This document shows, one piece after another, positions 1-44,902 of a stretch of 44,902 bases of DNA. The translations under genes and the position numbers were made by a program. Under the pieces are notes generated by a model. That model searched no databases and was not told the origin of the DNA. It saw nothing but the letters and a program-made list of their open reading frames with translations. Source of the DNA: an uncultured Acidimicrobiaceae bacterium (GTDB lineage: Bacteria; Actinomycetota; Acidimicrobiia; Acidimicrobiales; Poriferisodalaceae); assembly GCA_913020735.1 (NCBI GenBank), contig CAJWBN010000003.1, forward strand, positions 1 to 44,902, read 5' to 3'. Numbering within the stretch: position 1 is the first letter of the stretch; the number at the start of each line of letters is the position of its first letter.

Positions 1-231
1 CGCTACGGCTTCTGTGGTTGGGGCAACATCGGTTTGCTGATTGGTGTTTTGGTCAGACGGTTTTGGTTTGGTCGTCGTAGAGGTCATTGCCTGCTGATCT
101 GATGGTTGGGCTCGCACAGGAGTCGTTTCACGGGCCACAAAGATGGCTTTCTCAGCTTCAGGCCCCGCGCACGCGACAGTTAGAGTCAGCAGAAAAGCGA
201 CATTGGCAACAAAAATGTAACGGCGGTACAC
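1..231 (-). CDS. Partial putative lipoprotein, N-terminal part only
   Basis: This reading frame runs leftwards off the window edge, which is why the ORF track does not list it. From a GTG at 231 it reads VYRRYIFVANVAFLLTLTVACAG, a short basic N-terminus, a hydrophobic core and a lipobox-like LTVAC. That suggests a secreted lipoprotein anchored at Cys21. The rest that is visible is a low-complexity linker rich in Thr, Pro and Gln. No domain is visible, so no function can be given. It diverges from SURF1, with 37 bp between the two chosen starts, so both promoters must sit in or around that gap. Confidence 0.6.
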   Translation of the reverse strand, partial: MYRRYIFVANVAFLLTLTVACAGPEAEKAIFVARETTPVRAQPSDQQAMTSTTTKPKPSDQNTNQQTDVAPTTEAVA

Positions 232-268
232 GGCGGCTGAGTCTACGTTGCCGACTAGCGTGCAACTG

Positions 269-1012
269 ATGTACAGCTTCGTTCGCGAACCTAAATGGAT
301 AGCTGGACACGTCTTAACATTGATGCTGCTGATTGCTTTCGTGTGTGCAGGTGTTTGGCAGTTCGGACGACACCAGGAACGAAGTGAACGTAACGACACC
401 GTTTTGGATCGATCTAACGATGAAGTTCTTGCCGAAGATGATCTTTTCGTGTCCAACAGCGATATCGAGTTTCGGCTGGTGCAGTTGAAGGGTCGCTGGT
501 CCAGCGACGACGCGGTACTGATACGCAATAGAAGCCACCAAGAAGTAGCCGGTTGTCATTTAGCTGTTCCATTAGTTCGCGATGTTTCGCGTGCAATTCT
601 TGTGACCGTTGGATGGCTTCCTCAAAGTTCATGCAATGTCGAAGAATTTGAGCTTCCGACGGAACAAGTTTCGGTTACTGGCCGTGTACGACTCAGTCAA
701 AAACGCGGCGCAATTGGGGCACGGGACGCTTCGACCGGTGTCCTTAACTCCTTAGCTCGAACTGATGTTGGTCGAATAGATCAACAGGTTCCTTACTTAC
801 TGGCACCTGTTTATGTGGAATTAATTAGCAGTCAGCCTTCAGTGGTTGATGCCTTCCCGGTGGAGCCTCCGCCCACTCATCTTGGGCCTCATTTGGGCTA
901 CGCGGTTCAGTGGTTTCTATTTTTCGCAGTCGGGATAGTCGGTTATCCGCTCGTTTTGCGTCGACACGCCCGCAAGGGAGCGGCTGAGAACTTGGGACCT
1001 GTTGACGATTAA
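269..1012 (+). CDS. SURF1-family cytochrome oxidase assembly protein
   Basis: SURF1 proteins help assemble heme-copper cytochrome c oxidase in the membrane. The protein has the family layout: an N-terminal transmembrane helix (about residues 13-33, ending in GVWQFGRHQ), a long extracytoplasmic domain with a GRW motif, and a second helix near 210-230 preceded by the signature HLGYAVQWF. The ORF track starts at a TTG (248); the ATG at 269 gives the usual short positively charged lead-in and is preferred. About 247 residues is normal for bacterial SURF1. It implies aerobic respiration. Its stop codon overlaps the stop of the convergent aminotransferase gene in one TTAA tetranucleotide. Confidence 0.88.
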   Translation: MYSFVREPKWIAGHVLTLMLLIAFVCAGVWQFGRHQERSERNDTVLDRSNDEVLAEDDLFVSNSDIEFRLVQLKGRWSSDDAVLIRNRSHQEVAGCHLAVPLVRDVSRAILVTVGWLPQSSCNVEEFELPTEQVSVTGRVRLSQKRGAIGARDASTGVLNSLARTDVGRIDQQVPYLLAPVYVELISSQPSVVDAFPVEPPPTHLGPHLGYAVQWFLFFAVGIVGYPLVLRRHARKGAAENLGPVDD

Positions 1013-2157
1013 ACGGCGGAAGCCATCCGTTCGACGATCATGGTGAGCATCTCGGGAGAGGTCGCAAAATTCAGCCGAACATAGCCAGTTCCTTCAATTC
1101 CGAAATCCAATCCGGAGTTGAGCGCAACTTTGCCTCGTGACATAAAGATCTCTGCAGGGTCATCTCCAAGGCCCAATTCGCGGCAGTCCAGCCAAGAGAG
1201 ATAGGTGGCTTGTGGGGGTCGATATCGAATCTGCGGGAGATGTTCCGTCAGCAACTCAGCTAATAGGTGGCGATTGTGATCAAGTCCTTCAACGAGGTCG
1301 GCTATCCAAGCATCTCCCTCTTCCCACCCGGCGACAGTAGCGACTTGTCCTAGCCCATTGATGCCGCCGATCATTCGCGGACGAATTTCCTTTAGTTGAG
1401 GTGAATACTGTCGCGATGAACTGTGTATGAAGGCCATTCTCAGGCCAGCCATGTTGAATGTTTTAGTTGCAGCCGTCAGGGTGACGGTTCGTTGCGCAGC
1501 AAGTTCGCTTATTGACGCGGTTGGAACATGCCGGTGAGGCGAATACACCAAGTCGCAATGAATTTCGTCGGAGATGACTAGGAGATTATTTCGTTCAGCT
1601 ATTTCGATGATCTGAGCTAAGTCGGCAGCGGTCATGACATATCCGCATGGATTATGGGGGTGGCATAGCAACAAAGCTGAGACGTTATCTCGCGCTGCCA
1701 CCTCATCTAAATGGTCAAAGTCCAATGCCCATCCGTCTTCGTTTTCCAACAAAGGATTTGCTACCCAGCCCCGCCCAGTGCCTTCAACGCTGGAATAGAA
1801 GGGGGGATAGACCGGTGTTTGCACCACTATCTCCGAACCTGGTGGCGTCAGGGTATGCAGAACCCATTCCAAACCTTGTATGACATCGTGGACTCTCATC
1901 ACATCTTCTGTGTCGACATTCCAACCAAAGGCAGTGTCCATTCGAGATTTGAATGCTTCTAACACAGGGATCGGCTCGTCGTAGAAGCCGTAGCCAAGTC
2001 CCCCTACCTCGATTCTTTCTATAACCGCTTCTTTAATGAAGTCAGGGACTTCCACATCCATATCGGCAACCCACGCAGACAAGACATCGTTGCCGTGGCG
2101 TTCCCATTTAATTCCAGGCCGGTTGCGCACCCGATCGAGGTTTAGATCAAAGATCAC
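1009..2157 (-). CDS. PatB/MalY-type PLP-dependent C-S lyase (aminotransferase class I/II fold)
   Basis: A fold-type I PLP enzyme of 382 residues. The Schiff-base lysine is K232 in TAATKTFNMAGLR, the motif of the MalY/PatB cystathionine beta-lyase subgroup. NPCG (near residues 169-172) and SDEIHCDL (near 196-203) are also present. These enzymes usually cleave cysteine S-conjugates or cystathionine to pyruvate, ammonia and a thiol; some members act as aminotransferases, so the exact substrate is open. It is followed on the same strand, with a 23 bp gap to its upstream neighbour, by a TauE/SafE permease gene, which may point to sulfur metabolism. The C-terminal end converges on SURF1. Confidence 0.85.
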   Translation of the reverse strand: MIFDLNLDRVRNRPGIKWERHGNDVLSAWVADMDVEVPDFIKEAVIERIEVGGLGYGFYDEPIPVLEAFKSRMDTAFGWNVDTEDVMRVHDVIQGLEWVLHTLTPPGSEIVVQTPVYPPFYSSVEGTGRGWVANPLLENEDGWALDFDHLDEVAARDNVSALLLCHPHNPCGYVMTAADLAQIIEIAERNNLLVISDEIHCDLVYSPHRHVPTASISELAAQRTVTLTAATKTFNMAGLRMAFIHSSSRQYSPQLKEIRPRMIGGINGLGQVATVAGWEEGDAWIADLVEGLDHNRHLLAELLTEHLPQIRYRPPQATYLSWLDCRELGLGDDPAEIFMSRGKVALNSGLDFGIEGTGYVRLNFATSPEMLTMIVERMASAV

Positions 2158-2180
2158 GACGGAATGCTACGTCGTGGCGA

Positions 2181-2930
2181 TCAATAAAGTCCGATCATTC
2201 GACCGGCAAGAGCGACAACAGCTGCGACGAGGACCGGTCGAATTATTTTTTCGCCTCCTCGTACCGCAATCCGCGCACCGATCCATCCACCTATTGCGAA
2301 ACCAACAGCTAGCACCACGGCGAAGCCCCAATCAACTTGACCTCTCACAATAAAGACAGGCAGCGCTATCGCCGTGAGGATGAAGATCACAACTACTTTG
2401 ACTGCGTTTGCGTTTACTAAATCCAGACCAGACTTTGATAAGGCAACGACGATGAGTAGGCCAACGCCGGCCTGAAAGGCACCTCCATATAGCCCGATCG
2501 CGAAAAAGATTGCGGCTGTTAGAGCTGGGTGCCAGTTGATTTGAGATCCAGAAGTCTTAGGGGGTCGCAAGCTAACTAATAACAGCGGAACCATCAGAAT
2601 GCCGAAAATTCGTTCAAAGGTTTCGTCTGTGACACTTGAAACAAGCAACGAACCGACCAACGACCCAATAGTCACCGGGAAAATGAGCCCTATAGCTCTC
2701 TTGAAGCCGCGGACACCTTCTTTGCGATAGCTAACGACGGATGAAGCGTTTTGTATCAGCACACCGAATCTGTTTGTCCCATTAGCTACTAATCCAGGTA
2801 AGCCAACAAACACGTTGAGAAGCGCGACCGTTAGAAGAGACCCGCCACCTGCCATGGCGTTGACTACTCCTGCCGCCACTCCGGCGGCTGCTACCAGCAC
2901 CGCGTCAATCAGTTCCATTACTGCAATCAT
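2181..2930 (-). CDS. TauE/SafE-family membrane transporter
   Basis: A 249-residue integral membrane protein with about seven to eight hydrophobic segments. The N-terminal GVVNAMAGGGSLLTVALL is the family hallmark (G-x-AGGGS), and a second internal repeat carries GLYGGAFQAGVGLL. The family exports or takes up sulfite, sulfoacetate, taurine-derived anions or other organic anions; substrate cannot be read from sequence. It starts upstream of the PatB/MalY gene on the same strand and probably shares its transcript. The ATG at 2930 is used; an ATG four codons in is also possible. It diverges from chorismate synthase across 80 bp. Confidence 0.85.
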   Translation of the reverse strand: MIAVMELIDAVLVAAAGVAAGVVNAMAGGGSLLTVALLNVFVGLPGLVANGTNRFGVLIQNASSVVSYRKEGVRGFKRAIGLIFPVTIGSLVGSLLVSSVTDETFERIFGILMVPLLLVSLRPPKTSGSQINWHPALTAAIFFAIGLYGGAFQAGVGLLIVVALSKSGLDLVNANAVKVVVIFILTAIALPVFIVRGQVDWGFAVVLAVGFAIGGWIGARIAVRGGEKIIRPVLVAAVVALAGRMIGLY

Positions 2931-3010
2931 TGCCTGTATTCACTCTGTAAATAGCACTACTTCAAAAATCTCTTCGTGAGTTAGGCCTCGAAACCTCTAC
3001 TCTCGGTGAT

Positions 3011-4099
3011 ATGACCGGTAACACCTTTGGTGAACAATTCCGTATTACTACTTTTGGTGAGTCCCATGGAGGGGGCGTCGGAGTCGTGATTGATGGATGC
3101 CCTCCCCGTCTTCAACTCGACGCGAGTGATATCCAGGTCGAACTTGATCGCCGGCGACCGGGTCAAAGTCGTCTCGTGACCCAACGAAATGAAGATGATC
3201 AAGTGGAAATCTTCAGCGGTTTGTTCGAAGGTCGTACATTGGGTTCCTCTATAGGGATGCTTGTGCGAAATGAAGATGCACGGTCCGGTGCTTACGAAGA
3301 AATGAAAGCTACCTATAGGCCAAGCCACGCTGACTGGACCACTGAAGCAAAGTATGGAATCAGAAATTGGCAGGGAGGCGGTCGAGCATCAGCTCGCGAA
3401 ACCATTGGTCGTGTTGCGGGTGGAGCGGTGGCACGCAAAGTCATCCAGGTAGTGGCTGGAATCGAAGTTGTTGGTTGGGTGAGCTCGGTCCAGAGCATCG
3501 AGGCCCAAGTTGATGACAGTGCGGTTTGTCGTGATGATGTTGAAGCCGACGCTACAAGGTGCCCTGATCCAGCCGCGGCTGCGTTGATGACTGAAGCAAT
3601 CGAGGCGGCGCGAAGGGACGGAAACTCGTTAGGAGGTGTCGTGACCTGCGTAGCCAGAAATATGGCTGTTGGGCTGGGGGAACCTGTTTTCGACAAGCTT
3701 GACGCTGACTTGGCTAAAGCTTTGATGTCACTTCCAGCGGCGAAGGGCTTTGAAATAGGCAGCGGGTTTGCTGGGACTTTGATGACTGGCCGCGAGCACA
3801 ACGACCCCTTCGTACCGGGATCAGATGGTCGTCCAGCTACGTCAACCAATAACAGCGGCGGAGTGCAGGGAGGCATCAGTAACGGGGAAGATCTCGTACT
3901 CAGGGTTGCCTTCAAGCCCACGGCCACAATTGCTTCCCCTCAACAAACCGTGAACCAAGACAATGAGCCTGTCACCTTGGCAGCTAAGGGCAGGCATGAC
4001 CCGTGCGTTCTCCCTCGAGCAGTTCCGATGGTTGAGGCAATGGTGTGTTTGGTATTGGCTGACCAGTTATTACGTCAAGAAGCTAACAAGGTCATGTGA
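3011..4099 (+). CDS. aroC: Chorismate synthase
   Basis: Catalyses the last shikimate-pathway step, 5-enolpyruvylshikimate-3-phosphate to chorismate, using reduced FMN. The 362-residue protein has all signatures in order: GESHG near residue 16, RRRPGQ near 47, [16 protein letters not shown] near 115-130, [15 protein letters not shown] near 280, and [15 protein letters not shown] near the C-terminus. Length is typical of the family. It is monocistronic here, transcribed away from the TauE gene and convergent with the PAC2 gene (13 bp between ends). The shikimate kinase and dehydroquinate synthase genes that often follow it in actinobacteria are not beside it. Prephenate dehydratase lies 25 kb away in the same window. 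Confidence 0.97.
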
Positions 4100-4112
4100 T
4101 GCGATCTGCCGT

Positions 4113-4964
4113 CTATTCGTCTCGTTCTTCGCGCAAGAACTTTTGAAATTCGGCGGCAAGGTCATCGCCTGATGGCAAGTCTGTTTCATCTGCCCGGTCG
4201 GCTTCTTCTTCTAGCTGTCTGACGTATCCGATAATTTCAGAATCTTGTTCAACAGCGTCGCTAACCCGTTGCTCCCATTCCAAGACACTGGCATCCAAAT
4301 CGGTGTATCCGGTCGGAACGCCCGTAACTTTTTCGAATTCGGCAAGAAGAGCCCTTGTCCCCTTCGGGTTCGGAGGACCTGCCACGTAATGAGGCACTCC
4401 TACTCGGAGCGAAATGACTGGGAGGTCAGCGCTGTCTAATGCATCATGCAACGTGCCGATTATGCCGGTTGGGCCCTGGTAGCTCGGCCTATCGAGCCCA
4501 AGTCTCCGGGCAAGGTCAGCGCTGGCCGCGCTGCCTTTGACCGCTGACGGGCGTGAATGCGGGATCCCTGCAACCATAGCGCCGAGGGTGACAACCATTT
4601 CGCATCTTGTATCTTGAGCGATTTCAACTACTGAGTCACAGAATGTTCGCCAACGCATGCGGGGTTCAAGCCCTGAAAGAAGTACTAAATCATGAGGGAA
4701 GTCATTTTCGATCACGTGCGCATCTAGAGATGGCCATTTGATGCGTCGTTCTCCATCTTCCGCAATTTCGACGTGTGGTCGATTCTCTTGAAAATCGAAG
4801 AACTCTTCTGGGTCTATTCGCGCGACTCTCCTAGCCGCGTAGTGATCGACTATCCATTGAATGGCGCCGGTCGCGCATTCGCCAGCATCGAACCAACCTT
4901 CAAAAGCGACAACTAACAGTGGGCTTTGCAGACTGGGGGCCTCGTCCCATATGACTTCGGTCAT
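4113..4964 (-). CDS. PAC2-family protein
   Basis: A 283-residue soluble protein of the PAC2 family (related to proteasome assembly chaperone 2), common in actinobacteria. Seen: the N-terminal LLVVAFEGWFDAGECATGAIQWI, the central LGAMVAGIPHSRP, a conserved GPTGIIGTLHDAL and SLRVGVPHYVAGPPNPKGTRAL. The C-terminus is acidic and probably helical (VRQLEEEADRADETD). The ORF track begins at a GTG at 4982; the ATG at 4964 (MTEVIWDEAP) is preferred. Its cellular role in bacteria is unsettled. No proteasome or Pup-ligase gene is visible nearby. Confidence 0.85.
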   Translation of the reverse strand: MTEVIWDEAPSLQSPLLVVAFEGWFDAGECATGAIQWIVDHYAARRVARIDPEEFFDFQENRPHVEIAEDGERRIKWPSLDAHVIENDFPHDLVLLSGLEPRMRWRTFCDSVVEIAQDTRCEMVVTLGAMVAGIPHSRPSAVKGSAASADLARRLGLDRPSYQGPTGIIGTLHDALDSADLPVISLRVGVPHYVAGPPNPKGTRALLAEFEKVTGVPTGYTDLDASVLEWEQRVSDAVEQDSEIIGYVRQLEEEADRADETDLPSGDDLAAEFQKFLREERDE

Positions 4965-5064
4965 GACACCACTATTGCGCACGCGGGCACTTCATGGATA
5001 GCTAAGTGCGATTGAGCGACTGATTTGTTTTTCGAGCCAGACACGGCGTGACGTTGATAACAGA

Positions 5065-7113
5065 TCAAAAGGCAAGGAAAGACAGTGGTTTCATAGTCTT
5101 GAGGTCACTGCTCAGCACTCCTAGCGAGGACAGGGTGTGAAGTTGATCATCTATAACGAGCGACCGTTGAATCGTTCCTCGCCAGTCGTACTCAGACCAA
5201 CAATGTTGCCTTTCGACTTCTGTTTCGTTTTCGCGTTCTTCAATCCATCGTTGACATGTCACTTTGGGGTCGGACTTTAAATGAGTAATACGGCCACGTT
5301 CATCCAATGCTCGACCATTGAGTTCTAAAGCCACCGCTCCTGCGAACGCCTTCCCATCGGGGTTCGGTATCTGGTGCGTTACAACAGGCAACACGAAAAG
5401 ATCTTCAGCTGGCCAATGTAAGAAGGCTCGCGCGTTGTATTCAGTTTCGCTACTCCCGCCAGGTAGCTGCCATTGATCAATTCGGACTGGTTGTGAAAGA
5501 TCACTGATGTCGAACAATGAGACTTGAGTTCCTATAGTTCGCCCAGTCTCCAGGGCGTCTTGCCCAACCCCTATTAGGAGTTTGTCCGTTATGGGGTGGA
5601 GATACGCCGAATAGCCCATGATCTTGAGCTCTCCTAGGACTTTCGGAGACTGCGGTTGGGACAGGTCAACGGTGTACAGCGGATCGGTTTGGCGGAAAGT
5701 CACAACTGTTGCTAAATCCCCAAGAAACCGGACGGCATAAATTCTTTCACCTTTGCCAAGGTTGCCCACTCGGCCTATCTCAGTGAGTCCATCGTCGGTT
5801 TCTTGAAGGACGGTCACGTAGCTTTGGCTCGTGACTTCTTGTTCTGACGTCCACCATCCATGATCGGTGGTGGCTACACGCAGGTTGTCTTCAAATTCCG
5901 ACATCGAGTATTGGTTAAGGACGGTTCCTATTACCTGACCAGAACTCCGATACACCGTCCGGGTGGGGTCACTGATGTCGAACTTGTGAATTCGGGTACT
6001 TACTTTCGGTGGTTCCGAACTTATTGTCCCTTCTGTTCGCAGGTCTCGTTCGTCAACCCATTCAGTTGTAGCTACATACATGTTCTCTCTTGATGAATAA
6101 ACCGTTTGGCCGTCAGCAAGAACTGAGGTGCTGGCAATCTGCTCTTCAAATAGTTCTTCGTCGAGATCAACGGTGACGATGTTCAACATTTGTAGCCCAC
6201 TGTTTGAAGATGGGTGATAGACGCGTTCGCAGGACGTGAGCGTTCCTTCTTGGAGCAGTGCCCCGTCGCTGGTCTCCAAAACGAACCATGGAACCCAGTT
6301 ATCAACTGTGGACTCTTTGATTAGTTGACGATTCTTTTCTTCGGCTTCTCTCTCAGCTCTTAACCCTGATCCTTCTGGGTAAAACCATTCGAGGCCTGTT
6401 GGGCTGCTTTGAATGACGATTCGCGCAGAGTTATCTACTAGTCGACTGCTTATATAGCTTCCATCGATGTGAAGACGCCTAGTGACCTGAGGGGTGGGTT
6501 TGCTTATATCAACGCTAATTAGGGTTGTGATCGGGCTATACCAACCTGGTACACGGCTCACGGAACGTTTATGTGCTGTTGTTGTTTCGTGCATTTGACC
6601 GAATACCACGACTCGATCACCTGACAGGAACATATCTTGGGCCCAAAAGTTGTCGAACTGAAGTTCACCTGATTGGCGAAGCTGTTCACCGGTTGCATCT
6701 AGGACGCGGAGTTTGTTTTCAACTAGGGCAACGATTCTTTGCCCGTCGGTTTTTATGATGTCGGGTTCATCAACACCAGCTTCTTGAATGTTGGTGGTGC
6801 TGTATTGAGTTTTGGGGGCCGCTGTTGACTCGTCAGCTATTGCTTCCGCAGTGTCGCGCATCATTTCGGCTTCCATCGTTATTGGGAAGTACCCACCACC
6901 GACACCCCAAGGCCCGACCATGTCAAGAGCATTGGCTTTGACGTGGCGAAGGAAGGGGTCACATGATTCGAATGACGTCAAGGCAGAAGTAAGTTGAATT
7001 TGCGACGGCGACAGTGGAATTGATTGGTCCTGGCCCAACGCGTTGTCCCGACTATCCGCACCGCATGCACTTAGCGATAGCGAACATAACAACGCAATAA
7101 TCATTTTTTTCAC
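5065..7113 (-). CDS. Lipoprotein with beta-propeller domain
   Basis: A 682-residue exported protein. The ORF track extends 68 codons too far upstream; a GTG at 7111-7113 starts VKKMIIALLCSLSLSACGADS, a classic lipoprotein signal with lipobox LSAC. The mature part is a secreted beta-propeller domain of the archaeal/actinobacterial Beta_propel family: repeated blades with TNIQEAGVDEPDIIKTDGQRIV, SVDISKPTPQV and HKFDISDPTRTV-like turns, and a C-terminal HTLSSLGVLSSDLKTM. Known members have no assigned enzymatic role; cell-surface binding or scaffolding is a guess. It stands alone, followed by the convergent end region of PAC2 in tandem. Confidence 0.8.
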   Translation of the reverse strand: MKKMIIALLCSLSLSACGADSRDNALGQDQSIPLSPSQIQLTSALTSFESCDPFLRHVKANALDMVGPWGVGGGYFPITMEAEMMRDTAEAIADESTAAPKTQYSTTNIQEAGVDEPDIIKTDGQRIVALVENKLRVLDATGEQLRQSGELQFDNFWAQDMFLSGDRVVVFGQMHETTTAHKRSVSRVPGWYSPITTLISVDISKPTPQVTRRLHIDGSYISSRLVDNSARIVIQSSPTGLEWFYPEGSGLRAEREAEEKNRQLIKESTVDNWVPWFVLETSDGALLQEGTLTSCERVYHPSSNSGLQMLNIVTVDLDEELFEEQIASTSVLADGQTVYSSRENMYVATTEWVDERDLRTEGTISSEPPKVSTRIHKFDISDPTRTVYRSSGQVIGTVLNQYSMSEFEDNLRVATTDHGWWTSEQEVTSQSYVTVLQETDDGLTEIGRVGNLGKGERIYAVRFLGDLATVVTFRQTDPLYTVDLSQPQSPKVLGELKIMGYSAYLHPITDKLLIGVGQDALETGRTIGTQVSLFDISDLSQPVRIDQWQLPGGSSETEYNARAFLHWPAEDLFVLPVVTHQIPNPDGKAFAGAVALELNGRALDERGRITHLKSDPKVTCQRWIEERENETEVERQHCWSEYDWRGTIQRSLVIDDQLHTLSSLGVLSSDLKTMKPLSFLAF

Positions 7114-7174
7114 GGAAGCTCCCACGTCACAGTGATTTCCCTTATAACGACCGGCAACCCCCGTTAGTTCCCTT

Positions 7175-7705
7175 TTAGAAGTTACGAAACAGTGACAAGT
7201 GGCAAGGTTCATTTCCCAAAGCTGTTTCCATTGACCAATCAATCCACCTACCCACAAGAGTGAATCCGGCTTGGCGGGCTGATTCATCAAGAATGTCGAC
7301 AGCGATCGGCTGAACATTGACGGTCAAGGTTTCGCCGTCAATGAACTCAATTCGTCGGTATTCAATGCCGTCAGCGCTAAGAATCACTGCTCTGTCAGTT
7401 TCCACCGCGAGGGCATGCACACCTCGTTCCACGGGGAGACAACCTTCAATCAGGAGTTCACATGACGACGAGCAGTAAGGCCATGGTGCTGAATTTCCTA
7501 TTTCGTCATCTAACCACATCACCAAGTCAGAGGGTTCTTCAGTAACTCCAAGACCAACATCAGCTATCGCCTCCCGTAGATGAGGCCGCCGAGTCCGGAG
7601 GACCACATCTTCATGTTCTCTATCTAGACACCACTGAGCGATATCTGAAACATCGGACATGTTCACCAAGTTAGCGAGAACATCAGGTCCTCGGACTGGC
7701 ATCAT
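7175..7705 (-). CDS. Uncharacterised protein, possibly a methyltransferase-derived fragment
   Basis: A 176-residue protein that I do not recognise firmly. It has no signal peptide or membrane helix. The last 40 residues (ESARQAGFTLVGRWIDWSM...HLSLFR) look like the C-terminal beta-hairpin end of class I SAM-dependent methyltransferases, but no glycine-rich SAM-binding motif precedes them. It could be a degenerate methyltransferase or an unrelated small protein. Tandem ATGs at 7705 and 7702 are used; an internal ATG at 7660 is possible. The start is only 6 bp from the GTG of the divergent azlC-like gene, so transcripts must be leaderless or overlapping, or the real start is downstream. Confidence 0.55.
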   Translation of the reverse strand: MMPVRGPDVLANLVNMSDVSDIAQWCLDREHEDVVLRTRRPHLREAIADVGLGVTEEPSDLVMWLDDEIGNSAPWPYCSSSCELLIEGCLPVERGVHALAVETDRAVILSADGIEYRRIEFIDGETLTVNVQPIAVDILDESARQAGFTLVGRWIDWSMETALGNEPCHLSLFRNF

Positions 7706-7711
7706 CTATCC

Positions 7712-8392
7712 GTGAGACAAATACCTCATGGCACTTCGTTACGGACCGGGGAAGCGTGGGCCATCGCGTTCACATACTTCACCGTGGCTATCACCGTGTC
7801 GTTGGTCCACAGCACCGCTGGCACTCCTACCTGGGTGATCATCGCTGCAACTCTGCTTGTGAACTCGGCGACGGCAACTTTGGCTTACGCTGCGGTGACC
7901 GCGGCTGGGGGAAGTGTCGTTGCAGGTATCGCCGGGGGTTGGTTGACCTCAACGAGGTTTGGGGTACTTGCCGCTGCGTTAGCACCCCGATTGTGGCCGC
8001 AACGATGGAAACGCTCACTCGCCGCATTCTCTGCATTCGACCCGAACATCGCTTTAGCTAACCGAGAAGAAGAAGATGAAAATGTTCGCAGAGTCTACGT
8101 GGCAATGTCGCTTTGGTTGGTTCTTCCTTGGTGGCTTGGTGCTTCAATCGGGGCGGTCTTAGGAGACCTAGTGTCAGATCCCAAAGCTTTGGGTATGGAC
8201 GCTATGTTCCCTGCCTTGTTCATTGCGATTATCCGACCTCAATTAATAACTCAACGTGCCCGACTAATAGCCTTTTCGGGGGCAGCTATCGCGCTGGGAC
8301 TAGTTGAAATCTTGCCAGGCGGGTTACCTTTTCTTGTAGCAGCATTACCAGCCCTATTAGCTCTACGGGGCAGCGAAAGCGAGAACAGCTAA
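7712..8392 (+). CDS. azlC: AzlC-family branched-chain amino-acid exporter, large subunit
   Basis: AzlC and AzlD together export branched-chain or related amino acids across the cytoplasmic membrane. This 226-residue protein has about six hydrophobic segments and the family pattern AGGWLTSTRFGVLAAALAPRLW. A cytoplasmic loop AFSAFDPNIALANREEED follows, then two C-terminal helices, with FPALFIAIIRPQL preceding the last. It starts at GTG; no better in-frame start is nearby. Its stop overlaps the azlD start (TAATG), so the two are translationally coupled. No adjacent Lrp/AsnC-type regulator, often linked to such pairs, was seen. Confidence 0.82.
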   Translation: MRQIPHGTSLRTGEAWAIAFTYFTVAITVSLVHSTAGTPTWVIIAATLLVNSATATLAYAAVTAAGGSVVAGIAGGWLTSTRFGVLAAALAPRLWPQRWKRSLAAFSAFDPNIALANREEEDENVRRVYVAMSLWLVLPWWLGASIGAVLGDLVSDPKALGMDAMFPALFIAIIRPQLITQRARLIAFSGAAIALGLVEILPGGLPFLVAALPALLALRGSESENS

Positions 8393-8694
8393 TGCTGACT
8401 TGGGGCGTCGTCGCTGTCTTAGCTGTTGGTGTTTACGGCCAGCGAGCACTGGGAATGGCGCTTATCAATCCGGCGCGAATAAGCCATCGGAGTCGCCAAG
8501 TGTTGGCAATGGTGCCGCTATCTATTCTGTGCGCCGTGACGGCGTTACAGACATTTAGCACTCAAGGAGCATTAGTCCTGGATGCTCGGGTGGCAGGGAT
8601 TGCTGCAGCAGCAGCGCTGACTTGGAAACGAACGCCAATGTTTGTCGTGGTCATAGTGGCTGCAACAGTTACCGCTGCTATCCGACTCATTTAG
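8392..8694 (+). CDS. azlD: AzlD-family small subunit of branched-chain amino-acid exporter
   Basis: A 100-residue, highly hydrophobic protein with about four helices and the typical AzlD ending, in which a string of small residues precedes a terminal AIRLI. It partners the AzlC-like permease encoded immediately upstream, sharing a TAATG stop/start. Size and order match the two-component BCAA efflux family. Substrate is inferred only from the family. Confidence 0.78.
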   Translation: MLTWGVVAVLAVGVYGQRALGMALINPARISHRSRQVLAMVPLSILCAVTALQTFSTQGALVLDARVAGIAAAAALTWKRTPMFVVVIVAATVTAAIRLI

Positions 8695-8722
8695 TGACTA
8701 CGTTTAATGATCTGAAGCCCTT

Positions 8723-9118
8723 ATGACTATTCAACCTCGGCATCCTCATTTACTGAAACTGGTTGACCCGCCGATCCTCGTGGGTCATAGGTGTATTACC
8801 TGTGAACGGATCGCTTTCCCCCCGGATCCCTACGGATGCGAAAAATGTGGCTCGCCTGCATCAAATTTCGAAAAATGGGATTTGCAGGCACGGGGATCTG
8901 TTCAGGCAGTAGCGACCGTGCATCGCCATCATCGACCTACACCGCCGACACCATTCACAGTTGGTGTTATTGAGTTGGTTGAGGGTCCAGTCGTGAAGGC
9001 AATCGTGGAAGGTGATGGCGTTGTTGTCGGCAGTTCAGTTGAAGGTTTCTTGGCACCGGAGGAACCAGATGACGCCGGCAATGTCATCGTGGATCTCCGT
9101 TTTCGGGTTACCCGATGA
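8723..9118 (+). CDS. Zn-ribbon/OB-fold (DUF35) protein, acyl-CoA-binding partner of thiolase-like protein
   Basis: A 131-residue DUF35 protein. The N-terminal rubredoxin-like zinc ribbon is clear: CITC then CEKC, 16 residues apart, within residues 23-42. An OB fold follows, containing GSVQAVATVHR and FTVGVIELVEGPVVKAIVEG. Such proteins form complexes with SCP2-type thiolases or thiolase-like aldolases and bind the CoA ester. The stop overlaps the start of the downstream thiolase-like gene (ATGA), which supports a stoichiometric complex. ChsH2-type DUF35 domains in steroid side-chain degradation are the best-known analogues; the substrate here is not known. Confidence 0.85.
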   Translation: MTIQPRHPHLLKLVDPPILVGHRCITCERIAFPPDPYGCEKCGSPASNFEKWDLQARGSVQAVATVHRHHRPTPPTPFTVGVIELVEGPVVKAIVEGDGVVVGSSVEGFLAPEEPDDAGNVIVDLRFRVTR

Positions 9119-10266
9119 ACGCGTCCAGCTTGCTGTCTACGCGGCCTGTTTTCGTTGTCGGAATAGGTTTACATCGATATCAGCGACGTAGCGATGAAAC
9201 ATACGTTTCATTGGGTTTGGCCGCTGTTCGTGAGGCCTTAAGCGACGCTGACGTGAGTTGGGCGGACGTTGATGCCGCATACACGGGGACTGCTTTGCTC
9301 GGAATGGGTGCGAGCAGAATAATGCTGAGCAAACTCGGCGCTACGGGCATCCCTATGACTCAGGTCGAAAACGCGTCAGCCTCGGGCTCCTCATCAGTAG
9401 CCCAGGCATGTTTGGAAGTTGCTTCAGGCCGATCCGATGTCGTAGTCGCGTTAGGTGTCGATAAACCTCGAGGTGGTTTAGGGGCTGCTCCTGGTGAAGC
9501 TGGCATCGCAAATCTCGAAGCTGGCTCTGTAGTGCCGTTCACTCATTTCGCTTTGCTCGCTTCGGAGTACATGAACTTGCATGGGGTATCAGATGAGCAG
9601 GTAGCGAAAGTCGCTGTAAAGAACCATAGGAACGGTTCTCAAAACCCTTTTGCTCAAAGGCAGAAGGTTCGAAGTCTTGAAGAAGTCCTGACCGAACCAA
9701 TCTCTGGGTCGTTGACGAGGTTGCAATGTTGTCCCGTGGGTGAGGGGGCAGCGGCGGTCATTATTGCTTCCGAAGAGGGAATTGAGCGGCTACGAATTGA
9801 TCGCTCTCGAGCGATGCAAGTTGTTGCTTCGGCAACAAAAACCGAAGGACTTTACGCTGAGGGCGTTGGCATCGATGCTGCTTTGACAGCCGAAACTGGC
9901 GCAGCTGCGTTCGAGGAAGCGGGCCTTGGGCCAACGGACCTCGACGTACTTGAGGTGCACGACGCCTTCGCTATCGAAGAGTTGTTGTATGCCGAAGCAT
10001 TGGGGCTTTGTCAGCCTGGCGAAGCTGCAGCACGTGTCGAGTCAGGTGATTTTGATATTGGTGGCAGTTGTGCGTTTAGTCCTTCGGGAGGATTGCTAGC
10101 GATGGGCCATCCGATCGGCCCTACTGGAGTTGGACAGGTCGCAGAGGTAGTGCGACAGTTACGAGGTGAAGCTGGCTCTCGGCAACAACCGAACGCCCGC
10201 GTTGGTATGGCTCATATGGTCGGAGTCGGTGCGGTTTGCGTGGTGCACATACTCCGCAAGCCGTAG
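9115..10266 (+). CDS. SCP2-type thiolase-like protein lacking the nucleophilic Cys
   Basis: A 383-residue thiolase-fold protein of the lipid-transfer-protein (SCP-x) branch. Fold signatures are intact: VENASASGSSSVAQA, EVHDAFAIEELLYAEALGL, and SPSGGLLAMGHPIGPTG with the conserved histidine. However, the usual nucleophile position in VENACASG is Ser88 (codon TCA at 9376-9378). That makes conventional thiolysis unlikely and resembles the retro-aldolase Ltp2, whose partner is also a DUF35 protein. The start ATG overlaps the DUF35 stop. The C-terminus HMVGVGAVCVVHIL corresponds to the thiolase HNxGxGG strand. The reaction remains inference. Confidence 0.85.
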   Translation: MNASSLLSTRPVFVVGIGLHRYQRRSDETYVSLGLAAVREALSDADVSWADVDAAYTGTALLGMGASRIMLSKLGATGIPMTQVENASASGSSSVAQACLEVASGRSDVVVALGVDKPRGGLGAAPGEAGIANLEAGSVVPFTHFALLASEYMNLHGVSDEQVAKVAVKNHRNGSQNPFAQRQKVRSLEEVLTEPISGSLTRLQCCPVGEGAAAVIIASEEGIERLRIDRSRAMQVVASATKTEGLYAEGVGIDAALTAETGAAAFEEAGLGPTDLDVLEVHDAFAIEELLYAEALGLCQPGEAAARVESGDFDIGGSCAFSPSGGLLAMGHPIGPTGVGQVAEVVRQLRGEAGSRQQPNARVGMAHMVGVGAVCVVHILRKP

Positions 10267-10274
10267 CTGGATTC

Positions 10275-11762
10275 TTAGCTGTTTTGGGGAAATCCCAGGT
10301 CTATTTGGCTTGAAGCTGGATCGGGCCATCGAGCGGTTATCGCCTTAGCCCGGGTGTAGAAACGGACCCCTTCCGGTCCATACATATGGGTATCGCCAAA
10401 CAAAGATGCTTTCCACCCTCCAAATGAGTGGTACGCAACGGGAACGGGTATTGGAACGTTAATGCCGACCATTCCTACTTGAACCTCGTGTTGGAACTGA
10501 CGTGCCGCTCCTCCGTCACGTGTGAAGATGGCGGTGCCGTTTCCGAACGGGTTCGAGTTGATGAGATCCATCGCTTCTTGGAAGCTATCTACCCGTACGA
10601 CGCTGAGAACAGGCCCAAAAATTTCATCCTGATAGCACTCCATGTCAGCGGTTACTTCATCTAGGAGAGTCGGCCCGTAGAAAAATCCGTCAGCAGGGAG
10701 ATCTGCGCTGCTGCCATCAACAACTGCAACCGCTCCTGCTTGCTGAGCTCTCTCGACATAACCAGCAACGCGGTCACGATGTTCTGCAGTGATGAGTGGT
10801 CCCATTTCTGCATCAGGTTCGGTTCCCACTCCAACCTTGACTTCTGGGATTCTTCTTGAGATTGCCGCTACAAGTTCATCACCGGCTGATCCCACAGCTA
10901 CCAAGGCACTTACAGCCATGCATCGTTCGCCAGCAGATCCATATGCTGCGCTTACGGCAGCATCTGCAGCCATCTCTATATCGGCGTCAGGTAGAACCAA
11001 CATGTGGTTCTTAGCTCCGCCGAGTGCTTGCACTCTCTTACCCGCAGAGGTCGCGCGTTCATATACATAGCTGGCTATTGGGGTTGATCCAACGAAACTG
11101 ATAGCAGCGACGTCCTCATGGTCGATTAGGGCATCAACAGCTTGCTTGTCGCCGTTAACTACAGAGAACACTCCAGGGGGGAGCCCCGCTTCAATAAACC
11201 ATTCAGCGATCAACATTGATGCCGAAGGGTCTCTCTCAGATGGTTTGCAAATGAAGGCGTTTCCGCAGGCAATAGCAGTTGCGAACATCCAAGCTGGGAC
11301 CATCGCAGGAAAGTTGAACGGCGTGATACCAGCGACAACACCGAGTGGTTGGCGGAGGCTGTATACCTCAATCCCAGCGGATACTTGCTCGTTAATTTCG
11401 CCTTTAAGATGGTGCGCTATTCCGCAGGCAAACTCGACATTTTCGAGCCCCCGTGCCACCTCGCCAGCGGCGTCTGATACGACCTTGCCGTGTTCACTGC
11501 TAATGACTCTTGCAAGTTCATCGGTGCGGTCGGAAAGCAACTCGCGGAAACGGAACATGATTTGTGTTCGTTGTGTGAGAGAACTTTCTGCCCATTCTTC
11601 TGATGCTTTACGTGCGGACGCGACAGCTTCGCCCACTTCGGCTACTGAAGCTAAGTCGACTTGGGCTTGTACTTGCCCGGTAGCTGGGTTGTACACATCG
11701 CCGGATCTTCCGCTGGTTCCGGCTTGGTGTTGACCGTTAATAAAATGTTGGATACGTCGCAC
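10275..11762 (-). CDS. mmsA: CoA-acylating methylmalonate-semialdehyde dehydrogenase
   Basis: Aldehyde-dehydrogenase superfamily, 495 residues. It converts (methyl)malonate semialdehyde with CoA and NAD to propionyl- or acetyl-CoA, in valine, inositol or beta-alanine breakdown. Hallmarks of the MmsA subgroup: ITPFNFPAMVPAWMF near residues 146-160, the GGAKNH motif at 248-253 (in place of the usual GGK with the general-base Glu), and the catalytic Cys281 in GSAGERCMAVS. The ATG start at 11762 gives the expected MRRIQHFINGQ. It converges on the thiolase-like gene with 8 bp between, and lies downstream of an acyl-CoA dehydrogenase gene (48 bp gap), so these two may form an operon. Confidence 0.93.
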   Translation of the reverse strand: MRRIQHFINGQHQAGTSGRSGDVYNPATGQVQAQVDLASVAEVGEAVASARKASEEWAESSLTQRTQIMFRFRELLSDRTDELARVISSEHGKVVSDAAGEVARGLENVEFACGIAHHLKGEINEQVSAGIEVYSLRQPLGVVAGITPFNFPAMVPAWMFATAIACGNAFICKPSERDPSASMLIAEWFIEAGLPPGVFSVVNGDKQAVDALIDHEDVAAISFVGSTPIASYVYERATSAGKRVQALGGAKNHMLVLPDADIEMAADAAVSAAYGSAGERCMAVSALVAVGSAGDELVAAISRRIPEVKVGVGTEPDAEMGPLITAEHRDRVAGYVERAQQAGAVAVVDGSSADLPADGFFYGPTLLDEVTADMECYQDEIFGPVLSVVRVDSFQEAMDLINSNPFGNGTAIFTRDGGAARQFQHEVQVGMVGINVPIPVPVAYHSFGGWKASLFGDTHMYGPEGVRFYTRAKAITARWPDPASSQIDLGFPQNS

Positions 11763-11810
11763 CGCGTCACTTTAATCCCCAGGAGCTGAGGCCTCTACAG
11801 TGATAGCTGG

Positions 11811-12986
11811 TTACTTGTCGTTATATAGGTCGTACCGGCCTAAGCGGTCTAGGCACACCTCGACGCTCCATGGCAGCATCGTTGCTCCACATCGGGCGTC
11901 CCGGTAGTGCTGTTCGAGCTTGTTGGGTCGAAGCATGGATCGTCCCCCACAGACTCGTATGGCAAGAGAAGCCATTTCAGGCGCGCCTTCCATAACAGCA
12001 ACCATGGTGCTCCATGCGCGTCGCAAAGCGGGTTTAGTTGGGTCGACCGAGGCTTCACTCAACACTCGGTACATCAAAGATTGGGCTTTGTCGTAGATCA
12101 TCTGCATTTCTGCCCATCCGGCTTGTTTGACATGGTTGTCTCGCCGTGACGCAACTCCGTGTTCCCCCCTCAGGTATTCGCCTGTGAGATCCAGAATCGC
12201 TCGCATCAATCCGAGGTAGGTGAAGCTCAACGTCATATAGAAGTAGGGGAATCGGGAAACCATGGCATCGAAAACGCCTGGGGGTAGAACCTCGTTGTCT
12301 TCGGGGACAAAAGCATCGACAAGAACTAAATCTCGGGAGTCGGTTCCGCGCATCCCAAGAGGGTCCCATTCGCCTTGAATTTCGACGCCGTCGCTGTCTG
12401 CAGGAACTCCTAGCAAACGAACTCGAGGGTCGTCTTCCACGAGAGCTACGACATTGTGGACGTCAGCTATACCGCTGAGTGATGCGAAAATCTTTTTGCC
12501 AGTGACTCTGAATCCGCCATCTACGGGGACAGCAGTAGTACCGATTGGTTGGCCACTTCCTGGAGTTCGCCCTTCAGAAAAAGGTTGGCTATGAATCGTG
12601 TGCTGGTGGCACATGCCGGCCCATAGTTGCGGTCGGACACGGTCGAGATGAGCTTGTTGTTCGTCATCCATGCCCAGTTGGTCTGCTATCCATCCCGCTA
12701 GCAACGCAGTGGCTGTGTGCATGTTGAAAGTAAGAGCTGTGGTCGGGCAGTGTCGCCCAAGCTCCTCGCTTACAAGGGCATATGCAACGAAGTCGCCACC
12801 AAGACCACCGGCCTCAACGGGCGCACAAAGCCCAAGGAAGCCATTGTTTGCGAGTTCTTTCCAATTCTCTGTTGGGAAGCTGGCTTCATGGTCGTATTGG
12901 GCTGCTCGTTGCGAAAATCGCGGTGCGATCGCCGCAATTTGTTCGACGAGTTCCATTCGTGCCGTCGTTTGAATTGGGTCTACCAC
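11811..12986 (-). CDS. Acyl-CoA dehydrogenase-family flavoprotein
   Basis: A 391-residue member of the acyl-CoA dehydrogenase superfamily, with an N-terminal helical domain (GFLGLCAPVEAGGLGGDF), a central beta domain (GFRVTGKKIFASLSG, WDPLGMRGTDSRDLVL) and a C-terminal helical bundle (CGGRSMLRPNKLEQHYRDARCG). The canonical catalytic YEGT is replaced by LPWS in CGATMLPWSVEVCLDRLGR, so the base must come from elsewhere or the enzyme does different chemistry. The start is GTG at 12986; an ATG ten codons in (MELVEQIA) is possible. It sits just upstream of mmsA on the same strand and 9 bp downstream of the PhyH gene, suggesting one catabolic operon. Confidence 0.85.
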   Translation of the reverse strand: MVDPIQTTARMELVEQIAAIAPRFSQRAAQYDHEASFPTENWKELANNGFLGLCAPVEAGGLGGDFVAYALVSEELGRHCPTTALTFNMHTATALLAGWIADQLGMDDEQQAHLDRVRPQLWAGMCHQHTIHSQPFSEGRTPGSGQPIGTTAVPVDGGFRVTGKKIFASLSGIADVHNVVALVEDDPRVRLLGVPADSDGVEIQGEWDPLGMRGTDSRDLVLVDAFVPEDNEVLPPGVFDAMVSRFPYFYMTLSFTYLGLMRAILDLTGEYLRGEHGVASRRDNHVKQAGWAEMQMIYDKAQSLMYRVLSEASVDPTKPALRRAWSTMVAVMEGAPEMASLAIRVCGGRSMLRPNKLEQHYRDARCGATMLPWSVEVCLDRLGRYDLYNDK

Positions 12987-12995
12987 GGGGATTCC

Positions 12996-13886
12996 TTATT
13001 CATGGGATACCGGCCAGAGTACGGGGAATAAATCGGGACGCATCACGTCACCTGATTGAAGCCCTAGGTCGTTGAGCGGTGGCGACGTTTCACCTTGGCG
13101 TTCAAGGTAGCGGACATCGTCGCCTAACCATCGTGTTGAGAATGCGCGACGTCGTTTTTCTATTGGGGCTGAAGTTGTGCCATGAAGAGTTCGGAAGTCG
13201 AAACAAAGCGCGTCGCCGGGCTCTACTGCTTCTATAAAAATATTTTCTGAGTGGTCGTCTATATCGGGAACTGAGACAAGCGAATTATCGGCATTCTCAT
13301 ATTCGGCACCTGACGCGAAATCTCGAGGTCGATAGGTCTCACCGCCGCGATGCGAACCCTTTAAAAATCTGACTCCAGTTTCGATTGGTGTGTTGTCAAG
13401 CGCCACGTATATGGAGACTGTCTGGGTCCCTGCAATGCAGTAATACGGTAAATCGTGATGCCACGGCGTGGCCTTAGAAGTTCCCTGTTCCTTAGAGAAT
13501 GCGTGATCGTGGAACAGTTGGGCTGTGTCGCTCACCATAAGTTGCGCTGCTATTGCGGCTGCTGGTGAAGTGAGGACAAATCGGAGATACTCGGGGATTA
13601 ACTGCCAGTTGCAGTAGCTGTCAAAAAACCTGCCAGCTTCATCTTCGCTGATGCTTTCGCACGGAAATGCGAATGCTTGGGGGTTTTCGAGATTTCGATC
13701 GAGCCCCACACTTAGGGGCTCAACCCATTCTGTGAATGCTTGTCGCAATACGACCACACCATCGTTTTGGAATTTTTGGACAGTCTCGGTTGGTAACTCA
13801 GTCCAGGGACGAACCGTTGAGGCTACGAGTTCCTCCAGATTTTGTATTGAGCGCCATTGTGCCGCCGGGTTGTTACCTACCGCCAT
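12996..13886 (-). CDS. Phytanoyl-CoA dioxygenase (PhyH)-family Fe(II)/2-oxoglutarate oxygenase
   Basis: A 296-residue non-heme iron oxygenase. The metal triad is visible: the HxD of PWHHDLPYY and the distal His of FDFRTLHGTT, followed by the 2-oxoglutarate-binding Arg region RRRAFSTRWLGDD. NDGVVVLRQAFT near the N-terminus is the usual PhyH entry. Family members hydroxylate acyl-CoA or other small substrates; the substrate cannot be told. The ORF track begins at a TTG (13916); the ATG at 13886 is preferred, leaving 48 bp to the divergent EamA gene. Downstream are an acyl-CoA dehydrogenase gene (9 bp) and mmsA, so it probably starts a three-gene catabolic transcript. Confidence 0.85.
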   Translation of the reverse strand: MAVGNNPAAQWRSIQNLEELVASTVRPWTELPTETVQKFQNDGVVVLRQAFTEWVEPLSVGLDRNLENPQAFAFPCESISEDEAGRFFDSYCNWQLIPEYLRFVLTSPAAAIAAQLMVSDTAQLFHDHAFSKEQGTSKATPWHHDLPYYCIAGTQTVSIYVALDNTPIETGVRFLKGSHRGGETYRPRDFASGAEYENADNSLVSVPDIDDHSENIFIEAVEPGDALCFDFRTLHGTTSAPIEKRRRAFSTRWLGDDVRYLERQGETSPPLNDLGLQSGDVMRPDLFPVLWPVSHE

Positions 13887-13934
13887 CTCTACATTGTCGC
13901 CGCTGTGAATGGTCAATCGTTACAGTCTTTTCCG

Positions 13935-14810
13935 ATGAAGGTGCAATTGAACGAACGAAACGGCTCGCTGGTCGTGTTTTTGACGGGCACTTGGTTCAGC
14001 TTTAGCCCGTTGTTGTTTCGTTGGACTTCGGGTGAAGGTTCGGAATGGCTATTTCTTTTGTGGCGTTCAATTGGAATTCTCATTGCGGCTGTAATCGCAT
14101 TATCTATAAGTTCGGGTGTGCGGGTCATGACTGCGCTCACGAACGGCTTGGCTAAGAATTTGCTTGCTGGCGCCTTGCTGGCTGGTATGTCGACTTCATT
14201 CATTATTTCTATTGCTCGAATTGATGCTGCGACCACTTTGTTATTGCAAAGTTTGGCGCCGTTTTCCGCCGCTTTGCTGGGCTGGTTGTTGTTACGAGAA
14301 AAAGTGGATGGCCACACATGGGCAGCAATGGCTACTGCTGTTGTTGGGGTCGCAATTATGGGGTCGACATGGGATAGCAGCAGCGCGGTGGGCATTTCAG
14401 TCGCCTGTTGTATTCCTCTGATGCTTGGTGTTTACACAGTTTTGTTAAGAGATTCTCAGCAGCGTGATCCACGAGCCCAGGTTTTCTTTACAGGCGTGAT
14501 CGGGATCGTGATCGGTCTCGTCGCCAGCGCTGCAACCGGAGGTTTTGCTTTGCCGCTTCGTGACGTTTGTCTTGGCTTAGTCAGCGGCGGCGTCCTATTA
14601 GGTGTGGGCCTTCCGATTTTTAATGCCGCTGGACGTCATGTTCCTGCAGCTCGCACAAGTTTGTTATTGCTCAGCGAGATCGTGTTGGCTCCGATTTGGG
14701 TGTGGTTAGTAGTGAATGAGGTTCCTGCGGGAAGAACCGTTGCCGGCGGGGCAGTGATTCTTTTAGCGCTGGTGTGGGTTACAACTCACCCGAGAGTTCA
14801 TTCTGTCTAA
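13935..14810 (+). CDS. EamA-family (DMT superfamily) permease
   Basis: A 291-residue membrane protein with about ten hydrophobic helices arranged as two EamA repeats. The first repeat ends with PFSAALLGWLLLREKVDGHTW and AVVGVAIM, the second with LLLLSEIVLAPIWVWLVVNEVPAGRTVAGGAVIL, both standard signatures. The family moves metabolites such as amino acids or other small organics, and substrate is not predictable. The ATG at 13935 is chosen because the ORF-track start (13857) lies inside the divergent PhyH gene. It converges on the cyclase-family gene with 13 bp between ends. A second EamA gene occurs at 19783-20610. Confidence 0.87.
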   Translation: MKVQLNERNGSLVVFLTGTWFSFSPLLFRWTSGEGSEWLFLLWRSIGILIAAVIALSISSGVRVMTALTNGLAKNLLAGALLAGMSTSFIISIARIDAATTLLLQSLAPFSAALLGWLLLREKVDGHTWAAMATAVVGVAIMGSTWDSSSAVGISVACCIPLMLGVYTVLLRDSQQRDPRAQVFFTGVIGIVIGLVASAATGGFALPLRDVCLGLVSGGVLLGVGLPIFNAAGRHVPAARTSLLLLSEIVLAPIWVWLVVNEVPAGRTVAGGAVILLALVWVTTHPRVHSV

Positions 14811-14823
14811 CAGACACTTCGGT

Positions 14824-15765
14824 TTATAAGAGAGCGATGGGGTTAGCGGGTGAACCTGTCCCTCCTTCAACTCGGAGAGGCGCGACGGTGAACAGGAAGC
14901 TCCACTTGGAATGTTCGACACATGAAGCAGCGAGTCGGTCTAAACGCAGATTGTCTAGAAGGTGCACGCCCATAGCGACAATGACTGTTTGGTGGATTGG
15001 CATAATCCAGTCATTTGGATGGTTGCCTGGCAAAACGTCACTGACACCATCACAACCAAGAACTGAAATATCTCGTTCGTGAAGCCATTCGATGCAATCT
15101 GGGTGAAGTCCTGCCATGCCCACCTGGAACGGGTGCCAAGGCCCTAATTCGGCTCTGCGTTCGTCTCGTCCGGTCCCAACTAGCAAGATGTCGCCTTGGC
15201 CTACGCGCACATTCTCGGCTTTTTCGCAGGCTTCCAGTTCTTCAGCGGTAACCGCATCACCGGGTTCGAGCCATTTGACTCCCCGTAGGCGAGGGATATC
15301 AAGAAAGACTCCACGCCCAACGACACCTTCACTGGCGACCATGATGCTGCATCGCGTCGCACCGGTACTTTTGACTGTTTCGGCGGCGTAACCGTTGTAC
15401 ATCTGCTTGTTGACAAAAACGTGGCATAGAGCGTCAATGTGCGACGTTGCCATCCCGTGGAACGCCACTCCGACAAAATCTCCGGTCGATTCCATATTGA
15501 TATTTGGTGAGACACAGTCATCGCCACCTCTGACCATCATGTGGAGCGCTGGGTGCCGGTTCTCTGCGTTTGGTTCAACTGGAAGTTCTCTCGCGCAGCT
15601 GACAGCCCTGCCATGGACGACTTCGTTCGCAGCGGCGGCTCGCAATTCTGGGGTTATGAGATTGAGTGCACCTGCCTCATCATCGGGTCCCCAGCGGTCC
15701 CAGTTCTTGACTCGTTCGAAAAGTTCTCCGTGTTGTTCGGACGTCATCCATGGTTCATTTGTCAC
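14824..15765 (-). CDS. Cyclase-family (kynurenine formamidase-like) metal-dependent hydrolase
   Basis: About 313 residues, of the cyclase family (Pfam Cyclase; kynurenine formamidase/isatin hydrolase relatives). Seen are the N-terminal NWDRWGPDDEAGALNLITPE typical of the actinobacterial branch and the metal-binding stretch FHGMATSHIDALCHVF (HxGxxxHxDxxxH-like). GDILLVGTGRD and WLHERDISVLGCDGVSD follow, with a final HLLDNLRLDRLA. The start is set at the GTG at 15765, which has GGGGGA about seven bases upstream; an ATG at 15747 is also possible. The substrate is unknown. Its neighbours are transporters and degradative enzymes, so a catabolic hydrolase is likely. Confidence 0.85.
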   Translation of the reverse strand: MTNEPWMTSEQHGELFERVKNWDRWGPDDEAGALNLITPELRAAAANEVVHGRAVSCARELPVEPNAENRHPALHMMVRGGDDCVSPNINMESTGDFVGVAFHGMATSHIDALCHVFVNKQMYNGYAAETVKSTGATRCSIMVASEGVVGRGVFLDIPRLRGVKWLEPGDAVTAEELEACEKAENVRVGQGDILLVGTGRDERRAELGPWHPFQVGMAGLHPDCIEWLHERDISVLGCDGVSDVLPGNHPNDWIMPIHQTVIVAMGVHLLDNLRLDRLAASCVEHSKWSFLFTVAPLRVEGGTGSPANPIALL

Positions 15766-15832
15766 AGCAATTCCCCCGGTCAGTTGTTGGTGACACCTAC
15801 TTCCTAATTCAATCTTCTCTATGGTGTGTCCC

Positions 15833-16132
15833 ATGGCTGCTTATCTGGTCGGAATTCAGACGATTGTTAACAACGATGCTTTGAACCGTTACATCAAGGC
15901 TGCTCTTCCTTCTATGAGCGAGTTCGGTGCCAAGCCGTTGGCAGTTGATCTGGGCGCGGAGGTCTTGGAGGGAACCCAGAAACCTCCCGGTTCTAGGGTG
16001 GTTATTGTCGAGTTCGAGTCCAAAGAGAAGTTATTGGATTGGTATAACAGCGATGGCTATCAGACCGCTATGCGAGAACGAGTTGGGGCACTCGATGGTT
16101 TCGCTCTCGTAGCCGAAGGTTTACCGAACTAG
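15833..16132 (+). CDS. DUF1330-family protein
   Basis: A 99-residue dimeric alpha/beta-barrel (ferredoxin-like) protein. Seen: AAYLVGIQTIVNNDALNRYIKA, a central EVLEGTQKPPGSRVVIVEFESKEKLLDWYNSDGYQ, and a C-terminal ERVGALDGFALVAEG, which are the DUF1330 signatures (VIVEFPS...W..S.eYq). No biochemical role is established. The ATG at 15833 is preferred over the track start. It diverges from the cyclase-family gene (67 bp between starts) and ends 3 bp from the convergent hydantoinase-like gene. Confidence 0.85.
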   Translation: MAAYLVGIQTIVNNDALNRYIKAALPSMSEFGAKPLAVDLGAEVLEGTQKPPGSRVVIVEFESKEKLLDWYNSDGYQTAMRERVGALDGFALVAEGLPN

Positions 16133-16135
16133 CGG

Positions 16136-19100
16136 TTAGTTCCTTTGAGGTACGCCGAATCCTCCACCACCGGGGGTTTCAATCTCGAAGCAGTCAGCTG
16201 GTTCGACTTCCACCCGGGTGCTGCCGGGCAGCTCTTTGGTCGTCCCATCAGCTCTCAAGAGACGGTTGACTCCTACCAGCCCGCTCTGTCCTCCGTCGAC
16301 GCCGTAAGGTGCGACTTTGCGGCGCGACGACAAGACGTTAACGGTCATGGGTTCCAGGAATTGGAGCCGACGTACAACGCCATCGCCCCCTCGTTGCGCT
16401 CCCAGTCCGCCAGAATTTCGTCGAACTTTGAAGTGTTGGACTCTTACCGGGTGACGCCATTCCAGAATTTCGGGGTCGGTCAGGCGAGTATTTGTCATAT
16501 GCGTGTGGACGGCACTTGCGCCGTCCGCTGATGGTGTTGCTCCAGCTCCTCCACAAATTGTTTCGTAATACTGGTGTTCGTCGTTACCCCAAATGAAGTT
16601 GTTCATGGTTCCTTGGGAGCCAGCTATTACACCTAGCGCCCCAAAGAGGGTGTCGACTAGCAGTTGGCTAGTTTCGACGTTGCCTGCAATGACTGCCGCG
16701 GGCGAATGAGGACTAATCATCGACGGGTCAGGAATACGGATATCTAATGGAACTAGGCAACCTGCGTTGAGTGGAATCGCGTCGTTGACCATGCATCGGA
16801 AGACGTAGAGAACTGCGGACCGGCAGACGGCCTTGGGTGCATTGAAATTGCCGGGGTGTTGGTCACTTGTTCCTGCGAAGTCGATGACTGCTGAGCGCTC
16901 AGCGAGATCGACTTTGATCGACACCGCTATTTGATTTCCGTCGTCCATTTCTCCGACGAATTCACAGTCGTTGAGCGCGGCAATTACTCGTCTGACCGAT
17001 TCTTCGGCGTTTTCCATCACATGTCCCATGTATGCGTGGACTACATCAAGGCCGTAGTGGTCAATGACATTGTGCAATTCGGTGGCGCCTCTCTCGCATG
17101 CTGCGACCTGCGCCTTAAGATCAGCAACATTTTGGTCAGGGTTTCTGGCGGGCCATGGTCCTGCTGTAAGTAGGTTTCTAATTTCTTGTTCTAAAAATCG
17201 GCCGCCTTGTACCAACAGAACATTGTCAAGGACTAGGCCTTCTTCATCAATAGTTGTCGAATCAGCTGGTGCCGACCCCGGGACGATGCCGCCTATGTCG
17301 GAGTGATGGCCGCGTGAAGCGACATAGAAGATTCGTTCTCCGGTGGTTTCGTCGAAGATGGGTTTAACGACAGTGATGTCTGGTAGGTGGGTTCCGCCGT
17401 TGTAAGGGGCGTTGAGTACGTATACGTCACCTGGTTCCATTTGAGGATTGTTGGCGATCACTGACTTGATGGCTTCACTCATTGATCCCAGATGAATAGG
17501 TAGGTGTGGAGCGTTGGCGATGAGTTCTCCGTCGGGGTCGAAGATGGCGCAACTAAAATCAAGACGCTCTTTTATGTTCACTGAGACTGCGGTGTTTTCT
17601 AAAACAACTCCCATCTGTTCGGCGATGTTCATGAAGAGGTTGTTGAAGATCTCAAGCTGAACAGGGTTGACGTTCGTCCCGACCGCAGGTCGCTGATTTT
17701 GAGGAGCAATTCGTTCAATAAACAGATCACCGTCCGCGTTTACATGGCCTTGCCAGTTCGGTTCTATGACTGTCGTTGCGTTGGGTTCGACAAGAACCGC
17801 CGGACCGGTTATTGGCGTATCGGGCGACATGTTCTGTCTGTCTAAAAATGGAGTGTCAATGGTTTTGTCGCCCATTGTTGTTGGGAAAATCCCCAGCAAT
17901 GGATCTCCGTGTTGCGAGTTTGTTTCGTTGACTGACAGCGGTTCCGCGAGTCCAACTGCTTCTAGCTGCAGAGACTCAATGATTATTGGTGTTTGTGGTG
18001 AGATAAACCCAAATCGCGCAGTGTGGTGGGTTTCGAATGCTGTTCTGACCTCATCGATTGTGCTTGCCGGTACGAGTAATGCCGTGTCCGAGCCTTGATA
18101 TCGAAGTGAGAGGCGTCGCCGTAGTTCTTGGGCGGTGCCTTCGATGCCCTGATTTTGCAGATATTCGGTTCCTTTGAGTTCTAGTTCGCGCCATCGCGGG
18201 TCTAATTGTTGGAGGTTGTCATGGTCCAGGGTTTGTTCGACTGTTTCGTCTCGGATTTGGCGTACGTCGGCTAGCCCGATTCCGACAGCGGATAAGACTC
18301 CTGCGTGGGGGTGCACATATATGTTTTCTATTCCTAGGCGGTCGGCGACCATGCACGCATGTTGACCTCCCGCCCCTCCGAAACAGACCAGTGCGTAGTC
18401 GGTGACGTCGTGGCCCCGTTCGATACTGATTTTCTTGATCGCGTTGGCCATGTTGTCAGCTGCAATATCTAAATAGCCTTGCGCGATGCTGGTTTCTGTT
18501 TGCTGTATTCCAGTGGCTTCTGTGATTTGTTCGGCTAATACGCCGAATGCTTTGGTTGTGGCCGCGATGTCGAGGGCTTGATTTCCGTCAGCACCGAAAA
18601 CAGCTGGGAAGAATTCTGGACGGAGTTTGCCAAGCACCACGTTGCAGTCAGTGATGGCGAGAGGGCCGTTGTTGCCGTAACAAGTTGGACCGGGGTCAGC
18701 TCCCGCGGAGTCTGGGCCTACTCGTAGTCGGCTTCCATCGAAATGAAGGATCGATCCTCCCCCGGCGGCGACTGTATTGATATCCATCATTGGGGATCGA
18801 ACTCGAATGCCGGCTACTTCGGTTTCGTATGCGCGTTCGAATTCGCCGGCGTAGTGGCTCACATCGGTTGAGGTGCCGCCCATGTCGAAACCGATGAGTT
18901 TGTGCAGGTTGGCGTTTTCCGCTGTGCGAGCCATCCCAACAACGCCTCCAGCTGGTCCTGAAAGCAGGGCGTCTTTTCCTTGGAATGCGTATGCGTCGGT
19001 GAGGCCTCCGTTTGATTGCATAAACATGAGTCTTGGACTGATTTGGTTGTGTCGGAGTTGTTCATCTACCTGAGCGACGTACTGCCTCAAGACTGGTGAT

Positions 19101-19744
19101 AGATACGCATCTACGACGGTGGTATCGCCTCTGGGCACGAGTTTCATGAGGGCGCTCACCTCATGGCTAACCGAAACTTGTTCAAATCCGAGTTCGCGTG
19201 CGATAGCTGCCAGCCGGGCTTCATGGGTTGTGTAGCGGTACCCATGGAGAAGAACGATTGCAACGGAGTTAAGTCCTTGTGAACGCGCTTGTTGAAGCCC
19301 TGCTCGAGCTGCCTTTTCGTCAAGTTGGATCAGTGTTTCCCCATCGGCACTCATTCGCTCTTCCACTTCGAGTACCTCGGTGTAAAGCATTTCGGGGAGT
19401 TTTATGTCAAGAGCGAATAGGTCTGGGCGTGTTTGGTAGCCAATTCGGAGAATGTCAGCGAAACCTTCAGTTGTGACGAGCAGTGTTGGTTCGCCTTGAC
19501 GTTCAAGTAGAGCGTTGGTGGCGACGGTTGTCCCCATTTTGACTGTTTCGATTTTGTCGAGCGGTATGGCTTCGTCTGCGTCGAGTTCCAAAAGGTCTCT
19601 GATGCCCTGGACTGCTGCGTCGCTGTATCGACGCGGATTATCTGAAAGTAATTTGTGGGTGGTTAGGTGCCCGTTAGGAGCGCGGCCGACTATGTCGGTG
19701 AACGTGCCGCCTCTATCAATCCAAAAATTCCAGCAGTCAGTCAT
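16136..19744 (-). CDS. Fused HyuA-HyuB hydantoinase/5-oxoprolinase-like enzyme
   Basis: A 1202-residue single-chain enzyme. Residues 1 to about 670 form the HyuA half, with the actin-like ATP-binding motifs [10 protein letters not shown] (N-terminus), [14 protein letters not shown] and [14 protein letters not shown]. From about residue 685 ([20 protein letters not shown]) the HyuB half follows, with [30 protein letters not shown], and [19 protein letters not shown]. This layout matches eukaryotic-type ATP-hydrolysing 5-oxoprolinase and fused N-methylhydantoinases, which open cyclic amides with ATP. In many bacteria the halves are separate genes. Both halves look intact. Substrate (5-oxoproline, hydantoin or another lactam) is not determined. 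Confidence 0.9.
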
Positions 19745-19782
19745 GTTTTTGTTTGGGACCGTATGTGTCTAATCATCTGATT

Positions 19783-20610
19783 TTATCCACGAGCAATTAA
19801 TCCGATTCCTGTTACTACAAGGCCAATACCAACAATTTGCCACCACCGGAGTGAATCATTGTCAAATGTGGCTGCAAGTACAGCCGTAGGTATCGGAAAC
19901 ACCGATGCAGCGACTGCAACGGCCGTTACTGAGCCGCGTTGAAAGCCTGCTGTGTAACAGAGCACGCCAACAGATCCGAGGATGCCAGCAGCGGCTGAAA
20001 AGCGGAGTGCATGTCCTCGGACTAGTCGAGGTAAACCTCGAACGGTGCAGAAGCCGATAAGAATGATGAAAGCTGTCGATCTTTGTCCGACTACTGGCCA
20101 TAGTCCCCCTTCGACTGTGGTTTGGGCCATGAAGACAAGACCGATACCGAAGCAGAGGCCTGATGCAAAACCGAGGATGACTCCTTGCTTAACACGGTCA
20201 CCTAATGCCGGATCAAAAGTGGTGACCAATAATCCGAACAAGGCGACAAGAACCCCGCTGAGAACCCCAGCGGTGAGTGATGTGCCGGTGATGACTTCCC
20301 AAAACATTGGGATTGCGCCGAGCAGGACTGCAACTATCGGCGACACCACTGCAACAGATGACACTGCTAGGCCTCTATATAGAAGCCCTAGTGCACATCC
20401 GCTTGCCACTCCTGATGCGCAACCAAAAAGATAGTCAGCTCCCAGAAATCTTCCCGGCCCGAAGCTTGCTACGAGAACAGCTGCTGAAGTTGCGAATATG
20501 AGCCCTGTTGCCGCGGTTGTTGCGGCGTGATTTCGGCGAGCGACATACCTAGCAAAGAAGTCTGAGGTGCCGATTACTAGCGAACCTAGTAACCCTAGGA
20601 AGATCGGCAT
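19783..20610 (-). CDS. EamA-family (DMT superfamily) permease
   Basis: A 275-residue membrane protein with ten predicted helices in two repeats, starting MPIFLGLLGSLVIGTSDFFARYVAR. The first repeat contains LLYRGLAVSSVAVVSPIVAVLLGAIPMFWEV and the second YTAGFQRGSVTAVAVAASVFPIPTAVLAATFDNDSLRWWQIVGIGLVVTGIGLI, which are the EamA signatures. It lies 38 bp upstream of the hydantoinase/5-oxoprolinase-like gene on the same strand. It may therefore import or export the substrate or product of that enzyme, though this is inference. Confidence 0.87.
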   Translation of the reverse strand: MPIFLGLLGSLVIGTSDFFARYVARRNHAATTAATGLIFATSAAVLVASFGPGRFLGADYLFGCASGVASGCALGLLYRGLAVSSVAVVSPIVAVLLGAIPMFWEVITGTSLTAGVLSGVLVALFGLLVTTFDPALGDRVKQGVILGFASGLCFGIGLVFMAQTTVEGGLWPVVGQRSTAFIILIGFCTVRGLPRLVRGHALRFSAAAGILGSVGVLCYTAGFQRGSVTAVAVAASVFPIPTAVLAATFDNDSLRWWQIVGIGLVVTGIGLIARG

Positions 20611-20670
20611 AATGACCTCCGTTGGTGCACCGAACCGTCAACGCTACCGCTGTTGGCTACTCTCGGCGCA

Positions 20671-21480
20671 GTGACAAGTGATCTTCAGATCGGCCAACTT
20701 AGGGTTTCGGGTATCGACGTAGAAGTCGCGGGCGAAGTCGGCGACCTCTATTTTGATCAGTGCGCGGAGCAAGGAACAATTTTTGAACCCGCCGTTCGGG
20801 TTGCTGATCTGTTGCTCGGAGACAGTCCCGTCCTCTTCGATATCGGTGCTTCCATCGGTGCGGTCACAGCGGCATTGGCCCAACGTTTCCCCATTGGTCA
20901 TGTCGTCGCGTTCGAAGCGGCTCCTTCTGTTCACCGTTCATTACGTGAAACGATTCGTCGCAGCACTGGAGCGACAGTTTCTCTTCAGGAAAGCGGGGTA
21001 GGAGCACAACTAGGAACCATGCGTTTTCATGAAGATGGCAACGGCAGTGGTTGGGGCTTTTTGTCCGAAGAGCTGGGGGGCATCGATGTTCCGGTGACCA
21101 CTGTTGATGAAACGGTTAATTCCTTAGAGCTCGACCATGTGAATTTCATCAAAATCGACGTTGAAGGTGGCGAACTGGGAGTGTTGCAGGGTGCCACCAA
21201 CACATTGCAACGTGATCGTCCATTGTTGGTGTTCGAAGTGAACGTCTTTTGTCTGTGGCGTTACGGGCGAACGCTGCCTCAGGATTTGTTTGCGTGGGTT
21301 CGGGAACGCTATCCGTACACCGCTGTTATCGACAGCAATGCTGAGATAACTCACATCGAAGGCGACGCAACCGTGAATCACGTACTAAATCTTTTGGGAG
21401 CAGGTGGCAGCGTTATCGATGTCGTGGCTAGTCACGATCCGATTGATGTCACCACCGACGATCTCCAGTCGGCACTGTAA
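20671..21480 (+). CDS. FkbM-family methyltransferase
   Basis: A SAM-dependent methyltransferase of about 269 residues. The SAM-binding motif VLFDIGASIGAVTAALAQ is followed by HVVAFEAAPSVHRSLRETI. The later FkbM hallmark VNFIKIDVEGGELGVLQGA and a closing PLLVFEVN are present. Family members O-methylate sugars, antibiotics or lipids; no glycosyltransferase cluster is nearby, so the target is unknown. The ORF track starts at a TTG (20653), and the GTG at 20671 is an equally plausible start used here. It diverges from the EamA gene across about 60 bp. Confidence 0.82.
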   Translation: MTSDLQIGQLRVSGIDVEVAGEVGDLYFDQCAEQGTIFEPAVRVADLLLGDSPVLFDIGASIGAVTAALAQRFPIGHVVAFEAAPSVHRSLRETIRRSTGATVSLQESGVGAQLGTMRFHEDGNGSGWGFLSEELGGIDVPVTTVDETVNSLELDHVNFIKIDVEGGELGVLQGATNTLQRDRPLLVFEVNVFCLWRYGRTLPQDLFAWVRERYPYTAVIDSNAEITHIEGDATVNHVLNLLGAGGSVIDVVASHDPIDVTTDDLQSAL

Positions 21481-21557
21481 AACCTGAGGACCACAACTTT
21501 TGATCACGAAGCGTGCGTCGAACGAGGACTAGCTTTAGCTCAAATAAAGGGGACGAC

Positions 21558-21983
21558 ATGACAGCTGAACTGTTAGCGATGAATGCAAAGGTCATTGAGG
21601 AATTTCGGGCCAACGACGGCAAGTGCGGGCCTCCTTTCGATCAGGTTCCTATGGCGTTGGTCACGATGGTTGGCGCGAAATCCGGGCGTGAGCTTTGTTC
21701 ACCGTTGGCCTACTCGACAGACGGAGAGGATGTTGTTGTCATTGCCTCAGCTGCTGGCCGGCCTTCACATCCAAGCTGGTATCACAATTTGGTCGCCAAC
21801 CCAGATGTTCTGTTGGAAGTCGGGTCCGAGCAATACGAAGCGACTGCGGTGCTAACCGAAGGCGAGGAACGTGAACGGTTATATGCCGCTCAGGCCGAGG
21901 AACTTTCGGTGTTCAATGAATACGCCGAGAAGGCAGCCCCAAGAGTGATCCCGGTGTTTCGGCTCGTAAGAGTCACCGAATAG
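21558..21983 (+). CDS. Deazaflavin (F420)-dependent nitroreductase-family protein
   Basis: A 141-residue split beta-barrel protein of the actinobacterial DDN-like family (PF04075). Characteristic stretches are PMALVTMVGAKSGRELCSPLAY, VVVIASAAGRPSHPSWYHNLVANPDVLLEVG and a C-terminal RVIPVFRLVRV. Members bind cofactor F420 and reduce quinones or xenobiotics. The ATG at 21558 is chosen because AAAGGGGAC lies just upstream. It is followed after 9 bp by an LLM-family gene, also F420-type, so the two are probably co-transcribed. Confidence 0.9.
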   Translation: MTAELLAMNAKVIEEFRANDGKCGPPFDQVPMALVTMVGAKSGRELCSPLAYSTDGEDVVVIASAAGRPSHPSWYHNLVANPDVLLEVGSEQYEATAVLTEGEERERLYAAQAEELSVFNEYAEKAAPRVIPVFRLVRVTE

Positions 21984-21992
21984 AAGCCTTTT

Positions 21993-23051
21993 ATGAAATT
22001 TGGGGTAACTGTCAGCCGGTTCGATGAAATCGATTTAGCGGTCGAAGCTGAACGTTCTGGTTACGACTTTTGTTGGGTGTGGGATAGTCCGCTATTGCGT
22101 TCAAATCTTTGGGTGATGATGGCTTTGGTCGCGGAACGAACTCAGCGAATCAGCGTTGGTTCAGGAGTCGCGATCCCTGGTCTACGAGTGGCTCCTGTTA
22201 CCGCTAACGCGATCGCGACGATAAATCGGATGGCCCCCGGTCGAACATTTCTCGGAGTGGGCACTGGCAATACCGCTATGAGGAACATGGGTCAATTACC
22301 TATGAAGGTGGCCGACTACGCGGAGGATCTGCGGGTTATTCGAGCACTGTTGAACGGTGAGACGGTTGATTACAGAGCGAACGGCCTGACACACCCGGTG
22401 AATTTCCAAAGTTTGGAACTTGACTACATCGACATCGAGAATCCCATTCCAATCCACGTAGGAGGTTTCGGGCCACGATCACAAAGCCTTGCCGGCGAAT
22501 TAGGTGACGGACTGATAACCGGCATTCCACGAGGCGGCAGCATTCCTGACGCTCTATCAAACGTCCAACAAGGGGCTAGCCAAGCGGGCCGGGACCTTGA
22601 TGGTTTTGAAACCACAGCTCTGGTCAACATGTTGATGTTGAATTCTGATGAGAGTTTGTCGTCGCCTCGAGTATTGGAAGAGGTCGGATCGTCAGTGATG
22701 GTCAACGTTCATTATCTCTACGATCGTTTTCTCGAAGCCGATGCTGAGCCGCCTCAATTTGTTGAATCAATTTGGGACCAGTACGTGGCATTTCGCCAAG
22801 AACGAGACGCCAACAGATCTCTTTCTGACATTCATTCTTCTCATTACGGACATCTCGACGAAGAAGAAGCTCGATTTGTTACTCCTGAACTCATCCGTGA
22901 ATGTGCGATCGTTGGACAACCAGGAGACATCGTCGAACAACTCACCGAGCTTGAACGGCAGGGCCTCGACGGGATTAATTTCATTCCCCCGGTTGATCAG
23001 CAATACGAAATTTATTCCAGGTTCGCGTCCGAGGTAATCCAACGAATGTGA
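21993..23051 (+). CDS. LLM-class F420-dependent oxidoreductase
   Basis: A 352-residue luciferase-like (TIM-barrel) monooxygenase-fold protein. It begins MKFGVTVSRFDEIDLAVEAERSGYDFCWVWDSPL, continues with RISVGSGVAIPGLR and GRTFLGVGTGN, and has PIPIHVGGFGPRSQSLAGELGDGLITG, all typical of the F420-using LLM branch. The end GQPGDIVEQLTELERQGLDGINFIP matches the MER-like C-terminal motif. The substrate is unknown. It is encoded 9 bp after the DDN-like gene. An inverted repeat lies in the gap to the next gene. Confidence 0.9.
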   Translation: MKFGVTVSRFDEIDLAVEAERSGYDFCWVWDSPLLRSNLWVMMALVAERTQRISVGSGVAIPGLRVAPVTANAIATINRMAPGRTFLGVGTGNTAMRNMGQLPMKVADYAEDLRVIRALLNGETVDYRANGLTHPVNFQSLELDYIDIENPIPIHVGGFGPRSQSLAGELGDGLITGIPRGGSIPDALSNVQQGASQAGRDLDGFETTALVNMLMLNSDESLSSPRVLEEVGSSVMVNVHYLYDRFLEADAEPPQFVESIWDQYVAFRQERDANRSLSDIHSSHYGHLDEEEARFVTPELIRECAIVGQPGDIVEQLTELERQGLDGINFIPPVDQQYEIYSRFASEVIQRM

Positions 23052-23064
23052 GATCTGAACCGTC

Positions 23065-23087
23065 CGATTGGATCACTTAACCAATCG
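23065..23087. promoter_or_regulatory. Perfect 7-bp inverted repeat between LLM and CoA-transferase genes
   Basis: CGATTGG and CCAATCG are separated by nine bases (ATCACTTAA) in the 86 bp intergenic gap. It could be a weak hairpin after the LLM gene or an operator for the CoA-transferase gene. No T-tract follows, so it is not a convincing intrinsic terminator. Confidence 0.35.
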
Positions 23088-23137
23088 CGAGGAATACTTC
23101 TCTAGGTCTTTACACCGCAGAGGGGGCGCGTAAATCT

Positions 23138-25570
23138 ATGACCATGCTTGGGGACTATCGGGTAATTGAGTTAGCAGACGAACGCGGACAACTAGCTGGA
23201 AGCGTATTGGCGTCGCTGGGTGCTGAAGTTATTACGGTTGAACCTCCCGGTGGTTCCCACTCGCGGTCAGTTGGACCATTCGCAGGAGACATCGTGTCGC
23301 CCGACACTTCGCTGTGGCATTGGTCATATAACAGAGGCAAGAAATCAATAGTTCTTGATCTCGAAACATCTGAAGGCCGTGACGAATTACTTCGTTTAAC
23401 CGATGGCGCCGACATTGTTATTGAAGCCTTCGGACCTGGCGTATTAGATGAGTTAGGGATCGGTTACAACGTGATGGCCGACAGAAACCCTGCATTGATT
23501 CATCTATCCATCTCTGCGTTCGGCGGCACCGGTCCCAAGGCCAAATGGCCAGCAACTGATCTGACGATTATGGCGTCAGGCGGGCAGATGGTGTTAACCG
23601 GGGACTCAGACCGTTCTCCTATTCGAATCCCACTACCCCAGGCATATGCTCACGCAGCCGCCGAATGTTCTAGCGCCGCGTTGATCGCCTTGTATGAAAG
23701 AGAAAACAACTCGGGGTTAGGTCAACACATTGACCTTTCAGCTCAAGCATCAACATTGCAGGCAAGCCAGACCTACATGGTCGCCCTAGCCATCAACGCA
23801 CCAGAATCCAATCGAGAAGCTGGCGGGGTGACCGTCGCAGGAATCTATATACAACTGATGTGGCCATGCGCCGATGGTCACGCATCAGTCACAGTTCTAT
23901 TTGGAACCGCGTTAGGTCCATACACCCGTCGACTCATGGAATGGATCCACGAAGAAGGTTTTTGCGATGAGGAGACTCTGAACAAAGACTGGTTGAACTA
24001 TGCCGACTTACTGTTTTCTGGCAGCGAGCCGGTCGAAGAGTACGACAGAGTCAAGCAATGCGTTACCGACTTTTGCATGACTAAAACAAAGAAAGAGTTA
24101 TTCGACGCCGCTTTCGAACGGCGGCTACTTATAGCTCCAGTCACAACTGCTGAAGATGTGTACAACAACCCTCACCTACAGGCACGCGACCTATGGGAGG
24201 ACTTGGTAGTTGAGGGCCGAGAAGTCAAATTCCCCGGCAGGATGGCCATTTTCTCCGAGACGCCGCAAGTTCCACTTCCACCTCCACCATCAATCGGTGA
24301 ACACACAACACAAGTTCTTTCCGAGCCGCCAAGAAAGCCGAGCGTTTCGATTCCGGCAATCCCAGATCGTCAAGGGAAAGCCCTCGAAGGTTTGAAGGTG
24401 CTTGATTTCATGTGGGTCATGGCTGGTCCCGCAGGAAGTCGGGTATTAGCCGACTACGGGGCAAACATCGTTCGAATAGATTCCGAAGCTCGAATGGACA
24501 CCGCGAGAACCTTGTTCCCATTTCATGATGATGAAGGGCTGCCAGATAACTCGGCGCTCTACAGCAATATGAATGCAAACAAACGCGGGCTGTCGCTTGA
24601 TCTGAATAAACCCGAAGCAATCGAAGTAGTCCACGATTTAGTGCAATGGGCTGATGTTGTTCTCGAATCTTTCTCACCGAAAGGGATGCGTGGCTTCGGT
24701 CTGAGCTACGAGTCGTTGCGCAAAATCAAACCTGATCTAGTGATGGCTTCTAGCTGCATCATGGGACAAACAGGCCCTTACACAGAACTAGCTGGCTACG
24801 GGACAATGGCCGCTGCTATTTCAGGGTTCTTCGAACCGACGGGGTGGCCCGATCGTGGTCCATCGGGGCCTTTTGGTGCTTACACCGACTACATATCAAG
24901 CCGTTACTTAGTGGCATGCGTCATGGCGGCTGTCGAGCATCATCGAGCGACCGGTCAAGGTCAGTATCTCGATTTCAGTCAAGGAGAAGCGTCGATGCAG
25001 CAACTCGCACCATTGCTTCTTGATTGGTCAGTGAATAGCCGCATGTGGGAACGGCGTGGGAACAGAGATGACGTTTTCGCTCCCCATGGGGTGTTCCCAT
25101 CGACTGGTGATGACGAATGGGTAGCGATCGCTGTCTGCGATGACGATCAGTGGCAGGCATTGTGTGATCTGATGGGCACTTCCGGCGTGAGTGGCCTGAC
25201 CGTGGAGGAGCGACAAACCCGTCAAGACGAACTCGAACAGCTCATTAGTGACTGGACGTCTTCACGCTCAAATGGCGAAGTCATGGAACTGTGTGTAGCT
25301 GCTGGTATTCCCGCTCATCAGGTTCAAAACAGTCGGCACACTCTCGTCGACCCCCAGTTGAAACACCGGAACCATTTCATCGAAGTGGGCCATCCAACTC
25401 AGGGCACAACAACGATCGAGAATTCTCGGTTCGTGATGTCGCGCACTCCTGCTGTGGTTACCTACGGCGGTCCCAGCTGGGGAGAACACAATTGGGAAAT
25501 TTTGAGTGAAGAACTTGGATATGACCCAGATCGGATTGCCGATCTGGCGATCGCTGAAGTTCTTGGTTGA
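23138..25570 (+). CDS. Fused tandem class III (CaiB/BaiF) CoA-transferase
   Basis: An 810-residue protein made of two CaiB/BaiF domains. The first spans about residues 1-385 (LGDYRVIELADERGQLAGSVLASLGAEVI); the second spans about 415-810 (LEGLKVLDFMWVMAGPAGSRVLADYGANIVRID). Each has its own RGKKSIVLDLE or KRGLSLDLN loop and a GQHIDLS or GQYLDFS strand. The catalytic Asp appears only in the second half (D584 in GAYTDYISS); the matching part of the first half reads QAYAHAAAE. Class III enzymes move CoA between organic acids. The fusion may stand in for two-subunit enzymes with one active and one structural subunit. The substrate is unknown. Confidence 0.9.
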   Translation: MTMLGDYRVIELADERGQLAGSVLASLGAEVITVEPPGGSHSRSVGPFAGDIVSPDTSLWHWSYNRGKKSIVLDLETSEGRDELLRLTDGADIVIEAFGPGVLDELGIGYNVMADRNPALIHLSISAFGGTGPKAKWPATDLTIMASGGQMVLTGDSDRSPIRIPLPQAYAHAAAECSSAALIALYERENNSGLGQHIDLSAQASTLQASQTYMVALAINAPESNREAGGVTVAGIYIQLMWPCADGHASVTVLFGTALGPYTRRLMEWIHEEGFCDEETLNKDWLNYADLLFSGSEPVEEYDRVKQCVTDFCMTKTKKELFDAAFERRLLIAPVTTAEDVYNNPHLQARDLWEDLVVEGREVKFPGRMAIFSETPQVPLPPPPSIGEHTTQVLSEPPRKPSVSIPAIPDRQGKALEGLKVLDFMWVMAGPAGSRVLADYGANIVRIDSEARMDTARTLFPFHDDEGLPDNSALYSNMNANKRGLSLDLNKPEAIEVVHDLVQWADVVLESFSPKGMRGFGLSYESLRKIKPDLVMASSCIMGQTGPYTELAGYGTMAAAISGFFEPTGWPDRGPSGPFGAYTDYISSRYLVACVMAAVEHHRATGQGQYLDFSQGEASMQQLAPLLLDWSVNSRMWERRGNRDDVFAPHGVFPSTGDDEWVAIAVCDDDQWQALCDLMGTSGVSGLTVEERQTRQDELEQLISDWTSSRSNGEVMELCVAAGIPAHQVQNSRHTLVDPQLKHRNHFIEVGHPTQGTTTIENSRFVMSRTPAVVTYGGPSWGEHNWEILSEELGYDPDRIADLAIAEVLG

Positions 25571-25573
25571 CGC

Positions 25574-26383
25574 TTACTTCTGATTGAACGAGGCGTCCAA
25601 CTGCTGTTCACCGAATCCGGCGGGGGTCTGGCCAGTCGTCACATACAAGTAGAGGGCGGTTTGGAAGATGCCGTTCAATGCGGCTGCCACGACCATTGCG
25701 AACATCACCGCCAGCACCCCGATAGCTATCAACGCGAAAAGGCCGGTTGAAGAACCAAGCGCAATAAGGATAATTCCCGGTATGGCCATGGCGACTGTGA
25801 GTAGTCCGAAGCCGACTTGGGCGGTGAGATTTTCACCCCAGGATGTTCTGAGGAGCTGTCCGGATCTTTTGAGTCCTGCGATTGGTCCGAGATCATCGAA
25901 CATGACGACGGGAACGATGAGAAATGTGATGACGCCCCAGGCCATGTCGAACATGCCCCGTGCGATGCGTCCCATCTGACCGCCTTGTCGTTCGACTATC
26001 GACATGATGATGCCGACCGTTGTGGCCATCAGGGCCCATGGCAGTAACCGGTGAAGGCGACTTGCGGCTCCAGATATCGATGAACCAATTGTGGGGTCAC
26101 CGCCTGTGAAACGTTCATGAGCTCCCGATACCAGTGCTCCTTTGAAGAATGTGTTGATGACGTTCATCCCGAGAAGTCCCAAGACTGCGATGGCAATCAC
26201 GCCGCCTCCGCCACTATCGGAATTGCCCGAGAAGTCGGCTCCGAGACCTGAAGCAACAATCCACAACAGCAACCCAAAAACAACTGCGGCGACTGCGTTC
26301 AAGACCGGGAGTACAAGTAATTCTCGGTCGAGTCGGATTACCGTCATTGATGATTTTGCTAAACCCCATGTCCGTTTAAACAC
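25574..26383 (-). CDS. DUF6159-like membrane protein
   Basis: A membrane protein of about 269 residues with roughly six helices. The N-terminus FKRTWGLAKSSMTVIRLDRELLVLPVLNAVAAVVFG matches the actinobacterial DUF6159-type pattern, followed by FFKGALVSGAHERFTGGDPTIGSSISGAASRLHRLLPWAL and VFDDLGPIAGLKRSGQLLRTSWGENL. The function is unknown; glycerophosphoryl-diester-phosphodiesterase-like membrane domains look similar. The start is set at the GTG at 26383, with GAGAGG about seven bases upstream; the track start is 19 codons earlier. It ends 3 bp from the convergent CoA-transferase gene. Confidence 0.75.
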   Translation of the reverse strand: MFKRTWGLAKSSMTVIRLDRELLVLPVLNAVAAVVFGLLLWIVASGLGADFSGNSDSGGGGVIAIAVLGLLGMNVINTFFKGALVSGAHERFTGGDPTIGSSISGAASRLHRLLPWALMATTVGIIMSIVERQGGQMGRIARGMFDMAWGVITFLIVPVVMFDDLGPIAGLKRSGQLLRTSWGENLTAQVGFGLLTVAMAIPGIILIALGSSTGLFALIAIGVLAVMFAMVVAAALNGIFQTALYLYVTTGQTPAGFGEQQLDASFNQK

Positions 26384-26484
26384 GACATTCCTCTCGGTTA
26401 CAAGCCAGCGGTAGTCAAGACTAGGTTGTGTAGACCACAACAGCCACTACAACATGGGCAATGTGGTGACTTCCGGGGGTAGGG

Positions 26485-27027
26485 GTGAGAGAAGAAAAGA
26501 TTCCGGCATTTCGACTTCATCACCATGCCTATGTGGTTGATGACCAAGAAACGACACGTGTCTTCTACGAAGATCTTTTGGGCTTTCCTCTTGTCGCTAC
26601 TTGGTGCGAGGTGGAGACCGTTCGAGGGAAAGAACGGACGTATTGTCATACGTTTTTCGAACTTGAAGATGGTTCAGCTTTAGCGTTCTTCCAATTCTTA
26701 GATCCCGATGATCAAGCCGAGATGAAGCTTGATTCGCGTAGCTCACTCAACCATGTTGCACTGTCGAGCACATTGGAAGATCAGGAACGGCTGCGAGGCG
26801 CTCTTGATTCGGCAGGATTGGCTCATAGAACAACTGACCATGGTTACTGCGTCTCTCTGTACGTGACTGACCCGGACGGGTTAACCGTTGAATTCACAAC
26901 AGACCCCGAAAATGTCGCCGACATTAACGTCTGGCAGAGATCAAATGCCCACAGCGAACTTGAGCGTTGGCTGTCAGGTGATCACTCTCCTAACAACAAG
27001 CTCCGAACCACCACACAGACTCATTAA
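26485..27027 (+). CDS. VOC-superfamily (glyoxalase/bleomycin resistance/extradiol dioxygenase) protein
   Basis: A 180-residue protein with two beta-alpha-beta-beta-beta modules. Putative metal ligands are visible: His in FRLHHHAYVVDD, His in SSLNHVALS and Glu in DGLTVEFTTDPE. TTRVFYEDLLGFPLVATW and YVTDPDGLTVEF are standard VOC signatures. It starts at a GTG preceded by GGGGGTAGG. Substrate and reaction cannot be derived. The C-terminal tail (NVWQRSNAHSELERWLSG) is an extra helix beyond the two modules. Confidence 0.85.
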   Translation: MREEKIPAFRLHHHAYVVDDQETTRVFYEDLLGFPLVATWCEVETVRGKERTYCHTFFELEDGSALAFFQFLDPDDQAEMKLDSRSSLNHVALSSTLEDQERLRGALDSAGLAHRTTDHGYCVSLYVTDPDGLTVEFTTDPENVADINVWQRSNAHSELERWLSGDHSPNNKLRTTTQTH

Positions 27028-27097
27028 TTATCTACTTAATAAATATTGTTAGATATATATATTATTAGCTTGATATTTAATAGTATCTTTTTGGAGT
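27021..27097 (+). promoter_or_regulatory. AT-rich leader and putative operator of the NrtR-like gene
   Basis: Only 10 of the 70 bases at 27021-27090 are G or C, against roughly half elsewhere in the window. The region holds an interrupted inverted repeat, TAAATAT (27040-27046) and ATATTTA (27073-27079), around an alternating AT run at 27053-27062. TAGTAT at 27081 could be a -10 box. A self-regulatory operator for the NrtR-like protein is an inference from position. Confidence 0.45.
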
Positions 27098-27841
27098 ATG
27101 GAGCTCGGTGGTGTCTCTGAAACCCATGAAGAACAACAGAATTTAGGTCTACCTGTTGTTACGTGCCATAGCGCGATTTTCTCAATCGCTGACAACCAAC
27201 TCATGTTGTTACTCGCTGAGCGCAACGAGGGTCCGTTTCGTTTCCAATGGGAACTCCCAGGGATCATCCCAGCACTCACTGAAGAATTATCAGCCTCAGC
27301 GATCCGAGCATCTACTCCCCCATTAGCTCCATCAGTAGTCGACGATCTACAACAACTTGGTGTCTACGGCGAACCGACACGAGATCCCCGGCATAGGTCA
27401 ATTGCCCTCGTTTACTGGGGAGTCACCCACCACTCAAACATCGACACTGCCTCTTCCGAACTTGCACTGATTCCCGTAAGTGAGTGGCAAGCTGATGATT
27501 TCCGATTCGCATTTGATCACCTTCAAATAGCGACCGACGCTTTAAAAGCACTCCGCAGATCATTGAACTCAACCTCCCTCGCTACGCGGCTGTGTGGATC
27601 TACTTTCACTATCAGCGACCTGCAACACGTCTATGAGCTCACATTTGATACTGAAGTTCTTGCCGGGAACTTTCACCGGAAGGTCCAATCGACACCAGGC
27701 TTCGTGACATCAGCTCAGGATCAGACCCAAGAGCCGAAAAGAAAAGGGCGCCCTGCTCAACGTTTCGAATCCTCCACCATCGTTGAGGTTTCACCACCTT
27801 TTCAATTCCAAGCGGAACCAACACATCATCGAACTAACTAA
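27098..27841 (+). CDS. NrtR-like transcriptional regulator with degenerate Nudix domain
   Basis: A 247-residue protein with the NrtR layout: an N-terminal Nudix-like fold (about 20-115; HSAIFSIADNQLMLLLAERNEGPFRFQWELPG) and a C-terminal winged helix (about 168-222). The latter contains FTISDLQHVYELTF, NFHRKVQSTPGFV and KRKGRPAQRF, matching the NrtR DNA-binding domain. NrtR proteins sense ADP-ribose and repress NAD-synthesis genes. The Nudix box is unrecognisable (GIIPALTEELSASAIRASTPP, without REXXEE), so hydrolysis is unlikely, as is common in NrtR. No NAD gene is adjacent; the target may be itself or the next membrane-protein gene. The C-terminal 25 residues look disordered. Confidence 0.8.
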   Translation: MELGGVSETHEEQQNLGLPVVTCHSAIFSIADNQLMLLLAERNEGPFRFQWELPGIIPALTEELSASAIRASTPPLAPSVVDDLQQLGVYGEPTRDPRHRSIALVYWGVTHHSNIDTASSELALIPVSEWQADDFRFAFDHLQIATDALKALRRSLNSTSLATRLCGSTFTISDLQHVYELTFDTEVLAGNFHRKVQSTPGFVTSAQDQTQEPKRKGRPAQRFESSTIVEVSPPFQFQAEPTHHRTN

Positions 27842-27911
27842 GTTCGAAAGGCTTTTAGGCGAATAGAGCCTCAGGTACCTTCTCTCACATAGGCCAAACG
27901 AAAGAGAACTC

Positions 27912-28535
27912 GTGGAACAGAAACTGCAACGCTACGGACCCCTTGGCGCAATCGCCGGCATCATTTTGGTACTGGTCTCCTTCGGCGTGCATGGCAGGTG
28001 GGCATCTACCGAAGAAAGCCCACAAGAAATCGCAGACCTCTACGTCCAAAACCAGGACCGCGTGTTCATGGGTTCCTGGCTAGCCATCCTCGGAGCACTT
28101 TGCATGCTTGTGTTCGGAATGTGTATGTCGCAACGAGTTCGAGACACCGGCCAACAACTACTTGGCATGTTGGTCGCAGGTGCCACCCTCATCGCCGTTG
28201 CCGGAATGGCAGTCGACTCAACTCTGCGAGCCGGGCTATCGATTCAAGCAGAGAACATGTCCCCCGAAGCAATGAAAACCATGCACGCAATATGGGACGC
28301 CTTCTTCTGGCCGATGCACGCCGGTATGGCGACCCTGGTCTTAGCGATTGGGCTTGCAGCGCTAAGCAGTGGATTACTGCCGAAGTGGTTGGGTTGGATC
28401 GGTGTCGTTGCCTTCGTCGTAGCAATGATCCCCGCGCCAACGATGTTCGCCGGAATCATCCTCTCCTTACTCTTCATGGTCATTACAGCACTCATGATGA
28501 CCTTCGGTAAAAGTTCAACTGCTGCGGCCAGTTAG
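27912..28535 (+). CDS. Uncharacterised six-helix membrane protein
   Basis: A 207-residue hydrophobic protein with about six transmembrane helices, resembling DUF4386-type proteins. The first helix is LGAIAGIILVLVSFGVHG. It is followed by an external segment with ASTEESPQEIADLYVQNQDRV, and the central WDAFFWPMHAGMATLVLAIGLAAL and the WLGWIGVVAFVVAMIPAP turn are typical of that group. No catalytic residues are evident and the function is unknown. It starts at GTG 70 bp downstream of the NrtR-like gene and may be co-transcribed with it. Confidence 0.7.
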   Translation: MEQKLQRYGPLGAIAGIILVLVSFGVHGRWASTEESPQEIADLYVQNQDRVFMGSWLAILGALCMLVFGMCMSQRVRDTGQQLLGMLVAGATLIAVAGMAVDSTLRAGLSIQAENMSPEAMKTMHAIWDAFFWPMHAGMATLVLAIGLAALSSGLLPKWLGWIGVVAFVVAMIPAPTMFAGIILSLLFMVITALMMTFGKSSTAAAS

Positions 28536-28815
28536 CTCGCTAACAACTGAAATACCACAGGCGTCCAACTGCAAATCGATGCGTCAATCTGCACGAATCA
28601 AGCGACATCTCTTTTCCACGGGGATCAAGATGCCGTTTGTGGAGTCCTAGGGAATCACAGTCTTCAGAGAACTTTAGAGTGGGTACAAATGAAATTCGAA
28701 ATGCGAATTCGTGACATTTAGTACTTGGGCATCAGCGAAACGCACAAACAAGTCAACTACCTGCAGGACCTAAATAGCGGCTGGTGAAAACTACTCGTTC
28801 ACTATATTTCAGTAG
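28536..28815. other. Longest gene-free stretch (280 bp) between membrane-protein gene and tRNA-Arg
   Basis: No credible coding frame is seen. It contains a short inverted repeat, AATTCG-AAATG-CGAATT at 28693-28709, and a palindrome GTTAGC-TC-GCTAAC that overlaps the upstream stop codon (28531-28544). The tRNA genes on the minus strand terminate into this region, so a tRNA 3' processing or termination signal may lie here, but no strong terminator was recognised. Confidence 0.4.
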
Positions 28816-28889
28816 CGCGCCCCGAGGGATTCGAACCCCCGACCTTCTGGTCCGTAGCCAGACGCTCTATCCAACTGAGCTAGAGGCGC
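28816..28889 (-). tRNA. tRNA-Arg(ACG)
   Basis: A cloverleaf folds on the minus strand. The acceptor GCGCCTC pairs with GGGGCGC, the D-arm contains AGCTCAGTTGGATAGAGC, the anticodon stem TCTGG/CCAGA encloses CTACGGA (anticodon ACG), and the T-arm is GGGGGTTCGAATCCCTC. CCA is not encoded. The A34 is expected to be edited to inosine. Confidence 0.95.
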
Positions 28890-28950
28890 ATTCGAGGACC
28901 GCAGTGTACGCAGTCCCACCCGATTGTGAAAACCTAATATTCGGGCTTTG

Positions 28951-29039
28951 CGGAGAGGGTGGGATTTGAACCCACGGACCGCGTGAGCAGTCACTTCCTT
29001 AGCAGGGAAGCACATTCGACCAGACTCTGTCACCTCTCC
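28951..29039 (-). tRNA. tRNA-Ser(GCT)
   Basis: On the minus strand GGAGAGG pairs with CCTCTCC. The anticodon stem CTTCC/GGAAG encloses CTGCTAA (anticodon GCT), and there is a long variable arm (ACTGCTCACGCGGT) typical of tRNA-Ser. The T-arm is GTGGGTTCAAATCCCAC. CCA is not encoded. Confidence 0.94.
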
Positions 29040-29155
29040 TGGACGGCGAACCGCCACTGGCCCACCCCCACACCTCAAAAGGCACCTGAGTGAACGGACA
29101 TATCCTACGGCTTAGAAGAGTGGATCGGCCACGTCAGCCCGGTACTGTCTTTTGC

Positions 29156-29243
29156 GGAGGGCTGGCAGAGCGGACGATTGCAACGGTCTTGAAAACCGTC
29201 GAGGTGAAAGCCTCCGGGGGTTCGAATCCCCCGCCCTCCGCCA
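29156..29243 (+). tRNA. tRNA-Ser(TGA), CCA encoded
   Basis: On the plus strand GGAGGGC pairs with GCCCTCC. The anticodon stem ACGGT/ACCGT encloses CTTGAAA (anticodon TGA), followed by a long variable arm (CGAGGTGAAAGCCTC). The T-arm is CGGGGGTTCGAATCCCCCG. The 3' end runs into an encoded CCA, unlike the other three tRNAs in this window. It ends 4 bp before the stop of the convergent pheA. Confidence 0.95.
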
Positions 29244-29247
29244 TTTC

Positions 29248-30195
29248 TTACTTGGCGATATGACCCCGGAGTTCTTCTACCCAATCGGCTGCATCTCGCC
29301 AGTTGGCGTTGCTATCGCGTCGAACTTGTTCACCATCATGGCCTGCAGCAGGGTATGAACCTAAGAATTTGATATCACCTTGTTTCATCTTCAGATCCCG
29401 TAAACAATCGGCTACAACTTCATCACCAATGTGCCCTTCGAAGTCGAGGAGGAAGCAGTAGTCACCTAACACTCGACGTGTCGGTCTCGATTCGAGACGT
29501 GTTAGGTCTATGTTTCGGGCAGCGAACTCATGCAAAATCGCTAGCAAGCTCCCAGGTTCATTCGCTCGTTGGAACACAACAACGCTGGTCTTGTCGTGGC
29601 CGGTAGCTACTGGGACACCTTCGCGAGCCAACAACAAAAATCGGGTTTGGTTTCCGGTGTGATCTTCAACAGCTTCAGCGACCGCTTCAAGGCCGTAAAG
29701 TTCCGCTGCTAGAGGGTTGGAGATGGTAGCGACGCCTTCGAGGCGTTGTTCTCCTACTTGGCGGGCAGCTTCCGCGGTTGAGGTTGCGGCTTGTATTTCT
29801 GCCTCGGGAAGCTGTTCACGCAAAAAATTGCGACATTGGGCGACTGCTACCGGAAACGAAACAACGGTGTGAATGTCGTTCAATTGTGTTCCTGGTAATG
29901 CCAGCAAATTAAGTTGCACGTCGAGGATGACTTCACGTTGGATGCGTAGATCTAAATCAAATGCCAAAGCGTCCTGGGTGACATTTACTGCGCCTTCTAT
30001 AGCGTTTTCTATCGGCACAAAACCTAGATCGACGTCACTGGTGATCAATCCGTTGAGTACGTCTGGAATTGAATCAAAGGGCTTTGTGTCTGCTGCAGCA
30101 AGGTCTTGTTGGCTTAAAAGAGCTTGTTCGGTGAAGGTGCCGTGGGGACCCATGAAGCCAACCCGCGTCGCGGGTGGCACAACTTGAATGTTCAT
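29248..30195 (-). CDS. pheA: Prephenate dehydratase
   Basis: Converts prephenate to phenylpyruvate in phenylalanine synthesis. The catalytic domain starts RVGFMGPHGTFTEQALL and has the conserved GFVPIENAIEGAVN and the NQTRFLLLAR motif containing the catalytic TRF. A C-terminal regulatory ACT domain follows (NEPGSLLAILHEFAARNIDLTRLESRPTR), which normally binds phenylalanine for feedback inhibition. About 315 residues is standard for a monofunctional enzyme without a chorismate mutase domain. The start is taken as the ATG at 30195, with a GTG seven codons upstream as alternative. It diverges from larB by about 55 bp. Confidence 0.94.
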   Translation of the reverse strand: MNIQVVPPATRVGFMGPHGTFTEQALLSQQDLAAADTKPFDSIPDVLNGLITSDVDLGFVPIENAIEGAVNVTQDALAFDLDLRIQREVILDVQLNLLALPGTQLNDIHTVVSFPVAVAQCRNFLREQLPEAEIQAATSTAEAARQVGEQRLEGVATISNPLAAELYGLEAVAEAVEDHTGNQTRFLLLAREGVPVATGHDKTSVVVFQRANEPGSLLAILHEFAARNIDLTRLESRPTRRVLGDYCFLLDFEGHIGDEVVADCLRDLKMKQGDIKFLGSYPAAGHDGEQVRRDSNANWRDAADWVEELRGHIAK

Positions 30196-30250
30196 GGTCG
30201 GCTCATTAATACTCACTTCGTGGCAGGATACGCCTGAAGAACCAAAGATT

Positions 30251-31000
30251 ATGAACGAATTAGAGCTTCTAGAACTTCTCGAACAAGTAAAGGCCGGAAC
30301 TATCGGCCCTGACGACGCACTGAATTCTTTGCGGCGACTCCCGTTTGCTGACCTCGGGCACGCAAAAATTGATCATCACCGTAATCTTCGCACCGGCGCC
30401 CCAGAAGCCATTTATGGTCCCAACAAATCGCCTGAACAGTGTGTCTCTATTGTTGGTGAGCTACTTGAGAACGGTTCGGGCCCTGTGTTGTTGACTCGTG
30501 CCACTATCGAACAAATGAATGCAGTCGCAGACGCACACCCTGGTGGCCTAGTTGTCGACTCAACTGTTGTGTGGCGACCAGCTGATAAGCGTTCCAACAA
30601 GATTGTGGTTGCTTCAGCTGGGACAGCTGATCTTCCTGTCGCGGAAGAGGCTTGCGCTGTGCTTCAGGCACACGGAGTTACTGCGACCCGTGTCACAGAT
30701 GTGGGCGTTGCCGGACTCCATCGCCTCCTCGCAAGCCTCGACGAACTGCTTGACGCTGAGGTGATCATCACTATCGCAGGAATGGAAGGCGCATTAGCTA
30801 CCGCTATCGGAGGGTTAGCGTCAGCCCCAGTGATCGCGGTCCCAACCAGCGTCGGGTACGGCGCCGCTCTCGAAGGAGTCACTGCCCTGTTAGCTATGCA
30901 CGCAGCATGCGCCGCTGGAATTACCGTTGTTGGCATCGACAACGGCTTTGGAGCAGCGATGGCAGCAATGCGCATCATCGACAACAGGAACAGTTCATGA
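30251..31000 (+). CDS. larB: LarB, pyridinium-3,5-biscarboxylic acid mononucleotide synthase
   Basis: First enzyme of nickel-pincer nucleotide (NPN) synthesis; it carboxylates and hydrolyses nicotinic acid adenine dinucleotide. The 249-residue protein has the PurE-like C-terminal domain with VASAGTADLPVAEEA, ITIAGMEGALATAIGGL, VPTSVGYGAALEG and the catalytic-type Cys220 in MHAACAAGITVVGIDNGFGAA. The ATG at 30251 is chosen over the track start, which precedes it by 21 codons. Its stop overlaps the larC start (ATGA). LarE is not in the window. Confidence 0.92.
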   Translation: MNELELLELLEQVKAGTIGPDDALNSLRRLPFADLGHAKIDHHRNLRTGAPEAIYGPNKSPEQCVSIVGELLENGSGPVLLTRATIEQMNAVADAHPGGLVVDSTVVWRPADKRSNKIVVASAGTADLPVAEEACAVLQAHGVTATRVTDVGVAGLHRLLASLDELLDAEVIITIAGMEGALATAIGGLASAPVIAVPTSVGYGAALEGVTALLAMHAACAAGITVVGIDNGFGAAMAAMRIIDNRNSS

Positions 31001-32169
31001 CTCACCGAGTCGCCTGGTTCCACCCGTTCTCTGGGATAGCTGGCGACATGACACTTGGAGCATTACTTGATGCCGGAGCTGACCTCGACTTCGTCGTAAC
31101 GACACTCAACGGCCTCAACATTGACGGCTGGGCATTGTCGACCGAACTAGTAGACCGCAAGGGGATCCATGCCACGCGAGCAATTGTCGATGCACCTGAA
31201 CAACATCACCACCGCCACTGGACAGACATTCGGACTCTACTTGAGCAAGCAGACATCCCTGAGCGGGTGAAAACCCGAAGTCTCACCGTGTTCGAGGTCT
31301 TAGCTATAGCCGAAGGAAAAGTCCATGGCGTGTCTCCCGAACAGGTCCATTTTCATGAAGTTGGGGCACTTGACGCCATTGTCGACATTGTTGGTTCTTG
31401 TGCAGCGTTGGAATCACTTGGCATCGAACAGATTGCGTCCGCACCAGTAGCTGTTGGGATTGGCACAATTTCTGCCGCCCACGGGACACTCCCCAACCCT
31501 CCACCAGCAGTAGTGAATCTCTTAGAAAGCGTCCCGACAATCGGTGTTGACGTGAACTTGGAGCTCACAACACCAACAGGTGCCGCTCTAATCAAGGGCC
31601 TCGCCGAATCGATCGGACCGCTCCCAGACATGACCATCACCGGATCTGGATATGGAGCCGGGACTCGGGATTTACCGGACAGAGCCAACGTCACACAAGT
31701 CATTGTCGGCACAGCAACTCCGACAGGCTCTACCTCAGATCACCCAACAGAAACAATTATTGAGCTAGCCACGAATCTTGATGACATAACGGGCGAACAG
31801 TTAGGTCATTCGATAACCGAACTCATGGAAGCCGGCGCACTCGATGCGTGGGTCACACCAATTGTTATGAAGAAAAACCGGCCGGCTCACACCCTGTCTG
31901 TACTTAGTGCTCCTTCTCACGCAGCTGAATTAGCTGTGTTGGTGATGTCATTGACGGGGAGTTTGGGTGTGCGTACACGTCAGCTTGAACGTGTTGTGGT
32001 GCAGCGACGCACTGTGACGGTTGATGTTGATGGTCACGACATCGATGTGAAAATCAGCGACGTCAGAGTCAAAGCTGAATTTGATCAGGTCACGGTCGTA
32101 GCGAAAGCACTGGGCCTCCCTACGCAAGAAGTTGCGGCTAGAGCTGAAGCGCTCGCCCAAGACCTGTAA
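30997..32169 (+). CDS. larC: LarC, nickel-inserting protein of NPN cofactor synthesis
   Basis: Inserts nickel into the pincer nucleotide in a CTP-dependent reaction. The 390-residue protein starts HRVAWFHPFSGIAGDMTLGALLDAGAD, has the HFHEVGALDAIVDIVGSCAALESLG region and a histidine-rich EQHHHRHWTDI loop, and ends in the second domain LATNLDDITGEQLGHSITELMEAGALDAWVTPIVMKKNRPAH. Here it is one continuous frame, unlike lactobacilli where larC is made by frameshifting. ATG 30997 overlaps the larB stop, and it converges on a nitroreductase gene (6 bp). Confidence 0.92.
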   Translation: MTHRVAWFHPFSGIAGDMTLGALLDAGADLDFVVTTLNGLNIDGWALSTELVDRKGIHATRAIVDAPEQHHHRHWTDIRTLLEQADIPERVKTRSLTVFEVLAIAEGKVHGVSPEQVHFHEVGALDAIVDIVGSCAALESLGIEQIASAPVAVGIGTISAAHGTLPNPPPAVVNLLESVPTIGVDVNLELTTPTGAALIKGLAESIGPLPDMTITGSGYGAGTRDLPDRANVTQVIVGTATPTGSTSDHPTETIIELATNLDDITGEQLGHSITELMEAGALDAWVTPIVMKKNRPAHTLSVLSAPSHAAELAVLVMSLTGSLGVRTRQLERVVVQRRTVTVDVDGHDIDVKISDVRVKAEFDQVTVVAKALGLPTQEVAARAEALAQDL

Positions 32170-32175
32170 ACGAAC

Positions 32176-32904
32176 TTATTTTCTGATGCTCGGCTCTACT
32201 GGTGTGCCTTTGGGTGGGCCAGCTGAAGTGAAGGCGGTGCCGTCGGGGTCCGTTGCCCATGGCGCCTCTTGTTCCCATTGGTCTTCGTACACGATTTCTT
32301 GGATCGGCCGGCGGCGGACTGGACCGTGGCGACCAGCAGGTTTGCCCATCGGGATTGTCGCATGAATGGCTACTTCATCTGGAATGTTCAATATTTCACG
32401 AAGTTCCGGTTCGACATTGGTGTGCCAGCCAGTAATCACACCTCCATATCCCAAGGCTCGTGCCGCAAGCATCAGGTTTTGCACAGCTGGAAAAACTGAT
32501 GACCCTTCGGCATAGTTTTCGGGTCGGTAACGAATGAGGCATGCCAACACAACGACGGGGGTGGCTTCAAAGTGGTCGACGAAATGTTGCATAGTGCGAG
32601 CCATGCGTGCTTTCGGAGAATCATCTGTCTCGCCTGATCCTGCGTCGTACCCGTCGTTCGAACGTTTCTCGTTCCAGCCAGCGCGAAATGATTCACCAAG
32701 CAACGATTTAGCGGCTCGTGCCTTTGGTCCATCGCGAAGCACCAGGAACCTAAATTTTTGACGATTAGACCCTGAAGGAGCGCGTCCGGCATGCCACAGG
32801 ATCGTGTTTAGGTCTTCTTCAGGAATTGGTTCAGGTAGGTAGCGCCTGATAGCTCGAGTCGTAGCCAACCCCTCAAGCAGGCCTAGTTCTTCGCGTTTCG
32901 ACAC
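32176..32904 (-). CDS. Nitroreductase-family FMN protein
   Basis: A 242-residue NfsB/FMN-reductase-like protein. Seen: TTRAIRRYLPEPIPEEDLNTILWHAGRAPSGSNRQKFRFLVL, the FMN-binding pattern of the family, and later AVQNLMLAARALGYGGVITGWH and the C-terminal IPMGKPAGRHGPVRRRPIQEIVYEDQW. Substrates could be quinones, nitroaromatics or other electron acceptors. It lies 2 bp after the ClC-channel gene on the same strand, so the two are one transcription unit. A second nitroreductase is encoded at 37452. Confidence 0.88.
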   Translation of the reverse strand: MSKREELGLLEGLATTRAIRRYLPEPIPEEDLNTILWHAGRAPSGSNRQKFRFLVLRDGPKARAAKSLLGESFRAGWNEKRSNDGYDAGSGETDDSPKARMARTMQHFVDHFEATPVVVLACLIRYRPENYAEGSSVFPAVQNLMLAARALGYGGVITGWHTNVEPELREILNIPDEVAIHATIPMGKPAGRHGPVRRRPIQEIVYEDQWEQEAPWATDPDGTAFTSAGPPKGTPVEPSIRK

Positions 32905-32906
32905 AC

Positions 32907-34577
32907 TTACCCCCCTTGTGTTTCGTCAAGCAGTTCAACGACATTAACAATGCTTTGGTCAGTGACGACCCCTACAACTCTTCCAGCGGTATCGACGACT
33001 GGGTAAATATCTGTTCCGGCTTCTTCCATGAGGGCGCTGACTTCTCGCACAGTCCACGACAGCCTGGCCGGCGACAATCCTTGAATCATGATGTCGCTGC
33101 ATTTCGTCTTCGACCACTGGTCTTGGTCGATATCTCCCGCGTCGCTAACTTTCACAATTCCTTGGAATTGGCCGTCTTCGTCGGTAACTACGGCTTCTAG
33201 TTGTTTTCGGGGAAACGCGAACTGCCACACAAAGTCAGCAATCGAATCAGTTCCTGCAACTGTCCGAAATTCTCGTTTCATCGCAGAGGTGATTGGCATT
33301 TGAAATCGTCGTTCCAAATGTCCGACTCGCGTATCGCGCTGATAATCCGACACAGACGAGCCACCTACAACGACTTGACTGACTGCTACGGCTATGAGGC
33401 CAGGAACGACGAAGGCTGGTGCACCTGTGGACTCAGCCACAAACATCACAGCAGCGAGAGGCGTTCGGTATCCAGCAGCAAGGAACGCAGCTACTCCAAT
33501 AAATGGGAAGAAAGCCATGGACTCAAGCCCTACATCAATCCATCCGCCAACGATGCGTCCAATGATCAACCCTAAAACAGCGAGAGGGATGAACACCCCG
33601 CCGACTCCCCCGCTAGCTATCACTGTTGAGGTCGCTACCAATCTGATTGCCAAAAGCATTCCGAGCATCGGTAACGCTTCATCTGGGTTCAATACCCACC
33701 GAAGAACTTGGCCTTCAGCTGTCGGACCCATCGACAGTGGGGCATCAAACAAGACGTCGCTTAAAATCACTAGTCCGCCTGCGATCAAGCTGCCGGCAGT
33801 TGCCATCATCCACCATGGCTGCGATTTTTGGAGTTGTTTCGCGCCTTTGATGGCCCGGCTGAACACCATTGCCGCAAGCCCGCACAAAGCACCAACTATT
33901 GCTGCACCCAACAACTCGCGCTGCCCGAACCCGACTCGTACGAGATCGGTTCGTACTTCAAATGGAAGATCGTCATCCAAACCGCTGACAAGCACGAAGG
34001 TCACGTAACTCGACGCGCTTGATAACAAGGCTGGCAGTAGCGCTCGACGGCCTAAATCACCTTTGTACGGGGACTCCAATGCAAACAACACACCGGTAGC
34101 TGGTGCTTGGAACACTGCACTTACTCCCGCAGCCGCTCCTGCGACGAGAAGAGCCTGGCCATCTTTGTCTCTAAAAAGCCACGACAGATGGCGTTGAATC
34201 GCAGACCCTGTAGTTGCACCAGCGTAAATAGCTGGGCCTTCCAGTCCGGCTGCTCCTCCAAAGCCAACTGTGGCGACACCAGCAAGTAAGCGAAAAGGCA
34301 GGTGGAGGACCTTCAATACGTATGACTTGTTGTGATAGCTCCGGATGTATTCCTCAGAAGTGGAGGGTGACAGCGGGTCACCTGAGTCTGACCATCGCAG
34401 CAACAAAACCGCTATCCAAAGACCCAATGCTGGGGCGCACGCCTGCTGCAAGAGACTGCGATGTAGTACTGCATCGAGCAATACTTTTTCTGCGACTACC
34501 ACGACGCCTGCGACAATCAGCCCAGTGATAACGCCTACCGCTGAGTAGGTGAGGAAACGAAGGATTCGGTTTCTCAT
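32907..34577 (-). CDS. ClC-family chloride channel/transporter with two CBS domains
   Basis: A 556-residue protein with a membrane ClC core followed by a cytoplasmic CBS pair. The ClC motif GLEGP carries the gating glutamate (E113 in FGGAAGLEGPAIYAGA), and the third motif GVFIP is in ASGGVGGVFIPLAVLG. The canonical first GSGIP motif is not obvious; the region reads SDSGDPLSPSTSEEYI. The gating Glu suggests an H+/Cl- exchanger or channel. The CBS pair (about 425-550; KVSDAGDID and YPVVDTAGRVVGVVTDQSI) may bind adenine nucleotides. It is co-transcribed with the following nitroreductase gene. Confidence 0.9.
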   Translation of the reverse strand: MRNRILRFLTYSAVGVITGLIVAGVVVVAEKVLLDAVLHRSLLQQACAPALGLWIAVLLLRWSDSGDPLSPSTSEEYIRSYHNKSYVLKVLHLPFRLLAGVATVGFGGAAGLEGPAIYAGATTGSAIQRHLSWLFRDKDGQALLVAGAAAGVSAVFQAPATGVLFALESPYKGDLGRRALLPALLSSASSYVTFVLVSGLDDDLPFEVRTDLVRVGFGQRELLGAAIVGALCGLAAMVFSRAIKGAKQLQKSQPWWMMATAGSLIAGGLVILSDVLFDAPLSMGPTAEGQVLRWVLNPDEALPMLGMLLAIRLVATSTVIASGGVGGVFIPLAVLGLIIGRIVGGWIDVGLESMAFFPFIGVAAFLAAGYRTPLAAVMFVAESTGAPAFVVPGLIAVAVSQVVVGGSSVSDYQRDTRVGHLERRFQMPITSAMKREFRTVAGTDSIADFVWQFAFPRKQLEAVVTDEDGQFQGIVKVSDAGDIDQDQWSKTKCSDIMIQGLSPARLSWTVREVSALMEEAGTDIYPVVDTAGRVVGVVTDQSIVNVVELLDETQGG

Positions 34578-34692
34578 CGCAAGTTGATTATCTGAAGGTT
34601 CATTATCACCATGATGCCGCGCGTTAGAAACAAAAATGGTTCGGCAGCCATTGAATCAGCCAGGTTTTCGACGTATCGCTACCCTTAGCTGT

Positions 34693-35409
34693 ATGACCAG
34701 TAACCGGTTCTATTTTCGTCAACTGCTTTCAGGTCGCGATTTTGCGACAGAGGACCCTATGGCTGCCCAAATGGCAAATTTTGTTTACCTCATAGGGGAT
34801 CGAGAAACTCGTGACGCGATAGTTGTAGATCCCGCGTACAACGTAAGTGACATATTAGGAATTCTTGATCAAGACGAGATGAACCTCTCCGGCGTACTGG
34901 CCAGTCACTATCACCCTGATCATGTCGGCGGATCCATGATGGGACACACCATCGAAGGGGTTCGAGAGTTACTGGACATCAAAGGCACAAAGATCCATGT
35001 TCAGGCCGAAGAAGCCGACCTCGTGAAGAAGGTGACCGAGATCGGCGACGGAGACCTCGAAGTGCACGGACCTGGTGACCACATTCTCGTAGGAGATATC
35101 CGAATCGACATGCTGCACACCCCAGGGCATACACCGGGCAGCCAATGCTTTCTCGTAGAAGGAACATTGGTGGCGGGAGACACCCTCTTCTTGGAAGGCT
35201 GCGGACGCACAGATTTACCCGGGAGTGATGCCGCCGCGATGTATCACTCTATTCATCACACCTTGGCCAAGGTCCCAGACGACACTGTCCTTTTCCCTGG
35301 CCACCGCTACTCGTTTCATTCGTCAGCAACTATGGGAATGACTAGAGAAATGAACTACGTGTTTAAACCAGATTCTCAAGAACAATGGATGATGATGTTC
35401 GGCCAATGA
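34693..35409 (+). CDS. MBL-fold hydrolase, glyoxalase II or persulfide dioxygenase-like
   Basis: A 238-residue metallo-beta-lactamase-fold protein with intact metal ligands: SHYHPDHVGG (HxHxDH), HTPGHTPGS, LVAGDTLF and FPGHRYSF. The GCGRTDLPG segment is shared with glyoxalase II-like and ETHE1-type enzymes. The HxHxDH arrangement is closer to glyoxalase II. The ATG at 34693 is preferred over the track start. Its stop overlaps the start of a sulfurtransferase (ATGA), which makes a sulfur-linked function such as persulfide oxidation attractive, but this is inference. Confidence 0.82.
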   Translation: MTSNRFYFRQLLSGRDFATEDPMAAQMANFVYLIGDRETRDAIVVDPAYNVSDILGILDQDEMNLSGVLASHYHPDHVGGSMMGHTIEGVRELLDIKGTKIHVQAEEADLVKKVTEIGDGDLEVHGPGDHILVGDIRIDMLHTPGHTPGSQCFLVEGTLVAGDTLFLEGCGRTDLPGSDAAAMYHSIHHTLAKVPDDTVLFPGHRYSFHSSATMGMTREMNYVFKPDSQEQWMMMFGQ

Positions 35410-36236
35410 ACAATCAATCTCTCCCTCCGATCGTCTCTGCAGAACAACTAACCCACCGTCAGGACGTCGTCTTTTGCGATGTTCGTTGGTATCTCGACCG
35501 TACGCCCGGCCGTCAAAAATACAATGAAGGTCATATTCCTGGAGCAATCTTCGTCGATCTAGATGAACATTTAGCGACGCTCCCAAGGAAGTCAGCAGGA
35601 CGTCATCCGATGCCAGCTGCAGCATCGTTCGCGGCAAGCATGGGGTCGCTTGGGATCAGCCACCAAACTCCAGTTGTGGCCTATGACGACAGTGGAGGCA
35701 TGTCTGCTGGCCGTTTTGTGTGGATGTTGCGAAGCGTCGGTCACGAAGCGGCGTTACTTGACGGCGGACTGCAATCTTGGACTGGAGAGTTAGAAACACT
35801 TCCAGTCATTAGAGAATCAGTTGATCATCCAATCCGTGCATGGCCTCCGGACCTGTTTGCAGACGCTGACGCTGCTGGATTAGCAGGCGAAAAGTCAGAC
35901 GAAACGTTGGTTGATTCTCGAAGTCCAGATCGTTTCTCAGGCGAATACGAACCTGTTGACCCTCGGGCAGGTCACATCCCAGGGGCAACGAATCTTTCAT
36001 TCGCTGGCAACCTGACTAATAACGGGTACTTCCAATCTCCTGAACAACTCCGGGACCGGTTCGAAAGCGCTGGTTGCAGCAGCGGACGATCAACAGTCAT
36101 GTACTGCGGATCGGGGGTCAGCGCGTGCCACAACTTGTTGGCCTTTGAACATGCCGGATTGGGTAAAGCTCGTTTATATGCCGGCTCATGGTCACAGTGG
36201 AGCAACAATGACAGTCGCCCCGTAGCAACGAATTAA
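35406..36236 (+). CDS. Sulfurtransferase (3-mercaptopyruvate/thiosulfate type)
   Basis: A 276-residue two-domain rhodanese. The N-terminal inactive domain has FCDVRWYLDRTPGRQKYNEGHIPGAIFVDLDEHLA, and the C-terminal domain carries the persulfide-forming Cys234 in MYCGSGVSACHN. The active-site loop CGSGVSA is of the 3-mercaptopyruvate sulfurtransferase type (CGSGVTA), rather than the CRKGVTA of thiosulfate enzymes. It would pass sulfur to thiols or cyanide. It is translationally coupled to the MBL-fold hydrolase upstream. The ATG at 35406 is used in preference to the track start. Confidence 0.88.
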   Translation: MNNQSLPPIVSAEQLTHRQDVVFCDVRWYLDRTPGRQKYNEGHIPGAIFVDLDEHLATLPRKSAGRHPMPAAASFAASMGSLGISHQTPVVAYDDSGGMSAGRFVWMLRSVGHEAALLDGGLQSWTGELETLPVIRESVDHPIRAWPPDLFADADAAGLAGEKSDETLVDSRSPDRFSGEYEPVDPRAGHIPGATNLSFAGNLTNNGYFQSPEQLRDRFESAGCSSGRSTVMYCGSGVSACHNLLAFEHAGLGKARLYAGSWSQWSNNDSRPVATN

Positions 36237-36294
36237 AACAAAAGTCTCACAACGAAATAGCCGCATGGACCGTTCTGCGGACATACTGGCCTGT

Positions 36295-37455
36295 ATGGCA
36301 GACCTTTCTGATTTCTATGGCCTCGACGTCCTCTTGAATGATGACGAACAAATGATTCGCGACACAGTTAAAAAGTTTGTGGACAGCGAATTCAAACCAG
36401 TCGTCGGTGAACACTTCGAAGCAGGGACCTTCCCCATGGAATTGGTTCCGACTATCGCAGATATGGGTTTGTTGGGAATGCACCTTGACGGATACGGCTG
36501 CGCTGGGGCTTCAGCAATGGCATACGGAGTCGCGTGCAGGGAACTCGAAGCGGGCGACAGTGGTCTGAGGAGTTTCGTGTCAGTGCAGGGTTCTTTGTGC
36601 ATGTTCCCAATTTGGAAATACGGATCAGAGGAACAAAAAGAGCAGTGGTTGCCAGGAATGGCAGCAGGCGAGATCATTGGTTGTTTCGGCCTCACTGAAC
36701 CCGACCACGGATCGGATCCTTCTTCTATGGCAACTCGAGCCAAAAGGGACGGCGATCATTGGATACTCAACGGCTCGAAACGATGGATCACTAACGCAGG
36801 CATCGCTGATATCGCGATCGTGTGGGCCAACACAGACGAAGGATTTCGCGGATTCTTAGTTCCAACCGATTCTGAAGGCTTCGAAGCACGAAAAATCCAA
36901 AACAAGCTGTCGCTGCGAGCTTCAGTGACTGGCGAGTTCTACATGGACGACGTCCAGGTTCCTGAATCCATGAGACTTCCTGATGCGGTCAGCATCGGTG
37001 CGCCATTGAGCTGTTTGAGCGAAGCCAGATACGGCATAGCGTTCGGGGCAGTTGGCGTGGCCCGTGACTGTTATGACGCTGCGCTTGACTATCAACAAGA
37101 ACGTCCTCAATTCGGCAAATCGCTATCAAGTTTTCAGATCAACCAAATCAAATTTGCCGACATGTTGACCGAGATGACAAATGCGAATCTTCAAGCCATG
37201 AGTCTTGGCCGCCTCAAAGAGGATCACAGCATCCGTCCGTACCACATTTCAATGGCGAAACGACATAACTGTCGGGTCGCTATCGATGCAGCGCGAACTG
37301 CTAGAGCAATGATGGGTGCAAATGGGGTCAGCACGGAATACAGCCCAATGCGCCATGCCAACAATATGGAGTCAGTCATGACCTATGAAGGCACCGAAGA
37401 AATCCACGGTTTAATACTGGGACAAGAAATCACAGGGATACCGTCGTTCCGATGA
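36295..37455 (+). CDS. Glutaryl-CoA dehydrogenase-like acyl-CoA dehydrogenase
   Basis: A 386-residue ACAD. SVQGSLCMFPIWKYGSEEQKEQWLPGMA, preceded by an Arg in GLRSFVSVQ (equivalent to the substrate-binding Arg of glutaryl-CoA dehydrogenase), and YEGTEEIHGLILGQEITG carrying the catalytic Glu point to the glutaryl-CoA branch. ITNAGIADIAIVWA and FGKSLSSFQINQIKFADMLTEM are also typical. It would oxidise (and perhaps decarboxylate) glutaryl-CoA or a similar diacid CoA ester. The ATG at 36295 is preferred; one ten codons earlier is possible. The stop overlaps the nitroreductase start (ATGA). Confidence 0.88.
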   Translation: MADLSDFYGLDVLLNDDEQMIRDTVKKFVDSEFKPVVGEHFEAGTFPMELVPTIADMGLLGMHLDGYGCAGASAMAYGVACRELEAGDSGLRSFVSVQGSLCMFPIWKYGSEEQKEQWLPGMAAGEIIGCFGLTEPDHGSDPSSMATRAKRDGDHWILNGSKRWITNAGIADIAIVWANTDEGFRGFLVPTDSEGFEARKIQNKLSLRASVTGEFYMDDVQVPESMRLPDAVSIGAPLSCLSEARYGIAFGAVGVARDCYDAALDYQQERPQFGKSLSSFQINQIKFADMLTEMTNANLQAMSLGRLKEDHSIRPYHISMAKRHNCRVAIDAARTARAMMGANGVSTEYSPMRHANNMESVMTYEGTEEIHGLILGQEITGIPSFR

Positions 37456-38102
37456 CCGACTTTGATCTGAGCGAAGTAGACCGCCTCCTTACAACAACCA
37501 AACAGGTTCGCAAAAGACTCGATTTAGATCGAGACGTACCGATGGATCTGCTCTTAGATTGCATTGAAGTAGCGGGACACGCCCCCGTTGGCGGAAACCT
37601 AGAACGGAACCGGTGGATCATCGTCACCGACCCTGAACTCAAAGCAGAAATAGCCCATTATTACGCTGAAGTGGGGCGTCCCTATCTGTCGGCAAGTACA
37701 GGTGTTGAGGCCGATGACCGGACAAGTCGGGTTATAGATTCATCAATCCATCTGATTGACCATTTGCATGAAGTGCCTGCATTAGTCATTCCGTTGAGGC
37801 TTGACCGACCACCATCTGGTGAAAATGAAGAGGGTTCAGCCGGCGGTTGGTGGGGATCGGTTCTCCCGGGAGTTTGGAGCTTCCAACTAGCGGCAAGAGC
37901 ACGCGGGCTTGGCTCTACATGGACAACGTTTCATCTCGCTCACGAAGCAAAGATCGCTGAACTTCTCAGCATTCCTGAAACGGTGAGCCAATGCGCGTTA
38001 TTGCCAGTGGCTTTTTACACCGGTGATTCTTTCCACCCCGCACCCAGAAGATCTGTAGACGAAGTGACCTACCTCAATGGTTGGAAACAACCTGTCCGCT
38101 AA
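37452..38102 (+). CDS. Nitroreductase-family FMN protein
   Basis: A 216-residue nitroreductase-fold protein. DRLLTTTKQVRKRLDLDRDVPMDLLLDCIEVAGHAPVGGNLERNRWIIV is the FMN-binding entry; GVWSFQLAARARGLGSTWTTFHLAHEAKIAELLSIPE is the later signature. The end APRRSVDEVTYLNGW is typical. The ATG overlaps the stop of the upstream dehydrogenase, and the alkA start lies inside its last codons, so it is translationally embedded between those genes. It is diverged from the 32176 nitroreductase in the middle region. Confidence 0.87.
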   Translation: MTDFDLSEVDRLLTTTKQVRKRLDLDRDVPMDLLLDCIEVAGHAPVGGNLERNRWIIVTDPELKAEIAHYYAEVGRPYLSASTGVEADDRTSRVIDSSIHLIDHLHEVPALVIPLRLDRPPSGENEEGSAGGWWGSVLPGVWSFQLAARARGLGSTWTTFHLAHEAKIAELLSIPETVSQCALLPVAFYTGDSFHPAPRRSVDEVTYLNGWKQPVR

Positions 38103-38994
38103 CTCAGAAACCGGACAAGAACTGTTAGTGGAATACGTCCGCCCATATTCGTTTCAGCAGGTCCTTGATCATCTCCGACCGCGACTCACACCAGGTATCG
38201 AACATGTAGAGGACAACATCTATTCACGGGTCACGGTTGAGGATGGGAACACAAAGATTTTCCGAGTTGAAGATGCCAACGACGGTCAACATCTACGAGT
38301 CATAGTGACCTCAGCGAGCGGAGACGATTTCACTGCAGAAATAGAACGTCTTCGATATCTGTTCGCTGTGGACGAGAACCCAGCTCTACCTGTCGCTCAT
38401 CTTTCCCAAGATTCGTTTATTGGCCACTTAGTAGCCGAACGTCCTTGGCTTCGGGTTCCAAGATGCTGGGACCCATTCGAAACATCAGTGCGCATAATTG
38501 TTGGTCAGCAAATCTCCGTAGCAGCAGCTTCGACAATCAGCGGACGCATAGCTACTCAGTTGGGATTGCAGGTACCCGGTGACTGCGGTTTAAACCGAAT
38601 CTTCCCCTCAGCTGAGGTCCTCGCTGAAGCCGACCTAGATGGGCTAGGTCTCACTGAACGTAGAAAAGCGACAATACAAAACTTCAGTCAAGCTGTGGCC
38701 GAGGGGCTTATTGATTTCAAACCATCAGAAAATATTGATGAGTTACAAGAAAGGTGGTCCGTCCTGCCAGGTATCGGTCCATGGACAGCGCAGGTGTCAG
38801 CTATGCGCGTACTTGGACATGATGACGCTTGGCCCTCATCGGACCTTGGGATACTCCGATCCATTAATCGGCTCACAAGTGATGAGCTCAACCCAAAGCA
38901 GCTAGAGGACCGATCTACAATTTGGAAACCGTTTAGATCATGGGTTGCACAGCATCTATGGCAGGCACCTGAAGTTCTTAGGAGTACCCAGTGA
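38077..38994 (+). CDS. alkA: DNA-3-methyladenine glycosylase II
   Basis: A base-excision glycosylase removing alkylated purines. The 305-residue protein has an AlkA N-terminal domain (RPYSFQQVLDHLRPRLTPGIEHV) and the HhH-GPD core: QQISVAAASTISGRI, then LPGIGPWTAQVSAMRVLGHDDAWPSSDLGI, with the catalytic Asp256 in SSDLGI. Length matches AlkA. The start ATG overlaps the last 26 bases of the nitroreductase gene. The stop overlaps the ogt start (GTGA), a natural pairing of alkylation-repair enzymes. Confidence 0.92.
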   Translation: MVGNNLSANSETGQELLVEYVRPYSFQQVLDHLRPRLTPGIEHVEDNIYSRVTVEDGNTKIFRVEDANDGQHLRVIVTSASGDDFTAEIERLRYLFAVDENPALPVAHLSQDSFIGHLVAERPWLRVPRCWDPFETSVRIIVGQQISVAAASTISGRIATQLGLQVPGDCGLNRIFPSAEVLAEADLDGLGLTERRKATIQNFSQAVAEGLIDFKPSENIDELQERWSVLPGIGPWTAQVSAMRVLGHDDAWPSSDLGILRSINRLTSDELNPKQLEDRSTIWKPFRSWVAQHLWQAPEVLRSTQ

Positions 38995-39485
38995 ACGGGG
39001 TCCATCTATTTCAGACATTGCCAACTCCAATAGGCGATCTCACTCTTGTCGCGAACGAGATCGGTCTCCGAGCTGTCTTATGGCCTGACGACGAGGGCCG
39101 AATATCTCTCCCAGCGGAATTAGCAGCTTCAGCTACTGATGATGTACTGACCACAACTGCATTTCAAATAGAGCAGTACTTTGCTAGGGAACGAACCGAT
39201 TTTGACTTACCTCTTGACTTGCACGGCACCGATTTCCAACGAGCTGCTTGGTCGGCGCTTGCAGACATTCGTTACGGTGACACGTGGACCTATAGGCAGC
39301 AAGCAGAGCATCTCGGTCGCCCCAAAGCAATGCGAGCTGTAGGTGCAGCGAACGGGAAAAACCCGATTTCTATAGTGCTTCCTTGCCACCGCGTAATTGG
39401 AGCAAATGGTTCACTCACTGGTTTTGCGGGCGGTTTAGAAGCAAAGAAACATTTGTTATTGCTCGAGGGCGCCATCTCGAATTAA
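38991..39485 (+). CDS. ogt: Methylated-DNA-[protein]-cysteine S-methyltransferase
   Basis: A 164-residue O6-alkylguanine transferase. The active-site PCHRVIG places the acceptor Cys at residue 132, and the GTDFQRAAWSAL entry and GRPKAMRAVGAANGKNPISIVLP preceding it are typical. It starts at a GTG with AGGAG about six bases upstream, overlapping the alkA stop. The final KHLLLLEGA closes the helix-turn-helix domain. It converges on the coiled-coil gene with 5 bp between ends. Confidence 0.95.
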   Translation: MNGVHLFQTLPTPIGDLTLVANEIGLRAVLWPDDEGRISLPAELAASATDDVLTTTAFQIEQYFARERTDFDLPLDLHGTDFQRAAWSALADIRYGDTWTYRQQAEHLGRPKAMRAVGAANGKNPISIVLPCHRVIGANGSLTGFAGGLEAKKHLLLLEGAISN

Positions 39486-39490
39486 ACGAG

Positions 39491-39874
39491 TTAAGCCGTT
39501 TCCTGATCCTCGGTCTTTTCTTCTTGCGCCGGATCATCAGGCAACTCTTCGGCCGTCGTAGCCTCTTCATCTACCTTTTCGACCGTCCGCTCATCACCTG
39601 ATTCGGCAGCATCTGTATTCGGATTGGTTAGGCGAGTCCATTCATCGACCGCTGTTCGGTATTCCTCTTCAAGGGTCGCTCGATCCGCGGCATCTGCATC
39701 GTTGTCCATTATCTCTTTAAGTTTTTGAGCGGCGGAGTCGCGTCGCTTTTCAGCTTTAGCAATAGCTTTTGCTTCTTTGTCCAACTGTCGACTCGCTGTA
39801 ACACCATTGTTGAATTGGGCCAGCGCTGCGGCTAGATCGTCATTGCTTGCAGTTTGAGAGTTCTTCCCGTTCAT
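39491..39874 (-). CDS. Small charged coiled-coil protein of unknown function
   Basis: About 127 residues from the ATG at 39874. Residues 20-85 form a probable coiled coil rich in Lys, Glu and Ala (KEAKAIAKAEKRRDSAAQKLKEIMDN). The C-terminal 40 residues are acidic and likely disordered (EEATTAEELPDD). No domain is recognised. A GTG six codons upstream is an alternative start. It sits downstream of tRNA-Leu on the same strand and may share its transcript. Confidence 0.65.
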   Translation of the reverse strand: MNGKNSQTASNDDLAAALAQFNNGVTASRQLDKEAKAIAKAEKRRDSAAQKLKEIMDNDADAADRATLEEEYRTAVDEWTRLTNPNTDAAESGDERTVEKVDEEATTAEELPDDPAQEEKTEDQETA

Positions 39875-39938
39875 AAAGTGCGCGCTTTCCACATAGTTGA
39901 GGAGCGGCGGTAACTATCGCCAATGATCCTAGGTTGAG

Positions 39939-40022
39939 TGCGCGAGGAGGGACTTGAACCCTCACACCCTTGCGGGCACAGGCACCTGAAGCCTGCGCGT
40001 CTGCCAGTTCCGCCACTCGCGC
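39939..40022 (-). tRNA. tRNA-Leu(CAG)
   Basis: On the minus strand GCGCGAG pairs with CTCGCGC. The anticodon stem CAGGC/GCCTG encloses TTCAGGT (anticodon CAG), with a long variable arm (TGCCCGCAAGGGTG). The T-arm is GAGGGTTCAAGTCCCTC, and the discriminator is A. CCA is not encoded. Confidence 0.94.
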
Positions 40023-40096
40023 TGAATGGAAAGCCCAAGGGTAGCTGCCCAACAACTTTCTTCCGCAGAGTCTGATCTACGACCAACCAGAATAAG

Positions 40097-40381
40097 GTGC
40101 AGCGCGTGGATCATCAGTTATCAGCCAATCAGATACAAACGATCTCTGATTTCGTAGATACCTCTAGTTTCGGAGTGCGTCGCCGCCTTCCTGACGATCA
40201 GATTCAGCGCATTTCTCAATATCTGAACATCAGCCCAGACGAAGTGCTCTCGCTGTTGGCTACCAACAGTTCTGTCAAGCAAGACAACACCACTTACGAA
40301 GCCGAACTAGACGAGATCGAAACGAAAATTGCGACAATCAACAATCGTTTAGACGTTCTTTCTAAGGCTTTCCCTGAATAA
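40097..40381 (+). CDS. Small helical protein of unknown function
   Basis: A 94-residue protein starting at a GTG. It contains two short helices with polar faces (QLSANQIQTISDFVDTS and DDQIQRISQYLNISPDEVLSLL) and a C-terminal coiled-coil-like segment (ELDEIETKIATINNRLDVLSKAF). No catalytic or membrane features are seen. The regular spacing and normal codon use suggest a real gene, but I do not recognise it. It lies 133 bp upstream of fhaA and could be the first gene of that cluster or independent. Confidence 0.55.
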   Translation: MQRVDHQLSANQIQTISDFVDTSSFGVRRRLPDDQIQRISQYLNISPDEVLSLLATNSSVKQDNTTYEAELDEIETKIATINNRLDVLSKAFPE

Positions 40382-40514
40382 ATTTAGTGACCGTCATCTT
40401 GAACCAGCGAACTCAAACCCCACAGACGATTTAACTAGCCAACCAGTTTTCAGATTTCAGGTTAGAGGTGGGCGACCACTCCACTAGGACGCTCGGTCGT
40501 ACACTCATATCACA

Positions 40515-41156
40515 ATGGGTTTTCCAGGTGTCTCGAGCAGAATAGTCGCGGCTTCTTCGCGCATTTTTCGTACTGCAGTCAGCCCAATGACAGTTGCGCG
40601 AAAGATCAGCCGCCTTCTCCAAAAAGAGCAAACAAATGACACTCACGGTCACCCGATCGTCCCCAATTATTTGATCGTGGCGTTCTCGGCGAAAGACCGG
40701 CAACGATATGGCGGAGCAGAGGAAACGTTACGTCGCCAACTCATCGAGGTAGCTCACAACTACGCCCGCGAAAAAGGGTTGGGATTCACCGGTCCGTTAT
40801 CGATCGACTTTGCTACCAATCCAAGCTTTCGTAACGGGCGCTGCGACATTTCTGGTGAATTCCGGGACGCCCCTATAGGTGATGAAGCCGTTTTAGTCAC
40901 TTCAGACGGACTAAGAGTTTCTATTACGACACCCCAAGTACTTGGGCGTAACGATGACTGTGGTGTCGTACTAGCTGGATCAAACGTAAGCCGTCACCAC
41001 GCTGAAATTCGAGCAGACCAACATGGACTTTTCATCGTTGACCTTGGCTCTACCAATGGCACCATGGTCAATGGCATAGCGATTAACAACCACCGACTGT
41101 TGCATGCCGACATCGTCACAATCGGAGATCACGAGTTGCGAGTTGAGGTTATTTAA
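40515..41156 (+). CDS. fhaA: FhaA-like DUF3662 plus FHA-domain protein
   Basis: A 213-residue protein. Residues 1 to about 115 match the FhaA N-terminal (DUF3662) domain (MTVARKISRLLQKEQ, then PIVPNYLIVAFSAKDRQRYGG). Residues 130-210 are a forkhead-associated domain (LGRNDDCGVVLAGSNVSRHHAEI, DLGSTNGTMVNG), which binds phosphothreonine. In actinobacteria it links Ser/Thr kinases to cell-wall synthesis. It lacks the long disordered linker of the mycobacterial protein. It opens a close-packed operon with fhaB (adjacent), a PP2C phosphatase, a SEDS protein and a PBP. Confidence 0.88.
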   Translation: MGFPGVSSRIVAASSRIFRTAVSPMTVARKISRLLQKEQTNDTHGHPIVPNYLIVAFSAKDRQRYGGAEETLRRQLIEVAHNYAREKGLGFTGPLSIDFATNPSFRNGRCDISGEFRDAPIGDEAVLVTSDGLRVSITTPQVLGRNDDCGVVLAGSNVSRHHAEIRADQHGLFIVDLGSTNGTMVNGIAINNHRLLHADIVTIGDHELRVEVI

Positions 41157-41597
41157 ATGTCACCTCAACTTGTACGACTACTAACAATTCTTCTGCTTGT
41201 TCTCATACATCTGTTTCTGTTCAGAGTCATTCGAGCTATTTGGGTGGGCATAAAACCAGCACGAGAAGCTCGGACCCGCGGAAACCGTTTCATTAGGAAC
41301 AACCGACAAGCAAGCGTTCTCATAGTCAGAACTCCTGAAACGTTAAGTGGACAACGGCACGAACTAAATCTCGAGATAACTATCGGGCGAGCAGCGACCT
41401 GCGATGTAACCATTGATGACACCTACGCCAGCCAAATCCATGCCCGAATTTTTCGACGAGAAGGTAACCACGTCTTAGAGGATTTAGGTTCGACCAACGG
41501 CACATATCTAAACCGTCAGAAAGTTTCTTCAGCAACCACCCTCCGCACGGGCGATCACCTCCAAATTGGTTCAACGGTCTTTGAGGTCATGTCATGA
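41157..41597 (+). CDS. fhaB: FhaB-like membrane-anchored FHA-domain protein
   Basis: A 146-residue protein. The N-terminal hydrophobic segment (LLTILLLVLIHLFLFRVIRAIWV) anchors it in the membrane, and an FHA domain follows (ITIGRAATCDVTIDDTYASQIHARI, EDLGSTNGTYLN). The FHA core residues Gly-Arg, Ser, His and Asn-Gly are present. The TxxxT phospho-acceptor patch known in mycobacterial FhaB is not evident. Its ATG directly follows the fhaA stop and its stop overlaps the phosphatase start (ATGA). Confidence 0.88.
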   Translation: MSPQLVRLLTILLLVLIHLFLFRVIRAIWVGIKPAREARTRGNRFIRNNRQASVLIVRTPETLSGQRHELNLEITIGRAATCDVTIDDTYASQIHARIFRREGNHVLEDLGSTNGTYLNRQKVSSATTLRTGDHLQIGSTVFEVMS

Positions 41598-42823
41598 ACT
41601 CACCACCGATGCGCAGATTACGCCTCACGTGGGGAGGCGCGACAGATCAAGGCAGAATTCGAGCGAACAACCAAGACGCCATGTATGCGGATTCAGCATT
41701 ATTCGTTGTAGCTGACGGAATGGGAGGTCATCAAGGCGGAGAGGTCGCAGCGAATCTCGCCGTACGTACCGTCGCTAATGCCGATCGTTCTAATAGAGAA
41801 CAACTTCGCGATGCGATAATCGAAGCCAACCGAGTAGTCCACGAAACTGCACTTGAAGAACCCGAACTACACGGGATGGGGACGACGTTGACTGCGCTGG
41901 CGGTGAGCCAAGAGGCTGACAGCCATCAATTCGTCATACTAAATGTTGGTGATTCAAGGGTCTATCGACATCGAGATGGTGAACTTGAACAGCTAACCGA
42001 AGATCACAGTTATGTCGCGGAACTTGTACGCCGCGGCGAACTTGATAACCAAGCTGCAGAAGTCCACCCGTATCGGAACATGTTGACCCGAGCAATCGGA
42101 GTTCACGCCGACGTCGAGGTAGACGAATGGCTACTCGAGCCAGTAGCCGGGGACCGTTTCATGTTATGTAGCGATGGCCTCACCAATGAACTTGCCGACA
42201 CAGAAATAGCCGAACAATTGGGGTTAGGCCAGGACCCAAGCACGAGCGCTAAAGCCTTAGTTGGCCTAGCCAACGAACGCGGGGGAAGAGACAACTCAAC
42301 GGTCTTAATAGTTGACGTCCAAGTAGAAGTGATCGAATCCGAAGAGGCAAATCTGTCTTCAGAGACCACCGACTCTCCAACCTCGGTTATCACTCCACCT
42401 AATGAACCAAATCCCTCCAAAGACCGCTCAAAAGATCTTTCTGATCGAACTGAGCAGACATCAAATATAAAAGAACGAAGTTGGCTATATGACCGCGTTC
42501 ATATAAAGCTAAGCGCTGTCGTAATTGCCTTGGTGCTCTTGCTAACTAGCGCCGCAATGGTCACAACCATTGGTTGGTATGCCCGTTCCAGCTACCACGT
42601 AGGCGTTGTAGCGAATCACGTCGTTATTCAAAAGGGACGTATAGGAGGGCTTCTTTGGTTTGAACCAACACTTGAGCATTGGACAGACATCCAAACCGTT
42701 CAACTGACAGAACAAGACCGACAGCGATTAGTTAATGGCGAGCAGATGTCCGATCTCGACGACGCAAAACTTTTTGTTTCAAATCTCAGGAGTCGTCTAA
42801 TCAAAGGTGCGGACGGTAACTGA
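41594..42823 (+). CDS. PP2C-family Ser/Thr phosphatase, PstP-like
   Basis: A 409-residue protein with a cytoplasmic PP2C domain followed by a transmembrane helix (about 310-330, VVIALVLLLTSAAMVTTIGW) and a short extracytoplasmic tail. Metal-binding aspartates are all visible: RANNQDAMY, VVADGMGG, LCSDGLTNEL and GGRDNST. GMGTTLTAL and NVGDSRVYR are also standard. It reverses kinase phosphorylation, probably including the FHA and cell-wall proteins of this operon. A Ser/Thr kinase would be expected beyond the right edge. Confidence 0.92.
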   Translation: MNSPPMRRLRLTWGGATDQGRIRANNQDAMYADSALFVVADGMGGHQGGEVAANLAVRTVANADRSNREQLRDAIIEANRVVHETALEEPELHGMGTTLTALAVSQEADSHQFVILNVGDSRVYRHRDGELEQLTEDHSYVAELVRRGELDNQAAEVHPYRNMLTRAIGVHADVEVDEWLLEPVAGDRFMLCSDGLTNELADTEIAEQLGLGQDPSTSAKALVGLANERGGRDNSTVLIVDVQVEVIESEEANLSSETTDSPTSVITPPNEPNPSKDRSKDLSDRTEQTSNIKERSWLYDRVHIKLSAVVIALVLLLTSAAMVTTIGWYARSSYHVGVVANHVVIQKGRIGGLLWFEPTLEHWTDIQTVQLTEQDRQRLVNGEQMSDLDDAKLFVSNLRSRLIKGADGN

Positions 42824-42824
42824 A

Positions 42825-44144
42825 GTGAACAATCAGCGGATAGTTGAACTGACGCTTCTGTTACTTGCTGCCTTCATCACACTGGCCACGGTTGCCATAG
42901 CTGCGGTGGCCGAAAGCACTGATATTGGTTGGGCAGCTATCCCCTACTTGGCCGTCTTACTGTTCTTGTGGGCTATCAGCCATCTATCTCTAAGAAAATG
43001 GGCGCCAACGGCCAACGGTTTACTCTTCCCAATCACCGCATTATTACAGGGTCTTGGGGTCGCGTTTATCTTCAGGGTTAACTCAGATCTCCTACTAAAT
43101 CACTTAAGTTGGAGCGCCTTCGCAACCTTCGGCTTTATCTCAGTAATAGTCGGCGTCCGGGACCTAAAACGGCTACAGAACTTTCAGAAACCGCTTGGAT
43201 TGGCCGGCCTTGCGTTGACTTTAATTCCTGTAATCACGAAAATAAGTGACGGGAAAATAGGTTCACACAGATCATTCCAAATCGGTTCTGTGGCTATCGA
43301 CCCAAGTCATCTAGGCACCCTATGTTTGATCATTTTTTTCGCAGGTTGGCTCGCCAATTACCGTTTACGCAACACTGCTGAATATCTAGGTGAAGCAGAA
43401 CGGCTGGACGGCGACCCTTCTCGGTTCGTTCCTCTCATCGGAGCTTGGCTAGTTGCTTCAATTACGGTGATCTTTCAGAGCGACGTAAGTTCAGCGTTCA
43501 TTCTTGTCGCCATATTTCTTTCAATGTGGTGGGTCGCGGTTGGGCGACCACTTGATTTAGTGCTCTTTTTGGCAGCTATTGCTGGATCAGTTCTTATAGC
43601 TCTAAGTAACGTGCCCGAACTACAAGAGCGCTTCGACGCCTGGGCCGACCCCTGGTCCAATCTGCAATTTGGCGAAGTTATTAACCGCTCCACATTTGCT
43701 CTCGCTGGCGGTGGCCTGACTGGCACAGGTCCCGGGGAAGGCTCTGCCAACTGGGTTGTCGGAGCGACTGATCAATTTGCGTTCGTTCCTATTGCCGAAG
43801 AGCTTGGTTTTATCGGCGGCGCCGCTGTTTTATCAACCTTCTTGTTACTTATAGGTGTCGGGTTACGTTTAGCGACCGCCGCCCGAAGAGAATTCGAAAG
43901 CCTGTCAGCTATCGGAATCACAATCTTCTTCGCTAGCCAAGCATGGGCACCTATCGCTGTGGTTCTTCGGCTTCTGCCTCCTAACGACCTATCGTTACCC
44001 TTTGTTTCCTCTAATGGCGGAGCTCTATTTTCGTGCACCATTGCCTTAGCACTCCTACTGAAAATTTCTGAAACCGCTCCGCTCGCATCAAATCCGACTG
44101 AAGTTCTTCCCCAGATTGCATCTGGGACTGAGAGCACACCATGA
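42825..44144 (+). CDS. SEDS-family peptidoglycan polymerase (RodA/FtsW-like) with unusual hallmark motif
   Basis: A 439-residue protein with about ten transmembrane helices, beginning VNNQRIVELTLLLLAAFITLA from a GTG at 42825 (the track GTG is six codons upstream, inside the phosphatase gene). The position of the SEDS hallmark QPxExxK reads DPSHLGT (D159-T165), losing both conserved Glu and Lys. The later region ATDQFAFVPIAEELGFIG retains an Asp one residue out of register from the usual TDFIF. WADPW is preserved. It probably pairs with the PBP downstream; activity is uncertain. Its stop overlaps that gene's start. Confidence 0.85.
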   Translation: MNNQRIVELTLLLLAAFITLATVAIAAVAESTDIGWAAIPYLAVLLFLWAISHLSLRKWAPTANGLLFPITALLQGLGVAFIFRVNSDLLLNHLSWSAFATFGFISVIVGVRDLKRLQNFQKPLGLAGLALTLIPVITKISDGKIGSHRSFQIGSVAIDPSHLGTLCLIIFFAGWLANYRLRNTAEYLGEAERLDGDPSRFVPLIGAWLVASITVIFQSDVSSAFILVAIFLSMWWVAVGRPLDLVLFLAAIAGSVLIALSNVPELQERFDAWADPWSNLQFGEVINRSTFALAGGGLTGTGPGEGSANWVVGATDQFAFVPIAEELGFIGGAAVLSTFLLLIGVGLRLATAARREFESLSAIGITIFFASQAWAPIAVVLRLLPPNDLSLPFVSSNGGALFSCTIALALLLKISETAPLASNPTEVLPQIASGTESTP

Positions 44145-44902
44145 GCCGCCGTTTATTTCACGTCGGAATCGCTTTTCTTCTTATCTATGGTCTCTTGTTT
44201 TTCCGACTAGAGATGGTTCAGATTGTGAATGCAAAAAGTCTAAGAAATCACCCTCTAAATACCCGAGAGATCACTTTGGACTTTGATGGTCCGAGGGGCT
44301 CTATCCGAACTGCCGATGGGGAAACCGTTGCCCAAACTGTCGCTGTAAGCGGTTCACGAAATCGTTTACGCCAATACCCTTACGGCTCTCTCTACTCCCA
44401 AGTCGTCGGCTACATTTCGGCCAAGCACGGAGGCAATGGGATAGAGCGAAGCCACAACGACTTCTTGGCCGGCAACGACTTATCCGTGCGTATACAAGAC
44501 GGCCGCGATTTATTCGTTGACCAAGCACGCACAGGGCAGGTCGAATTATCGCTCAGGCACGACGTTCAATTAGTTACCAGAGCCGCTATGGCAGGCCACC
44601 TGGGCACGGCCGTGGTCATGGAACCCAAAACTGGATCAATTTGGGGAATGTGGAGCAACCCAACTTTTGATCCCAATCACCTGTCATCTCACGACTTAGA
44701 CGCAGCAGCAATTGACTTCAAACTATTGAACTCTGATCCAGCTCAGCCGTTAACAAATCGAGCTGAGTACCAAAGCGTCGAGATCGGTTCGCTATTCACC
44801 ATTGTTACCGCCGCTGCGGCCATCGAAAATAACCTCAGTGACTTCAATGTTCCAGCGACTTCGTCATTTCCGGCCAGGTCGAACTTCCCCATTATTACTA
44901 AC
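44141..44902 (+). CDS. Penicillin-binding protein (PbpA-like), N-terminal part, with SxxK changed to SLFT; runs off window
   Basis: The frame is open to the window end (254 residues) and so is absent from the ORF track. A signal-anchor (LFHVGIAFLLIYGLLFFRLEMVQI) is followed by the PbpA-type dimerisation domain: LNTREITLDFDGPRGSIRTADG, YPYGSLYSQVVGYIS, GIERSHNDFLAGND, and TAVVMEPKTGSIWGMWSNPTFDPN. The transpeptidase start LTNRAEYQSVEIGSLFTIVTAAAAIE aligns with the canonical NRA..YPPGSTFKVVTAAAALE, but the catalytic Lys is Thr220 (ACC, 44798-44800). Ser217 remains. Penicillin binding is therefore doubtful. Confidence 0.88.
   Translation, partial: MSRRLFHVGIAFLLIYGLLFFRLEMVQIVNAKSLRNHPLNTREITLDFDGPRGSIRTADGETVAQTVAVSGSRNRLRQYPYGSLYSQVVGYISAKHGGNGIERSHNDFLAGNDLSVRIQDGRDLFVDQARTGQVELSLRHDVQLVTRAAMAGHLGTAVVMEPKTGSIWGMWSNPTFDPNHLSSHDLDAAAIDFKLLNSDPAQPLTNRAEYQSVEIGSLFTIVTAAAAIENNLSDFNVPATSSFPARSNFPIITN

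Follow-up and report, generated by a model that had tools for sequence, protein, structure and literature searches.

A DUF35-linked thiolase-fold protein with serine at the nucleophile position belongs to a widespread clade and possibly cleaves beta-ketoacyl-CoA

In a stretch of 44,902 nucleotides from an uncultured Acidimicrobiaceae bacterium (hereafter the window), a DUF35 gene is followed by a gene for a thiolase-fold protein that has a serine where the catalytic cysteine is expected. Thiolases are textbook cysteine enzymes. We found that this protein belongs to a widespread Ser-type clade, in which Ser88, Glu288 and Pro336 strictly co-occur. The reading we rank first, and hold only tentatively, is that the pair makes up a heteromeric DUF35/thiolase-fold enzyme performing retro-Claisen cleavage of a beta-ketoacyl-CoA, by means of Ser88 with His332 and perhaps Glu288. 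Retro-aldol cleavage by residues other than those of known aldolases is ranked second. If true, a conserved, multi-phylum clade would contain a thiolase or hydrolase that works with serine, or would offer a second route to a CoA aldolase. In both cases many genes annotated as "thiolase family protein / acetyl-CoA acetyltransferase" would need correcting, and an evolutionary exchange of nucleophile could be tested directly.

The gene pair and its active site

The genes and residues discussed are listed in Table 1. The two reading frames overlap by 4 nt in an ATGA. Pfam matches to zf-ChsH2 and OB_ChsH2_C were found in the first, just under the curated cut-offs, together with four Zn-ribbon cysteines (residues 24, 27, 39 and 42) and PDB matches to 6esq_E (1.8e-07) and 6ok1_B (2.6e-06). 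The second matched Thiolase_N, Thiolase_C and Thiolase_C_1, with Thiolase_N and Thiolase_C_1 well above cut-offs. An earlier note on this DNA had described a thiolase gene overlapping a DUF35 Zn-ribbon/OB gene, and these matches bear it out. No NCBIfam model scored above its cut-off for either protein, and thus no named family covers the pair.

Table 1. Position of the gene pair and of the residues under discussion in the window.
Feature	Position	Strand	Basis
DUF35 subunit (ChsH2-type Zn-ribbon + OB fold), 131 aa	8723..9118	+	ORF, PF12172 + PF01796
SCP2-thiolase-fold subunit, Ser-type clade, 383 aa	9115..10266	+	ORF, Pfam, phmmer, AlphaFold2 model
Ser88 codon TCA, nucleophilic Cys position	9376..9378	+	88/88 Ser in clade; Cys in 43/43 Cys-type thiolases
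His282 of HDAF, at catalytic Tyr294 (Ltp2) / Tyr302 (Sal) position	9958..9960	+	alignments
Glu288, clade-specific carboxylate, helix after HDAF	9976..9978	+	88/88 Ser clade, 0/43 Cys-type thiolases; model helix 286-295
His332 of GHP, at Tyr344 (Ltp2) position	10108..10110	+	alignments
Pro336 in GHPIGPTG	10120..10122	+	Ala in 41/43 Cys-type thiolases

In phmmer alignments, Ser88 (VENASASG) lines up with the catalytic Cys both in zebrafish SCP2-thiolase (NNNCSTG) and in BbsB (QSACSAG); reading frames and alignments thus agree with the Ser88 and the retained GHP histidine previously read from the letters. The label "Cys-less" holds for the catalytic positions but not for the whole protein, which has six cysteines (99, 205, 206, 299, 319 and 375), none of them at a catalytic position or invariant in the clade.

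The AlphaFold2 model of the thiolase subunit (pLDDT 92.6, pTM 0.93) has a thiolase fold, and its best PDB matches in a fold search were SCP2-thiolase, BbsB and an archaeal ACAT, with Ltp2 at rank 40. Bit scores of the window protein were 215 with SCP2-thiolase, 198 with BbsB, 77 with Ltp2 and 74 with the Sal chain (that of 9MYR, recognised by its YDCY motif). Glu288 lies four residues past Ala284, which occupies the position of the HDCF Cys, in the first turn of the next helix, and Pro336 lies in the GHP loop.

A Ser-type clade conserved across phyla

When bacterial and archaeal genomes were scanned, 80 loci with 92-56% identity were obtained, spanning Acidimicrobiia, Actinomycetes, Alpha-, Beta- and Gammaproteobacteria, Binatota and Myxococcota. 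Ser88 was invariant in 81/81 rows and then in all 88 rows of a larger alignment, with HDAF and GHP retained throughout. Being encoded by five codons across the clade (TCG, TCC, TCA, TCT and AGC), this invariant serine reflects neither chance nor a sequencing error. Glu288 and Pro336 were likewise present in every one of the 88 Ser-type rows, and after dereplication each of the three residues was found in 33/33 Ser-type rows and in 0/43 Cys-type thiolases. Ala284 and His332 were also found in 88/88 rows, and His282 in 87/88 (the last being an unread residue); His282, Asp283, Glu289 and His332 are common to the clade and to active thiolases.

Plasmid relatives with 48-59% identity are also Ser-type, as are two divergent members (40-43% identity; L133 and L135) in genomes of the window's order. 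Of the other relatives examined, those with about 45% identity or less almost all have Cys, and a more distant group has Gly or Ser-Ser, with a YDxF motif. On a Halococcus dombrowskii plasmid (L091, 2992-4161), a DUF35-linked thiolase adjoining an enoyl-CoA hydratase has Gly for Cys (ENGGATG) and retains HDAF and GHP, apparently a separate loss of the nucleophile. Three thiolase-like proteins (L131, L144 and L121) have the Cys, in CA(A/S)GA, and YDLS and GEAVPAQ replace HDxF and GHP. The structures, families and papers searched yielded no characterised member of the Ser-type clade.

Canonical thiolase chemistry has probably been lost, as the earlier note had proposed. Gene decay is ruled out by the conservation and by the homologues with 92-56% identity in many phyla, and the coordinated change of Ser88, Glu288 and Pro336, maintained across phyla, favours catalysis over decay. 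The loss of the canonical nucleophile could also indicate a non-catalytic scaffold or regulator, but His282, His332, Ser88 and Glu288 are strictly conserved across phyla and the gene is usually the sole thiolase-fold gene of its cluster, so that we give this idea very little credence. An ordinary thiolase with its Cys elsewhere, which the earlier note had seen as a danger to its own reading, could draw on the six cysteines, in particular on C205 (85/88 rows) and C375 (80/88). It appears highly improbable, since each Cys column varies among the 88 rows and C205 is just as frequent in Cys-type thiolases (46/50).

In a 92-row tree, the Ser rows formed one side of a branch with an SH-aLRT of 97. 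In the free tree, the window protein sat with the thiolases, parted from Ltp2 and Sal by a branch with a support of 100. A tree constrained to join the Ser clade with the aldolases was not rejected (AU p = 0.68), and the tree therefore cannot decide the ancestry of the clade relative to them.

The earlier note had proposed a retro-aldolase pair of the Ltp2/ChsH2 kind. The steroid aldolase Ltp2-ChsH2(DUF35) (6OK1) is like the window pair a DUF35-linked thiolase fold without a catalytic Cys. Unlike it, Ltp2 has GGG at the nucleophile site and uses Tyr294 (of YDHF) as base and Tyr344 as acid; Tyr294, His296 and Tyr344 align with His282, Ala284 and His332 of the window protein, and the tyrosines that the note had suggested looking for are thus replaced by histidines. 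The bile acid aldolase Sal-Shy shares the DUF35 partner and the lack of Cys at the nucleophile position, but its DUF35 domain is fused to a MaoC hydratase, and its catalysis involves Tyr302 and Cys304 of YDCY (PMC12329534), which align with His282 and Ala284 of HDAF; it also has Gln352, where the window protein has His332 of GHP. Membership of the Ltp2/Sal group is ruled out by these catalytic residues, and the Ltp2-like mechanism is not supported; active thiolases rank first in the sequence and fold searches. Elsewhere in the window's genome, three thiolase-fold paralogs (L003, L004 and L005; G000:C16, C91 and C84) have YDSF or YDAF and a Gly at the nucleophile site, a pattern resembling Ltp2, Sal and PDB 4U4E. 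Judged by these motifs, they make stronger Ltp2-type aldolase candidates than the window gene does.

Genomic neighbourhoods

In relatives as in the window, DUF35 lies directly upstream of the thiolase gene, most frequently with the 4-nt overlap; the note's pairing with DUF35 is supported. A strict 4-Cys reading frame, whose four Cys are invariant, was directly upstream in 69/87 loci; the remaining loci, among those listed, mostly had a CxC variant.

We then turned to loci beyond the marine Acidimicrobiia block and annotated their flanks with reference proteins; after dereplication, 35 had complete flanks. An SDR was found in 29 of them, a crotonase/enoyl-CoA hydratase in 23, both in 21, an AMP-forming CoA ligase in 21, CaiB in 14, ACAD in 12, aldehyde dehydrogenase in 4 and MaoC in none; these counts rest on few reference proteins per family, and may miss divergent members. 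Best PDB matches of a representative SDR included a (3R)-hydroxyacyl-CoA dehydrogenase and BbsD, and a representative crotonase matched a short-chain enoyl-CoA hydratase. Among the partner hydratases that the earlier note had suggested searching for, enoyl-CoA hydratase was therefore found in most of the 35 loci, whereas MaoC was found neither in their flanks nor among the scanned neighbour genes of the window. A BadH-like SDR led us to consider cyclohexanecarboxylate (bad/ali) degradation, and this was set aside, nothing being found that fixes the substrate.

A second thiolase-superfamily gene was nearby in only 3/86 Ser-type loci. Read most simply, the Ser protein, nearly always the sole thiolase of its cluster, fills the thiolase slot, the C-C-cleaving one of beta-oxidation-type clusters; the order DUF35-thiolase-SDR-ECH-CaiB also recurs around several Cys-type BbsB-like relatives. 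As a 3-hydroxyacyl-CoA-dehydrogenase-like SDR is needed by a beta-keto pathway and not by a retro-aldol one, its presence also argues against an Ltp2-like mechanism, although it could act on another hydroxyl, which would count against retro-Claisen cleavage.

These neighbourhoods also bear on a retro-aldolase using residues unlike those of Ltp2 and Sal, in which the beta-hydroxyl would lose its proton to His332 or Glu288, giving an aldehyde and an acyl-CoA, with the enolate held in the oxyanion hole. The missing catalytic Cys, the DUF35 partner and the hydratases of the clusters would fit such an enzyme, as would the aldehyde dehydrogenases directly upstream of DUF35 at four loci (L035, L037, L039 and L051) and near it at three (L040, L076 and L088), and the constrained tree leaves room for it. 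However, the Tyr of Ltp2 and the Tyr/Cys of Sal are replaced by His/Ala/His in the clade, aldehyde dehydrogenases are rare in the dereplicated set and every locus that has one also holds an SDR, and MaoC is absent there. We consider this retro-aldol reading rather unlikely.

In the window, and likewise in its close marine relatives, the pair comes after azlCD, and a PhyH-ACAD-mmsA run converges on it. In the window this tight run (10275-13916, minus strand) encodes PhyH, ACAD and a CoA-acylating methylmalonate-semialdehyde dehydrogenase (TIGR01722, 703 bits). The earlier note had suggested that these genes supply or take up acyl units. The run is conserved beside the pair only in close marine Acidimicrobiia, and lacks PhyH in L030 and L031; a link to the pair is therefore unproven, and synteny among such close relatives carries little functional weight. 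No ECH or SDR adjoins the pair in the window or in the surrounding Acidimicrobiia loci, so that for this lineage the pathway is extrapolated from the other clusters.

Two further arrangements were observed in this genome. In the window, an 810-aa reading frame (23138-25570, plus strand) appears by eye to contain two tandem CaiB-type CoA-transferase domains. At L002 (G000:C17), a 464-aa reading frame with an HMG-CoA-synthase-like look and a C-terminal DUF35-like part lies directly ahead of a Cys-type thiolase gene, a dxs-like gene being adjacent. The arrangement recalls the archaeal thiolase/HMGS/DUF35 complex, here in a bacterium.

Possible chemistry and comparison with known enzymes

In the retro-Claisen reading, the thiolase oxyanion machinery would be retained in His282 (HDAF) and His332 (GHP); with these histidines intact, oxyanion stabilisation and C-C cleavage beside the thioester are plausible. 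Ser88 would stand in place of Cys, with His332, and perhaps the co-conserved Glu288 too, to activate it; it would serve either as the nucleophile, forming an acyl-O-Ser, or to activate water or CoA. The DUF35 subunit may complete the substrate pocket, by analogy with BbsAB and Ltp2-ChsH2, and the cleavage would end a specialised beta-oxidation pathway. The gain of Glu288, together with Pro336, suggests a remodelled site where a carboxylate backs Ser88 and His332. More doubtful is the stronger proposal that a hydrolase-like Ser88-His332-Glu288 relay cuts beta-ketoacyl-CoAs with water or CoA in many phyla, dispensing with a catalytic Cys.

A precedent is offered by the priming ketosynthase DpsC, a thiolase fold that self-acylates and has a Ser-His-Asp triad (S118-H297-D302; PMC12664062). 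It is like the window protein in its thiolase fold and, if Ser88 and Glu288 act as proposed, in its Ser nucleophile and His-carboxylate relay, and differs in belonging to the KAS III branch, in having no DUF35 and in placing its acidic residue elsewhere than Glu288. An equivalence of Glu288 and Asp302 was dropped: going by motif homology and the published numbering, the counterpart of the GHP His is expected to be His297, so that the Asp would lie at about Thr337.

Acyl transfer is known from DpsC-like Ser enzymes (PMC12664062), and trypanosomal SLP is described, in work cited in PMC12329534, as weakly decarboxylating malonyl-CoA. The Ser protein might accordingly be a Claisen-type acyltransferase, a condensing enzyme or a decarboxylase with a biosynthetic or salvage role, like other Cys-less thiolase folds. 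This seems improbable to us, as the clusters look catabolic, with CoA ligase, CaiB, ACAD, ECH, SDR and uptake systems.

The Friedel-Crafts acyltransferase PhlABC also combines a DUF35-type subunit, PhlB, with a thiolase-fold one, PhlC. Unlike the window protein, PhlC requires its Cys88, the C88S variant being inactive (PMC6392133), and the Cys-to-Ser variant of CsATase is likewise inactive (PMC12955522). Serine alone is thus a poor replacement for Cys, which counts against the retro-Claisen reading.

The best match in both sequence and fold is SCP2-thiolase type 1 (6HSJ/6HSP; 215 bits, TM about 0.87), which differs by the Cys of NNNC and of HDCF, and by an entry that names no DUF35 partner. 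Also close is the benzoylsuccinyl-CoA thiolase BbsAB (7PXP), which pairs DUF35 with an SCP2-type thiolase and has the HDAF and GHP motifs, but BbsB has a nucleophilic Cys, lacks Glu288 and Pro336, and was about 30% identical to the window protein in the fold search. Compared with thiolases of both types, the window protein thus keeps the histidines of HDxF and GHP, and has Ser88 in place of the nucleophilic Cys.
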